Part shown: positions 1 through 64,000 of the stretch, one piece after another
Numbering within the stretch: position 1 is the stretch's first letter
How the letters are laid out: every line of letters starts with the position of its first letter
Source of the DNA: Gongronella butleri
Taxonomy: Eukaryota > Mucoromycota > Mucoromycetes > Mucorales > Cunninghamellaceae
Direction of reading: 5' to 3'
Assembly: GCA_025201375.1 (NCBI GenBank)
Contig: JAIWZP010000002.1
Location: forward strand, 1,302,001 to 1,366,000
Length of the DNA stretch: 64,000 nucleotides
Program-made: the position numbers and the translations under genes
The notes under the pieces: generated by a model
The model's input: only the letters and a program-made list of their open reading frames with translations
What the model was told of the DNA's origin: nothing
Databases searched by the model: none

Positions 1-140
1 ATGGCATACGTTTCTTCTTGGTAATTCTCGGGGTCCTGCTGATACACTTGCCCAATGTAGCGTTTCAAGGGGCGCACCCAGTCAATGTCGTCCGTCCGCT
101 TCAGCGGCACGTAGAGGAAGGGAATTTGCGACTGCGTCAT
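1..140 (-). CDS. BRO1: BRO1-domain protein, N-terminal fragment (cut by window edge)
   Basis: Reading from the ATG at 140 leftwards gives 46 codons with no stop before the window edge. The sequence begins MTQSQIPFLYVPLKRTDD and continues with PLKRYIGQVYQQDPENYQEE. This matches the start of fungal BRO1/Alix proteins, where the domain opens with 'PLK-T--IDW--PLK-YI---Y--DPE-Y-EE'. In that family BRO1 binds ESCRT-III (Snf7) on endosomes and recruits the Doa4 deubiquitinase for multivesicular-body sorting; the related Rim20/PalA acts in pH signalling. The order of the conserved words fits Bro1 better than PalA, but with only 46 residues the choice is not certain. Everything downstream lies outside the window. 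The sequence 5' of the ATG is A/C-rich on this strand's complement and gives no further exon that I can see. Confidence 0.75.
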   Translation of the reverse strand, partial: MTQSQIPFLYVPLKRTDDIDWVRPLKRYIGQVYQQDPENYQEETYA

Positions 141-2416
141 GAAGATACAACAAGACAATAGCAACAGGGAGCTGCCTGAAAAGACAACAGGGCAAAAAAA
201 GGGGGGGGGAAGAAAGCGAAAAAGAAAAGGGGAAAGAGTGCAACAAAAAAAAAAGAAACACACACACTCTCGCTCGCGCCCCCTTTTTTCATCCCCGCAT
301 GAATCGCAAACTCCGATCACACCCGCTCAAAAATAAAAAAAACGTGTTCAGCAACCCAACTCCTGCCTGACCAGCCTGTGCTCGCCCGTGGGACGTTGCC
401 AATACACCTGGTCCATTTACAAAGAAGAACTAGACGCCCAAGGAGAGTCACATACTGATCAATTTCAAGGATGACAGCGGCAAAAGGTGTTTTTTATTTT
501 TTTATGTTTTTTTTTTTTGTGTGTGTTTGCTTATTGTTTTCCTGGTGTTTCCATGCCAATTGGCGGTCTTTTGGCATTGCCATTGCTCTCCTCCTATCCT
601 CTGCGTACTGTACGACTTTTGGAGGGGGCCAGCAATAAAAAAAGTGACCCTGTATTCTTTCACCTCGTGTTTTTTTGTGTAATTCTTAGCCATTGGGTGT
701 CGTGTTGGCAAAACGATTGGCTTGCTCACTTGCTGAGCCATCATCGCTGGTCGCAGAAGAGCGACGGCTGAGCGATTTTAAAGCGTGACAGCAAGCAAAA
801 AAAATGGCTCTAGTTTTATTTTGTATTTTGAACGTGTTTCTTGGCCATTGAGCGTCGTTTTGGCCAAAAACAAACGGCTTGCTTTCTTGGTTGCGTCATT
901 GCTGGCATCAGAAGAGCCTCGGCTGAAGTAATTACAAGGTGACAGCAGCGGAAATTGGCACTATTCTCTTTTGTTTTGTACTTTGAACGTGTTTCTTAGC
1001 CATTGAACGTCGCTTTGGCCAAAACAATGGCTGGCTCTCTCGGCTGAGTCATTGATGGCATCAGAAGTGCAGTGACGGCTGTATAATGAACGAGGGGTGA
1101 CAGCAGCAAAAAAAAAAAAAAAAAAAAAACTATTTTCTGTCTAATCTGTGCCTTTGCATGTATCTTGACCAATTGGACAATGCAATGGTTTGCTTTCCAA
1201 GCCGAGCAACTGGTAGAAGAGAGCGCGGGCATGTACTCTTGGAAGCAAATCAGGACGCGACTTTTGAATGCCATTGACGTGCATTTTTTTTCTCAGTGCC
1301 CGCAAGTCTGGGGTGCCTTTTTCTTTTTTTTTTGGGGGGGGAGGTACGTGCATCATGCTGTGTGCACACAGTAGGGCTTGCGACATACAGGAGCGAGGTC
1401 AATGATGTCAATGGATCGCATTGGGCGTTTTTGTCCCCAAAATAGGAACAGGGATCGTCATCAAGCGATCCCGTAGTGCAGTGAGCGCGTGGAATGCGCT
1501 GGATTCTGGAATGGAAGAAGAAAAGTGCCTAAGGCCAAATGTGGATTGCATTTGTCAAGCATGAAAAAGTCAACAATGCGATGGAGGGAAAAAAAAAAAA
1601 AAGCATCATCCATTGTGTCCATTTGGCCCTGTCATCTGATACCCAAGCCTAAAAACAGAGCTAAATGACAATCAGATAGTAGTGGCATTGAGCACTGCGC
1701 GCGTGTGCAAAAAAAAAAAGGGCGTGAGAGTGCAGGACGCACATCGTCATCATAGCGGCATCCTATTTGGCGTTAATGATGGCATCATGAAAAAAAAATC
1801 GGGGAGGGCGGAAGGCAAAGCAAAAAGAGGATGAAGGCCGTGATCGGACGATATTTCTTTTTTGTGCGTTTGCCTTGGTCCGTCCGCCAAATGACTCGAC
1901 GGTGGTCAGTCAGAGCATGGAAAAAAAAGCCAAAATACGCAGAGTGCCGCGGCCATTTGTTCTGTGAGACGGCGGCGCGCTATAAAAGGGAATTTTTTTT
2001 TCCATGAGAGAGGCAGTGGCGATGACGGGGGAGGGGGACAGGGAGCACGCTGGTGCCGCCAGCACCAATCAAATGCCTTTCCATGATGTAATGACCCGTC
2101 AAGGGCACAAAAAAAAAAAGACACACACAGCGAAAAAAGCTGGGGGCACTCAAAAGCGGGCCCAACACACTGCTAAACAGATTTTTTCTTTTCTAAAGCC
2201 ATGACATCATGGCCATTACTGCCTCCTTACTCAATCCATGCAATGATAAAAATGATTGCTTTTTCTTCTCTTTTTTGTTCTTTTTTCTCTCTCCATCTTT
2301 TTTTTTATTATTATTTGCCTTTGTATATTGCTGTATTTATTTTCTTTATAGTCACGCACGCACGCACGCACACAATCACACACACACACACACACATTTT
2401 TTTTGTTTCCATCATC
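141..2416. other. Gene-poor stretch left of the first small ORF
   Basis: No open frame here resembles a protein. The stretch holds many A or T homopolymers, the imperfect tandem repeat at about 680-1200, a TATAAAA string at 1981 and a (CA)n run near 2380. Parts of it are probably promoter and 5' UTR sequence of the flanking genes. Confidence 0.5.
680..1200. repeat. Imperfect ~155-bp tandem repeat, 3 copies plus a degenerate one
   Basis: The word order 'TTGAACGTGTTTCTTAGCCATT', 'GTCG-TTTGGC-AAAAC', 'GGCTGAGTCATTG-TGGCATCAGAAG', 'GACGGCTG', 'GGTGACAGCAGC' recurs starting near 685, 830 and 985, with a fourth weaker copy from about 1150. Copies differ by point changes and by the length of A/T runs. 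No protein is encoded consistently in the copies. Confidence 0.7.
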
Positions 2417-2692
2417 ATGATCTCCAGACCAAATAATTTGCCCATCATCCAAGGCGCCACTCCTCATTCATCTTCCTATATTTCACATTTAACCAGCGGC
2501 ATCCAAAAGAATTCAAGCGTCTCTAGGAGGGACCTGCTGCTCAAGATGGCACAGCATGAATATGCGCGCCAGCTGGCCCGCTACACACAAGCACGCTTGC
2601 ATCAAATCCCCGCCAATTGCCATGGCAATCCGGCCGTGGCCAATGCCACTCCCAATGCCAAGTTTCAACGCAATGGCAACCTGACGTCGTGA
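2417..2692 (+). CDS. Hypothetical small protein (91 aa)
   Basis: An ATG at 2417 follows a long pyrimidine-rich leader, the same arrangement seen before the well-supported genes here. It opens a frame of 91 codons ending in TGA at 2690-2692. The product is basic and Asn/Gln/His-rich, with a central stretch rich in R, L, A and Q (RRDLLLKMAQHEYARQLARY) that could form one amphipathic helix. There is no signal peptide or membrane segment. I do not recognise a family. An upstream in-frame ATG at 2201 would only add low-complexity sequence, so 2417 is preferred. It could be a chance ORF; codon composition is unremarkable. Confidence 0.35.
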   Translation: MISRPNNLPIIQGATPHSSSYISHLTSGIQKNSSVSRRDLLLKMAQHEYARQLARYTQARLHQIPANCHGNPAVANATPNAKFQRNGNLTS

Positions 2693-3400
2693 GCGTTTTT
2701 TTCTCTCTTTTTTTTCCCCTCCTCCTTTCCATATCATATTCCATGTTTCCCTTCATTCCCCCCCCCGCTCCTCCTCCATCACCCCCCCTGTTGCTCAGAC
2801 CCCTGGACATCGTCTCTCTTGTTGCTCGCTCCATGGAAATTGAGTCATTGAGCGCGAAAAAAAAAACGTAGAAAAAAGTCAGAAAACAAGAGAAAAACAG
2901 AAATAAAAAGAGCGACTATTGGTCCCTTGCCAATCCGTTGGCCGTTGCTTTTGCTTGGTGGAGTAGGGGAGGCGACGGCGGAGCCGCACTCAACCTTAAT
3001 TCATTTTGGTTTCATCATGGCGCAATCAAAACGAGTGTGGCACATCGCATCTCCACAAAAAAAAAACAATGAAATAAACAGGATTCCCACTTTTTTTTTG
3101 GGTGCTCATTTGCAACATGATGCAGGCAAGCAAATTGATTGTCCATTTTGCTTAAAAGGAGCTGAAAGGGGGGCTACGCAAAACAGACCACCAAAAACGA
3201 GCTATAAAAAAAAAGGCATTCGCGCCCCCCTTTTTTTTTCGCTGCTGGGCGGGCGCTGGCCCAAAAAAAGAAAAAAGAGACAGCCCCTCTTTTTTTTCGT
3301 ATTTCTTACTTGCTTTTTCTCCTCCCCGCCCCTTCTTCGCCCTTTCTTTTTCTTTTCTTTGTTCTTCCCCCCCCCGTTTTCTCCTTGTTTTACTGATATT
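2693..3400. other. Intergenic, promoter-side of the RhoGAP gene
   Basis: Low-complexity T/C-rich and A-rich DNA. The last ~100 bases before the RhoGAP start are almost pure pyrimidine on the plus strand, a likely leader/promoter feature. No other gene is seen. Confidence 0.5.
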
Positions 3401-5076
3401 ATGTCGCTGCCACTCGACCCAGCCACTGAACCCAAGCGGAAACACTGGTGGCAGCGCGGCGCAAGCAACAACAAGAGCGCAGCACCAGCGCCACAACTAG
3501 GTACAAGCGGCGGCATCTCTTGTTTTTCCCTTGTTTTCGAACGCTCACCTCACGTTTTTTTTGCCATTTTTGCGTTTTTGCAGACGACCGTGCTGGTCTG
3601 TTTGGTGTGCCGTTGACGCAGTCGATAGAATATGCCTATTCGACGATTTCTTATTATGACGAGGTGTCGGAAACAGGTTGCCTTGGCGCCATTCCAAGCA
3701 TTGTGGCTCGTTGTGGTCATTTTCTGAAAGAACAAGGTAACAAAATGAGCCCAATTGCTCTTTTTTTTGCCATGGTCATTCACCTTTTTTGTTCATTTTA
3801 GGCTTGCAAGTGGAAGGCATCTTCCGCATGTCCGGCAGTGCCAAGCGGATCAATCAATTGCAACAGCTGTTCGAGTCGCGCGACACGCAGTACGGCATTC
3901 TCGTCTCGTGGGACGGCTTCACGGTCCATGACGCCGCCAATGTGCTCAAACGCTATCTCAATCGCCTGCCTGTCCCTGTCATTCCTGCCGATTATCATGA
4001 GCGCTTTCTCGCGACACTAGGTGCGCCAGAAAAAAAAAAAAAAGAAAAAAAGCCCCACTTTTTTTTTTGTGAAATGAAAGCCGTTGTGCTACCATGGGGG
4101 GTCATTCTTCCATTTACTCATCCATTTTTAATTAGATCACCCAAGCATGACCGACGACGACAAGGTTCAAGCTTTCCAAGGCCTCGTGGATAACTTGCCA
4201 GTGCCACATCAATTCCTTCTCATGTATTTGCTTGATCTTTTGGCCGTCTTTAATGGCGCAAGCGATGTCAATCGCATGGATATTCCTTGCCTTGCCTCTA
4301 TTTTTGCACCTGTAAAACGCCAATAGCAAAAAGTGTACTTTTTTTTTTTTTTTTTTGCTCATTTCGTTCGTTTTAGGGTTTTATGACGCAACCGGACGCC
4401 GATATACACATCAATCCCGTCAGCTACAAGGAAGCGCAACGCGTCTTGGAATATTTGATCGAACATCAAGATCATTTGCATATGCCGCGGCCTGTCACGC
4501 CATTTCGCCCAGAGGGTACGTAAAATGGAGAAACTGGGGAAATTGGCGGGGGTGGGGAAACGAGGTAGAAAATGAATGAATGGAGGGCTCTAAAGCTTGT
4601 TTTTTTTAGAGTATCCTGCGCGACCATTGGAATCCAAGCCGTCGCCTCCATCGACATTGACGACGATGAGTGATATCCATCCATTGTATTCCAGCTCCTC
4701 CGCGGGAGGAGGCAATGGTACACAATCCATGACTCAGCTTTCCAAGCCGCCTTCGTCGTCTCTGTACGCCTCCACCATGACGCCCAGCTGGTCACAAACG
4801 TCGCTGAATCAGCTGCGTCGCCGGTCTGCCGACTTGGACACCGCCGCCGCGGCATCTCCACCCTCCAGCCCCGTGCGACGATCCATGAGCATCCCCGCCG
4901 CATCCCCGCCCGCCTCATCTTCATCATCCCCGCTCGCTGCCATCGCTCGCGCAAGGCAAAAGTCGCTGCCTGCCACAAATGCCAATCCAGCCGCCCCAAA
5001 ACGCTGGAAATCCATCCGCACCGTCCCCGCCAGCGAGCGCCATGATCGTTCCGCCTCCGCCATTGCCACACAATGA
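3401..5076 (+). CDS. RhoGAP-domain protein, Sac7-like (417 aa)
   Basis: GTPase-activating protein for Rho-type GTPases. Exons: 3401-3500, 3584-3736, 3802-4020, 4136-4311, 4377-4515 and 4610-5076; all joins keep frame. The RhoGAP domain occupies about residues 38-230. It starts with LFGVPLTQSIEYA, then CGHFLKEQGLQVEGIFRMSG, which contains the catalytic arginine (GIFRMSGS). It continues through the conserved block VLKRYLNRLPVPVIP and the terminal LASIFAP. The 'FGVPL-Q-S--YA-' opening and the GIFRMSG-KR spacing are typical of the fungal Sac7/Bag7 group, which down-regulates Rho1 in cell-wall integrity and actin control; that assignment is by similarity. The last exon is a Ser/Pro/Ala-rich tail of ~155 residues with no domain, probably disordered and phosphorylated. 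An AATAAA signal follows ~200 nt after the stop. Confidence 0.88.
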
Positions 5077-5272
5077 CGCTCTTTTTTTTTCCCCACACAT
5101 TTTGTTTTACCCTTTTTTGCTTTTTGCACAGACACCCCTTTCCCCCCTTTTTATTTTTATTTTTCAGCATGTTATCCTTAAAGCACGCCTTCACACGCGC
5201 GCATGATCCCCCATCACACTCGCACCACCCGTTTGATTACATTTAAACCCCCATTGTACTTTTAATTCTTCG

Positions 5273-5278
5273 AATAAA
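5273..5278 (+). promoter_or_regulatory. Candidate polyadenylation signal AATAAA
   Basis: AATAAA lies 197 nt after the RhoGAP stop codon and is followed by T-rich DNA, a usual arrangement for a fungal 3' end. Confidence 0.35.
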
Positions 5279-5817
5279 TGCATTTTTGCCCTATTTTCGT
5301 TTTTTTTTGTTTTTTTTTCGTGTTTTGCGTGTTCCCAAGACATTGGCTCAAGAATACAAGCGTCAAGGACAACGATACGAGGAATTGATTCCATCGAACA
5401 AAAGAAACTTTGGCCTAAACCTTGTATGATGTGCCTATCGCGCGAACTTTCTGCAAATAACGCGCGCGCTTTTGGAACAACATTTGCTCCGTCGAGTCAG
5501 AAAATAATCCACTTGGCAGCTGATTCCTCTGGACCTGGCGGTAGGCTTTCGCACGAGCCTTTTCTTTTTATTTTTTGGGCTCGCCTCCAAGCCTACGAGC
5601 CAAATTTCTTCATTGATTGGTTGCTTGGTGCCTCTTTTTGGTTCCTGTGCGACAGGGTTGTGCGACCCATCCTTGTGGAAAAAGCTCCCCAGAGTGACAC
5701 GGGCATTGAACGCACAAACAGAAGCCGAAGCATAAAAAAAAGGATACTCAGTGCTCTATTTTTTCGTTCTTTTTTCTTTTTTCGTACACGAATTTCGCCT
5801 CTTTACATACTTTCACC
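5279..5817. other. Intergenic between RhoGAP and G-alpha
   Basis: No supported gene. Long T-runs near 5300 and 5760, and a pyrimidine-rich stretch just before the G-alpha start. Confidence 0.5.
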
Positions 5818-7673
5818 ATGGGAAATCAGCCAAGCAGTCGGGCCAAGCAGCCCAGCCGCGACACGATTCTCTCGCTCACAAGCAAGGCCATTGATAAACG
5901 CATCAAAATGGACGAGGCCAAGAACAAGCGCGAATTGAAGCTACTGCTGCTAGGTAAGAAAAGGTCGTGGACTCGTTCGACCGCTTGTACTCATCATGTT
6001 TATCTTTTTTTTTTCTTGGGGCTAATCCGCTTCATCCATCAGGCGCGCAAGAATCAGGTACGAAACGAATGAAAAAAAAAAAAGAAAAAAAAGAAAAACA
6101 TGCAAATACCGGGCCATTGGCTCGCCGAGCCCACATGGCTGATGCTCGTATTCCCTTTTTCAGGCAAATCCACGCTTCTAAAGCAAATGCGGCTCCTGTA
6201 CGGGTCGATCTCGTTCACGGAACGGCAACAATACCGCGATGCCATCTTTGAGACGATTTATCGCGGCATCCAGCAGCTGCTTGGCGCTGCAGGTCCATTG
6301 AGCCTTCGCGATCACCAGGTACGACGGTCGCACGTTTTTTTTTTTTTTTTTTTTTTTGTTGAATGGCCAAAACTCAATTTTCTTTCCATTCACGCGACCG
6401 TGCTCTCTTTTTGTGTGACGTTGCCGCTTCTTGGTTCTTTTTTGCTTTTTTTTTTGACCTGTTGTAGATCCACGCGGCTCTTTTCCAAGATCCATTCGAG
6501 GACCTGGTGGCGTCAGATTATTTTAATCCCGTGTTTCTCTTGCCTTTGAAGCAATTGTGGAGCGACAAGGCCGTGCAAAAAGCGTATACTAGTGGACTTG
6601 GCCTAGGCTACAATGACAATCTCGCCCAGTAAGTTGGAACACAGCTCCAAAACATAAAGTGCCGCGCGCGGCGATTCCTGGATCAACGAATTGACCTTTT
6701 TTTTTTAGCTTTTTCAATCAATTGGACACCATTTGGTCGGTGGACTATGTGCCCACCGACAAGGACGTGCTGCGATGCAAGGAGCAGACGCACGGAATGA
6801 CCGCCTTCACGTTCCGCATTGGGCCATACAAATACCAGCTGGTGGATGCCGGCAACAGCATCATGGCCGCTGACGGCAAAAAGTGGCTGCACGTCTTTGA
6901 CAATATCTCCGCCGTCTTATTTACAGTCAATGTCGGCGGCTATGACCAGGGCACATTGGATGATCCCAATTCCGTAAGAACACCGCGTGCTCACTTGCCC
7001 CCTTGCCCCCTTGGAACAAAAAAAGGAGCTAAAACTCACCCAACTTTCGGTTTTTTTTTTGTTTTCTCTCTGTCAATGCTTGGTTTGCCCATCCCATCCC
7101 ACTTTGCGTGACCGTGTCACACCCGATTAGAATCAGGTAGGTATATTCTTGCGCGGGACGCAACAGGATAAGTGAAAAATAGGACGGGAATTCACATTTG
7201 TTCTTTTTGATCCAAAAGATCCGTGATGCGCTGATTGTGTTCCACAACATTTGCAATTCCCCATGGCTAAAAGACACGACCATTTTCATCCTGCTAAACA
7301 AGATGGACGTCTTTCGTCAGAAACTCAAAACGTCACGTGTGTCAAAGTATTTTGGCGATTACCAGGGTAAATTCATTCTTTGAGGTGGCCATTGACTTGC
7401 TCTTTGTTGCTTTTTTTGATGGGCGAATAATACGCGCTTTTTGACTGGATGGACGTGTTCATGATTTTCTTTGTTTTTATCTTTCTAGGCGATAATGACA
7501 ATGAAGAGCAGGTGCTGACATACTTTAAACGGCGGTTCCAGAGCCTAAACATGAACCCCAAGCGGCACATCTTTGTCGACTACACCAATGCGCTCGACGG
7601 CCAGCTTTTTAGACAGGTCTCCATGACCATTTTTAATGTGATCACGAGTAATAATCAATGTTTCCCCGATTAA
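5818..7673 (+). CDS. Heterotrimeric G-protein alpha subunit, divergent (356 aa)
   Basis: Exons: 5818-5953, 6043-6057 (15 nt), 6164-6318, 6468-6628, 6709-6973, 7131-7136 (6 nt), 7219-7366, 7489-7673. The joined frame gives 356 aa, the normal G-alpha size. It starts MGNQPSS, which fits N-myristoylation. The P-loop reads GAQESGKST instead of GAGESGKST. The linker and helical domain follow, then YVPTDKDVLRCKEQTHG (switch I; the catalytic Arg is Lys). Switch II reads VDAGNSIMAADGKKW where the family has DVGGQRSERKKW, so the catalytic Gln is absent. NKMD (base recognition) is intact, and the TCAT loop is replaced by VDYTNALD. The C-terminus is NNQCFPD. Known G-alphas couple receptors to cyclase or MAPK pathways. 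This one should bind GTP but, I infer, hydrolyse it poorly. Early fungi often carry extra divergent G-alphas. A cysteine-less N-terminus beyond Gly2 suggests no palmitoylation at residue 3. Confidence 0.9.
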
Positions 7674-9290
7674 TCCTCTCTTCTTCTTTGCTACCATGGG
7701 GTCTTGGACGTGTGTGTGGGTGTGCTACTGTAAGATCTTGCGAGCGTGTTGTCGGCTATCTGGAGGGGACCGAAAATGGCCCATGAAATCGCGCCTTTTT
7801 TTTTGTGTGTGAGATGACATTTGTGACTATTGACAAGCACAAGAGGAGAGCCATGGTTGAATGGGCAGCCAAAGCGCCTACAATCGCTGCTGAATGCGCG
7901 TCCAATTCGAATAAGGGCGATTCCAGCGCTAAGTCGCAGCAGGGTAGTCGATGAGCGCATTTTTGTCATTTTTTCGAGAACATCGAGGCCATGCTACGGA
8001 CTGTGGGGCTCCAAACTGCTCACTCACAAACGAGAGAGCTAGAAATACCTAGTGGCGCTTAAACGGCGGCTGCAGAAAGTCATTGAGACGCACCACACGC
8101 AAAACAAAATTTCGCCTTGGCCAGCCTCCAAATCCAAAATCGAAAAATGAGGTCTTCAGAATGACGCCAAACCTCTACATAAGAGCCGCCGCACGGAGAA
8201 ACCACCAAAAATGACAAAAACAACATGGATCGACTTGTTGGTTGGCGAGCAATGCGTGATTTTATATAAAATTTCAGACGCGAATTGCGCGGGGAAAACG
8301 CGCCCATAGAACTCCGATGACGCGTTCATTGGCAACTTGGACCCCGGGTGCATGTATGACAAAGAAGCCCGGCGCATGTCACGCGACGTTTGCCGCGCTT
8401 TTTCACGCGTCGAAAATTACTAATGATTTTCAAACCGTGTCAAATATGCCAAAAAATCACTTTTTCATCGATCACCCATGCCCATATACGCAGCGAGCCA
8501 AGCTCTTTCTGATGAGACGACTTTCATGGTGTTGCAGCCAATCTTTGCCGAGTTTCACTTGTGGCGAAAAATCACAGCTTTTCGCGTTTTGCGCCGAAAT
8601 TAGCCAATGGACCCCTGGATTTTATTGGCTTTTCGTCGGTGAATGAGGTGTGTTCACCACTTGGTTGAATGGCGTGGCGATCTGAGAACATTTATTTTGC
8701 TTTTTTTAAAACCTCGACTGGATCCCTTTGAAAAATTGTCATTTTCGAAAATCGTGATTGTGCGCCATCCAGTGGCCGCAGCGCCCCGGGGGTGGGCTCA
8801 TTTGAACGAAAAGACGTGAAACTTTTGAATGTACTCCACTTTGACCTGTGTTTGTACATTGTTTGACGAAACATCGCTGACTATCGAGAACTTCACGAAA
8901 ATTTGCTTGTTCTTGGCATTTCCGCTGTGTGATCGTCTTCAAACTTAGCTCGATCATAGGGCACCAGCTTGTCATTCCATGTTGTTTCTTGTAGTAAGAA
9001 AGCATCCATTGTCGCGATTCTTTTTTCGTTCATTTCGTCGATTGATGTTTTAATGATGCATGTCACGCATTGCTGCCGTCGAGGGGCATCCGGAAGCACC
9101 CCACTACGAGTGAGGCGTCGCCGCGATGAGAATTAGATACGAATAAACGAATTTAATTGGAAAAAAAGCATTATAACGAATTTCATGACAGGTCGTCTTA
9201 AAAACAAATGCAAAGACTTGATATTTACAACAGGAGTCAAGATGAACGAGATGAAGCCAAAAAATAAAATAAAAAAAAGAGAGGAGGGTT
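7674..9290. other. Intergenic with dispersed-repeat copy
   Basis: No supported gene. It includes the minus-oriented repeat copy at 8040-8412 (listed separately). Several short frames are open by chance and none resembles a family. Confidence 0.5.
8040..8412 (-). repeat. Dispersed repeat, copy A
   Basis: The reverse complement of this stretch aligns collinearly with 50315-50690. Shared words include GACGCGTGAAAAA, CATGCACC-GG-GTCC, TTCTATGG-CG-GT-TTCCCC, GCAATTCGCG, TAAAATCA-G-ATTGCTCG, TCTGAAGAC-TCATTTTT and TTGCGTGTGG. Copies differ at perhaps a quarter to a third of positions, so the family is old. It has no clear coding content, although one frame reads similarly in both copies (open in copy A, stops in copy B). 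Confidence 0.7.
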
Positions 9291-12200
9291 TTAAGATGTG
9301 CGCTTAAGGATGCGTTGGGGATTTGGCGCATTGCCAGCGGGTTGTTGTTGTTGTTGTTTGCGATTGGCTTGCTTGCTCTGCTGGCCACTGGGCTGGCCAT
9401 TGCTTTGCTGTTTGTGTTGCTGTTGCGAACGGCGTCCATCGCCTTGCTGTTGTTGTTGTTGTTGGCGGTTTGTGGCGTTGTTCAGGGGCTGATTGCCGCC
9501 CTTTTTACCACCTGCGGCCTTGCCAGTGGTTCCGGTGCCGGTCTTGCCGGCATTGATGCTGAATTGCGGCACACTGAGGTTGATGAGTGCGTGGGCAGGC
9601 AGAGACATGCCGCGGAACTCGGAGCATCGGCCGCCAAGATCCTGGCCGCTCATGAACGGCTGATCAAAGACAACGTCCACGAGTTTTTCCTCGACGCCGA
9701 CGACGGTGCCCTTGGCGTCCATGGGGACGGCGCCGCTGTCCTTGACGTAGGCGACGCGGTCACCGAGGCGGAAGAGCTGGCCTTGGAGCTTCGAGTCGGC
9801 GTCCTGCGGGCGCAAGAGCACCTTGCGAGGGATCCCCTTGATACGCAGCTTTTTGAAATCCAGGTTTTCATACCACGCCTGGTACGCTGTCGCCTCGCCC
9901 TCGATGAATTGAATCACCGACTGCGCGTAAAATAAAACAAATAAAAAAATTAATAAAAGGCCCTTTTTGCATAAAATCTATGTTTTACGTCGTCAAATTG
10001 CTCGTCGGTCAGCGACGCACGCGGCAAGCTGTCGATGCCCTTGTCTTTGATCCAACGGCGCATGCGTTTCAGCTCGTCGTGGCCACTGGTGGTCCAAATA
10101 AAGTCCTCGACCTTGAGGAAACCTGCAAAAAAGAAAGAAAAGAAAAAAAGTATATGAATGCGCTGCTCGCAATTGCGCATGGTGCTCTTTTTGTAAAAAA
10201 AAAAAAGTATGCTTACCCTTGCCATTGCCTGCGTCTTGAACGAGTTTGACAAACTTGGGGAAGGTCTTTACATACTCTTGGATAAGATTGACGGCCTTTT
10301 TGGAGTATTCCCATTGTCCCGGGCCGTTACGGCGCGTGTAGCCAATGACCTTTTGTTGCCTTGCCTCGAATTTGAGGCAAAGGCCGACGTTGACGCGTTG
10401 TGTGGACGTGTCTGTGATTTGCAGGGCGGATGTGATTTTTGAGAGGGTAAGAGTGTTGCATCCGACGCGCTCTGCGACGCGTTGCGAGTTGAAATAGGGG
10501 ACGTCGTTCATTTGGCGGTCGAGGGCTTCGCTGCCAAAGGCGGGCTGCGTGGCATGATCGCGGTCGAGTGGCACGTACATCTCAATATCGACGCTATTGT
10601 CGCCATGGCCAATGACGGTGGCTTGCGAGCCATAGTAGACGTCGCCCAAAAAGTACACTTTGCTACGCAGCGGGTAGCTGTCCTGGACGGCGGGCGCCTT
10701 TTGCTCCTTGTAGCGCGGATCCTCGTGCACGACCTTGATGACCGATGCTTGCACAGGTACCACTTCTTCTTGCGCAGGATTCACATATTCCTTGATCAGC
10801 GCGCCATCCTCCGTGCGCTTCATCCCACGCAGCGTGCACACGTGCAACGCCGTCGTCGTCGCGCCAATTTCGAGACCAAAGCGGCGGCTAGACATGTACT
10901 CGGCCTTGCCAACCTGCTTGTTCCACTCTTTTTGCTCGTCGTCATCCATCGTGTTGGCCTGCACCGCACGCTTCTTGCCGGTAACACGCAGCGTGTACTT
11001 TGTCGTCTCATTCGACACCGCGACCACCACCGCCTCTTGCAGATACGGATAATCTTTAAAAAAAGAAAAACACGAAAGAAAACGCGTTAAAAAAGACGCC
11101 ATGGAGGCAAAAACCATGCGCTTCACTTACGAACAAAGACGCGCTTGTAAAGCACTGCCTGCGCAATTTGCTCCGTGGACATGTTGGCAAAGCGATCATG
11201 GATGCGGACGACCATGGTCTCGTTTCTAGTTGATGCATGCAAAAAAAAAAAAAAAAAAAAGGTGAAATTGAGCGACAAATAAAAAAAAGACAAATACCCC
11301 GTAAAAAGCTCCCTCATAAAAATGGCCATAAAAAAAGACCAAAAATAAAAAATACGCGTATTTCACCGTTTTTTTTTTTTTTACCTGCTTTCTTGCTGGA
11401 AGACGCGCACATTGTGGAACTCAAGGGAGCTCGAGTAGGGGATGGTGGCGAGACTTGGGAAGCCTGCAAGGGCCTCTTTTCCATGCTTGGCGCCCTCGAG
11501 CAAGTGTTTGCGAAGCTCGACGCCATTGCCGAGCTTGGGGAGCGTGTAGATGACTTCACGCGCGCAGCAATGGTGGATGGCCGGGAACACGTTTGGCAGC
11601 GGGCTTGGGTACGTGACGGCGTGCTCTTCATCGGCGTCAGCCATGGCCTTGTCAAAGACGAAGCGATACGTGTCACCGACGCGAACCATGTCGCGCTCGG
11701 CCTGCGTCAGACGCGCTTCTTTACGCTGCATGGCCTCCAGGAGGCGCGATTCGTCAATGAACGGGATCAGGATGACGGCCTCCCAGTCTTGCTTTTTGCC
11801 ATTCATGTCGAGATCAAAGTCACGCGGGTAGAAATCAATGATGGGCGACGCCGCGTCGGTCATCAATTCCTGATAGGCCACGGGCAACAATTTCTTGCTG
11901 AGTGCAGGCAGCACACCCATGAGCTGCTCAAAGGGCTTGAACGGTTGGCCAAGTTCAAATGGATGATCTTGATACTTTGACAAATTGACAAGATCCGAGA
12001 TCTTGGGTGCATAGTGGAATGGGTAGAACCAACCCCACGACGCGACGCCCTCATAATAGTAACGAAGCACCCACTGGATGCCAGTCACATACGCCTTGAC
12101 AAGCGGCTCCAATTCCTCGGGCTTGTCCATGTCAATCTTCATCTTGTCCATGTAATAAGCCGCGCGCCAATCGCGGAATTCCTTCTCCAGCTTTTCTTTG

Positions 12201-14129
12201 TTCTCTTTTTTCACGTCCTCCGCCGACACTGGCGTGACAATGGGCGCATTTTCATACCGATTGAGCACGCGTTGCACGGCGGCCATGGCCTCGTCATCAA
12301 TCTCGGAGGGCGCGTCGTCGTCATCGTCGCTGTCGTTGAATTCGATGTAAACGTGCTTGGAATCGTCCTCGTTTGAGTATTCAATCGCCGCCGCCACGCC
12401 CAGGTCCTTGGCCGCCGACTCGACAAACTTGCGATCCACGGCATCCAGCGTCGACGGAAAATGAAGCGCCTCTGATTTGCCAGGCTTGTGCGCAAGCACA
12501 AAGGCCTTGATCTGATCAAACAATTCCCGTTGATTCGGCGTCAAAACTAGAAGAAACGCAATTGAGCGCTTTTTTTTTTTCCTTTTTCCCCCTTTTTCAA
12601 ATCCTTTACTCAGCTGCGGGTGCTTGTTTTTCTTGTTCTTCTTCTTCTTCTCGAGCTTGTCCAGCTTTTCCATGTCCCCATCAAAATAGGCAGAGCTGAC
12701 CATCTCGGCCTGGAAAGCGTCCTGCTCGACGGTCTTGGCCAGCTCGGCAAGAATCAATTCGAGACGTTTCATGCTGACATTGCCGCCGTCCTGGATATAC
12801 CCGTCCGTCGTAGGCAGCACCTTTTTGTACACATTGAACATCAGGCCAAGCGCGCCCTCGTTGATGTGCAAATCAGGCAAATGTGGCAAAAAGTCATTGC
12901 CAACAAACAGCGCCAAAAGGATAAAATCATCCAAAATGCGCTCCAAATCATAGTCAAACTGCAAAGACTCTTTCAGCGGCTGGAATTCCATGTCCAGGTA
13001 CTCGCGCAGCACAGACAGATGCATCAAGTAAAAGTTTTGCGCGTCCAAGCTGCCGAGAAAACAAAAAAAAAAAGTGAGTTTTTTCTTTTTTACGGATTGC
13101 CCTCAAAAATTTCTTTTTTTTTTCTTGTACCTGACATTCTTGCTTGTCTTTCTGCCAAAGGTGACCTCTTCGCGCAGGAGGGCAAAGTGGGGGTCGTGGG
13201 TGAGAAGGCCGAGCATGATGAGATCGGCATCCAGACCATAGAGACAGTGCCTCGTGTTGGGATCATAGTCGGGCTGAGCCTTGCTGAGACGGATGTATTC
13301 CATGATCTTGTGCTCGCCCTCACCAGGGACCTCGGGACCGGACAGGATGATCTCCACGTCGCGCCACAATGCGTCCTCACTGACCTTTTTGGTGATGAAA
13401 TACCGCAATTGCTTCGTGAGCTTCTTCATAAACACCGTGCCTACAATGGGAAAGAACAAGGTTGAGCTCCTCCATCGTTTTTCACACAATCATTATATCG
13501 CTTTTCTTATTTTTACCAGGGGTGATACAATTGCTGTCAAAGGGATCCTCGTCCGGCAGCTCCTCGCCACGCGCAAGGGCCTTGCGACGCGTGTCCTCGG
13601 CGTCCTTTGCCGTGCGGAAGCGGCGCGCGCGCTGCTGATTCATCTTGGCGCGCGGCGCGACGCCGTCAATGGCCAGGAAAAACACCTTTTTGGGCTTGAT
13701 TTTGTTGAATACGTGATCTACATAGTTGAAAATGCCAATCCAGATCTGCTCCTCGGTGATGCGGAAATGTGCGCTGTCATTGTTGTTATGCGACGAGTTG
13801 TGGATAATGCCATTCATATCCAAATACAAATTGTCTTTTGAAAAAAGAGTAAAATGAGCATTCCAGCGCAACAATTCAACCATTCAACCTCTCCCACGGC
13901 GTACCAAACTCGGGGATGCGATTCTCCGTGATGAGTTGCGAGCACATGGGGTAGCGCTCGCTAGAAGGCAACAAAAAAGCGCAAAGAAACAAAGAACATA
14001 TACAGAGATGGTGAATAGACTGATGACAAAATAAAGAAAAAGAAAAAGCAACGGCAAGACGGCAGCAAACATGCTTGCCAGAGCGCGCGCACGTTACCTC
14101 ATCCATCTGAAAAACTTGGGAATACCCAT
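9291..14129 (-). CDS. XRN1: 5'-3' exoribonuclease XRN1 (1337 aa)
   Basis: Cytoplasmic 5'-3' exoribonuclease that degrades decapped mRNA. Ten exons, in transcript order: 14129-14098, 13960-13905, 13834-13517, 13440-13131, 13049-12610, 12546-11385, 11225-11131, 11053-10217, 10122-9989, 9920-9291. All phases join. The start reads MGIPKFFRWMSERYPMCSQL, then LYLDMNGIIHNSSH, as in XRN1 (MGIPKFFR is diagnostic; XRN2/Rat1 differs). Acidic metal-binding motifs are visible: YLDMNGIIH, GEGEHKIMEYIR, YGLDADLIMLGL and FVGNDFLPHLP. YYEGVASWGWFYPFHYAP closes the catalytic region. Downstream come the SH3-like and D1-D3 regions. The last ~90 residues are a Gln-rich tail with several poly-Q runs. At 1337 aa it is shorter than yeast Xrn1 (about 1530 aa), mostly in the C-terminal tail. 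It lies 362 nt from the aldehyde dehydrogenase stop on the same strand. Confidence 0.95.
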
Positions 14130-14491
14130 CGTAGCAATAAAACTTGAAAAAAGTGGGAAGAAAAAGCAAAAAAGCGGGCTGAGGGTCAAAGAAAAAAGTC
14201 CCTTTTTTCTGCCATGATGCCGCAATGCCCTTTTGGCCCCCTGCTGCTCCGCCGCCTGCCGTAGTCTGATTGGCGCGCGTCAACGTGTGTGCACCCACAT
14301 TTTGCCCTCAGAAACAACTGTGCCAGCTCTTTTTACGTTTTTTTTTTTTTTTCCTCTATCACAACAAGGTTATGCTTGTCGCAGTCCCTCGTTCATTTAT
14401 TTCTGCGCCAGCTTCAAATGGAACGATTTGGGGCTAAGCAAAAAGAAAAAAAAACGCGTCAGCACTTGGACCCTTTTGACTTTTGTGATTT
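14130..14491. other. Spacer between ALDH stop and XRN1 start
   Basis: A 362-bp non-coding gap holding the 3' end of the aldehyde dehydrogenase gene and the promoter side of XRN1. A T-run lies near 14339-14352. Confidence 0.5.
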
Positions 14492-16288
14492 TTACCGCGT
14501 GAATTGGCTAAAGCCGGCCTTGCTCATGGAGAACCCAAGGCCGCTGTCCTTTGCACCGACCCAGGCCAAGGCGGGATCAATGTAATCGCAGCGATTCATG
14601 AACCAGGTGCCTGTCTCGATGCGATCGCCAATGGCAAGCGCCTTCTCGGGGTCCGCCGTCCAAATGCTGGCTGTCAGACCATACTTTGAGTCGTTCATCA
14701 ACTTGACGGCCTCGTCGTCCGACGAAACGCGCATGATGCCCAGCACAGGGCCAAACGTCTACGTCATTCCCATGAAACAAACAAAAAAATGAATATTTTC
14801 ACATTTTCTGCCACGTGGCACGGTCTCTTGTTACCTCCTCGTTCATCACCACCATGTCGTGGTTCACATTCGTCAGCAATTGAGGACCGACAAAGGCAGT
14901 GCCAGGCTACACAAGAAAAAAAAAAGAGTTGGCATGGCGACCCGCGTCGTTTCTCGTGTTATTTTGAAAATTGATTCTCCAAACATTACCTGATCCGCAG
15001 GGAACAGCTTGGCAGTATCAATGAGAGCCTTGGCACCCTTCTGCACTAGATAAGATATTACAAAAACGAAAAGGGTCAGCATGGCATCGCGACGTGTCGC
15101 GTATTTAAAAAAGGGAAAAGGGCGCTTTACCCGCGTCGGCGATGTGCGCGCGCACATTGTCAGCAAAGCGCAGATTGGCCATGGGGCCCAGCGTCACGTT
15201 TTCATCATTGGGATCACCAAGGACATAGCCCTGCGGAGGTAAAAGTGAGAGACCGATCTTTCTCTCTTTTTTTTCGGTTGTACCTGTGTCAATGCGACGG
15301 CCTTTTCGACAAAGGCGTCATAGACGTCGGCATGAACGTAAGCGCGCTCGATGGAGCAGCAGCACTGGCCGCTGTTGAAAAAGGCACCGTCGACAATGTT
15401 GCCGACAGCATAGTCCAAATCAGCGTCGGGCAGCACGTAGGCGGGATCCTTGCCGCCGAGCTCCATCCCCGAGCCAACGAGGCGCTGGCTGTCGCCAATG
15501 GCCTGGCGGATCTTCTTGCCAACGGCGACACTGCCCGTGAAATTGACAAATTGGACACCAGGGTGCTGGACGAGCGCGTTCGCGCCTTGATCGTCCACGT
15601 GCACAACCTGCACCACATCCTTTGGCACGCCCGCCTCGTGCAGCGTCGAAACAAACAGGTCTGCGCACCGCGGCGTCTGTGGCGAGTGCTTGAGCAACAC
15701 GCAATTGCCCGCGAGCAGCGCGGGAATCACATTGTTCACTTTTTAAAAAAAACAAAATGCATGCAAGGTCAGCGACTTTTTGCCTGATATGGGCACGGTG
15801 GTCTCCGAGCCCTGGCGACGTTTTTGCTCCGCCTCGATTTTCTTTTTTCTTTTTTTTTTTTTTTTTTTACCAGCAGTCAAGTATGGGTAGTTCCATGCGG
15901 CGATGATAAACACGGTGCCGATAGGTTCCTTGCGCTGGAATCGCTTTGCATTGGCCGAGTCCTCGATGATGTCGTCCTTGAGGCATTCCTCGGCCACGCT
16001 GATCATATAATTGGCACGCTCCAACACGCCATTGACCTCGCCACCGCCGTAACGCTTGGGTCGACCCATTTGCGACGTAATAGTCTCTGCAACCTCCTCG
16101 CGCTTGCCGCTAAACAGCTCGCAAAACTTGGTCATCACCTTGACGCGCTCGGCCACGCTGACCTTGCGCCACGCAGGGAACGCCGCATTCGCGCGCGCGA
16201 CACGGTCGTCGATTTCAGCCTTGGTCAGGCACTGGAGGTCAAACAGACGCTGCTGCGTCGCGGGCGAAATAACAGGAATGGTCGTCAT
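14492..16288 (-). CDS. NAD(P)-dependent aldehyde dehydrogenase (455 aa)
   Basis: Oxidises an aldehyde to the acid using NAD(P)+. Exons in order: 16288-15871, 15738-15284, 15230-15131, 15045-14990, 14906-14835, 14758-14492. The product starts MTTIPVISPATQQRLFD. Cofactor-binding motif AAWNYP is present, followed by NFTGSVAVGKKI. The general base Glu is in GMELGGKDPAYV and the catalytic Cys in FFNSGQCCCSIERAY. The EETFGPVLGI motif spans the exon 5/6 junction and the C-terminal GAKDSGLGFSMSKAG is conserved. At 455 aa it is near family size, with the short N-terminus of a soluble enzyme and no obvious mitochondrial presequence. The motif set is general to the ALDH superfamily and is close to succinate-semialdehyde or broad aldehyde dehydrogenases. 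Substrate cannot be told from sequence alone. Confidence 0.92.
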
Positions 16289-17224
16289 GGTTATAAAATA
16301 CAAAAAAAGAACTAGATAAGAACAAGGGCGATAAAAAAAAAAGCGAAAAGAAAACGCACTTGATGGCGTGGGAAGGCGCAACGCCGCTTTAAATCGACCC
16401 GTTCAAATGCCCCTTTTGGATCGTGGGCGCGTTGCACAGGATCACAAATCTGACCACACGCTCTTTCCCACGCATGAAACATAAAAAAATGACAGCTACC
16501 CGTACCTGGCGCCAAAGAGCCTATTCACGTGAACTTGTCTTTTCCTTTCGCTTTTTGCACATTTGAGCAAGCTTTCTTTTTTTTCAAAAAAAATTCCACC
16601 ATTCTTACCATTGACGTTGACGCATGGATGACGTTGTCGGCATGTCGGCGAGAGAATGTTTTGCAATGTCAAAAAAAAACCAACGAGCTTGGTTTGCATT
16701 AATTGCATATTACATTTTTGCGAGCCTTTCTCGTTGTCAATCAATTTCTTCCCAATTCTATCATACAATTTCTTCCCAATTCTATCATACAGTATGATAT
16801 GATACGCATTTGGATATATCCTCTAATATGTAACCGTCTATGACGCTGTAGTATCATACTATTTTGCGAAGATTTACTATGGTATGACGCCTAGAATGCT
16901 AGAAAACATGGCAGACTCTAAATATCTCAATTTTTCATATACCCTTTGAGGGCATTGTTGCAAGCACGAAGCGTGTCCTGTATTGTACCTACTGTATCCG
17001 TTGAAAAAAAATGTCTGCTATATATAGCCACCGGTTTATGATATTGATTTCCACTTTTCTTTATCTTTATGATTGTACAGTACTGTAATATCATCATAAA
17101 AAAATCTGCCTGTATCATACAGACATACAGACATACAGTAGACGAATGAAGCCTGAATATTAAACAGGCTGCCGGCCAGCACTTGGGCAGCTCACGATGG
17201 GCTTCCCAGGGCCGCAGGCCCGCC
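16289..17224. other. AT-rich intergenic
   Basis: No supported gene. It holds a perfect 24-bp duplication at 16742-16789 and many TACTGTA/TATCATAC words between 16780 and 17150. Confidence 0.5.
16742..16789. repeat. Perfect 24-bp direct tandem duplication
   Basis: The 24-mer starting CAATTTCTTCCCAATTCT occurs twice back to back (16742-16765 and 16766-16789). Confidence 0.9.
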
Positions 17225-18130
17225 CGGAGCGCTAGTTTATGAAAAAATGCATTTTCTCAGGACAGAGTCATCCGATCTCTGAAAAAACCTGGAGTCATCG
17301 ACGTTTTAGGTCGAATATCTACTTGTCCAAATTTGGAGCCAGATGGTCAGGCTCATCGGGAAAAACGCGTAAAATACTGTTTCGCGCTGGGTATTCACTA
17401 GCAAACACAAATCTCGAGATTTTTCGAGACTGAGCGATCCGATTCGCAAAAAAAAGCAACACCGCTGGAGAATTGGGTTGACCATCAACGGATCCAAATT
17501 TGGGACCAGATGAGCAAGTTTCTGAGGAAGCGCCAGTTTCATAGGCATAAATGGTGTACGATCAGCACCATTTTGTCTCGTACAGCGGCAACAGCTGAGC
17601 GCCCCGGCACGCAAGGTACCTCAAACGAACCAGCGGCCAAACGTGGTAAAAGCGCTTGTAGTTTGGAGACATCGCGTCACGTTTTCGGCAAACTAGCCCT
17701 TAGGGATCGTTTTGACTCAGTTTTTGCACTGATTTTACGCGAAATGCATTTTCTCAGGACGGAGAGATCCGACCTCTGAAAAAACTTGACATCGTCGGAT
17801 TTTTGTGTTCAGCATCCTCTAGCTCAAATATAGGACCCAATGGACAAGATCCAGAGGACGTGTCCTGCAAAAGGGGGGCAAGGTTTTGTCCATTCTGGTG
17901 GCGCACGCGACAACGGCCCAACATATCGACGCGCGAGCTTTCTCAAATAATTTGTGATCAAAAGCAGTAAAAGCGCTTGTAGTTTGGAGATATTGCGTTC
18001 AGATCTCGGCGAGTTAGCCTTTATGGGGTCATTTTGGCCCTGATTTCGCGCAAATTGCATTTCCTCAGGACTGAATGATCCGATCTCCGAAAAAAAAACT
18101 TGATGTCGTTGAAACCTTGAGTAGATCATC
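17225..18130. repeat. ~495-bp satellite, array 1 (about 1.8 units)
   Basis: The marker 'GCATTTTCTCAGGAC-GAG' occurs near 17250, 17747 and (degenerate) 18060. The 'GAGAATTGGGT-GACCATCAAC' and 'AGCGCCAGTTTCATAGGC' words fall at fixed offsets. The same unit forms the longer array at 38690-40890. Not coding. Confidence 0.8.
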
Positions 18131-19367
18131 CATGAGGGGGCACATCCTCCAGGAAAAACTTAAATTGATCAAAAATGCGCGTTTTCTCATTTTCTCGTTT
18201 AATCGGCAAGAACACAGGAATCGCGCGCATTTAAAAATATGCGTCTCTTCGATGCGTGTTTCCTCATGCTCGGAGCGTGTCACAGACTCGTTCCCCTTGG
18301 TCAAATTTATGCAGCTCGACCTCGCCTTGCTGTGTCATAGAACGTGGAATTGGTGGCGCTTGCAAAGAAGCACTTTTAGCCTCGAGGCATTCCGCACGTT
18401 GCAGTTGCTGTGATCAATGTGCGGTATGAATACATTGGTGCACTGCGCTCGAAAGGAGGCCAAAAAAAAAAAAAAAAATAAGACCCGCTGGTTGTTTTTA
18501 TACATTGCGGATGGATGCCAGGCATTCGATCCGGCTAGAATTTGGCTACACGAGCCAGCCAATGGCCATGCGAACAGCTTGCCGCTTCGTGTCACCGAAT
18601 TAATTGCATTTTTCTACTCAATTGGGCAATGGCGGCTGCCATGCAAAAGTCGAAAAACGGAACAAATCTATGCAGACGCTTCAAGGAGGAACTTTGAAGT
18701 GTATGCATCAGTGCCCAAGGTCGTGGCGATGGGTACTGCTTGGCCAGAAGGAGCCATTGCATCTTTTCCCTGGTTTGTGTGAAATTTCCTTGTCCAATGG
18801 CACGAGGGTGGTCCAGAAATGAGCGCTTGTTTCCATTTTCAACCTAGACTACTGAATCTGGGTATTCCGGGAATAAAAAAAAGAGCAGGCTAGCGTGAAA
18901 AGGAAATTGTTTTCACAGTGGAAAACAAAGCTTGGTGGGCTTCAAAGATGCAAGTCGCCGTCGCCCCTCCTTTTCGATGGCATTTCTGCTTTTTGTCTCT
19001 GTTGTGCTTGCTGTTGATCAATTAGAGTGCTTCTTATTTTAGCGCATTGAACGACGTAATGCGGTGCCTGAGGGCAGAGAGTGTGTCCAATCGCCAATGA
19101 TCGGGCTGCGTCGTGTTTTGAAATTTGTTGATCACTTTTTTTTTGCGTGTAACAGCAATGGGCCACCCAACTGGGCAATCACGGCCTTTTCTTGCGCTTC
19201 CGCCCTTCATTTTTTTAAAGTTCGATTTCGAAAAAAAGGACCCCCTTCTCTTTTGTTCCCCTTTGTTTTTTTCCCCTTTTTACCTGTTTTCCCCCCTCTC
19301 CCTTCCTTTTCGCCCTCCACTCTCTTTCTTTTTCTTTTTTTTTTCTTTGATATCCCAATTGACTCGA
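18131..19367. other. Intergenic between satellite array 1 and glycosyltransferase
   Basis: No supported gene. Pyrimidine-rich just before the glycosyltransferase ATG (19240-19350). Confidence 0.5.
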
Positions 19368-20571
19368 ATGGCGGCGATGATGTCCAGCGATTGGTTGCTA
19401 CGCAAGCGCGCAATCATTATTTTACTCGGCATGTTCATCCTTGTGACGCTGTTGTCACTTGGCACCGGGATGCACCCAACGCTTTCATCAAACAAGGACG
19501 TGGCGTCATCCTACGACGACGCATACACAAGCGGCAGCACGACGACGACGCTGACGGACGCGGATGCGGCTGTTTCGGACGACGAGAATGCCATTGCGAG
19601 CGATGAACCCGAGGAAGAGAACCTCGTCCAAGTGAGCACCAAGCCGACGGCCGAGGACGACTTTGTGCCCAAGCAATTCGATGCGCCGAGCGCGGAGATG
19701 ACTGCGCTGATCAAGAAAAACTTGCTAAAGTATCGCAAGGACCAGATTTTGCTGACGGCGGTGGTGAACTCGGGCATGGCCGATTATACCTTGAACTGGA
19801 TCGAGTCGCTCAAGCGCACAAAGTTGGACAAAAAGTACATGGTTTTTGCCATTGATGACGAATTGGTCGATATCATGAAGCAGCATGGGTATGAAGACCA
19901 TGTGGTGCGCATCCCCGACGACTGGTTCCACGCTAAATTGTCATCGGATTTCTCTGTGTGGGAGGGCAAGGGCTACGCACCCATCACCCACGCAAAGTCG
20001 CTTGTTGTCGAGCGCTTGCTGTACATGGATGTAAGTGCCAATGAGCGAAAAAAAAAAAATAGGTGGGGGGGAGGGGGACTTTTTTGCTTATTTTCCATTT
20101 TTTTTTCCTCCCTGATTTTAGATTACGGTGTGGTTCAGTGACGTCGACATTGTGTTTACGAATGCCGCGGTTTACGACTATCTTGTGATGAAGCTGAATT
20201 CGCCGCGCAAAAAGCACACGGAGATGCTGTTTTCGCAGGAAACAGAGGAGGAGATTTTGAATTCCGGTTTTTACTTGATGCGGCCGACATTGACAGCGAA
20301 GCGTGTGCTTGCGGACTCGATCAAGATTGCGGACACGGAGAATGTGACGCAGCAGCGTGCGATCAATCGCATCATTGACGACTTGGACCTCAACTATCAG
20401 CGCAGCAAGGTGGCCACGCTGGATCTTGCCCTTTTCCCACATGGCCGCATGTACTTTGAGCGCCATGTGCCCACCAAATTCAACATGGAGCCGATGATCG
20501 TGCACGCCAATTATCGTGTCGGTGGCGAGAAGAAAAAGTCGCTTGAGAAGGCTGGCCTTTGGTACATCTAG
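19368..20571 (+). CDS. Type II membrane glycosyltransferase, nucleotide-diphospho-sugar transferase family (370 aa)
   Basis: Two exons, 19368-20030 and 20122-20571, joined in phase 0. After a short cytosolic start (MAAMMSSDWLLRKR) comes one hydrophobic segment, AIIILLGMFILVTLLSL (residues ~15-31), a signal-anchor typical of Golgi type II enzymes. A Ser/Thr/Asp-rich stem of ~70 residues follows. The catalytic part begins near KDQILLTAVVNSGMADYTLNW. It contains the DxD motif in VWFSDVDIVFT, which binds the metal/nucleotide-sugar, and the LNSGFYLMRPT motif. This order fits the Nucleotid_trans (PF03407-like) family, which adds sugars to cell-surface polysaccharides or glycoproteins. The donor sugar is unknown. 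The intron begins right after YMD and contains G/A/T runs. Confidence 0.85.
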
Positions 20572-20882
20572 GTGCTTTTTTTTAATCGTCTCTCTCCCCA
20601 TTGTAATTGTAAACGTGTCCCTTTTTTCTCTATTATGCATATTTTCCTCTTCTCATTCCTCTTGTTTACATTCACCCTTCCCTTTGTCATGGCTTTGATA
20701 ACCGATAAAAACATTGAAAGCCCATTTGCTTATTTTGGTCATTGACCGTGCTGTCGCTTTGTTTTTGTGTCACATTTGCGCCTCGTGGACCGGCAGGCTC
20801 ATCTCAGATCGTTCCTCATGGCGCGCGCTGAGCACACGACTTTTGAATTGTTTTACGAATTGTTTTGTTTTTATTGCTTTTT
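20572..20882. other. Converging 3' ends of glycosyltransferase and CDK11
   Basis: A 311-bp gap between two convergent genes, with T-rich stretches on the plus strand and no ORF of interest. Confidence 0.5.
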
Positions 20883-22693
20883 TCAGCCCAATTTCAATCT
20901 AAAGCCGCCCTTGTCTTCCTGGCCGGCAAAAATGGAGCCAGACAGCACATCGGACGCGTCACCACCGTGAACAGCCTGCGGTGCAGAAGGACTTTCAATG
21001 CGTTTCCTGCGAAAAAAAAAAAAAAAAGAAAAGCAAAGAAAAAAAAGGAAAAAGAGGGCATCAGTAAAAGCCATGGGCTGCTGCGACACAATCGATGGGC
21101 TTACTTTTCGCCTGAGCCCTTGGATGGCCAGGATGGGAAGAGTGCTGGGTCCTTTGGTGCTGGGCTTTCCCTGCAAAACAAAACAAAAATGAACAAAACC
21201 AATGTGAGTTGAGATGGCACGAGATTCATTGTGCGACGCGACGCGTGTCCAACTGAAGCCAGAAACGACATACTTGAAGTAAGGATGCTCCAATGCCTCT
21301 TCAGCTGTGATGCGATCCTCGGGGTCATAGGCAAGCAGCCTTGAAAGCAAGTCCATGCCCGCGTTTGTCAAGTAAGGGAGCTTGGAGCGTAGGTGGTTGC
21401 CGCTGCAAAAAGCACACGCACAAAGAGAGAGAGAGACGCGGTCAATACACGACATGTTCCTTGCGGCATTGAGGGCCGATGCGCGGATTTTTCTTACGTA
21501 TAATCTTTGAAATTGATATTTCCTGCATGTGGCAGGTCGCGGAAGCCGGGCCACGACTTGTCAGTGGGCATGCCCATGAGCTTGAAGATCTAAAACGAAT
21601 GTCGTAAGACTCCAATTTGCTCCCTGTCTCCTTTTTTTCACTTTTTTTATCCATTTTTTTTTTTTTACCTTGTCAATCTGATCGATTTCGCTGCGGCCAG
21701 GGACCAAGGGCTCGCCATTGATTAATTCTGCAAAAATGCATCCAATGGACCACATATCGATGGCCGTGGTATATTCTTTTGCACCGAGGAGCAGCTCAGG
21801 GGCGCGGTACCAGAGTGTGACGACGAGTTGGGTCATATGGCCCATTGGGCTGCCATAGAAGCGCGCCATGCCGAAATCAGCGACTTTGATCTGGCCACGA
21901 TTGTTGAGCAGCAGATTGCTGGTCTTGAGGTCGCGGTGGATGATCCAATTGTCGTGCATGAGCGCGACAGCCGATAACAGCTGCAACATCAGCGTCTTGA
22001 CCTCCGATTGCATAAATGTGATGCGCCTGTCGGTCATGAGCGACTTTAGGTCGTGGTCGATAAAGTCCATGACGATGAACACCCTGTCAAAAATCGAAGA
22101 AAAAGGAGGAAAATGGGCGATTAGCGCGTTTTGCATGATTTTGCACGCATTGGGCGGGCATTTGGATGAGCGCATTACTGATCAAGTCGTTGGCCCATGA
22201 CAATTTCACGGACACCGACGATGTTTGGATGCTGTGCGATCATAAGGGTGTGGATTTCACGCAAACTTGTGACAGGAAAGCCGTTTTTTTCCTTGTCGAG
22301 CTTTAATTTCTTGACAGCGACGATATCCCCTGTCACCTTGTCCTTTGCGCGAAAGACGATGCCGTACGATCCCTCCTCAATATGGTTCAGGCGCTGATAC
22401 TCGTCCACAGAGCGGCAGCTGGCGAGATATGTGACTAGGTGGGCGACAGACGAGGATTTGGCGGCTGGTGGTGCTTTTTGTGGTGGTGGCGAGCGTAGTG
22501 GTGGTGGTGGCGGGCGTGCAGAGACGGCGTGAGCGACGGCAGCAGCGATGGGGGCGACGACAGGCGCGGCGGGTGGGGCAACACTTGGTTTAGCAGGCTT
22601 TGTCTTTACAAGACGCGGGTGCTTGGCCTTGGGTGGCGGTACAGCGTCGTCGTCGTCGTCGTCCCACTTTGATTTTTTGGGCAAAGAAGACAT
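20883..22693 (-). CDS. CDK11: Cyclin-dependent kinase, CDK11/PITSLRE type (446 aa)
   Basis: Serine/threonine kinase linked in other eukaryotes to RNA polymerase II transcription and splicing. Exons in order: 22693-22179, 22083-21669, 21589-21498, 21402-21274, 21170-21105, 21006-20883. The N-terminal ~105 residues are acidic, then Pro/Ala/Lys-rich. The kinase domain follows: [13 protein letters not shown] (Gly-rich loop), AVKKLKL (ATP lysine), [13 protein letters not shown] (the PITSLRE helix, here PVTSLRE), [39 protein letters not shown] and SIGCIFAEL. The tail [13 protein letters not shown] and terminal GGFRLKLG match CDK11 C-termini. DFGMAR replaces the usual DFGLAR. A run of 40 A lies about 50 nt upstream of the ATG. 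CDK10 is the nearest alternative, but the tail favours CDK11. Confidence 0.93.
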
Positions 22694-22743
22694 TATAAAA
22701 AGGAGTGTGTGTGTGTGCGAGGGGGGAAAAAAATCTATTTGCA

Positions 22744-22744
<1 letters not shown>

Positions 22745-22784
<40 letters not shown>
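22745..22784. repeat. Homopolymer (A)40 on plus strand upstream of CDK11
   Basis: Forty uninterrupted A, i.e. a T40 tract in the CDK11 5' leader or promoter when read on the coding strand. Confidence 0.95.
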
Positions 22785-22786
<2 letters not shown>

Positions 22787-22855
22787 CAAAAAAGCAGCGG
22801 AAAAGTGAAAGAAAGATCGGGGGCGGGGTGTTGTTTTTCATTCCTTTTTTTTTTA

Positions 22856-23582
22856 TTATTGCGTCTCGTTAGTGGATTCGTACTCGGTATGGCCAAAATG
22901 AGCCATGTCATGGGGGTTATGTTTAATGTAGTCCATGTATTTTGGATGCTTGTCGTCGACGGTATAATTCATCGCCTCATACAGGCGCAATTGGTGCAGA
23001 AATCCTTCGTTCGGATTGATAAAGGGCCGCTCGCGCTTGATCCGCGCCAATGCTTCTCTGAACCGCAGTCGATCGCGCTGCATCAGATATGCCGTCACCA
23101 CCGTCGCGCTGCGCGACACGCCTGCCATACAATGCACTAGCACCGCCTCATTCGCATCCTGGGCTACTTGTATAAACGCGTTTGTTTCGTCAAAATGCTT
23201 CATGATATTCGCCTTTGCCATGTCGGCAATGGGTATGATCTATGGGGGGGGAAATCCGGATGAGCCGTGTTGCAAATGCGAATTGCGCCAAAGCCGCCCT
23301 TACCTTGTGCTCTACTACATCTTGATCTATTTCGTTTTTGTGAAAGTGGCCTATGGAAAGCACGCGTCGGATCTTGTTCTTTTTGATGAATTGGCCTGAC
23401 ATGGCCGTGAAGCCGCCCAACCAGATATTGGGCAATACCTCTTGCGCTTTGCTCCTCATCAGGATCCCGCCTTGCTTACCGCCGCTGTCGGGAAGACGCT
23501 CAAACAGGTGCTCGTGGTTTTCAATGCTGTGAGGAACACTGTCGTCGTCTTCTGCGGCTTGTTTTACGTTCTCGTCGCGCAT
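22856..23582 (-). CDS. Dual-specificity protein phosphatase (220 aa)
   Basis: Exons 23582-23304 and 23239-22856, phase 0. The catalytic loop HCMAGVSRSAT fits HCxxGxxRS, with the nucleophilic Cys in exon 2. The general-acid Asp is likely within IIPIADMAKANI, at the exon join. The domain opens with EVLPNIWLGGFTAM, as in other small DUSPs (typically 'I-P-LYLG----A'), and includes RVLSIGHF. AYLMQRDRLRFREAL and INPNEGFLHQLRLYE follow the P-loop, both standard for the DSPc fold. The N-terminal ~45 residues are acidic and polar. There is no CH2 or kinase-interaction motif, so it is an atypical small DUSP. Target kinases are unknown. Confidence 0.9.
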
Positions 23583-23966
23583 AAAGGAAAAGTGGAACAA
23601 AAAAAAGCAAAGAAAAGGTGGGGGGAAGAGCGGCGAAAAAAGCGAGCTTGATTTTTTTAACAAGGGGAGAATGAAATTGGGCGGCTGCGCATATCCTGTT
23701 ACTGGCATCTTGGCACTTTTGTACCTTTTTTGCTATCTATCAATTCTTGGATGCAATGGCAAAAATTTCTTTAATATCGAAATGACCTAGAGATCGACAT
23801 GAGCGAGAAAAAAAAAATAAGACTACAACAACAAGGGGTGGGTTGGGGGATGAATTGGCAAGGGGGGGTGGTGGGAGGAGCGAAAGGAGGGGTGATGGGG
23901 GAATGCTAAACGATAAAAAGTATAAAAAGAGGAAAACGAGGGGGGTCTAGAGTGCAAGGATTGGGC
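23583..23966. other. Gap between Chs7 3' end and DUSP start
   Basis: G-rich on the plus strand (23820-23900), T/C-rich on the coding strand. It holds the DUSP promoter and the chs7 3' UTR. Confidence 0.5.
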
Positions 23967-25151
23967 TCAATAGGGGTGTTCGCCTTGGTGATATTGCTGG
24001 CCATAATTCTTGGCAGGGACGGGGGGTGTCTGATTGCCGGGAGTGTGGCCAAAGGGCGGTGTGGCCTGGTAGGGCGCATTGAGCTCGTCGTCGGCCATCA
24101 ATTCCTTGACCTCCCAAACATTTTGCTTGGAGCCGACGGAGAACTCGAGGTCCTCCTTGGTGATCGAGTCCCAATACTTGTAGACCATCATGACGGACAA
24201 GAGTGTGCAGATGGCGCCAAAGAAGAGGCCGTCGACATAATGCTTGACGGCGTCGCAGATGGCGACAGAGAAGACAAACATGAGGACGATGCCAATGATG
24301 AAGAACGCGGTGCCAAACAGAATGTCACCAAGGGGCCAGCGGTCGTCCAGCGTGTTGACCACCAGGATGATTTGCGAGATGACATAGACGACAAAGCAAA
24401 CGCCATTGATGATGAAGAAAAAGGCCCACAGTGCGCCAGGCGAACTGTACGAAAAGGGCGACAGGTTCTTGAACGTGCAAATCGAGATGGCGCCGACAAC
24501 CAAAAAGATCACAAGAGAGCTAATGCGAATCGACCACAAAGACAGGGGCGTGCCATCTTCGGCAAATTGGAACCCAACAAAGCCATTAAGCAGCAGGCAC
24601 CAGAAAGTCGCGCTGATTAGGCCCATGTGTATGGCTGCAAACCACTATAAAAGAGCAAAAACAAAGAATGGCAATTGAGCTTGGCTGCATGCAAATGGGC
24701 TGGTTTTTTTTTTCGGGCTTTACGGGATAGACACCAGAGGAGATGGGGATGATGCTGGTGACGAGCAGCATTTCCATAAAAGTACACAGCATATACAAGT
24801 AGAAAAACATGACAATTTCCTTGCGACCGACGGCGGTGTACTTTGAGCGGATGTGGTAAATCATGATGGCCGTCATGATGATGGCCACAATGTCAATGAT
24901 GAGCGTGGCTATGAAAAAAAAAAAAGAGTGTGTGCATAAGCAATTGGCGTGCCATTGGGACGTTCCCAGGTCGGCCCAAGGGGCTTCTTACCGGGTTGGA
25001 ATATGAGGTTGCCACCGAGATCGACGTTACGCGAATAACACACGGGTTCAATGCCATCGTACTGGCCCAACATGGGGCACAAGCTCAGGGCGACCGTCTT
25101 GCACACACCCTCAAAGTTGAAGGCGTCAAATTGGTATGTGATAGCCACCAT
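23967..25151 (-). CDS. CHS7: Chitin synthase export chaperone Chs7 (340 aa)
   Basis: ER membrane chaperone needed for export of chitin synthase III in fungi. Exons in order: 25151-24992, 24908-24724, 24644-23967. Diagnostic words are conserved: CPMLGQYDGIEPVCYSRN near the N-terminus, then SKYTAVGRKEIVMFFYLYML. GFVGFQFAEDGTPLSLW follows, then TLDDRWPLGDILFG, and finally MMVYKYWDSITKEDLEFSVG with WEVKEL. About seven hydrophobic segments are visible, as in the family. The last ~35 residues are Pro/Gln/His-rich and not conserved. This gene is one of the strongest indications that the organism is a fungus. The start at 25151 gives the usual short extracellular N-terminus. Confidence 0.95.
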
Positions 25152-28100
25152 GGTGTGCGTCTGCTTTGAAACAATACAATAAAAAAAAAGAGAGGGAAGA
25201 AAGAGAATTGAGAAAAAACAAAAAGCGCCCACTTTATTTTTAGATTTGACCCGAAATAGCCCAAAGCACGCCTCTTTTTACAGCCGCCGCGGCTGGCCAA
25301 TCAGATTTTACTTGTCAAAGCACACGAACCTCCTCTTGCTCACCACCGGCCCTCAGCTCGTAAAGAACACAATGGTCCACCTTGTCGCTGACCCATTGGC
25401 CACACCAATGGCAAAAAAAAATTTGTCAGGTCCCTGGAAATTGGCCCAGGGTAAGCCCTAGAAAATGATCGGCTGAGTCAATTGCTTTTGTTTGTTGCTA
25501 CCTGCCTTTTTTTTTTTTTTCGCTCAATGGCTTTACTGAATTGCTAGGCGCGCAACAGCAGCTGGGTGCTGGATTTTGAAGTGGCTGATGCCTGCGTCAA
25601 GCGAATGTACAATGCTAATGCGCTTGTAAACGACGTTTTTTGTCCATCAGTTGTCATTCTCACTCTGCCAAAGGGCCGCTCGCCTATACAGTACTAGCAT
25701 TTTGCGGAAGGCCGAATCTGGTCGCCCTATTTCTCACCTTTGTGCAGGCGCTGGGACGGAGCGTCGTCTCTTAATCAATTGCTGCAATATTTGATCAATG
25801 GCCATCCGCAGCTGCGCACCAGATCAAGTGACACCATTGGCACAATCGCTTTTGACGAGACCGCCAGAGCACTGCGCCACTCGCAGGCACTCATCATTTG
25901 TCCTAAATGACTCGCTGTGCTATCATATCAAAACTTGGCTATAAAAGATCGATGAGTCGCTAACAGCGTGCGCATCTCTGTATGCAAGGCAATGATTTGA
26001 AAGTTCTCGCGACGCGCATTGATGTCCTGGAACCACAATGAGCTTTGGGCTTCGTCGGACAAATCGCGTCGAGAGTGTGGAATACGTATCATTTGCGCAA
26101 AAGGGAGTCGATAAAACATACAACAGCGCTCTGGGAGTGGCCCCATTAGATGTTTTGACTCGGGTTTACTCATTAATCTGAAATACAGTAAAATTCAGGG
26201 ATGAATTACAATATACCGTTCCCAAGCAAGTCGCCTTTTTTAAAGATCAAGTCCGGCAAACTTGCCTTGAAAGAGCGGTGCGCACACTGTAGCGCTTACA
26301 TACCACCGTACAGTACTGTACTGTATGATAGGAGCAGGCGCCGTCCCCACGTCGCCCAAGACGCACGCATCCACGTAATACTCACGATACAGTTCAGTAT
26401 GATACCTCGAAATTGCTGCAAAATTTGAGCGAAATTGCCAAATACATACGTATGAAGTATGATAATTCTCGAAATTCAGCGATTTACCGTGCAATTTGGA
26501 TTGTCGAACACAATTTTTACAGTACTAATGGACTTCATATTATACTGTAATAATACGATACTGTACAAAACATCATACAGCAACCGAGCAGCAACGCATT
26601 AGAACACTGCCCAAAAAAAGCACAAACATTTGCCCTTTAATACGGCAACTCGGCAAGGCGTGCTTTTCAGACTTTACCGGCCTACAGTATTGTGCCTCCA
26701 GAAATTTTTTTACAGCCTGCTCGCCCGCCAATGAAACCTGCTGCGTCACGGCATAAACTGTAGCCCTGTGTTCAAGACAGACCCGCCCGATTTTTTTGGA
26801 CTCGAAAATGCAAAGTATCTCCTATTTGTACTATTTTGCATTCATCTGGCCATCTTCATGGTCGACCCCGCTCAAAAATAGCTGCATCGAATTCAACGCG
26901 AAATTTGCAACAAAAAAGTTTAAACCCTCAAAGCGCTACGACCACGCACTTTTGAAAAATTCAGGGGTCACTCAGAGGTCATCCAGGGGTCACACATTTC
27001 AATCTCAGAAAAACCTAATTTGGACATTTTCGAACTCCGAGTGATCAATGCATCCCAAACAGGTGACACCGACAATTTGCTATTGGCAGACAAAATGGCA
27101 AGTCGCCTCCTCACCTTAAAAAAAAGCCCAAAGAGTGATGCGAACGGTGATCGACTGAGAAAAAGTGCCTACTTTGGTCAAGATTTTTGTGTAAAAATTT
27201 AAGGTTTGACACTTCCAAACTAAGGTGCGTGGATTGCATGGAATTTTTATTTTTTTTATTTTTTATTTTTTATTTTTTATTTTGCACATTTTTATGCGTT
27301 GAATGGGTTGCAGCAGCAGGCTGGTGGTGATGAAATGACCGATCCAAAAAGTTAAAACACAAGCTAGCGCACTGCAAGTCATCCCATTCGGTGCTTTGCC
27401 CTCCTGTTTGTTGGTAAAACTGAAATAAAAATTATAGATTTATTAGACCGTTGTCGAGCAAAACGCAATCAAAGATTTTGATGAAAAAGTGAATTTTCTC
27501 TGCGAGTTTTAGCCGTCCATCAACGAAACTTGTCTCATTCGATAGAGATGCAAGAGGTGCCTTTGACACGTTAAAAGATCCGCGTGTTGTCGAAACCGTT
27601 GCCGAGAACAGCGAGATTGAAAAATTTTGTCATGTTTGAGCGATATTCACAAGCGTACCCTCGAGGGTCACGAGGGTCACGCATCGGCCAAATACTGTAA
27701 ACATTCCAGAAATGACGTCCGAGCGTACGTATCTCTTCTGAATGGTACATTCATCCCGATCAAAGAAGACTTTGACCAAGACATTGTTTAAATTGTAAGA
27801 ATGTCGATATTTTGGATTCATCTGCTCAACGACTCAAAATGGACCTCTGGTTTTCAACGCCATGTTGAAAAAAACACGACGAAATGGCCTAATGAACCAA
27901 TTTTTGAGGCGATCCACTCCTCACGGTTTGCAGTGTTTTTATACTGTAGATTACTGTATTATTGCACTTGTGAAAAACGGCATTTTTGGGGACTTGGGGG
28001 GTTAAGAGTGGCAAAAACGTCGGAGGGCGAAGACGCGACGCGTTTCGCGTCTCGGGCGCGTCAATTCCGCAGCAGTGTCTCATTTTGACAATGTGAAATG

Positions 28101-28190
28101 GAACACAAATCTTTTGTTTACCAATTTTTTTTTTTTTACTCTACTACTGCATTCGTTGGTGTTGGCGTCTTTTTTTGGTGAACGAAAAGG
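25152..28190. other. 3-kb AT-rich gene-poor stretch
   Basis: I see no protein-coding gene. The stretch has a T-run at 25508-25521, TACAGTACTGTACTGTA-like inverted words near 26300-26330 and 26520-26580, and an A/T low-complexity tract at 27244-27283. Short open frames have no conserved motif. Confidence 0.45.
27244..27283. repeat. Low-complexity (T5-7 A) tract
   Basis: Repeating TTTTTTATT units, about 40 bp. Confidence 0.85.
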
Positions 28191-28197
28191 TATAAAA
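28191..28197 (+). promoter_or_regulatory. TATA box of the HMG-box gene
   Basis: TATAAAA lies 91 nt upstream of the ATG at 28282, followed by a GC-rich then pyrimidine-rich leader. This is a plausible core promoter. Confidence 0.45.
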
Positions 28198-28281
28198 TGG
28201 GGCGCGTGGACTCCGCCATTTATCATTTTCTTCCCCTGTTCCACTTTTTTTTTTCTCTCTTTCCACTTTTGCTCTTCTCTC

Positions 28282-29853
28282 ATGGCCTCTGAGACGCCTT
28301 CTTCTGCAGCGTCCGGTTCTGTGCCGGTCGATATCGACAACCTGGGTTCTGGGCCCGGCTCGCGGTCGCTTTTAGCCCATTTGGAGCGCGCGGCACTGGA
28401 CTATCGGTTTGTTTGTCCGCACTGCCACAAGCAAGCTCGCTACACGTTGCATCTCTCTGAATCGTTGACAGGCACGTTGTCCGCCTACTTTTCGACGCCG
28501 TGCTGCTTCCTTGGGACTCTAAAGCCAAGCGAGTTGCTGAGCAAAATGAACGAGCAGGCGCCACGCACGCGAGCCGGGCGGCTGTCGGGTACAGGCGCTG
28601 ACGACGACATTGGCCACACGGTGCTGGACCTCCAGCGGGAGGTGGAAGGACTCCGCACGCGTATGGTGTCGCTGGCGGATGGACAGTTGGCGTTACAAAA
28701 GCACACGGACCAAGTTAACATGGACGTGACCAAGGATTTGGATCTTGTCTTTGATCAATTGGACCTTCTCGCTGGCAACAAAAACAAGTTTGGAAGTAGC
28801 ATCACGACGAAAACGGAGGAGATGCGGAAATTGAAGCGAGCTCAGGAGGAGGAAGCGCGAAAGGAACTTCTTGATCGTATCGACTCGCTTGCACGAGACA
28901 ATGTTGCGTTGGAAACCCACGTCGGCAGTCTCCAGACCACTATTATGTTGATTCAGGGTCGTTTGAACGAAATAGACCCCGCCAAGGGCAAGTCCTCGCC
29001 TTTTTTCATCCCCAAACCGCACATTGTCATGCCGTCGCCCAACCCCAAGGCGAATTCTGCCGCAGACGCCACCAAGACAAGCTCTCCCATCATGAAAACC
29101 TCTTTCGCCAACATGGCATCGGAAGCCGCCTCGTTTTTTGCTGCGCCGCCTCGAATTCCCACCGCCATGCAGCCCTTGGTCCCCCAAAAAGCCCAAAAAG
29201 CCCAAAAAGTCCAAAGAATCAACGCCAAATGCGCCATAACTTTCCCTCCATATCAATGTTCCCCGTCTTGCTCTCACAACCGCCTCATTATCAAGCCAAA
29301 AAAAACTGTGCCGAAAATTGCCTCGCCTGTCGCCGAATCGGCGACCCCCGCAGCACCCAATTGTACCATCAGCAGCCCCAAACAATCCAACACCACCACC
29401 ATTGCCTCAATACCACCAAATCAAACGTTACCCCAGCCGTACACGCTAAATGATTCTGTCGTGGGAAGCAGCAGCAGCTCTACAACGCCAAATTCAGTGT
29501 CGTCGTCACCATCCATTGCAACAGCGCCTGCCACCACGTCAACCCCAGTCACCAGCAAAGCACCCGAAGCTCCCACGGCAGAGTCTGCTGCATCTGTGCC
29601 GATCCCAAGACCTGTCAATGGCGATGGCAAGCGTGGTCCCAAGCGCCCTTTGTCTGCCTACATGTTCTATAGCATGATGGTCCGCGAGAAAGTGAAAAAT
29701 GACAACCCTGATGCAACATTTGGCCAAATCGGCAATCTCATTGGAGAACAATGGAAAGCGCTCTCGGATGCAGAAAAGCAGTATTACGTTGACCGCAGTG
29801 TCGGCGATCTTGAGCGCTACCAAAGGGAAAGCAAGTTTTACGACTTGACCTAG
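28282..29853 (+). CDS. HMG-box protein with N-terminal Cys motif and coiled coil (523 aa)
   Basis: Single-exon gene. Residues ~449-519 form an HMG box: KRGPKRPLSAYMFYSMMVRE, GQIGNLIGEQWKALSDAEK and KQYYVDRS. This is close to Nhp6/HMGB boxes, which bend DNA without strong sequence preference. The N-terminus has FVCPHCHKQARY and, ~35 residues on, TPCCF, a possible small zinc site. Residues ~115-215 are rich in Leu/Glu/Lys heptads (LQREVEGLRTRMVSLADGQL), so a coiled coil is likely. The middle is a Pro/Ser/Ala/Lys-rich linker. A chromatin or transcription role is inferred from the HMG box alone. I do not recognise the full architecture. An AATAAA lies 45 nt after the stop. Confidence 0.85.
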   Translation: MASETPSSAASGSVPVDIDNLGSGPGSRSLLAHLERAALDYRFVCPHCHKQARYTLHLSESLTGTLSAYFSTPCCFLGTLKPSELLSKMNEQAPRTRAGRLSGTGADDDIGHTVLDLQREVEGLRTRMVSLADGQLALQKHTDQVNMDVTKDLDLVFDQLDLLAGNKNKFGSSITTKTEEMRKLKRAQEEEARKELLDRIDSLARDNVALETHVGSLQTTIMLIQGRLNEIDPAKGKSSPFFIPKPHIVMPSPNPKANSAADATKTSSPIMKTSFANMASEAASFFAAPPRIPTAMQPLVPQKAQKAQKVQRINAKCAITFPPYQCSPSCSHNRLIIKPKKTVPKIASPVAESATPAAPNCTISSPKQSNTTTIASIPPNQTLPQPYTLNDSVVGSSSSSTTPNSVSSSPSIATAPATTSTPVTSKAPEAPTAESAASVPIPRPVNGDGKRGPKRPLSAYMFYSMMVREKVKNDNPDATFGQIGNLIGEQWKALSDAEKQYYVDRSVGDLERYQRESKFYDLT

Positions 29854-29898
29854 CACACAGCCAATTCGATTTTTTTTATCTGATGCTCATTCGAATGA

Positions 29899-29904
29899 AA
29901 TAAA
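29899..29904 (+). promoter_or_regulatory. Candidate polyadenylation signal AATAAA
   Basis: AATAAA lies 45 nt after the HMG-box gene stop codon. Confidence 0.5.
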
Positions 29905-30391
29905 AGCACTCCTTTTTCAATCAAAAATGGAAACAATAGAAAACAAAAGACGCAAAGCACGGCCATTTCTGTGGATGCTCTTGTTTTCTACCTGGCCCCA
30001 TTTCTTCGTGTATCTCTTTGGCATTCAATGCGTGGCATAGAAATTTATTTACCTAGCATATCGGTCGTCACTCAGATTAAATCGCAAAAAAAAAAAAAAA
30101 AAAAAAAAAAAAGCGCGACGAGACGAGTCCTACGACTGCTGCGCCACCACCGCGACGCGTCTCTTCCGTCTGTTTCTCCTATTGCTCGATTATGATTGTC
30201 TGTTTATTGCTGTCAAGCATATGTGCTATTCAATTCTTTTTCTTTGGCTGTTCTGGGCTCGCTTTTGCCGATCGCAGTGGCAGCAGCAACAAAATTTAGT
30301 CATTTTCACAGCCTCTGGTATCATAAAATGCGGCCTCCCTTTTTGTTTGCTTTGTTTTCACTCTTTCATTGCTGTCCATTCTTCTCCCACT
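29905..30391. other. Intergenic after the HMG-box gene
   Basis: A run of about 26 A near 30087-30112. No gene seen. Confidence 0.5.
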
Positions 30392-30873
30392 ATGGCTCCT
30401 TCCATAGCGCTCCAATTGGCTTTTAACACCTTTGAAGACCTGCTGCACATGATCGACGATCTCGTGGGCATCTTAAAAACTTGTGGAGGAGGATGAAGGG
30501 TGCTCCAGCACGCTGTCCGTCGAGAAAATGCTGCGCGTCTTGCGCAATTGGAGGGCGAATACGGAGAAATAAAAAATGCGTCTCTTGGAAAATTGCATTG
30601 ATGAAAAAGTGCAAGGCAGTGGTGGATAAGCGCATGAAGGTCGCAAACTTGGAGCACCGGCACGTGATTGCCCGACAAGGAAGCATTTGACGCGCCCAAA
30701 CCAGTCTGACGCCTGCCCAGGTTGCAAGTCCATTACCATCTGAAGTTTCTGTCGCAGTCTCTCCCTTGCACTCACCATCCTTAGACGTCAACAAGTGGAC
30801 CCCCCTTGACATCTCGCTGGTCCACTTTTTGATTGCAACGCCCCTTTTTTTTACTTTCCTCTCATCAGTCTGA
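30392..30873 (+). pseudogene. Decayed copy of the neighbouring coiled-coil gene
   Basis: After a pyrimidine-rich leader like that of the HMG gene, an ATG at 30392 reads MAPSIALQLAFNTFEDLLHM and soon hits a stop. Protein-like sequence then continues in shifted frames: ENAARLAQLEGEYGEIKNAS, then VDKRMKVANLEHRHVIARQ. The end reads QVASPLPSEVSVAVSPLHSP up to a TGA at 30871. The last part resembles KVATPIANGEASVAISTPL of the intact gene at 31348, in the same relative place. At least three frame changes and several stops mean no full-length product. I infer a tandem duplicate that has lost function. Introns could explain one break but not all. Confidence 0.5.
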
Positions 30874-31347
30874 GTAAAAAAAAAAAAAATATGAATAGCC
30901 CATCTCATGCCACGGCTCTCCCGCTTTTCCTTTTTCCCGTCGACAAAAAGCCGTCAAAAATCGATGAATATGATAAAGAAAAGGCTGATTTACTGTTCCA
31001 TCCCTATTTTCTTTACGATGTTTCATTAAAACACGCTGCGTGTCTTGTGTGCGAGACACGCCATTCAACATTGCCGAGACAAACAGCGCCTTGTGATGAT
31101 TCACAATTGCAACCTCTTCCATCCCAATAAGCGAAAAAAGGGTTAAAAGGTGTCTCTGGCTGCACAATTGACCTTTTATCAGCTGCATCTTTTAAAATGT
31201 TGTCAATGGGTCGATGAAAAACAAAAAAATTCACAGCCCTCCCCCGCCAATGGCGCTTTTTATGTCGCCTTGGACGGCTGTCGCCCTTTTTTTCTTTTTC
31301 TTTTTCTTCTTTTTTTCACATTTGTTTTTTTTTCTGTTTCTCTCGAT
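30874..31347. other. Spacer and leader of the coiled-coil gene
   Basis: No gene. T/C-rich for ~70 nt before the ATG at 31348. Confidence 0.5.
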
Positions 31348-31803
31348 ATGGTGATCCATCAGCCCGCTTCCGACGCCAATCCCGAGCTGCGTCGCGTTTT
31401 GGATGAGCTTGTCGACGAACACAATGACGTTGCAGGCCTCTGTGACGGTCTTGAGGATCTCTACAACTCGGTCGAAAAGGGCTTGGCGGATTTGGAGTGC
31501 TACAAGTCGATTGACAAGCGATTGGAGGCACTGGACGCGCGTATTTCCAATATCCACGCCGACGTCGTTCAGATGAAAGCAAAGCTTGACAAATTGGATG
31601 ACGGCATGCAAAAAGTCCTGATGTGCGTCAAGAAACAGTTGAAGAAACGCAAGGTGGCCACACCCATCGCCAATGGTGAAGCATCCGTCGCCATCTCGAC
31701 CCCGCTGTGCCCAACACAAGAAGCCACTTCATCCACTACCACCATCCAGGTGTCGGCGCGTCGCCACGCCGAGCAGCCCAACCCGATGAAATCGCAAAAC
31801 TAA
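31348..31803 (+). CDS. Small coiled-coil protein (151 aa), unknown function
   Basis: Single-exon frame from an ATG after a pyrimidine-rich leader. Residues ~10-110 are almost entirely predicted helix with heptads (LRRVLDELVDEHNDVAGL, LEALDARISNIHADVVQMKA, KLDKLDDGMQKVL) ending in KKQLKKRK. The last ~45 residues are Ser/Thr/Pro-rich. There is no membrane segment or signal peptide. The layout (coiled coil plus basic end) suggests a dimerising adaptor or nuclear protein; I cannot name a family. A decayed relative lies just upstream at 30392-30873. Confidence 0.6.
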   Translation: MVIHQPASDANPELRRVLDELVDEHNDVAGLCDGLEDLYNSVEKGLADLECYKSIDKRLEALDARISNIHADVVQMKAKLDKLDDGMQKVLMCVKKQLKKRKVATPIANGEASVAISTPLCPTQEATSSTTTIQVSARRHAEQPNPMKSQN

Positions 31804-33837
31804 CGCGCATCTACCCTTTCCCCGGCACAAGTCTCTCATTTTCATGATCACCCTTCTTGTCTTCCGTGTGGTCCAACAAAAAAAAAAAAAAATAGCAATT
31901 GGACTTGATTGGCCTCTCTAGCAGCCTGAATTCAATAAAAAAACCCCCCCCAACACGCTCGCTCGAGCCCTTTCCTCTTTTTTTTTTTTTTTGACTTGGC
32001 CTGGCGATGTCTCACTCAGCTGGAACACCTGCGCTCCTGCCTCTATAAATTGGCATCAGTCCGACCTTAAAACTCTTATTGACGTACTTTTTTTTTCTTT
32101 TTCTCCTCTTTTCCCCCTCTTTCTTCTCTCTCTTTTTCGTAACTCTCTTTGTGGAATACGTGTTTCACTCGCTTCTAGCTTTCCAGATTACAAAAAAGTC
32201 GACTCCGTGACGTCAGAAAATGGCTTTTCCCCGCGATTGTGCTTGTTTACTTTGGATCTGACGCAAAAATCGCGAATAAAAATAATATTTGCCCTTTTTT
32301 TTGTAGCGCGTCGCGTGACAGTGGCGGGCACAGGTCTTTTTTGTGCAATGAGTCGGGCTTGCGGACGCGCGTGTCGCGTCAATTTATGCAGATGAGCTCT
32401 GGGTGCAATGTTTTAAAGCGCCGGTGAGCGAATCTTTGGCTGATTTCAGCTCATTGCAAAGTTGGCGCCATTTTACAAGCTGCATTGGGTCGTATTGTCA
32501 CCTTTCTGAAACTCCGCATCGGCCAATTGACGCGTCAACGAGTTTGATTAACTCCCATGACGCCTTGCGATACAGCTCTTTCCTGGTTATTCCTCTTTTT
32601 GAGTGCGTTTTGGTGCATCATCACCAAGCACGACGCGCATCACTCATACTAAATTAAGCTGTCCACCACGGCTTGCAGCGTTGTTTGGCCGTTTTATCTC
32701 TTTGCAACAAAGTGTGGAGACGCTGGAAGCCTCCAAATACACAACAAGAGTCAATATGGCCGCGACAATACGCATAGAAAGCAGCGACGTCAAAGCCTAG
32801 ATCTTTGCCGTGGCCAATGACCGTGTCCCTTTTGTCTGGCACCAAGATCGCGTTGCAACAACAGATATCTCACATCTGGTTTATCTTCTCTTTTTAACGA
32901 CATCTGGCCTCATTTTGATTAAAAAAACGGGGTTCCCATAATGCTGAGACGTTTTTAAGCCATTCGTTGTCCGTGCTCGCGTTTAAACAAGGAGAAATAA
33001 GCAATTGGCAAAAAAAAAAAAAAAAAAAGGAGACAGATGAAATCATTTAGGGGGTCCAAGGAGGCGGGTTCGCTAATTATCTATTTGACGCGCCGCCCAT
33101 TGCGCGCGCGCGCGCACCCAATCGCTGCCTAGCGTTTCACATCGATGGTGCGAATGAAGAAAAATAAGGCGAGCCGTTACTTCCCTTTTTCATGCCGTGC
33201 ATCTGCGCATGGTGCTGCAGGGACTGATTGTTTTTTTAAAGTTTCACGCATACATCTTCAGCTGAACCACGCCAATCCAGGGAAAACATGATGAATTGAC
33301 ACGCTCCAGCCTTCTTCATCCATCACAATAACTTGATTGGAACCTTTCCTCTCCTTCTTTTAATCATAGCGAAGAGATGCTCAAAGGCTAATCGGTTTTT
33401 GGCGACGTGCCACTCGCGCTTCATCTCCATTTGGGATGGAGCACCAAAAAAATTGTCTAAATTTGGGCAAGCATGAATTGGCGTTTTGCAAACCTTGTTC
33501 TTGATTTGTCTAGCCAGCACATGAATAGGGCCATAGCACTTTTTTATGATTGTGTGGTGACCAGCGAGAAAAAAGGAGGGAGTCTGGGGCGGATGGCTGT
33601 CCTAGTCGATTTAGGGAGCCATGGAAATTCTTTCATTTCGCTGCTTGCAATATGATCTTGTTTTCAAAATCGATTTGAGTTGTCTTTTTGATCCTCAATT
33701 CATTTCATTTCGACTTTTTCTGCATCTTTTCCCCCTTTCCCTCTCTTTTTTGCATCCTTTTGGAGCGCTCTTTCCTTTTTCCCTTCCACTCCTTTGAAGC
33801 CGGACCCTCATTTTTCCTCCTTTTTTTTGCAAATAAG
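31804..33837. other. 2-kb intergenic stretch
   Basis: No supported gene. It has A/T runs near 31877 and 33010, a CG-alternating run near 33100-33114, and a T/C-rich leader at 33690-33830 before the secreted-protein gene. Confidence 0.45.
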
Positions 33838-34714
33838 ATGCGTCTTTCCTCTATCATTGTTGCCCTCACCTGCTTTACGGCTGCTTCGTACGCTCAGGGC
33901 GGCACCAGCGCCACTGGTAAGCAAGACGGCACGGCCCTTTACACGGCCGGTGTCAAGTTGACGCCCGGCAATTACGAATTCATCGGTGGCAAGAGCGGCG
34001 CATTGTCCATGATCAATCCCAAGAACTTGTTGCAGCTCTCCAGCGATGCGAACAGCACCGTGTGGGAACTGCGTCAGCACAAGAAAACCAAGTTCTTCTC
34101 GCTCCACATGTCCAATCAGGCGAATTTGGAGAAATGCGTCTCGACTCGCTGGGTAAATTAAAAAAAAAAAAAAAAAAAAGACAGAAAATAACCCATCCTG
34201 GATCTTGTAACATTGCAATCGATTGCTTCATTTCGCCGGCTTCCAGCTTCCAGCTTCGTGGACCGCCATTCTTACGCGTATTTGGCTTTTGTTTTATGTT
34301 TTACTAGGAATTTGGTGGCAAGTCGACCGCGGGTGGCTACCCTGATGCTGCTGTGGTAAGGTTGCTGGTCCATCATCGATTGACGATTCGGCCCATTTTT
34401 TTCTTTTTTTTTTTTTTTGTCTCACATCAATGAATTTAATTCATTTTTAGATGTGGCAATGTGAAATTGACGGCTCGGTGCCCACAGACATGGGTGGCTA
34501 CCAAAAGATTTACCCTCCCAAGCAATTGTGGCTCGCCGTGCCCGACAAGAAGGTGCGTGGCCAATACAAGGTCGTGTCTGCGTCCCATTTGTACGACATG
34601 GTCCCCCGCTGCATTTCGCAAGACCCCATCAGCGGTGGCACCACTCTCGCCGTGTGCAAGATCGACACCCAAGACGATTCCTTGCTCTGGACCATCAAGC
34701 GCGCCGACAAATAA
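33838..34714 (+). CDS. Secreted protein with signal peptide (208 aa), unknown function
   Basis: Exons 33838-34152, 34308-34355 and 34451-34714, all in phase 0. The start MRLSSIIVALTCFTAASYAQ is a good signal peptide with cleavage expected near SYA-QG. The mature part has a repeated theme of short strands: GNYEFIGGKSGALSMINPKN, LWLAVPDKKVRGQYKVVSAS and GGTTLAVCKIDTQDDSLLWT. Tryptophans precede each segment end and there are four mature cysteines. This looks like a small beta-rich, perhaps beta-trefoil-like, extracellular protein. I do not recognise a named family and assign no activity. The 48-nt middle exon is rich in Gly. Confidence 0.75.
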
Positions 34715-35220
34715 ATGCAAAACGGGACGCGCCACGGTTGGCAACACGCGTTGTCACCCCTTGTATTTCCTCCTTTTTTCCCCTGACCCTCCTTTTGTTC
34801 AATAATTAAACCCCTTCTTTCACCTATTTTCTTGATGCGCACGCCGCGCCGTATCCAGATCATTAATGTGATCATCCATGTGGCGCGTCAAATTGACACA
34901 TTTGGCTCCTGAACGAATTGAGCACGTCGTTTTTCGCAGCTTCCGCTTAGCATTGCTCTTTCATGGCCATTGAAGAGGATTCGCAAATGATCGGCCTTCC
35001 TGCTTCTTCAAATCTCTTGCAGCACATGGAGGCTGAGGTGTTCAAAAAGGCGTTTGGGTGCAAAAAAAAGGGAGAACACAGCCTTTGTGAGCCGCATTGA
35101 TCGGTTTGGTACCTTTTTTGAAAGCCCGGCCCAGCCGCACGTCAAAAATTAAGCGGCCATTGTGCACACTCTTTGCTTTTCTTTCGTTCTCGGCTTGTTT
35201 GCTCTCGATCTTCTGTGTTT
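34715..35220. other. Intergenic between secreted protein and OGG1
   Basis: No gene. AATAATTAAA near 34801 may serve as the 3'-end signal of the secreted-protein gene. Confidence 0.45.
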
Positions 35221-35918
35221 ATGGTCAAAGTCCCTAGCCTGCTATTGTCTCAACTGGTCTGGCATGATTTGAAGGTTACCCCACGGGAACTGAGACTCGA
35301 CACCTTGCGCTGTGGCCAGAGCTTCCGCTGGAAACAGGTCCAGGAACACCACTGGTAAGGCAAAAGTGGCAAACCCCCCCCCTTTTTTTTTTGTGTGTTT
35401 TCCTCGCCCTCTGCCTATTTCGATTGGCCCTACCTCACGCTCTCTCCTTTTTTTGTAGGGCCTGCGCACTCCAAGGACAGCTCTATGTGCTCAAAGAGGA
35501 TCGTAAGAGGCATTGATTCTTATTTTGAGTGTGCTCACGCCGATTTTTACAAAAAAAAAAAAAAAAAGCCTTGACGGTGTACTATGGCATGGCACCCAAT
35601 GAAGCTGAGGACCCCCAGGCTGTGTCTCGCACAGCTGGTGCGCTTCGTGATTACTTCCAGCTTGATCTTCTTTCGCTCGATGATGCGTACCAACGATGGA
35701 ACAAGGCCGATCCTCATTTTAATGCGCGTGCGCGCTTCTTTCCCGGCATCCGTATGCTGCGACAGGACCCTTGGGAGAATTTGATCTGCTTCATCTGCTC
35801 GTCAAACAACAATATTGCGCGCATCTCGCAAATGGTAAAAAAAAAAGGGGGGGACTGGTCAATTGGGCATCCACTGGGCTCCATTTGGCTCCATTTGCTC
35901 ACACAAAGACACAATGGC

Positions 35919-35966
<48 letters not shown>

Positions 35967-36769
35967 GCAGGTTGACAAGCTGTGCAGCCACTTTGGCCCC
36001 AAGATTGCGACGCTGGATGGCACGGATTACTATGGATTCCCTGCGCTGGAAAAGCTGGCGACCACGCAAACTGAGAGCAAATTGCGCGCACTGGGCTTTG
36101 GCTATCGCGCCAAATACATCCACCAAACAGCACATATGCTCAAGGATGTCCATCCTGATGATTGGCTCATGTCCTTGCGCAAAATGGATTACGAGGACAC
36201 CAAGGCCGCACTCATTACATTGCCTGGCGTCGGTAAAATGACGAACAAAAGAGACAAAGGCGCCGACATCATGATGTCATGCAGCTTGGCTAATCCTTTT
36301 TTTCCCCCTCCCCATGCAGGTCCCAAGGTTGCAGACTGCATTGTAGGTGCACGAGGACCAAAAGGAGGCTAGAAAAGAAAAAAATCGCTCAAATTTATTT
36401 TAGTGCCTCATGTCCATGGACCACGCTGAAGCGATTCCCGTCGATACACACGTTTGGCAGATTGCAACGCGCGATTATGGCTTTTCCAAGAAATCGACCA
36501 CCAAAACAATGTCGCCAGCGCTTTACAAGGACATTGGTGATCATTTCCGGAAGCTCTTTGGCTCTTTCAGCGGATGGGCACACTCGGTAAGCAAGGGGGC
36601 ATGAGGATGAAACAAAAACAATGAAAATGAAAATTCAGGGGTTGATCATGCCCCAACACTTAATTTCATTGTGCAGGTGCTCTTTTCGGCAGAATTGAAG
36701 GTCTTTGAGAGCAAACTCGTGGATGCTGATGCAGATACCAAGCCCAAGAAGCGAAAACGAACACGATGA
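35221..36769 (+). CDS. OGG1: 8-oxoguanine DNA glycosylase/AP lyase OGG1 (334 aa)
   Basis: Removes 8-oxoguanine opposite C and nicks the abasic site (base excision repair). Exons: 35221-35354, 35459-35502, 35569-35834, 35971-36232, 36320-36342 (23 nt), 36404-36586, 36677-36769. The start MVKVPSLLLSQLVWHDLKVT leads to LRCGQSFRWKQ. FICSSNNNIARI follows, which reads the estranged base. YHGFP is YYGFP here. The helix-hairpin-helix is LITLPGVGPKVADCICLMSM, whose Lys is the Schiff-base nucleophile. The catalytic Asp is in AIPVDTHVWQIATRDY. The end is basic, KPKKRKRTR, a likely nuclear signal. The intron before exon 4 carries about 46 T; the acceptor of exon 3 is preceded by a 17-A run. Confidence 0.95.
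35920..35965. repeat. Homopolymer (T)46 in an OGG1 intron
   Basis: Uninterrupted T up to GGCAG at the acceptor of OGG1 exon 4. Confidence 0.95.
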
Positions 36770-37103
36770 ATGGAATTGCGAAGAGCGAAATAAAAAAAAT
36801 TCCACGGTCAAATCACGATTAGGGAGGATTAGAGCTCGGCATGGTGGGAGCAAAAGTTTATTTTTGGTGGGTAAAATGGATTATACTTTGAGATTAGGGC
36901 GTAAAAGTTGTAAAAGGTACATGGATTAGGTGATGGCATGGCCCATCGTTGATTACATGAGTGGCATTAGAGAGTGAAAAGGGAATACAGACACACAATT
37001 ACAAGTTAAATGGGATGAGAACGGAGGGTGAGCCAATTTACATGACCAATTGGATTCATTGGCTGGGAAACATGTTGGATCGGGCGCGGCACACCACTTG
37101 TTT

Positions 37104-37361
37104 TTAGCTGGAGAAGGACAATTTGCTGGCGTAGCGTCGCAATCTTGACTTTGGCTTGGCAGATTCCCTGATGTTCATGCTGCAGGACGAGGGCTCGTTG
37201 TCACGGACGTAGTAAACCTCGGGCTCGCAGGCAAATGACACGTTTCGTTGGTGGCTGCATCGCTTAACGGGGGCTTGCTCGCAAGCGACAATCGTTTCGT
37301 TGCTGCCGGATGGGTGGCGATACCAAGAGGCAAGTACAGGCAGGTCGTCGTAGAGAGACAT
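37104..37361 (-). CDS. Hypothetical small protein (85 aa)
   Basis: Open frame of 85 codons from an ATG at 37361, ending TAG at 37104. The start is MSLYDDLPVLASWYRHPSG. The product is Ser/Arg-rich with four Cys (one each in ACEQ, RCSH, ACEP and SCSM) and a basic Ser-rich end. No signal peptide or membrane segment. A TTATATAA box lies only 12 nt upstream on the coding strand, followed by T-rich DNA, which would mean a very short leader. I do not recognise the family. Lack of decay and a balanced composition make it more likely real than most short frames here. Confidence 0.4.
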   Translation of the reverse strand: MSLYDDLPVLASWYRHPSGSNETIVACEQAPVKRCSHQRNVSFACEPEVYYVRDNEPSSCSMNIRESAKPKSRLRRYASKLSFSS

Positions 37362-38689
37362 GAGGCGGCTTATTATATAAAAAAAAAAGTGGGGGATGAA
37401 GCAAGAGGGTATCGCGAGAAAAAAAATTGTGAAGAAAAAAAAAAAAAAGGAAAAAAGGGGTGTTTCCGTGTGAGACCATCCTTTTTATCATGATTTTTTT
37501 GATCTGGGTTGGACAAACGTGCTCCAATGGAGAAAAAAAAAGCATGCAAGCAGCGAGGGTTTTGCAGCTCCGGCAACGAGTACGGGCAGCGAGTTGCCAA
37601 ATTGAGTTTTCTTGCCCCTGTGGCACACCAATCAACTCAGGCAAGTTTGGCAAAAGCAAGCCGGGAAGGGTGACCGATTTTGTGATCTGTCATTTTTCTG
37701 CCGTGCGCATGACCTCACTCGCCAAAGCAGGCAACCAATGCTCCTCACTGCCCTGCCCTTTCGCCGCCTGGCTTGGCACGCGGCGTATTTCGTGTCTTTT
37801 TGGTTTGGTACAAAAAAAAAAAAAACAGGCATTACGTGAGGGTCACCTGGCGCAAACACAACATCTCTGGCCATCTTTCATGCAGGTCTCGGCCCACACA
37901 TGCACGACGCCGGCCGATCATGGAGAATGATTGGAAACCAAATTAGGCTGCAGCCGGAAGGTGAGCGAATTGGACGGCGTCAAGCTGCAGTCTGGCCGCT
38001 CATCTTGATCTGCATTGCATCCGTGCAGCAAGGAAAAAAAAAAAAAATCTCTTTGTTTCAGTGCAAGTCGGACAGTGGACCCAAAAAATAAAAAATCGAT
38101 TTGGGAGACGGCAGCGTGGGACCTCAGGGCGCTGACACGCCCAATTCTGCATCGGAGTGCTAAAAACAGGTCATGAGCAACGTGTTGCCAAGGCCTTCCC
38201 GCCGCCACTCGTCTCCATTCCACCGATCAAAACATAAAAAAGCAATATTAGCGATCCAATCAATTGGATTTTAACAAATGATGCTTTTTAGGATATCGCT
38301 GCCGCACTGTAATAGAGAAATGTGGTCAGAACCCGCTGGCTTGCACCAAGAATTTCCTAATTGAGACAGGAATGAGACCGGCCTTATCCAATGGGCGCGT
38401 TTTCTTTCAAGGACCTTTTTTGATGGGTTTAGCCCGAAGTTCGCCGAAGAATCTTGGAACGAATATCATTGCAGTGAATGAGGACTCAGAAGCACGTACA
38501 CACGCATGGCCAAGGAAAGAATCTGGCCATGCAAGCAGCTTTTCGCTTAAAAAAATTGAAAATAACATGTTGGGGCATATCTCTTGAAATCTCAGCTATT
38601 TTTGCGCACTGTGCGTCCATATGATAATCGTGGTACGTGCTGTGACAGACATCTGTCATGCGCTTTTTGTGCACACACCCTCAGGCGAA
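37362..38689. other. Intergenic left of satellite array 2
   Basis: No supported gene; A-runs at 37381, 37437 and 38034. Confidence 0.45.
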
Positions 38690-40890
38690 CCACAGGGTAC
38701 GAGCATTGCTGTAGCAAACATTAATTTCAAGATTTTTCAAGGTCGAGTGATTCAATTTGCGAAAAAAAAAAGTTCATATCATTGGAGGCTTGCGTCGACT
38801 TTCCACTGATCTAAATTTGGCGCCATGCAATCAAGTTCATCGGGAAAAAACGCGTACAATATTATTTTGGCCCTGAATTTTCATTACCAAACACAAATCT
38901 CGAGATTTCTCGAGATTGAGTAATCCGATTCGCGAAAAAAACTTGGAATCGTCGAAGTTTTGAGTCGATTAATCATTGGTCTAAATTTGGAGCCATGCGG
39001 TCAGGCTTGTCTGGAGAAACGCGTAAAATATTGTTCGGCACTGGGTTTTCACTAGCAAATACGGTTCTCGAGATTTCTCGCAACTGAGTGATCCGATTCG
39101 CGAACAAAATTAATATCGCTGGAGAATTGGGTCTACCATCAACAGGTCCAAATTTGGCACCAGATGAGTAAGTTTCTGAAGAAGCGCCAGTTTCATAGGC
39201 GTAAATGGGGTAAATTCACCAACATTTGGTCTCGTACAGCGGCAACGGCTGAGCGCCCCGATACGTGAGTCACCTCAAATGAATCAGTATTCAAGCGCGG
39301 TAAAAGCGCTTGCAGTTTGGGGACATCGCGTCGAGTTCTCGGCGAGTCAGCCTTCAGGAGTCGTTTTGATTCTGATTTGGCCCTGACTTTAAGCAAAATG
39401 CATTTTCTCAGGACTGAGTAATCCGATTTGCGAAATAACTTGACATCATCGGTTTTTTGCGTCGAGTACCCAATGGTTTAAATTTGGCGCCATATGGCCA
39501 GGCTCATCGAAAGAAACGCGTAAAATATTGTTTAACGCTGGGTTCTCGCTAGCAAACACAAACCTCGATATTTCTCGGAACTGAGCTATCCGATTCCCGA
39601 ACAAAATCTACACCGCGGGAGAATTGGATCTACCCTTAACTGGTCCAAGTTTGGGGTCACATGAGCAAGTTTCTCAGAAAGTGCCAGTTTCATAGGCGTA
39701 AAAGGGTAAGATCAGCTCCATTTGGTCTTGTACAGCGGCAACGGCTGAGCTCCCCGACGCGTGAGACACCTCAAATGAATCAGCGGGCAAACGCGGTAAA
39801 AGCGCTTGTAGTTTGAAGACATCTTGTCGAGATTTCGGCAAGTTTGACTTGAGGGATCCTTTTGATTCTGTTTTGGCCATGAATTTATGAAAATTACATT
39901 TTCTCGGAACTGAGTGATCCGATCTCTGAAAAAACCTGGAGTCATTGACATTTTGGGTCGAATATCTACTTATCTAAAGTTGGAGCTTTATGGTCAGGCT
40001 TGTCGAGAGAAACGCGTAAAATACTGTTTTGTGCTGGATTTTCACTAGCAAACACGAATATCGAGCTTTCTCGCGACTGAGAGATCCGATTCGCGAAAAA
40101 ACTTAACAACACTGAAGAATTGGATCTACCATCAACTGGTGCAAATTTGAGACTAGGTGAGCAAGTTTCTGAGAAAGCGCCAGTTTCATAGGCGTAAATC
40201 GGGTACGATCAGCAGCATTTCATCTCGTACTGCGGCAACAGCTGAGCGCCCCGACACGTGAGTCATCTCAAGTGAATCGGTGGTCAAACGCGGTAAAAGC
40301 ACTTGTGGCTTGGGGATATCGCTTCACGTTTTGAGCGAGTTAGCCTTGAGGGGTCTTTTGGATCCTGGGTTGGCCCTAATTTTACGAAAAATGCATTTTC
40401 TCAGGACTGAGTGATCCGATTTGCGAAAAACTTGACTTTGTCGGATTTTTGCGTCGAGTAACCTAAATTTGGAGCCAGATAATCAGCCTCATCGAGAGAA
40501 ACGCGTAAAATAGTATTTTGCGCTGGGTTTCACTACCAAACATGAATCACGAAGTTGCTCGCTACTGAGTGATCCGATTCGCGAACTAAGTTAAAATCGC
40601 TGGAGAATTGGGTCTACCATCAACTGATCCAAATTTGGCACCAGATGACTACGTTTCTGAAGAAGCGCCAGTATCATAGGCTTAAACGGGGTAAGATCGC
40701 CAACATTTGATCTCGAACCGCGGCAACGGCTAAGCGCCCCGATACATGAGTCACCTCAAATGAATCGATGGTCAAACGGAGTAAAAGCGCTCGTGGTTTG
40801 GGGATATCGCTTCGAGATATCGGCGAGTTAGCCTTCAGGGGTCGTTTAGATTCTGATTTGGCCCTGATTTTATGCAAAAAAATTTATTGA
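38690..40890. repeat. ~495-bp satellite, array 2 (about 4.4 units)
   Basis: The marker 'GAGAATTGG-TCTACC' recurs at about 39123, 39619, 40115 and 40603 (spacing 488-497). Within each unit, 'CTGAGTGATCCGATT-GCGAA' followed by 'AAATTTGG-GCCA' recurs at ~165 and ~330 offsets (38746, 38915, 39085, 39414, 39580, 39910, 40075, 40403, 40565). So the 495-bp unit is a trimer of ~165-bp monomers, one of which has diverged. The unit is shared with array 1. Not coding. Confidence 0.85.
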
Positions 40891-42798
40891 TTTGGTCAAG
40901 GATTAACTGGCGCAAAGAACGACACCAAAAGCATTTATGCCACCACATCGAGGGGTAATGCGCGATTTTACTGCAACGCGCGTATTGCGACGCGTCACGT
41001 GACCCCTGAAATGGATTTCAAATCCCGCAGCGCCTTGTAACAGGATCTCAACTTTAGCCAGCCGAATAAACCTGAGTCGCTTTCTCGAAATTGCGCCGGC
41101 CTGCCAAAAATTGAGCCAGTATGCCAAAAATTGAGCCAAGCAATCACTGAAATTTGAGCCGGAGCTGCAAATTGCATACAAAAGCATTTGCTCGCGAACG
41201 AAATGAAAAGAAAAAAGACGACGTGCCAAGAAACGTGAGAGAGTGCCAGCCAGTGAGCAGAACGATAAGTATATCAACTTCGGGAAAAGAAAGAGGCAAA
41301 AGTAAATGAGTCATTACTGGATTGCTTTGGGAAAAATGAGCGGCTGCGGCCTCCGTCGCCGGACGATCCGCAGCACAGACGCGTCTCTGCAGCATGTCCA
41401 AAATTCCTTGCAGACAAAAATTTGAAGCAATGATGGACCCATCCACGTCTTGATGAAAAAAATTGACGAAGCCCTCACTTTGACGACATTCGATCCCACT
41501 CGTCAACCTGAGCATGCTCACCGTTTCACAGAAGATCGGCCACCTGGACGTCATTCGCTGGTTATGCAGTGCGATGCCTGCCAAGCGTGAACACTGAGTA
41601 GCCTCGTGGATTGCTCTTTACGACAGATCCTCGTTTCTTCTCGCCCACACATGCGAGCGTATCATCACCCCTCATCTCTCCGCAACCGTACCAAAAAAAA
41701 CAAGACCTACTTTTTTTCATTTATGACGCAATGACCATGTCGGCATTGTGATATATCGTCGTTCTCCTTGCCTTGTCACAGGTTAAAATAGGAAGGCAAT
41801 TGAGGCACTTTGATTTTCCAATTTTTGCCGTCCAGTGTGTATCCCTCTCAAAAATCGCAATTTTGAAAATCGTGATTATCGTGCGAATCGGACATCCTAG
41901 ACATCCGAGCACGAGATCATTCGATAGGCCTCCTTTTTCTACATCAGATTATCATGCCATCGGTGCCACTCAAGCAAAACTAACTGATTTCTTTCTCCAC
42001 ACAATCTTGAAAATAGATACCTTTTTCTTTGCGCGGTTACACTCGCTGACAAGGAGTACCGCAGGCTGCAGACACTCGATGCGAGTGTGAGTACGATGCC
42101 TTTCTCATTTTATTTGCTGCGTAAAACTATGTACTTACAAAGATACGCGGTTAGGCATCCCTGGCCGCTCGATTCGCCGCCGTGACGACGCGTCTGGCCA
42201 TCTTAGAAGAGGCACGGCTGCGGCATCGGGCATGTCAAACGCATCATGAAAAAAATCACATACATGTCGCGCATACATAATCCACTTTATACGGCCACAG
42301 CCGCCATCTTCTGCCTTTTCTGAGCTTTTTTTTTCTTTACATGAGTTATGGACCTAGCGTCGGCGACATGAAAGGCGCGGGGGCCACGCCAGCTACCATA
42401 TCTGCCCTCGGACCATAATAGGTACATACTGCACAGCTGCAATTGCTGTTTTCAACGTTTTTTTTTTTTTCAATATTTCCTTTCCTTTTTATAAATTATA
42501 AACCTCACGCCACGACTGGGTTGCGCGGGAGTCGGCGCGAAAGCGGCACCGGCTACAACGAGGTCTCATAGACTCACGGAAAGCACTATTACTCAGAGCG
42601 AATTTAATTTATTCAAAAAGAAACAGAAGTTTCAACACTGCATGTTTGCACGCTTGCTTCATAAGCATAAAATTAGACGCACACGCGAACAAATTGATTA
42701 GAACTGATTTCAACAGATGTTCCATCATCCTCTAGAAAAAAAAAAAGGAAGCCGGCGACACGAGATGGCTGTCCATTTTCACAGCTCTTCTTTCTCCA
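40891..42798. other. Intergenic right of satellite array 2
   Basis: No supported gene. T-runs near 42330 and 42461. Confidence 0.45.
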
Positions 42799-43157
42799 AT
42801 GGCTGAAAACCCCAACTTGCCTCCATTGCCCGCAGCTAGCAATGCAATTCGATATTTGATGGTTAATCTACAGCATCTTGAGCGCCTTGATGTCCATACA
42901 CAGCGGTATGCCTTGTCTGCTTACCTTGAACGACATCCGCAGGAGCCACGTCTGTGGGCGCTCCGCGCACTTTTGGAGCGCCACAACAATCATCCGGCAG
43001 TGGCGATAGCCATTGTCGATCAAGGACTACGACACGTGCCTGACGAGCCGTACTTGACGGCATTGCTAGGTGCGTAAAACAACACAAAAAAAAACAAGTA
43101 TTCATCGATTGACTGTTTTTAGGTCAATTGCAGCAAGACCAAGCGCATCAACAATAA
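42799..43157 (+). CDS. Small TPR-like helical protein (101 aa)
   Basis: Exons 42799-43069 and 43123-43157; the join completes GGT (Gly). The product begins MAENPNLPPLPAASNAIRYL. It then contains helical pairs resembling a tetratricopeptide repeat: ALSAYLERHPQEPRLWALRA, then AIAIVDQGLRHVPDEPYLTA. The end is Gln/His-rich. It could be a short TPR adaptor or the surviving N-terminal piece of a longer TPR protein. The clean donor GTGCGT and acceptor TTTTTAG support real splicing. The second exon adds only 11 residues, which is odd; a longer ancestral gene truncated here is possible. Confidence 0.5.
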
Positions 43158-43608
43158 ACTTGAAGCAAGCAAGACGACGAACGCTTTTTAGTCAACTATA
43201 TTGTCAATGAAAGGAGGGGCAGGGACCTCAGCAGCCAATCTCATGTTCAAGGCTGTTTTTTCGATTCTCAATGTTCAATGGGTCTCCAGACGAGTGTTGT
43301 CAAAGTGCACCTTGGCTGGACAACAAGTAGTGGTTGTTAAACGAGTGTGGCTTTCAGCGGGTCCTTACGAAGCAGCAATGACCGTTTCTTGATACTATTA
43401 TCATGTTTCTAATGTAAAATGCAAATTGAGGAGGTCTTTGGTACAGATGGATAGGCAGCGGCTGTGTGTAAAATTTCAAACGCGTGCGCGTTTTTTTGTA
43501 ACCGGAGCGGCGGACTATGAAAGATGTGTCTTTTTTTTTCGCTCTTCTTTTTTCTCCTCTCTTTCTTTTCGCTGTTCTCTTTTTCGCTTCCTTTTTCATG
43601 CTTCAACC
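43158..43608. other. Spacer before FEN1-like gene
   Basis: No gene; pyrimidine-rich leader at 43530-43605. Confidence 0.5.
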
Positions 43609-44950
43609 ATGGTTATTCACGGTCTCACTAGACTGATTTCGGATAACGTGCCTGGCGCCATCAAAACGAGCGAGATCAAGGACCTCTTTGGCCGCAAGGT
43701 GGCTATTGACGCGTCCATGTGTTTATACCGGCTCTTGAACGTCATGCACCAGCAGGACGGCAAAAGGCTTGTGTCCAGGGCAGGTAAAACGTCAACGTAT
43801 GTGGGCGAGGGCATCATGAATGAGCTAAAAATAGGGGGAGGCCGTTTAAATTGATTTTTTATTATAGCCATTTGATGGACGTCTTCTACAACGCTGTGCG
43901 CATGCTGGAAAATGGCATCGAGCCTGTGTATGTGTTTGACAGCAAGCCGCCTATGATGAAATCGCATGAGTGGACGAAACGCGAGGTGCGTAAAGAGGAG
44001 GACACGACCCAGGACACCAAGTATACTGTATGTGTAACGGCGGAACACAGTGAGGAGTGCAAGCGCTTGCTCAAGGCTATGGGCATTCCGTACGTCAATG
44101 CCCTCTGCAAAGCCAGTGCACAATGCGCTGAGCTTGCCCGCGCAGGCAAGGTCCATGCTGCTGTCTCGGAGGAAATGGATGCTCTTACTTTTGGTGCCCC
44201 CTTGCTCATGTGCCACCTCATTGTTGCAGACCAGCGCGAAATCCCCGTCCAGGAAATCGAACTGCAAAAAGTCCTCGAGTGCCTCGATTTCACGAAGAAA
44301 CAGGTAAAACACCAGAGAGAAAGAGCCAAAACACGTTGCCTCGCACCTTGATTTTGGCTTTGGGCACGTCTGACCGGCCTTATTCCTCTTTTTTTTTTTT
44401 TATCAGTTTGTCGATCTGTGCATTCTCATGGGCTGCGATTACGCTGAGAGCATCAAGGGTTTGGGTCCGCATAGAGCTCTGCAGTTGATCAAAAAGTACG
44501 AGACGATTGACAAAGCCATCAAGCATATGCCCGAGAAACCCACGACCGTCATTCCCGAGAATTGGGCGTATGCCGAGGCGCGCGAGCTATTCCTTGTCCC
44601 TGAGGTCACTGACGGCGCGACTTATGATCTCAAATGGAAGGAATCCAACGTTGACGAGGTTGTCCAGTTCATGGTCCGCGAAAAGGGTTGCGAGTAAGTC
44701 AGAAAACAAAGGAAAGCACGCGCGTCCTCACTTTTTTTTTTCTCTTCATTGAAAGCGAGGAGCGCATCCGCGAAGGCTGCAAGAAACTGTCAAAAAAGGC
44801 CACAACCAAGACGCAGAAAAATGCCTCGCCAGCGCAGGGAAAAAAGCGAGTAAGACACCATGGACATTGCACATTCGCATCTCACATCTTTTCTTGTTTT
44901 AGCGTGCGGCTGGCGCAGACAGCGCGTTGAAAAAGCACCGCAGTGCCTGA
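43609..44950 (+). CDS. FEN1-like (XPG/Rad2 family) protein with altered active site (350 aa)
   Basis: Exons: 43609-43796, 43868-44303, 44407-44693, 44756-44849, 44903-44950. It is collinear with flap endonuclease 1, which removes 5' flaps in replication and repair. Conserved: GRKVAIDASM (first metal Asp), PVYVFDSKPP (second Asp), the block from CKRLLKAMGIPYV, SEEMDALTFG, and LCILMGCDYAESIKGLGP. Changed: the normally invariant MGI(Q/K)G start is MVIHG. Where FEN1 has PSEAEASC, with two metal-binding Glu, this protein has LCKASAQC. The helical-arch segment between KREVRKEEDTTQ and HSEECKRLL is ~20 residues shorter. The C-terminal PCNA-binding motif (QGRLDDFF in human) is missing; the end is a basic tail. 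I infer a paralogue with weak or no nuclease activity, or a DNA-structure-binding role. Confidence 0.85.
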
Positions 44951-45058
44951 CTGCGAAAAAATCGACTCGTTTTTTATCCTTGTCATCTGCATCCCCTTTG
45001 TTTTTACCCTTCATTCATGAACTTTACCTTCCCCTCTTGATTGCAGACGGGTCTTTTT

Positions 45059-45092
<34 letters not shown>

Positions 45093-45680
45093 TACTCTGC
45101 GCATTTTACCTGGTATTTTGGTCCAAAAGCCTTTTTCCCTTAAAATTACGAGTGTCTTTGCAGCATACATCTTGGAATTGACGAACCAGGAAGTGGAAAA
45201 TGGTGATCGAGTCTCTCCGACGCGTCTTGTTCGTGACAAACATGCTTTCTGCCTTTCCCCCCCCCAGATATGCAGCTTAATTAGTGAAAATGGTGTGCAA
45301 AAGCTCGACCAGTGAAATGGGCCCAGCAAAAAAAGTGCAAAATTGTGTTTGAATCGTGCCGACGTGTTTTGATCGCGCGAGATTTACAGTCGATCCGCGA
45401 AAATGACGCGTCGCAACAACCCGCACCCTGGAGTTGGTGCAGCTAAAGCACTGGAAAATCGCTGCCGAGTCTAGCAGACGCGCCTTGACCGCAACAGAGA
45501 CACGGGATGACAAGCATTTTGCTTAGATGATCGATTAAAACCTTTTTTTTTATTGTTTGTCAGGGAGGGAAGGCCCTTTCAAAGCACATGCCTGGGACTA
45601 GAGAGGAAATATAGGAAGAATTCGCTTGAACAGAGCATTGATAGACATTAAAACTGCAGTTCATGAAGATTTTGCTATTG
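44951..45680. other. Spacer between FEN1-like gene and broken gene
   Basis: T/A-runs at 45061-45089 (29 A); no gene seen. Confidence 0.5.
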
Positions 45681-48505
45681 TCAACGCTTGCGCGAGTGTG
45701 ACGTATCTTCACTATGGTCATCTTGGTCCTTCAGGTTGAGGACGCGCTCGATTTCACCAGATTCAATGCTCATGATGCCCAATTTCTCGGAATTTGCTGA
45801 GGGGAACCAGAGACGAGTGAAGCACGGCGAAAACATCTTGAAACAAGGGGCTTGACACCAGAACACCGCCCCAATAGCTGCATTACCACGCCAGCTTGGC
45901 CGAGAAGACGTCGGCACGATTCCAGATGCGCTCATGGAGCAGTGGTGCAATCAATGGCTCCATTAGCACCGAGCCAGGTTCAGTGTTGGCCGAAATATTC
46001 CGCAGTCAGAACGAGGAAGATTCCAAATCTTTATGCGCTTGATGTCATTTGGAACTTCCTCGTACTGGCTGCGCGAGGAGGAATCTGTTTCAATCAGGCT
46101 GTCGAATGCCACCAATCGAGGGCCATGGCAAAGCAGATCGGCGGCAGAGATTTGCTCGTTTTGAGGCGGCAGCTGCATCGCAAAGGTCAACTTGATCGCA
46201 CGCACACAATCATGGGTAAGCCTCGGATTTTGCCAAGGCAGCTCGCAGATCACAGCACCTGACAACCAGTCGAAAATGATGTATTTGTAGACACAGCGGA
46301 CGATGCACAGCAAGCGGGCCAAATAAAGCGGCGCGCCAAAGTGATCCATGCTTTGCATGTGTTGCGGGAATCTCAACGAGTGGCAGATCTTTGGCCAACG
46401 CGGATCATACAGCGGCCACCAGGGGAAGAGGGATCTTTGTAAAACAGCAGTCCTTGGGGTCGATGAACACCTGGTCGTCCAATGCATACAGCCGATGCTC
46501 TGTTGTCGGCAGATTGTAGCTTGCAACCCTCATGGAGCACCAATTAAATGGCTGCCGACGACAGAGAAAGGCACATTGGTGCTCCATTTTAGGAATTTTG
46601 CTTTGTACACAAGGCACCAAGACTTTTGGCGTTGGCTAATCATCCTAATCAAAAAAAAAAAATAAAATAAAATAAAAGAGGAAAAAAAATGAGCGCCTGA
46701 GTGATGTTGGCCCTGTTGTCTTTGCCAATGACACCGTAATTGCAGTCCATGCGCACCGGCGCATCCACAAACATGTCAAAGGCGTCCATGCCCTTTACCT
46801 TCTTGAGCGCAGCGCACTGATGCTTATTGTGGGGGTCGCCCAGGAATAATCGCCAATGAGCGGACGGAGCTGTAATCATCGCGGTCCATGTAATTGGCCA
46901 CTTGGTGGGCGTAAAGTGCACAATGGAAAATGTCGCGGCCTTGCTCGAGCGACGTCAGCCAATCCACAAAAGCATCCCAACGACAAGGGCTGTCTTTCGC
47001 AAGAAGACATTGGTTGACGTATTGCAGCGTGCGATGGAATAAATTGGCCTCCGCATCGCGCCACAAAGTCTCGGCCTGTTGGAGACGATCACCCGATGCC
47101 TTGCCGCCCACGGTATGGTCAAGCGCGTTGCTAGCTTGCCCGAGTTGACAAATGGACCAGGTCGTCGGCAGTGATCACTTATTTTTTGGGCGCGCGAGCT
47201 AAAAAAAAAAAAAAAAAAAAAAAAAAAAGACGCGATCAATGGTGCGTTTTTTTTTTTCGTTTTTCCATTTTTTTTCCATTTTTTTTTTTTTTTGGTCGTA
47301 CCCTTGCGCTGCGTGAAACTAAACTTGTCAAAGGCAGGCGGGTGTGGTCAGCAAGATCGGACTCGGCCTCCTTTTGCAGTCAAAGATTGAGAAAGCGCTT
47401 GCACAACGGCTTGCTCATCTTGGCGGGACAGTCGAGCAGCAGCAGCACAACCGCGGCGCACTTGTTCAGCGCTCCAGTACAACAGCTCAAAGCGCCTCGT
47501 GTTAGGCGTGCCAGGACCATAGGTGAGGAAACCGTGATCCAAACTGGGGACAGCAATGCACCACATATTGCGTCCCTCTTGATCAATTGGCGCTGCGCCA
47601 TCGAAATCTGAGTCGATATTCGTCAACATGGATTTGCCCAGGCTCTTGCCATAACCATTCGTCTGCCATGCCTAAAAAAATAAAATAAAAAAATGAGATT
47701 CTTATATGTGTGTCGTTTTTTTTTTTCGTTTACACGCCATGAAAGTGCGAGAGGGCAACAGCCATAAGGAGCACGCCAAGACAGCGCGAGATTGTCGGTT
47801 CCAATTGCTGCATCAGTGCGCAAGAGCCACAGTATCTTGCTCCAGGTGATGATGGTCGCGCGTGGCGGGGGGACACGTCCGCAGAGCCAAATAGGCTGCG
47901 CATTTGTCGTTGTCCGATTCTTGCATTGACTCCAGCCGGTCCTTGCATATGGGAATGGCTCGAAAAAAAGCCAAAAATATTCATGAAAAAATAAGGGAGG
48001 GAAAAAGAAAGCAAGAAAAAGAAAGAGCGAGAGAAAACAAAAAGGGGGGAAACGTGTTGCCGACCCTTTTATCGCAGCAGACGCTGTGGCGGATGATCAT
48101 CTGATGATCGTACATGCAGCACCCCATCGATTTCTCACTAAAAAAGCATTTTATCATCAATGACATCGTTTACAGGAGAGCCAAATCTTTTTCTGACGGA
48201 ATGCCCCATTGGACCCGCTTGCGGTTTTGATCGATACGTAATCATCGTCCACTGGCGGGCGAATTTGCAATCGCCATCGTCTGTGACCACAAAAACGAGG
48301 TCCTTTTCATTAATGGCACCCGTCCGATCATCCCAGTCGCTTTTTTTTTTTTTTTCGTCACAGTGTGCCAATGGCGCTTGGTGGATTGTGTGGACGTACC
48401 TCCTGATTAGTGCTCTGCCTATGACCAATGCTTCTTCCCCCTTGCCCCCTATTTTTTTTTTTTTTTTTTTTGCCCGCAAGACGCCTTACTTTTCAAGCCC
48501 CTGAA
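45681..48505 (-). pseudogene. Broken multi-exon gene, family not recognised
   Basis: On the minus strand, protein-like blocks lie between good splice signals but in clashing frames. From 5' to 3' they include GKGEEALVIGRALIR and RTGAINEKDLVFVVTDDGDC (48.2-48.5 kb). Next are RFELLYWSAEQVRR (47.5 kb) and TLWRDAEANLFHRTLQYVNQ, DWLTSLEQGRDIFHCALYAH (47.0 kb). These are followed by KGMDAFDMFVDAPVRMDCNY (46.75 kb), LYALDDQVFIDPKDCCF (46.5 kb), YKYIIFDWLSGAVICELPWQ (46.3 kb), LLHERIWNRADVFSAKLAW (45.9 kb) and SEKLGIMSIESGEIERVLNL (45.75 kb). At least four frame changes fall inside exonic sequence, e.g. near 47380, 46845 and 46430. Some might be hidden introns. The later blocks look like beta-propeller blades, so an F-box/propeller-type protein is possible but unproven. 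Confidence 0.5.
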
Positions 48506-50314
48506 CAGGGCACACCTCGCGTGACGCATTTTGAACCTTTGACAATGCTATTTGTCGGCAAATACGGATGATAGTCGGCCACTGTTGTGGAGAAGTGACG
48601 CGAAAATTTCAAGGAAGTCCATGCTCCACGGCGGGCATCTCAAGCCAAGCCTCGTTCCCGCCGCGCCGCAAGCGCTCAAGTCTCAAGCCAAGTGTGCCTC
48701 TCGACACGTTGCACGCACAAACCCGACATGGCCTCATTTGTTCAAATCATCATCAAGTTCCGCTCGCTCTCTTTTCTTTTTCCGTCGATCGCATGACTGA
48801 CGCGACATGTGGTCTCAGCAGACTCCGACCACGCGCCATCCTTCATCATGCACATCGGTTTCACTATATTTTACTAACCTCAAATTAAGGATTTGCGTCC
48901 ACAGAGAGCTGAATTTTCAAGGAATACGTTAGATATTTGAGGGAACATGTAAGCAAGCGTTTGGCACGTTCTCTGAAAATATGACATCGATAGCAAGTCT
49001 AGATGGTGAGAAAAGGTGAATGTTGCGAGGAAATATGAGGTTTAGGTTGGGAAAAATAAAATAAAGTGAGAAAATTTTACACTTTGACGCGCTATGCTCT
49101 TGAATTTGCATCTATCCATTTGAAAATCACAGGAAAGGTGCGGCTATACGTGATTTATGTTGTGCTAAAATTTGAAAGTGATTGAACTTCTTCATGCTTT
49201 GCAATCAGGAAATGAGTACATGTCAAAATCGAACAAAAAAAAGCAAAAGACGGAATCATGGCCATTTGATTAGGCCAAACGGATTTGTTTCCTTTAAAGG
49301 GTTCTCAATTCTATTTAAAAATCGCTCCGTGTATAATGGCATCAAGGTCAAATTGAAAACAGGCGAGTCCAGGGCTCAATTTTGAAGCAATTTAATCAAA
49401 ATTAGACACATGGTGCAAGGACCAATGTCACATGGGGTGCTAAAATCTGGCGCTGCCAGCTCATCTGCATCAAGAGCAAATCGACATTTTGTCACTTTTT
49501 TTCAAAATTAAAATAGGGCAAGATTTCCTTTTAGAGCGATTTCAAATTGAAGGCCTGCACTTGCCCTGCGCCTGGCGGCGCACCGGGTTCTGGGGTGTGC
49601 CTTTTTTTTTCAAAACCAGCGTCGTGGCGTGTCTGACAGCAGGACTTCTGTTGTTTTCTTTCTTTCTTTTCTTTTGCTTCGCACGTTGTATCATACACAC
49701 TCGAACAGGGGGGTGAGCGTCTAATGGGATGACTTGTAGGGCACTGACTTGAGCAATCGCCATGTCTGAAAGTCTCGGACCATGCTGTGAGGGCTGCTGT
49801 GCTGGGTTTTCATCTTTCTCCGCTTTAAACGAACAAACAAAAAGAAAGGGAAAGGGGAAAAGGCTATCAAAACATCTCTGGAAGGAAGCAAAGGAAAAGA
49901 AAGCCGGAGGGTGTGTGGGCCAAGAGACCCAGCAGCCCTCTTGCATAGTCAGTCAGTCCAGCGCTTCGCTTGGACATGACGGTCAGATTTTCCAAGGGGT
50001 GCAGTCGAGGATTTGGAAAGAGCAAAATTTAAGTTATCAGATCGCGACGCCATTCAACCACAGGGTTATGTCACCGCAATGACCGATGCAGATGCAATAA
50101 AGAAAGGAGATGCATCTGCTGGTTTCCGCGTAAATTGCAATTTGCCTCTATTTTTCGTCTCAAGTCAAAGTCGACGAAAATTGGCCAAAGAGCTGCGAAA
50201 CAGAGACCACCAGAAAGATCTCAGTCTGTTGTGTACATGGATGTTACAGTAATGATCACTGCAAAAAACGAGATCTGGACAGAATTGATGCGAACAGGCT
50301 GTTTGCAGGACAAC
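48506..50314. other. Intergenic
   Basis: No supported gene; moderately AT-rich with few homopolymers. Confidence 0.45.
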
Positions 50315-50690
50315 TTTGACGCGTGAAAAACCCCGTCCGACATCGTGTTGCACGCGTCTGTTCGTCATCAATTTCATGCACCTGGCGTCCTTCTTACTAG
50401 TGGGCGCCTCGGCGCGGTTCTATGGACGTGTGTTCCCCATGCAATTCGCGCTTGAAGTTTAATCTAAAATCATGAATTGCTCGTCAATCACCAGGTTGAC
50501 CCCACTGTTTTTTTTTGGCGTTTTCCGTGGTTTCTCTCTGCATTGTCTCTTGTGTCGAAGTTTGGTGGAAATCTGAAGACTCATTTTTTCAATTTTTAGT
50601 TTGGGCGCTCGGCACGACTAAAATTTGATTTGCGTGTGGCGTGCCCCGATGCCTTTTGGCACCTTGCAAGTTAGGTGCCATTCGAGGTTT
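50315..50690 (+). repeat. Dispersed repeat, copy B
   Basis: Collinear with the reverse complement of 8040-8412 (see copy A for shared words). One copy-A reading frame reads NSRLKFYIKSRIARQ and copy B reads NSRLKFNLKS-stop-IARQ at the same place, so a faint coding past is possible. Confidence 0.7.
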
Positions 50691-52260
50691 CTAGCCCGCC
50701 ATTTCACACTACACTGTATTTTGGGTCGTCATTGGGACTAGCTGATAGACTTTAATTGCCCTTCTGTTAAAGTGGGCCTTCTGGGGCGCTTCTCCTGGCA
50801 CTCTCATGCAAATGGTCACAAATTTGAAACAGATTACAGTGGAGGCATAAACTCGATAAATGCCAAGTTCGTGGGCACCCAGCCCTCTCCCCGCAAGAAT
50901 GCCAATTTCAAAAAGTCAATTTATTTTTGCGAAGCGCGATTTGGCGCGTTTCTAAGATCCAAACGGCCGTCAATTTCCACCACAGGAAGTGGTTCCAATC
51001 TGTTTGCACCAAACACGCTCCAAATCAGCAATGTTTCATTGACATTACGAGCGTCTTGATTATAATGCGAAGCATTTAGACAATTCCTTCATGCGCTTGT
51101 AGAATGTGACTGGCCAATTCGTCTCAATTTTGGTGCGTGTTCGTTGAGCGCGCAAGTCAATGTATACAAAATTTCAGAGCGACCCGTTCGGCGGATGCTG
51201 ATAGTTCACCTTCCCTGCAAACATGTGTAGCAATTTATCTTTATTTCCCTTCTGGGGCGCAGAAATATCTTACCAAGCATGACACGAGAGTCGCGATCCA
51301 AGCGGACGATTTACTGGGAGAATAAGACAACAACAAAAAGGCCGAGAAAAGAGCAAAGGGAGAAAGTGAAAGAGAACTGAACAGGATAAAGAAGCAAAAA
51401 CAGGGAGATTTGGCTATTTATTCCTTTGAAAAGTGCATTTTGAGGGCGAAACACCTCGGTCATCGCCGTCCACATCGCCAAAAAATGGGTGCAGACATGC
51501 AAATAAGCTCAATCTCCTTTTCCCTTGTCAATGTATCAAAGAGTGCTAAAAAAAACGCAAACAATATTTTTTTTTTTTTTTTTTTTTTGTCGCTGCTGCA
51601 CGAATTCTCTCTTCAGGTCGCTGCTAGACACATGACGCTGCAACGCGACCAACAAAAAATACCCCACAGCGTGATATATTCCCTCTTTTGCCATCATACA
51701 CAATAAAACCCCTTCTCTTCTCCTTGTTTTTGGGCAATATCATGCCATGCGGCGGGGTGTCTGTGCCACAATTAAAACCCAGAAGCGATCTTAGCTATCA
51801 TACCACGACTTGTTACGTCGAAATGGGGTGCCCAAGTGATTTTGTTACAATTTCGCGTTTTTTTTTTTTTTTTTGATTGACGGTGCGTCCTGGGCTATGG
51901 CTCTCCTGAAAGTCGCGCGTGTTCGTTCCAATAATCCTGGTTGGCTGCCGTGTCTTCTCATGGCGTGATTCAGGCTTTTTAGTTTTGCATTGTCGATTTG
52001 TCGTGCTTGTTTTGGGTAAAAAAAAAAAAAAAAAAAGGGGAGGGGGCTGAACGATGCAAGTCGCCAAAACGCACGCTCATGGGCAAGAATAGCTCGTCTT
52101 AAGATTAGGACAAAGTGCGCCGTGTGAGAAAATCACTGGTGGAGTGGGAAGATCATTGGTAAAAAAAAAAAATCGAGCCTTATTCAATTGCTCTTTTCCT
52201 CGGTGTGGAAGAAGATTTTTTTAAAATGATTGATATCCACGGGGGGAAGGAGCCTTTGGT
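50691..52260. other. Intergenic
   Basis: No supported gene. T-runs near 51566-51588 and 51861-51875; an A-run at 52019-52036. Confidence 0.45.
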
Positions 52261-52813
52261 TCATGGGGAAAAGCGTGGGTACATTCGCGCGATGGCCACT
52301 ACAGCGCACTCCAGGTTCGTGGCGTGCGTGTCATTATCTCGAGAGACCACCAGAGACATAATGTGATTGCTTTTGTCATAGCTGTGGTTGTCGACAATGA
52401 CGCGGCAATCGTTGTCGTTGGCAATGATGCTGAGCACGTGCTTGTCATTGGCGTAGGGAAGGTTGTGGATGGCCTCGAGCAGGTCGATGGGGACGAGGAA
52501 ATCCAGCGCGAATCGCTTTCGTGTCTAATGAGAAAAAAAAAGAATGAGCTTCTGGGGAGTTTTTCATGGCAACCTGTCGTACCTTTTGCTCCTTTTGCAG
52601 GATTTCGTCGCGTGTGGCCTCAAAGATGACACGACAGGCGCGACTGACACTCCACTGGTCGCCAATGACAGTGACGACCGAGTCATTTGGCGCGCCTGCT
52701 TCTCGGCGGGAAGGCCGCTCAATGGACACCAAAATGGCTGTTTGGGAATTTAAAACGCGCGAAACAACGTCGGCAAAGCGCGTTTTGATCAGAATGCGCA
52801 TCACAATATACAT
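52261..52813 (-). CDS. Small KH-like protein (164 aa), function unknown
   Basis: Exons 52813-52583 and 52524-52261, phase 0. The donor is GTACGA and the acceptor CATTAG. The product begins MYIVMRILIKTRFADVVSRV, then VVTVIGDQWSVSRACRVIFE. The pattern 'I-IK---A--V---', then 'V-V-G----V--A---I-E' resembles a KH RNA-binding fold, but the GxxG loop is not evident, so I call it KH-like only. The second exon has strand-helix sequence such as LDFLVPIDLLEAIHNLPYAN and ends MYPRFSP. It is transcribed divergently from the Fanzor gene with 558 bp between starts. Whether the two are functionally linked is unknown. Confidence 0.55.
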
Positions 52814-53371
52814 GATGAAAAAGAAGTAAAGAAAAAAAAGAAAATCATGCAGCAAAAAAAAAAGTGGTCTTCAAATGGGAAATGATTCTCCCTCCAGGCT
52901 TGCGGCATTTTTCGTGAGACTTGCGTGCGCGTGATCATCGCTAAATTGATATCTGCTCTGTTTTTTTTTTTTTTTATGATGGGCGTCGTCGACTTTTTTT
53001 CAGCCAGGCGGTGACCCTTTTTGTTCACCCCAAGACATTGCTGCGGTGCCGCGGCACCTTTTCCACCTCCGCTTGTTGAGCATGAAAGCAATTTTCAATA
53101 ATAAAGAGTCGATGCATCCCTCTCAGCCATTTTGCATGAGTGACAATGAATTGATTATTCTTGAAAATGGTCTGCAAGCTCAAGCTTTATACATTCTCAA
53201 GTTTGCCGTTGTGCTGAAAGGAACAAAAAAAAAAAAAAAACGAGCTGTGGGCTGGCAAGCGGAGACTAAAAACATGTCACAGCTCCCGTTGACATAAAGG
53301 AGACACGTCATTTTTTTTCTTTTTCTTTTTTTTCCCACTCTTTTTTTCTTTCTTTTTCTTTTCCGCGTCTT
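52814..53371. promoter_or_regulatory. Shared divergent promoter region between KH-like gene and Fanzor
   Basis: 558 bp between two divergent starts. It contains a perfect 14-bp palindrome GGTGCCGCGGCACC at 53045-53058 and a dense T/C leader directly before the Fanzor ATG. No obvious terminal inverted repeat of a transposon was seen. Confidence 0.4.
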
Positions 53372-55215
53372 ATGGAACGACCTCCCGGTTCAAGATACAA
53401 AGCACACCATCTGGTGACATACGCCATCCTTATCAACATGACACCCGCTGAGTATGCGCTGCACGGGTCGCCAGAGGCGATTGAGCGCGAGGCCGGTGTC
53501 ACCGCTGCAGAAGCATTGATGATCTCTTTGGAAGCAAGAAAAGAGCGACAAGGTAAACAAAGCACCGGGCTCCTTTGGATTTTCTCATCTTTTTTTTTTT
53601 TTTTTTTAACTTGCATAGCCCGAGCCGGTCCGCCGTGCCCATCCTGCGGCTCGCAGTATCACCGCTCCCAGCGCGACCGGCGCTGCCCCAACAACCCACA
53701 AACAAGACAGCGTAAGTCTTCCCTTCCCTTTCTTTTTTTTTTTCCCCCTTTTTACGCACTTTTTCTTTTTTTTTCTTTTCTTTTTTTTTTTTTTTTTTTT
53801 TTTTTAGAGGCCGACCGGCGACGGGGCGACGCCCGATTCAACGCACTTAATGCTAATCCACTAGCGCTGGAGCGAGCGACAAACATGCGTGCCTCGGTCT
53901 TTTTTGCAACAGTGATGCCCAAGAATGAAACGTACACACGTGTGTTTTCGTTTGCGCGTGCGATCCGGCTCGACGTGGTGGACATTTTGCAGCAGCGCAT
54001 CCGAGAATGCCGCGCGGAGCTGAATAAGGTGTTGCCGATCACTGTGCAATTTCTTGCCGATTTCCTGCTTCATCACCCCCAAGAGGATGCCGACTTTGTG
54101 TTTTCGGGCAATGGATTGTACCAGGCATCCATGGTGGTGCGACAGACGATGCGCCAGGACGGTCAACCTGGCGAACGTGCCAACCCACATCCGCGCCTAC
54201 CCGCCGCGCTCCCCGACCACTGGGATCAGTTTGTGGAAGGCACAGGCATCCGCCGCGTCCAGATTCAGGCAGGCTTTACCACGCTGCTCTCAGAGGAGAT
54301 GCGGCCATTCGCAGCAACAATGAAGCGGCACGTCTGTGATCTTCTTGAATTGCGGGTCAAATCGTTTGTCAAATTCAAGATGACGCAAATCGAAGTAAGT
54401 GGATTCTTATCATTTCTTTGGTCCCTTTTTTTTTTTCAAGCAATTGGCTCACATCGATGCTATTTTTATTTTTTTGTTGTTGTTTTTCAGGCACCACCGG
54501 CCGCCATTGCCGCTGCCAAGGAGCTGATCTGGGAGCAATTCAAAAGTGACCAACCATTGATGATACGTCCCGGCGCTGGCGCGCCTCAACAAGACGAAAA
54601 CGGCGAGGAAGATCTGCAACTATTGATGGGCGACCGTGATCACGAGGAGGAGGAGGACGACGACCAAGACCAAGCCGCCCCTGCACGTCGTACGCGCGCA
54701 CGACCGGCCGCCGCAGTCGACAACATGGAGCGCATAGCCGCGCAACACCTGCCCGCCGTGCTTGGCGATGTCGCAGCCGAGGTGCTGGCCATCCTCGAGG
54801 GGCTTGCTGCCGTCAAGCCGCAGGACATGGGCGAAATCACCATTGAATCGCTGCGCTCGCATCCATCCCTGTGCGTCCCCGTCCACATGCACATCATGCA
54901 ACAATATGACACATACCGTGCAGAAGACCCCGAGGACCCTGTCGAGGTCCCCTCGTATACCCTGCTGCCGATGCCAGCGCAGACGCCTCGCTTCCTGACG
55001 TTAAATGCCAACACGCTAAAACAAGTCATACCACGCAGATTCTTGCCCGCTGCGCATCCATTGCGCGACGATCGTGGCCGTCACCGTGGCCTCGCACCTT
55101 TTGTAGACCTTGCGCACCAGTTCTGGGCCTTGATCAACTGGCCAAACCTGGGGCTTGGCGTGGACGAGTAAGAAAAATAGGGAAAAAGAGACGAGAAAAG
55201 AAGACAAACGGCGAC

Positions 55216-55259
<44 letters not shown>

Positions 55260-57015
55260 TTTTTTTTTTTTTTTCTTTTTTTTTTTTTTCTTCCAGGGAG
55301 CACCAGCTTCGAGATGGTTTCATCATGGGCCATCAATTCAACGGCGTCATCCGAACAGACGGCGTCCAAGTTCACATTTGTTTTCGGCGCCTGCGTCGCC
55401 CGCAGCCCCCCGCGCTCTTGGACCGTGACTTGACTCATCAGGCCATCGACCTCTTTTCCGCGTCCGGCGTGGACCCCGGCCGCAAAGTCATTGCCACCTC
55501 CGCCTTTGACCCACTGGACGATGACTTTGACGATGAGCGTGCCAATCGTGCCGTGCGACGAGTGACACTGGCGGAATACCGCACCATGGCTGGCGAGCAG
55601 CAGCGTGCTTTGGCGCTGCAGCACCGCAAGAATGAGCTGCTGCCAGGTCGCGATATCACCATGGCAGATCTGGAGGCACAAATGCCTTGGGTGCGCACCG
55701 CCGATCCGGACACGTACCGTGCGCATGTCGCGTTCCAAATGGAGCACGCCACGACATTGGCTGCCTTTTATGGAGACCACTCTTCTCGCTCCCGATTTGA
55801 AAGCTACAAGGGCAAGCAGAGAGCGCTGGCAACTGCCGCCAATATCGTCCTAGGCGGTGGTAAAAAGTACAACAAGCCGCGGCAGCTGTCACAACAGCAA
55901 GTGCAGCCGCAAAACATGACAAAGTTGCGCCGAAACCGCCGCCATCGAAAGGCCAAGGCGAACCGCCGCCGCCAGGGCCGTCAAGAGCGCGCCATCGCCG
56001 CCGCCGCCGCCGCCGCCGCCACCGCCACCGCAGCACCACCACCAGCCATGGAACAAGCAGCGAGCTCGATGCCACCGCTATCGCAGCAAGACGACGCGTC
56101 CTTCGGCTCTCTCCACGACGACGCTGTCATTGCAGCATTGAACGCCACAGACGTCACGACACCGCCACCACCACCACCTGCTACCATGGAACAAGCAGCG
56201 AGCGCGATCCCACCACCATCGCAGCAAGACGACGCGTCCTTCGGCTCTCTCGACGACGACATTGTCATCGCAGCTTTGGACGCCACAGACGTCACGGCAC
56301 CACCACCACCCGTCGACCCACCAATCCATGATGCCCATCGTGCGCCACACCCGCGAACGTAAATCAAATGCCACGCCGTCTCCTATGGCCGCAAATTACT
56401 CATTTTTTTTTTTTTTGTACAGTGCCCAGACGACCATGCGGCCGCGAAAACGCCAATTCCATGGCCGGAATCGAATCAGCCAAAGTATCCCCGTCGTGGC
56501 GTTCGGCGGTGCGCTGATCGCAAAGGACGCCGTGCGCATCCGCGGCCTGCCTGTGGGACGCTCGTCAATGGTCCTGCGCCATTTGTTCGAACGACAGTTG
56601 CGCGGTCTCGTCATGACGGTCGTCACCAATGAATTCCGCACCTCCCGGGTAGGTATCTGGGTGCTAATGAGCTAAAGAAAAAGTCCACCACTCATTTTTT
56701 CTTTTTTTCTTTCTCTTTTTTCTTTGATAGACGTGCGCTCATTGTCACACGCCTGTGATATTGGCACGACGAGATGGCCGCTCAGTCTTTGGCTCCGTCT
56801 TCTGCCCCTCGTGTGGACGAACCGTCGACCGCGACGCCAATGCCGCCAGCAATATGCTCTCCATCTTGCACTCGCAGTCGTTGGTCGGCCGTCGCCCGCC
56901 ATCAATGACGCGCCCGCAGCGCGCGCAGCAACCTCCACCACCCCAGCGCCGCCGCCGCCGCGGCCCTGCCGACGACCCTGGCGATGCTCGACCAGCGCGA
57001 CGACGTCGCATTTGA
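53372..57015 (+). CDS. Fanzor: eukaryotic TnpB-like RNA-guided nuclease (1036 aa)
   Basis: Exons: 53372-53552, 53619-53711, 53808-54394, 54491-55167, 55297-56358, 56423-56648, 56731-57015; every join keeps frame. The C-terminal half carries the TnpB/Fanzor nuclease signature. FNGVIRTDGVQVHICFRR is the strand before RuvC-I. FSASGVDPGRK follows, with Asp ~572. VPVVAFGGALI comes next, then VVTNEFRTSRTCAHC. The last motifs are VFCPSCGRTVDRDANAASNM: a C-x2-C / C-x2-C zinc ribbon and RuvC-III Asp. The usual RuvC-II Glu is not at VVAFGG; Glu ~937 in NEFRTSR may serve instead, as in rearranged Fanzor active sites. Exon 2 adds CPSCGSQYHRSQRDRRC, a zinc-knuckle-like motif. KLRRNRRHRKAKANRRRQ is a likely nuclear signal. 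Two tandem ~43-residue copies lie between RuvC-I and II. Members of this family use an omega-like RNA to cut DNA; activity here is inferred. Confidence 0.9.
55220..55250. repeat. (CT)n microsatellite in Fanzor intron 4
   Basis: About 15 CT units followed by ~24 T, just upstream of the exon-5 acceptor. Confidence 0.95.
56049..56310 (+). repeat. In-frame tandem duplication inside Fanzor exon 5
   Basis: Two ~130-nt copies each begin ATGGAACAAGCAGCGAGC and share 'CAGCAAGACGACGCGTCCTT' and 'GCCACAGACGTCACG'. They encode MEQAASSMPPLSQQDDASFG and MEQAASAIPPPSQQDDASFG, each followed by a DATDVT/NATDVT end and a Pro run. Confidence 0.9.
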
Positions 57016-57272
57016 TGTAAGCATTGGCCCAAAAATGGGTGGAGAACGAGAGAGGTGGCTTCTCTTGGTGGACACAGCCGAAAAAAAAGGACGACAAACA
57101 AATGTCGACGGATTGGGCTCACATCTTTGTAATGCTGTTTTTTTTTTTCAAAGGACCTCGATGACTCCCCCCCCCGCCCAATGTGCGTAGCCCCCCCCTC
57201 TCTCTCCTTCACCCTTTTGTATACCCTTCTATTTCTTTCTCCTTTTCTTTTTCTTTTTTTTTTTTTTACGCC
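57016..57272. other. Immediate 3' flank of Fanzor
   Basis: It contains GTAAGC at 57017 and TTTTTTCAAAG near 57157, a possible alternative last intron (see findings), then C-runs and a T-rich tract to 57267. Confidence 0.4.
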
Positions 57273-57325
57273 CACGGCTGACACCGTGTACAAGTCGCCT
57301 TAGGGCGGCTTGTTTAAGGTTTTTT
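57273..57325 (+). ncRNA. Candidate Fanzor guide-RNA scaffold: two hairpins plus T6
   Basis: About 260 nt after the Fanzor stop, a 5-bp hairpin (CACGG at 57273-57277 with CCGTG at 57284-57288) is followed at once by a 10-bp hairpin (57290-57299 with 57304-57313, loop TTAG, one G-U pair). A TTTTTT follows at 57320-57325, which could end a Pol III transcript. TnpB/Fanzor guide RNAs map to the 3' end of the nuclease gene in other elements. Location and structure fit; there is no expression evidence. It could instead be a transcription terminator or a transposon-end structure. Confidence 0.35.
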
Positions 57326-57473
57326 ACAATGGTAAGTGAGAAAGAAAAAAAAAAAAAGCGCGGGCATGATCTTTGGCACTCACCGATTGCTTCCCCATTT
57401 GCTCTTTCTACTACAGTAACAGGTGCGACATCATGTTTTATAAAAAAAAAACACTAAGAAGTAAAGAAAGAAA

Positions 57474-58955
57474 CTACAATGTACAGATGATTTTTTCGTT
57501 TTTTTCTGCATCCAACAGCCTTTTGTCATTGAAGGTCTCGATGTAGTCCGCGTGTCCAACAGTGCGAATGTGCCCTGAATTGAGCATTTGCTGCTCAAAG
57601 CTCTTGTAGCGCACAAAAGCGTGACGTCCGCCGCCCAATTCTTTGTCTACAGAAGAACCCAGCATGTGGTATAGCGTCGACACAGCTGTAAGGTTTGGAA
57701 TCTTGCCGACAATGTCGTGCTCCTTGTTAAAAAGGGAATAAACCAACATTAACAAGACGGGCAAGCTGATGACTCCAATGAATAAGATGTATTTTCACCA
57801 TGCTGCCTTGTATGTAACAAAACACTTTCTGCTGAACGTGTCAGCCCATCCGTATTGTGATTTACACTCATGCTCCATCCATAAATCACACACCCCGCCG
57901 CCGGGAAAGCTTTCTGTCTCTGTATTTCGATCCTCGTGCACCACGATCTTGAAATACGTTGAATTGACGGGTATTTCCATCTCCAATTTGTATGGCGTGA
58001 AGCAGTCGTAAAAGCTGCGCACGCAGAGCGCGTCATATTGCAAATTGGTGAAGTTGTTGATATCATCAGGTGGAAGAAATCGCTGATACACGGGACTTGC
58101 GCGCGTGGTGATCCATCGCTTCATGTACACTCTGTTGTTCCACATTGGCACCGTGTTATTTCGTGCGTTCAAGTTGTAAATCATGTAGGTTTCGGCGCCT
58201 TGGTCGCCAAACCAGCCTTCTTCGCATCTTGGGCGGATGTAATCATACTCGCTGCCGAGAATTGCCGTGTTGATCAGCGCGGAGATCAGATGGTTCACTG
58301 TGTAGCCCACCATCGCAATCAGCAGCAGCTGCCACTTTGACCGGAAGCTTGCTCGCTGCGTGTGTCTATAGCCTTTCGTGCCAAACATCATAAGTTCGTC
58401 GATTGTGAGCAGAAAGCTGTTATACATTGCTGTGAGATAGTCGCATCTGTCGAATCGACGCACCACAAACGCTGCGCCATTAGTTTCATCGTCTTCGTCC
58501 TTCTTATCGTTGTCGAGCAACCTTTCTTGTCCGTTTTTTTGGCCTGTTTTTCATATATAATCGCATGCACAACTTGCAGTAGAGCATTACGAATGGAATT
58601 GAGCAAGTAAGAATGGTAAGATCAAGCGCCTTGATGAATACAATTGTCAAAAAGGTGCTTGCATATTGAATTAGGTCGTTGACGTACATTGAACGAGGAA
58701 AAAAAATGAAAAAGTCAGGCAAGACAAACTCTGATGCTTTAAACAGGCTCAACGGTCAGCGCGCCACTCCGTCACGCCAGAGGAATCCATTGTGCAATTT
58801 AGAAGGCAAGTGTGGCACCAAGAACTCCAACCCGCAGCCATAAAAAGCTTAAAAAACAAGTGACGCCGCCCTAAACGCCATAAAAATGTGTTCTGTTTCA
58901 TGTCGACAAGCTTTTCGCTCCATTGGCTCCCTAAGAGCATTTTGCACAATCTCAA
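57474..58955 (-). pseudogene. Broken multi-pass membrane protein gene
   Basis: On the minus strand, hydrophobic segments such as ASTFLTIVFIKALDL, then WQLLLIAMVGYTVNHLISAL, and KYILFIGVISLPVLLMLVYS flank a ~150-residue Cys- and Asn-rich outer domain with several N-x-S/T sites. The frame is interrupted. A TGA at 57795-57797 splits AAW from KYILFIGV, in the middle of a membrane helix. A run of 7 A near 58540 shifts frame between MKNRPKK and GQERLLDNDKKDEDD, and another break lies near 58755. No intron of the size used elsewhere can remove the TGA. Family not recognised; the layout recalls channel-like proteins with a large extracellular loop, but I do not assign one. Confidence 0.55.
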
Positions 58956-60042
58956 CTTAATCTCGTGCGACGATGAAACGAAAAAGCATTGAAATAGGTC
59001 ACATGAACTGCAGATGCGTTATGTTTCTTTTTTTTTAAAAAAAAAAAAGAGAGAGAGAGAGATGCGTTGCACGCTAGATTTACACTTGTGCATGGTGTGA
59101 CAAGTCTGTGCGGAGAGGAATTGAAATTAAAAACATTTTTGCACGTCGAAAAAACTCAAAGAGTTATTTGGGAAGAAAAGGATTTTGGCAGAAATAGAGA
59201 GGAAGCGGATGAGCAAGAGATTTGTGGAGTGCAAGTTGCGTCGTGTCGCGTGCCATTGTTCTTTCTATGCCCCTAATGACGCGTTTCCGGCTTTGCGTTG
59301 GTCGACAAGAGGCCATTGGGCGCACTTTGCGCCCCCTTTATATCTTGTCTTGCCTGTTCAGGCGATTTTGGGGACCCTGTCCTGCTCCAAGATCTACTTT
59401 GGACGCAAAACGTGGAGTGATAAGGAGGAAGGGAGGAGAAAGAGTGGAAAGATCACGACAATGGATGATCGCTTTGAAAAAAAAAAATGTAAAGAGCATG
59501 ATCGCTCACCATTAATGGCAAGCGTGCCATGCCGAATGATGATTTTTTCACCCACAGGCTTCTGTGGGGAGCTGGAGAAGGTGTCATCTGGTTGGCCCAA
59601 ATCTATCTTCATTTTTTATATAACATTGTCGCGTTCGGGGGTTTTCCGTGGATAACAGGCATTGCAAAACGAGCCAAGGCTTTTAGATGGCAAGTAGCAC
59701 ACGAGGCACAGGCGTGCCTGCATACCTAACCACATTGTGTGTAGGTGCACACACTCTCGGGTCTATGTCGCCCACAAAATGACTTTTTGTTGAAGAAAAA
59801 GCAAATTGGGAAGCAAGATGCTTGGTCGGATGTTTAATCCCTAAACGTGAAAAGAAAGGGGCAAGAGGGGGGTGCAGGGAGGAGAGGAAGGGGGAACACA
59901 AGGGACAGGCGAATGAGGACATGAGCTGTCAAAGGGCGCGGTCTCCTTTTTTTTTTTTTGTGCAAAAACAGTTGATTCGTCTCTACTTCTTTTTTTCTTT
60001 TACATCTTTTCTACTCTTTTTTTTTTTCTTTGAGATTTTCTT
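58956..60042. other. Intergenic before septin
   Basis: A-runs at 59037-59048 and 59478-59487; (GA)n at 59049-59062; T-rich leader at 59985-60040. No supported gene. Confidence 0.45.
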
Positions 60043-62293
60043 ATGCTTTCCAACGATATCAATGGTAAAAAATCAAAGAATATGGTGCGATGCACGTCAT
60101 TTGCATCATTTTTGATTGTCACGGCCATTGCTCACGCGTTTTCTCCTTTAGACCAAACTGCCAGCTCAATGGCTTCTGCCGTAAGGCTGCCTTTTTGACG
60201 ACGCTTGAAGATCAATTGAACTTGTTGACGTCAATTTTAATCTTTCCGCGTTTGATTAGATTGACGTGGTGCGCAAGAAGCTACTTGGCTACGTGGGCTT
60301 TGCGAATTTACCCAACCAGGTGCACCGCAAGTCGGTCAAAAAGGGCTTTGAGTTCACCTGCATGGTTGTAGGTAAGTCGTGATTCTTTTTGTAATTGTTC
60401 CGTGAAAAAAAAAAAAACATGAAAAGGCTGCGCGTGTGCGTGTGAATTGGGTGATGCGCGCCCACAGGGAGGAAAATGAGGTGCAAGGAGGTTTTTAGGT
60501 CGCATTGGGCTGGTGCGGTGCTTGAAGGAGCTGCATAAACCCGCACCTCGCACAAAAAAAGGGAGAGAGGGTTATTGATGACAATGAACGCCAGATAACG
60601 ACAATTGAATTGCCTCCTCCATTGATACGCCCCACACAAAAGGCGCGCTTCCGACACGCGCTTATCCGCGGCACACACGATTCTCGCATCCTGTATACAC
60701 TTTGAATGTAAAAAATGCTTGTGTCACCCAGCGCCCACGTAGCAATTACACGACGCACGGCATCCAAAAGGAGAGAGAGAAAGGGGCAAGAGAGCGAGCG
60801 AGGGGCGGGAGGCAGCACAAAAGCAAGGAGGATGGGAAAGATGGGACTGCACAAGGAGAAAAAAACAAAAAAAAGAAAGATTCCTGACCCGTCATGCATT
60901 AGGTGAATCTGGTTTGGGCAAATCGACGCTTGTGAACACGCTGTTTAACACCGCATTGTACCCGCCCAAGCAAAACATGGAGCCGTCGCACGAGACACCA
61001 CAGACAGTCGAGATTAAATCCATCACGTCGGACATTGAGGAGAATGGCGTGAAGCTGCGCTTGACTGTTGTGGACACGCCTGGCTTTGGCGACTTTGTCA
61101 ACAATGAGGAGAGGTAAAGGAAAAAAAAAAAAAAAAAAAAGATGGCATGTGGGCTGATTAGTTGCCTAAATTGCTCATTTTTGCTCATTTGTAGCTGGAA
61201 GCCCATTCTTGATGACATTGAGTCGCGCTTTGACGCGTATCTGGAGCAAGAAAACCGCGTCAACCGTCGCAAGATGGTGGACAATCGCATCCACGCGTGT
61301 ATTTATTTCATTGCACCTACTGGTCACGCGTAAAATCATGAAAAATAAGAAAAAAGGGGCACTGCTGACGCGCTTTTTTTTTTTAGGTTGAAGCCCTTGG
61401 ACATTGAGTTCATGCGTCGCTTGCACACGCGTGTGAACTTGATTCCGGTGATTGCCAAGGCTGACACACTCACCGAGGAGGAAGTGGTTGCTTTTAAGCA
61501 GCGCATCCTTGCGGACATCCAATATCACAAGATTCAAATCTACCAGGCGCCGACGTACGAGTACGACGACGAGGAGACGATTGCCGAGAACCGCGAAATC
61601 ATGTCCAAGATCCCTTTTGCCGTCGTGGGCTCAGACAAGGAAGTCGAGGTGCAAGGTCGGCGTGCACGTGGCCGCAGCTACCCCTGGGGTCTCATTGAGG
61701 TCGACAATGAGGACCACTGTGACTTTGTCAAGCTCCGCCAAATGCTCATTCGGTAATTCATTGCAGAGCACGCATGAAAATGCGATTTTTTATTCCTTTT
61801 TTTCTTTTAGCACACACATGGAAGAATTGAAGGAATTCACGAACAACATCTTGTACGAGAATTATCGCACGGAGAAGCTACAGGCGATGGGCATCCAGCA
61901 AGATCCCAGCGTGTTCAAGGAGGTGAATCCTGTGCAAAAGATGGAGGAAGAGCGCATGGCGCATGAGCAGAAGCTTGCCAAGATGGAAGCCGAGATGAAG
62001 GCCGTCTTCCAGGCCAAGGTCCAAGAAAAGGAGACCAAGTTGAAGCAATCCGAGGAAGAGGTAACAAAAAAAAAAAAAAAATAGAAAAAAATAGAACAAT
62101 ATGATGAAATCAGATGCGCCGCGTGCTCACTCTTCCTTTTCTTCTGCATCAGTTGTATGCGCGACACAGAGACATGAAGGAGGCATTGGATAAACAGCGC
62201 CTGGAACTGGAGGAGAAGCGTCGACGCCTCGAATCGGGTCGGCCCATGACACCTGAGAAGACCAAGAAGAAGGGTTTTTCTTTCAACAAGTAA
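60043..62293 (+). CDS. Septin GTPase (421 aa)
   Basis: Filament-forming GTPase of the septum/cortex. Exons: 60043-60064 (22 nt), 60152-60180 (29 nt), 60260-60371, 60903-61113, 61195-61329, 61387-61752, 61811-62060, 62153-62293. The start [20 protein letters not shown] leads to [19 protein letters not shown], the polybasic membrane-binding stretch. G1 is [10 protein letters not shown]3 VDTPGFGD, and G4 IAKADTLT (AKAD). The septin unique element reads [21 protein letters not shown] coiled coil of ~80 residues follows ([20 protein letters not shown]) and the tail is [11 protein letters not shown]. The layout matches fungal Cdc3/Cdc12-type septins; which class is not resolved. A ~530-nt intron separates exons 3 and 4, the longest in the gene. 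Two very short 5' exons are notable. Confidence 0.95.
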
Positions 62294-62569
62294 TCTTGAC
62301 CCCCATTGGCCATTTCCATCTTCCACATCCACCCTTGCGGCTCCTTTTCAGCCTCCCCTTTTCCCAACTGTTCTCGCCGTTCCCCCCAAATTCTCTATTT
62401 TCTAATTGGCAACACATAAAAAGGAATTTGTTTTGTTTTCTTTTGATTGGAATAGATGCAATGCAAGCGTAAAAAAAGGGGATTCAGGGAGAGAGGAACG
62501 GATAGGTGATAATAATGAAGAATATGCTGAGAAATACAAATCGAAACAAAACACATTTTTCTTTCTTTT

Positions 62570-64000
62570 TTAGAGCGCTTTTTTGCGCTCGTGAATGTCG
62601 ACGCGTGGCATTGGCAGGAAACAGTCGGCAAAGTAGATGATGGGGATCAGCAGATGGCCAATAAAGTAAACGCTCTTGTAGGCAGCCCAGGCGCGCTCGA
62701 ACGACAGCAATTCAAAGCCAATGATGGCGTAAAAGATGGTGATTTGACACGTGATCCAGCACAGGATGCGGTAGACGAAGCTCAATGCAGGATAGGCCTT
62801 GATGAGGGCGCGTGCTACAGGTTGGACTTGGCGACGGACGATTTTTTCAGACTCGATGCAAGCGAATTCCAAAAAAAAGGTAATATAATACATGCTGGCA
62901 AAACCGTGCCACGTGGCGAGGAAAAGCAGCGTCGTCAGCTGCGAAATCTTGATGTCGCCAGCAAAGCGCATGCGTTTAAACACGTATTTCTTGCACCAGA
63001 GGTTTGTGTTGATGTTGAAGCTCGAAATCACGTCGTCGATGCACGTGGCTCCAAAAAACTTGATATCGAGCACATTGGACAGTCCGCCAAAGGATGGGAC
63101 CTCGTCTTTATCTTGTCCATCATATGTGATTCCAAATGCCACGCAAGCGCCTTGGAAAAAAAAAAAACGAAAAAATAATAAAAATGAGATGTGACACGAC
63201 GCGACACGGATCAATTAGTTTTTTTTTTCCTATTTTTCTTTACCTTCAGTCAAGAGCCAGACACCAATGTACTTGAGGTAAACAAAGAAACCGGTGATGA
63301 AGAGGATGGAGAGGCGGTGCAAAAAGCCATGGGCGAGGAATTGGTCTGTGAGGAGGTATTCAGAGGGGTAGCGCGCGCCAATGGTATACTGCAGGGCCAA
63401 ATAAAGGACGGCGCGGCTTATGCAATCGCCGACGCGTGCAGCTTGCGCTTTGCGCGTGTCGTCCCAATTGGCGACGGGTTTTCCGAGGAAATAGGGCTCG
63501 AGGAGCCAGCGGCGATAGAGGGCATAGGAGAATTGGGGGCCGATGAGGAAGGCGGGCGGGAAAAAGCAATAGGCAACAACGGATTGGAGGCTGGGCATTG
63601 TGGGCAGGGGGGCATCAATGTCAAAGGCCATAGGATATGTGCAATTCGTGCGATAAACGGCCACCTTGTCCCCATCGTACACATCCATGGCAAGTCCCAT
63701 TAACCTGAGGCAAAGCACGCATTGACTCATTGTCCATGAGATGTCATACGCGTCGACGGGCGCGTAATAGTAACCTCCAAGCAAATATGCACCATTCAAG
63801 ACCCAAACAGCAATGCATGCCAATTGTCGGTGGTGTGCCCATACGCCAAGGGAAAGCAACACGTACGAAACCAGCACCGTGACAAGGGAATGCACGATAT
63901 GTATCCCGTTGAAGAAGAGCGACAGCGCCAGCCCGCTCAAAAGCACAAAAGTGTTGCGATCGCCACTGTTGATATATCGACCTTGCGGATCTTGCGGGTG
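62570..64000 (-). CDS. MBOAT-family lysophospholipid acyltransferase, 3' part
   Basis: Membrane-bound O-acyltransferase that re-acylates lysophospholipids. Exons visible: 64000-63244 (cut by the window edge) and 63150-62570; the join makes TEG-ACVAFG. The visible part begins QGRYINSGDRNTFVLLSGLA, so only the N-terminus is missing. Family motifs are ISWTMSQCVLCLRLMGLAMD, then NTNLWCKKYVFKRM with the conserved Asn, and LATWHGFASMYYITF with the catalytic His. About nine hydrophobic segments are seen. The C-terminus reads PRVDIHERKKAL, a KKxx-like ER-retention end (KKAL). This resembles LPCAT3/Ale1-type enzymes. It converges with the septin gene, 276 bp apart. Confidence 0.9.

Follow-up and report, generated by a model that had tools for sequence, protein, structure and literature searches.

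A long, multi-exon Fanzor family in Gongronella butleri transposons, with a candidate guide RNA that may be completed by splicing

An intron-rich Fanzor-type gene in a fungal chromosome

A 64,000-nucleotide stretch of Gongronella butleri contig JAIWZP010000002.1 (GCA_025201375.1, positions 1,302,001-1,366,000), hereafter called the window, contains an intron-rich gene with the motifs of an RNA-guided nuclease, which raises the question of whether this gene serves the host or a mobile element, and from where its product might obtain a guide. The gene is located on the plus strand (53372..57015) and its seven exons (53372-53552, 53619-53711, 53808-54394, 54491-55167, 55297-56358, 56423-56648 and 56731-57015) join in frame into 1,036 codons and a stop. 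The six introns all follow the GT-AG rule and have 3' ends rich in pyrimidines, and the same six were placed by a splice-aware aligner queried with the window protein, as a check of consistency rather than independent evidence. Introns 1-3 have lengths divisible by three and are free of stops, so that the unspliced frame is likewise open through exon 4. The motifs SGVDPGRK, NEFRTSRTCAHC, CPSCG and DRDANAA follow each other in this order along the protein.

The original prediction of a complete, stop-free Fanzor-type gene with ordered core motifs was confirmed by the in-frame joins and by the profile search that it had proposed, in which Pfam TNB (PF07282; C4 finger and RD) matched residues 933-983 with 36.1 bits (cut-off 26.3). 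Its location in a fungal chromosome was confirmed as well by a Chs7 (chitin synthase export chaperone) match of 243.6 bits elsewhere in the window and by 48 Chitin_synth_2 matches across the genome. Bacterial contamination was rejected because introns are present and the neighbouring genes are fungal.

Fanzor proteins are defined by a DPG at RuvC-I and by an alternative catalytic Glu that precedes the zinc finger by six residues (PMC10711439). The window protein contains D572-P573-G574, which is invariant in the paralog alignment A1, and E937, six residues ahead of the finger (Cys 944/947/967/970), which is followed by RD at 976-977. It thus shares the DPG, the alternative Glu and the TNB finger with the Fanzor1 proteins SpuFz1, GtFz1 and PpFz1. 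Its carrier is also of the Fanzor1 type, i.e. a eukaryotic transposon with inverted ends and TA (in the C45, C1 and C24 copies) and not IS607, but Fanzor2 is known in eukaryotic transposons too, and the carrier type alone does not decide between the two. The protein is as unusually long as had been predicted, with 1036 aa compared to 600-700 aa for most Fz1 (PMC11423790). The distance from D572 to T940 is 367 residues because of a low-complexity insertion, which places it outside the 125-275 residues between the RuvC-I Asp and [TS][TS] given in the 2013 survey (PMC3627910), a descriptive range that is not part of the 2023 definition. Within the part of exon 5 that codes for the insertion lying between RuvC-I and the finger, a 138-bp sequence is tandemly duplicated in frame (56046..56310, plus strand, 1.9 copies). 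PpFz1 also has an insertion within RuvC (PMC11423790). Unlike Fanzor1, however, the window protein has a larger insertion ahead of the finger and an N-terminal CX2CX4HX7C zinc knuckle (C67, C70, H75, C83), encoded by exon 2 (53619..53711, plus strand) and invariant in five aligned paralogs.

A further difference from Fanzor1 is that no solved Fanzor1 chain was among the PDB profile matches listed for the protein, the best of which was the mimivirus TnpB-like L79 (E 3.6e-4). A predicted model of exon 3 gave no informative fold match, and the absence of Fanzor or TnpB chains from its listed matches says nothing either way. In a collection of 5.8 billion proteins no relative was found with the whole protein as query (E 1e-3) or with a five-member alignment (0.01), although relatives may have been missed because of the limit of 8,000 candidates, low-complexity words or entries left unspliced. 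A pattern search of viral contigs was also without match.

A multi-copy, mobile family with shared introns

The six introns had been taken as a sign of long domestication. However, all of them recur at matching positions and in identical phases in three diverged paralogs (L033, L032 and L037), and are therefore carried by the family and do not indicate domestication. As the frame, motifs and intron positions are kept by paralogs of the same genome, the window gene is not a product of chance. Multi-exon Fanzor1 genes, with 5 and 10 exons, are found in the Chlamydomonas Helitrons CRe-1, -2 and -3 (PMC3627910, whose main text does not contain the word 'intron'). Unlike these Helitrons, the G. butleri elements have inverted ends, accompanied by TA in clade A or by 3-bp duplications in clade B.

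The family is multi-copy and mobile. The C45 and C1 copies are 89-92% identical inside, with located left ends, inverted repeats and TA at both ends, and their flanks are different, being unrelated past ~10 nt. The right terminus was seen in 10 of the 15 clade-A loci (14 fetched and the window), giving 11 ends in total with differing flanks, and TA closes 10 of these; it was sought without success at L031, L035, L039 and L040. In the window, the target dinucleotide TA at the right terminus occupies 57417..57418 (plus strand). The combination of TA target duplication and inverted repeats, which is the Tc1/mariner criterion, was found in the C45, C1 and C24 copies and not in the window copy, because the left tip of the latter is lost.

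The inverted terminal repeats and the TA at both ends are those of the Tc1/mariner-type carriers of Fanzor1. Unlike in these, no DDE_3 transposase was found in the element: of the 74 DDE_3 matches listed, none falls within C45:33033-40690, C1:9004-15426 or the window, the genes being located elsewhere in the genome. The element is therefore described as Tc1/mariner-like in its working and is not classed as Tc1/mariner. Other kinds of transposase were sought inside the elements by Pfam on a few frames only.

Hairpins and splice signals at the right end

Behind the stop codon lies a block of tandem hairpins (57270..57331, plus strand), a candidate guide-RNA scaffold. From 57265 to 57331 it is identical to a relative at C30 at 65 of 66 positions, whereas exon 7 matches at only 231 of 282. 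Intron 6, however, is as conserved between these copies (80/82) as the block, and patchy gene conversion may therefore explain the conservation of the latter. Over eight representatives the folding of the block gave a Stouffer z of -4.1, compared to -0.1 and +1.8 for control stretches; five of the eight (L032, L033, L041, L042 and L037) are not significant singly, and at the orphan end L042r the hairpins are gone. Taken as a whole, the 3' stretch of the window folds no better than its shuffles (z -1.2, not significant), and neither Rfam nor tRNA scanning of the window gave a match.

The block is followed by an 85-nt intron-like segment (57332..57416, plus strand), with the donor GTAAGTGAG at 57332 and the 3' splice-site-like CTTTCTACTACAG ending at 57416. 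GTAAG is located beside the block in 13 of 17 ends analysed and AG closes 12 of those 13. A second Fanzor clade has a donor in all 10 loci read, followed in nine of them after 61-124 nt by a pyrimidine-rich 3' splice site, and homology stops at this site or at most 5 nt behind it in all four aligned pairs. Scored against the 3,279 AGs of the plus strand of the window, the second-clade sites rank in the top 0.15-3.3% and the right end of the window element in the top 1.25%. The other 10 clade-A ends scored are weak 3' splice sites, equalled by 24-34% of all AGs and well below the introns of the window gene itself. The motif ahead of the donor is unspecific alone, with 11 places (at most one mismatch) compared to 8 for the reversed control. 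The terminal letters of the two element types, whose ends are unrelated, are CTG (once CTA) at the left and mostly CAG or TAG at the right. In Fanzor1 systems the gene is similarly followed by a terminal repeat and then by a flank-derived guide (PMC10432273), and by comparison the first bases behind the element (57419..57434, plus strand) would be the guide-coding sequence. Unlike in Fanzor1, splice signals separate the candidate scaffold from the flank.

Subterminal repeats are typically binding sites. The right-end block might thus be a transposase-binding sequence, or the segment an intron of the mRNA 3' UTR only, with the guide RNA made elsewhere or left unspliced. This explanation, to which we give an appreciable chance, if clearly below an even one, is in line with the weakness of all clade-A termini but the window's as 3' splice sites, and with the Fanzor1 guide RNAs that traverse the terminal repeat and the target duplication (PMC10711439). 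It accounts poorly for the restriction of the donor to the right side (at the five left ends examined there is no GTAAG within 200 nt and no AG at the corresponding place), for the identical layout in two families with unrelated ends and for the variable distance from GTAAG to the end in clade A (77 to 182 nt). The layout shared with its relatives points to a guide that may be finished by splicing across the right edge of the element.

State of the window copy

The window copy looks like the relic of an element of about 41.0-57.4 kb. A probable left-end relic without its tip, with subterminal AAAAATTGAGCCA repeats (41035..41245, plus strand), is 80.6% identical to the left end of an internally deleted C24 copy, although its end-profile match is weak (E 0.008); the left-type end pattern occurs at six places, including two known left ends, compared to two for the control. 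The relic is 12 kb from the Fanzor gene, with nested insertions in between. A copy of a dispersed repeat with more than 30 matches elsewhere (49983..51743) separates the gene from a FEN1-like gene, and two other stretches have copies of 78% at C2 and C32 (46404..48572) and of 97% at C67 (52446..52850). Since the left tip is lost, the right end shortened and the element interrupted by insertions, the copy is probably stranded and loss of its mobility is likely.

The same damage could mean that the transposon copy as a whole is inactive and decaying, its frame being open by youth or luck, a reading also favoured by stops in six relatives (L029, L030, L031, L034, L035 and L040) and a frameshift in exon 3 of L032, which the aligner bridged as a 47-nt intron. 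We consider this unlikely, as 1036 codons are stop-free and simple codon counting against the two nearest relatives, at dS of 0.53 and 0.83, gave dN/dS of 0.30 and 0.23, respectively, whereas the damaged pair L032-L034 reaches 0.56. Against four farther relatives dN/dS was 0.23-0.29, with saturated dS (>2). In the window copy both the frame and the RNA block at the right end are intact, although its own mobility has probably been lost.

Associated TPR-like and FEN1-like genes

Two further open frames lie on the plus strand between the left-end relic and the Fanzor gene, a TPR-like gene of two exons and ~101 aa (42799..43157, exon join read by eye) and a FEN1-like gene of five exons and 350 aa with changed catalytic-site residues (43609..44950). 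All six TPR places listed in the genome are beside a window-type Fanzor, within about 11 kb, and in C45 and C1 both genes are enclosed by the element ends. These observations make it quite improbable that the genes are near Fanzor merely through a common location in contig ends, even if the C1, C45, C54 and C23 loci are near such ends and the FEN1-like genes of C25 and C45 are only ~31% identical to the window's and differ in strand. The FEN1-like gene of the window is identical to host FEN1 at 66 of 90 residues (dN/dS 0.18 over 90 codons), and given these two levels of identity a single origin of the element FEN1-like genes is doubtful. The linkage suggests that the TPR-like and FEN1-like proteins are partners of the RNA-guided nuclease.

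A host gene domesticated from Fanzor, serving the cell in a way unconnected with the element, would agree with the open and constrained frame, the damaged tips and the two open neighbours, with constraint on the FEN1-like one, but is decidedly unlikely, as the introns are common to the relatives, the diverged copies L033, L037 and part of L036 are open as well, and the right-end hairpins, donor and terminus are retained, features for which a domesticated nuclease would have no use.

Proposed mechanism and implications

We think it probable, though far from certain, that the gene codes for a large Fanzor nuclease of a family of DNA transposons with TA targets and inverted ends, whose guide is produced from the 3' end through splicing. 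The element would probably be moved in trans, because no DDE_3 transposase was found inside it. That a guide is formed from RNA of the 3' end of the element we infer from the arrangement described above: the hairpins behind the stop would be its scaffold, the spliceosome would remove everything from GTAAG up to the right terminus, and splicing would thereby fuse the scaffold to the flanking DNA, of which the first ~15 nt would be the guide. The nuclease might then cut an empty site that matches the guide, and repair templated by the occupied copy would retain or restore the element. The more specific proposal, that in this fungus the guide RNA of Fanzor transposons is brought to completion by the spliceosome, with the right terminus as 3' splice site and the donor behind the scaffold, is put forward tentatively and falls somewhat short of an even call.

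IStrons are bacterial transposons that carry TnpB and a group I intron, whose self-splicing removes the element. There too, splicing overlaps the guide RNA at the transposon end; here, unlike in IStrons, a putative spliceosomal intron between scaffold and flank would complete the guide. Judged by title and start of abstract, none of the papers listed from our library on Fanzor with flap endonuclease or with splice site concerns the linkage or spliced guides, respectively, absence from this library not being absence from print.

The G. butleri genes add a very long, multi-exon family to the Fanzors. In PMC10711439 and PMC10432273, Fanzor guide RNAs are described as continuing from the element into flanking sequence. 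If the proposed splicing is true, guide maturation depends on eukaryotic splicing and the terminal repeat is freed from the need to fold as RNA, which could explain how Fanzors fit many types of transposon ends. With the spliced guide, eukaryotes would then have added a step of their own to a bacterial RNA-guided nuclease.

Structure of the window gene and its genomic setting

When its seven exons are joined by their splice signals, 53372-57015 (+) reads as a single frame of 1,036 codons, as originally predicted, and a splice-aware alignment of the gene's own protein reproduces the same exon structure. The proposed Fanzor/TnpB affinity was confirmed by the Pfam TNB domain, which scores above its cut-off. 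Both marks of the Fanzor fingerprint (PMC10711439, section 23) are present: D572-P-G supplies the DPG of RuvC-I, and E937 the glutamate that precedes the zinc finger by six residues. Among solved structures, the best relatives were mimivirus TnpB-like L79 and LaTranC, with a match confined to the TNB stretch. The spacing from the RuvC-I Asp to [TS][TS] is 367 residues, above the 125-275 in the 2013 survey (PMC3627910), because of a low-complexity insertion, which holds a 138-bp tandem duplication; an insertion of about 100 residues is described for the RuvC domain of PpFz1 (PMC11423790). An N-terminal CX2CX4HX7C knuckle is invariant among five aligned relatives and present twice in loci L036 and L037. 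The gene is almost certainly a Fanzor nuclease gene, nuclease function being predicted. Introns 1-3 (53553-53618, 53712-53807 and 54395-54490) are stop-free and multiples of three in length, so that their retention would keep the frame open, adding Phe-rich inserts.

The fungal origin of the chromosome is borne out by Chs7 (243.6 bits), septin and Xrn1 domains in the window and by 48 chitin synthase matches genome-wide. The window lies on contig C23 (genome size 33.0 Mb), and the contig end is ~36 kb from the gene. A 496-bp tandem repeat (3.9 copies, 38981-40880), possibly subtelomeric, lies directly left of the left-end relic described below, and related units occur in L038, L039 and L046.

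A probable transposable element around the gene

Clade-A genes, those resembling the window gene, have a common downstream terminus, mostly ACAG-TA (terminal TA at 57417-57418 in the window), beyond which the flanks differ. Ten of the 15 clade-A loci carry it, at 11 ends that include one orphan in L042, with TG instead of TA in L041; it was not found in L031, L035, L039 and L040; the sequence of L036 is cut off. A genome scan gave 25 such places against two with a reversed control. Two of the 25 lie in inverted orientation to the left of the Fanzor genes on contigs C45 and C1, and these left ends have an inverted repeat and the same subterminal repeats as the right end. The C45 and C1 interiors are 89-92% alike but their flanks are unlike past about ten bases, which indicates independent insertions. 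On C24, an internally deleted 1.4 kb derivative has a left end 80.6% identical to window 41035-41245; the window element therefore probably started near 41.04 kb, and its tip is lost. Window 45-53 kb is largely filled by repeats of other kinds, and none of the 74 DDE_3 matches listed lies inside the C45 element, the C1 element or the window. It is very likely that the window gene belongs to a transposable element.

A stretch of about 150 bp bounded by inverted GGGCTGCTG..CAGCAGCCC (49790-49950) recurs, by eye, within the C45 and C1 elements, in their left part, and is perhaps a small non-autonomous element. Also inside these two elements is a reading frame containing NPADAASRD (L032 81-587, minus strand), reminiscent of retroelement RNase H, for which Pfam gave no match. 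Immediately past the window element is a membrane-channel-like gene (57474-58550, minus strand), which we take by eye to be mucolipin/polycystin-like; the frame scanned in it had no Pfam match.

Fanzor copies, introns and selection

A TNB profile search of the genome gave 20 matches, and the window protein 55 at exon level. Twenty places were read in stretches of up to 10 kb: 14 of clade A (L029-L042) and six of clade B, a second Fanzor kind (L043-L048). Within clade A, the frame of L033 is clean and that of L037 open, with a zinc finger that by eye lacks the second CxxC, and L036 is open up to the contig end; L032 is frameshifted, L029, L030, L031, L034, L035 and L040 have stops, and L038, L039, L041 and L042 are fragments. 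The original prediction took the six introns as a mark of domestication. All six are present in L033, L032 and L037 with the same phase and matching positions, one of those compared falling in a gappy alignment stretch (residues 850-870), and L036 has five, the first an uncertain one of 590 nt. The introns thus predate the copies, are inherited with the family and are uninformative on domestication of the window copy. Multi-exon Fanzor1 genes are known in mobile elements (PMC3627910).

Simple codon counting gave the window gene a dN/dS of 0.30 and 0.23 against L030 and L029, and 0.25, 0.23, 0.29 and 0.25 against L033, L032, L034 and L037, where dS is saturated (>2). Six sub-stretches compared with L030 and L029 gave 0.27, 0.18, 0.24, 0.29 and 0.14, with one undefined (saturated dS); the damaged pair L032-L034 gave 0.56. 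Two clade-B elements (L043 1672-5543 and L048 8416-4568) are 98% identical at different sites, which implies recent transposition. Weak TNB matches at G000:C2:489573 and C32:248211, in frames of 813 aa (one internal stop) and 785 aa (two), have copies of window 46404-48572 at 5.6-6.4 kb distance and are perhaps a third Fanzor-like clade.

Passenger genes

In both the window and C45, a TPR-like gene (about 101 aa) is located 1.8 kb inward of the left end, and all six TPR matches listed for the genome adjoin a clade-A Fanzor. Next in order is a FEN1-like gene; three of the eight XPG_I places in the genome (window, C25 and C45) lie between the TPR gene and Fanzor. The window copy, an open frame of 350 codons, is identical to host FEN1 at 66/90 positions over the stretch compared (dN/dS 0.18). 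Aligned with solved FEN1, it has Lys, Ser and Glu at three catalytic acidic positions, which we take to be Glu158, Glu160 and Asp179; the C45 protein is changed at Glu160 and Asp181, and host FEN1 retains its catalytic residues. Such changes suggest that the FEN1-like protein may act by binding DNA as a partner protein, and not as a nuclease.

A candidate guide-RNA scaffold at the right end

Between stop and terminus lies a hairpin block (57270-57331), varying in sequence among subfamilies with its pairing kept and followed by TTRAGG..TACRAWG and then GTAAG (57332 in the window). Folding energies of 62 nt were compared with dinucleotide shuffles in eight representatives, L030, L034, L038 and L052 being excluded as near-duplicates and the orphan end of L042, whose hairpins are lost, being left out of the sum. 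Stouffer z was -4.1, against -0.1 and +1.8 for equal-length neighbouring stretches; individually, five of the eight showed no significant folding, and L041 was slightly positive. The window block matches that of the C30 copy at 65/66 positions, and exon 7 at 231/282; intron 6 is as conserved as the block (80/82), so gene conversion is a possible explanation of its conservation. The SpuFz1 scaffold sits at the same place, its guide being the first 14-15 nt of the flank (PMC10432273, section 7). We consider it likely that the guide RNA comes from the right-end block.

On contigs C12 and C16 (L042 5265-5640 and L059) the right flanks are 99.7% identical over 376 bp, yet the elements differ (76%, last 72 bp only) and have precisely the same TA as their end point. 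Two explanations would fit: exchange between alleles or subtelomeres, or elements with a common guide that repeatedly target one site; the single case is a hint of targeting and proves neither.

Candidate splice signals at the element ends

Of 19 clade-A-type ends, 17 were analysed (L054 and L055 were excluded), and 15 of them have GTAAG, expected by chance about 0.05 times per 130 nt, no more than 260 nt from the end, L029 and L057 having none. It does not adjoin the hairpin block in L053 and L056; in the remaining 13 it lies 77-182 nt from the end, and 12 of these finish in AG, followed by TA in 11 and by TG in L041. The short motif ahead of the donor lacks specificity by itself (11 places, with 8 for the control). 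The window right end, which has lost a repeat stretch, is a good 3' splice site, in the top 1.25% of 3,279 AGs and scoring the same as two introns of the gene itself; the sites at the ten further clade-A ends that were scored are unremarkable, equalled by 24-34% of AGs.

In clade B, sampled at 10 of the 20 TNB places (L001-L008, L043 and L048; two more are clade A and eight unread), GTAAG follows the stop in every locus. In nine, the donor is followed at 61-124 nt by a pyrimidine tract with CAG or TAG, L004 having none, and homology ends at this AG or at most five bases past it in all four aligned pairs (L003/L006, L007/L008, L043/L048 and L001/L005). This layout settles in part the doubt left by clade A. 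The L043/L048 element (3.86 kb) by eye begins CACAGC and closes GCAGTG between ATA and AGA duplications; it is another type of transposon, one that makes 3-bp duplications. Both types have CTG (once CTA) as left terminus and mostly CAG or TAG as right terminus, and GTAAG was found within 200 nt in none of five left ends.

Splicing would join the scaffold to the flanking DNA, and we tentatively propose, at somewhat less than even confidence, that the guide RNA is spliced. The predicted spliced scaffold, about 50-65 nt as delimited here, plus TA and guide, would be close in length to the PpFz1 and SpuFz1 guide RNAs, 75 and 90 nt (PMC11423790). The enzyme belongs to a known kind; what is new is the arrangement of the right end.
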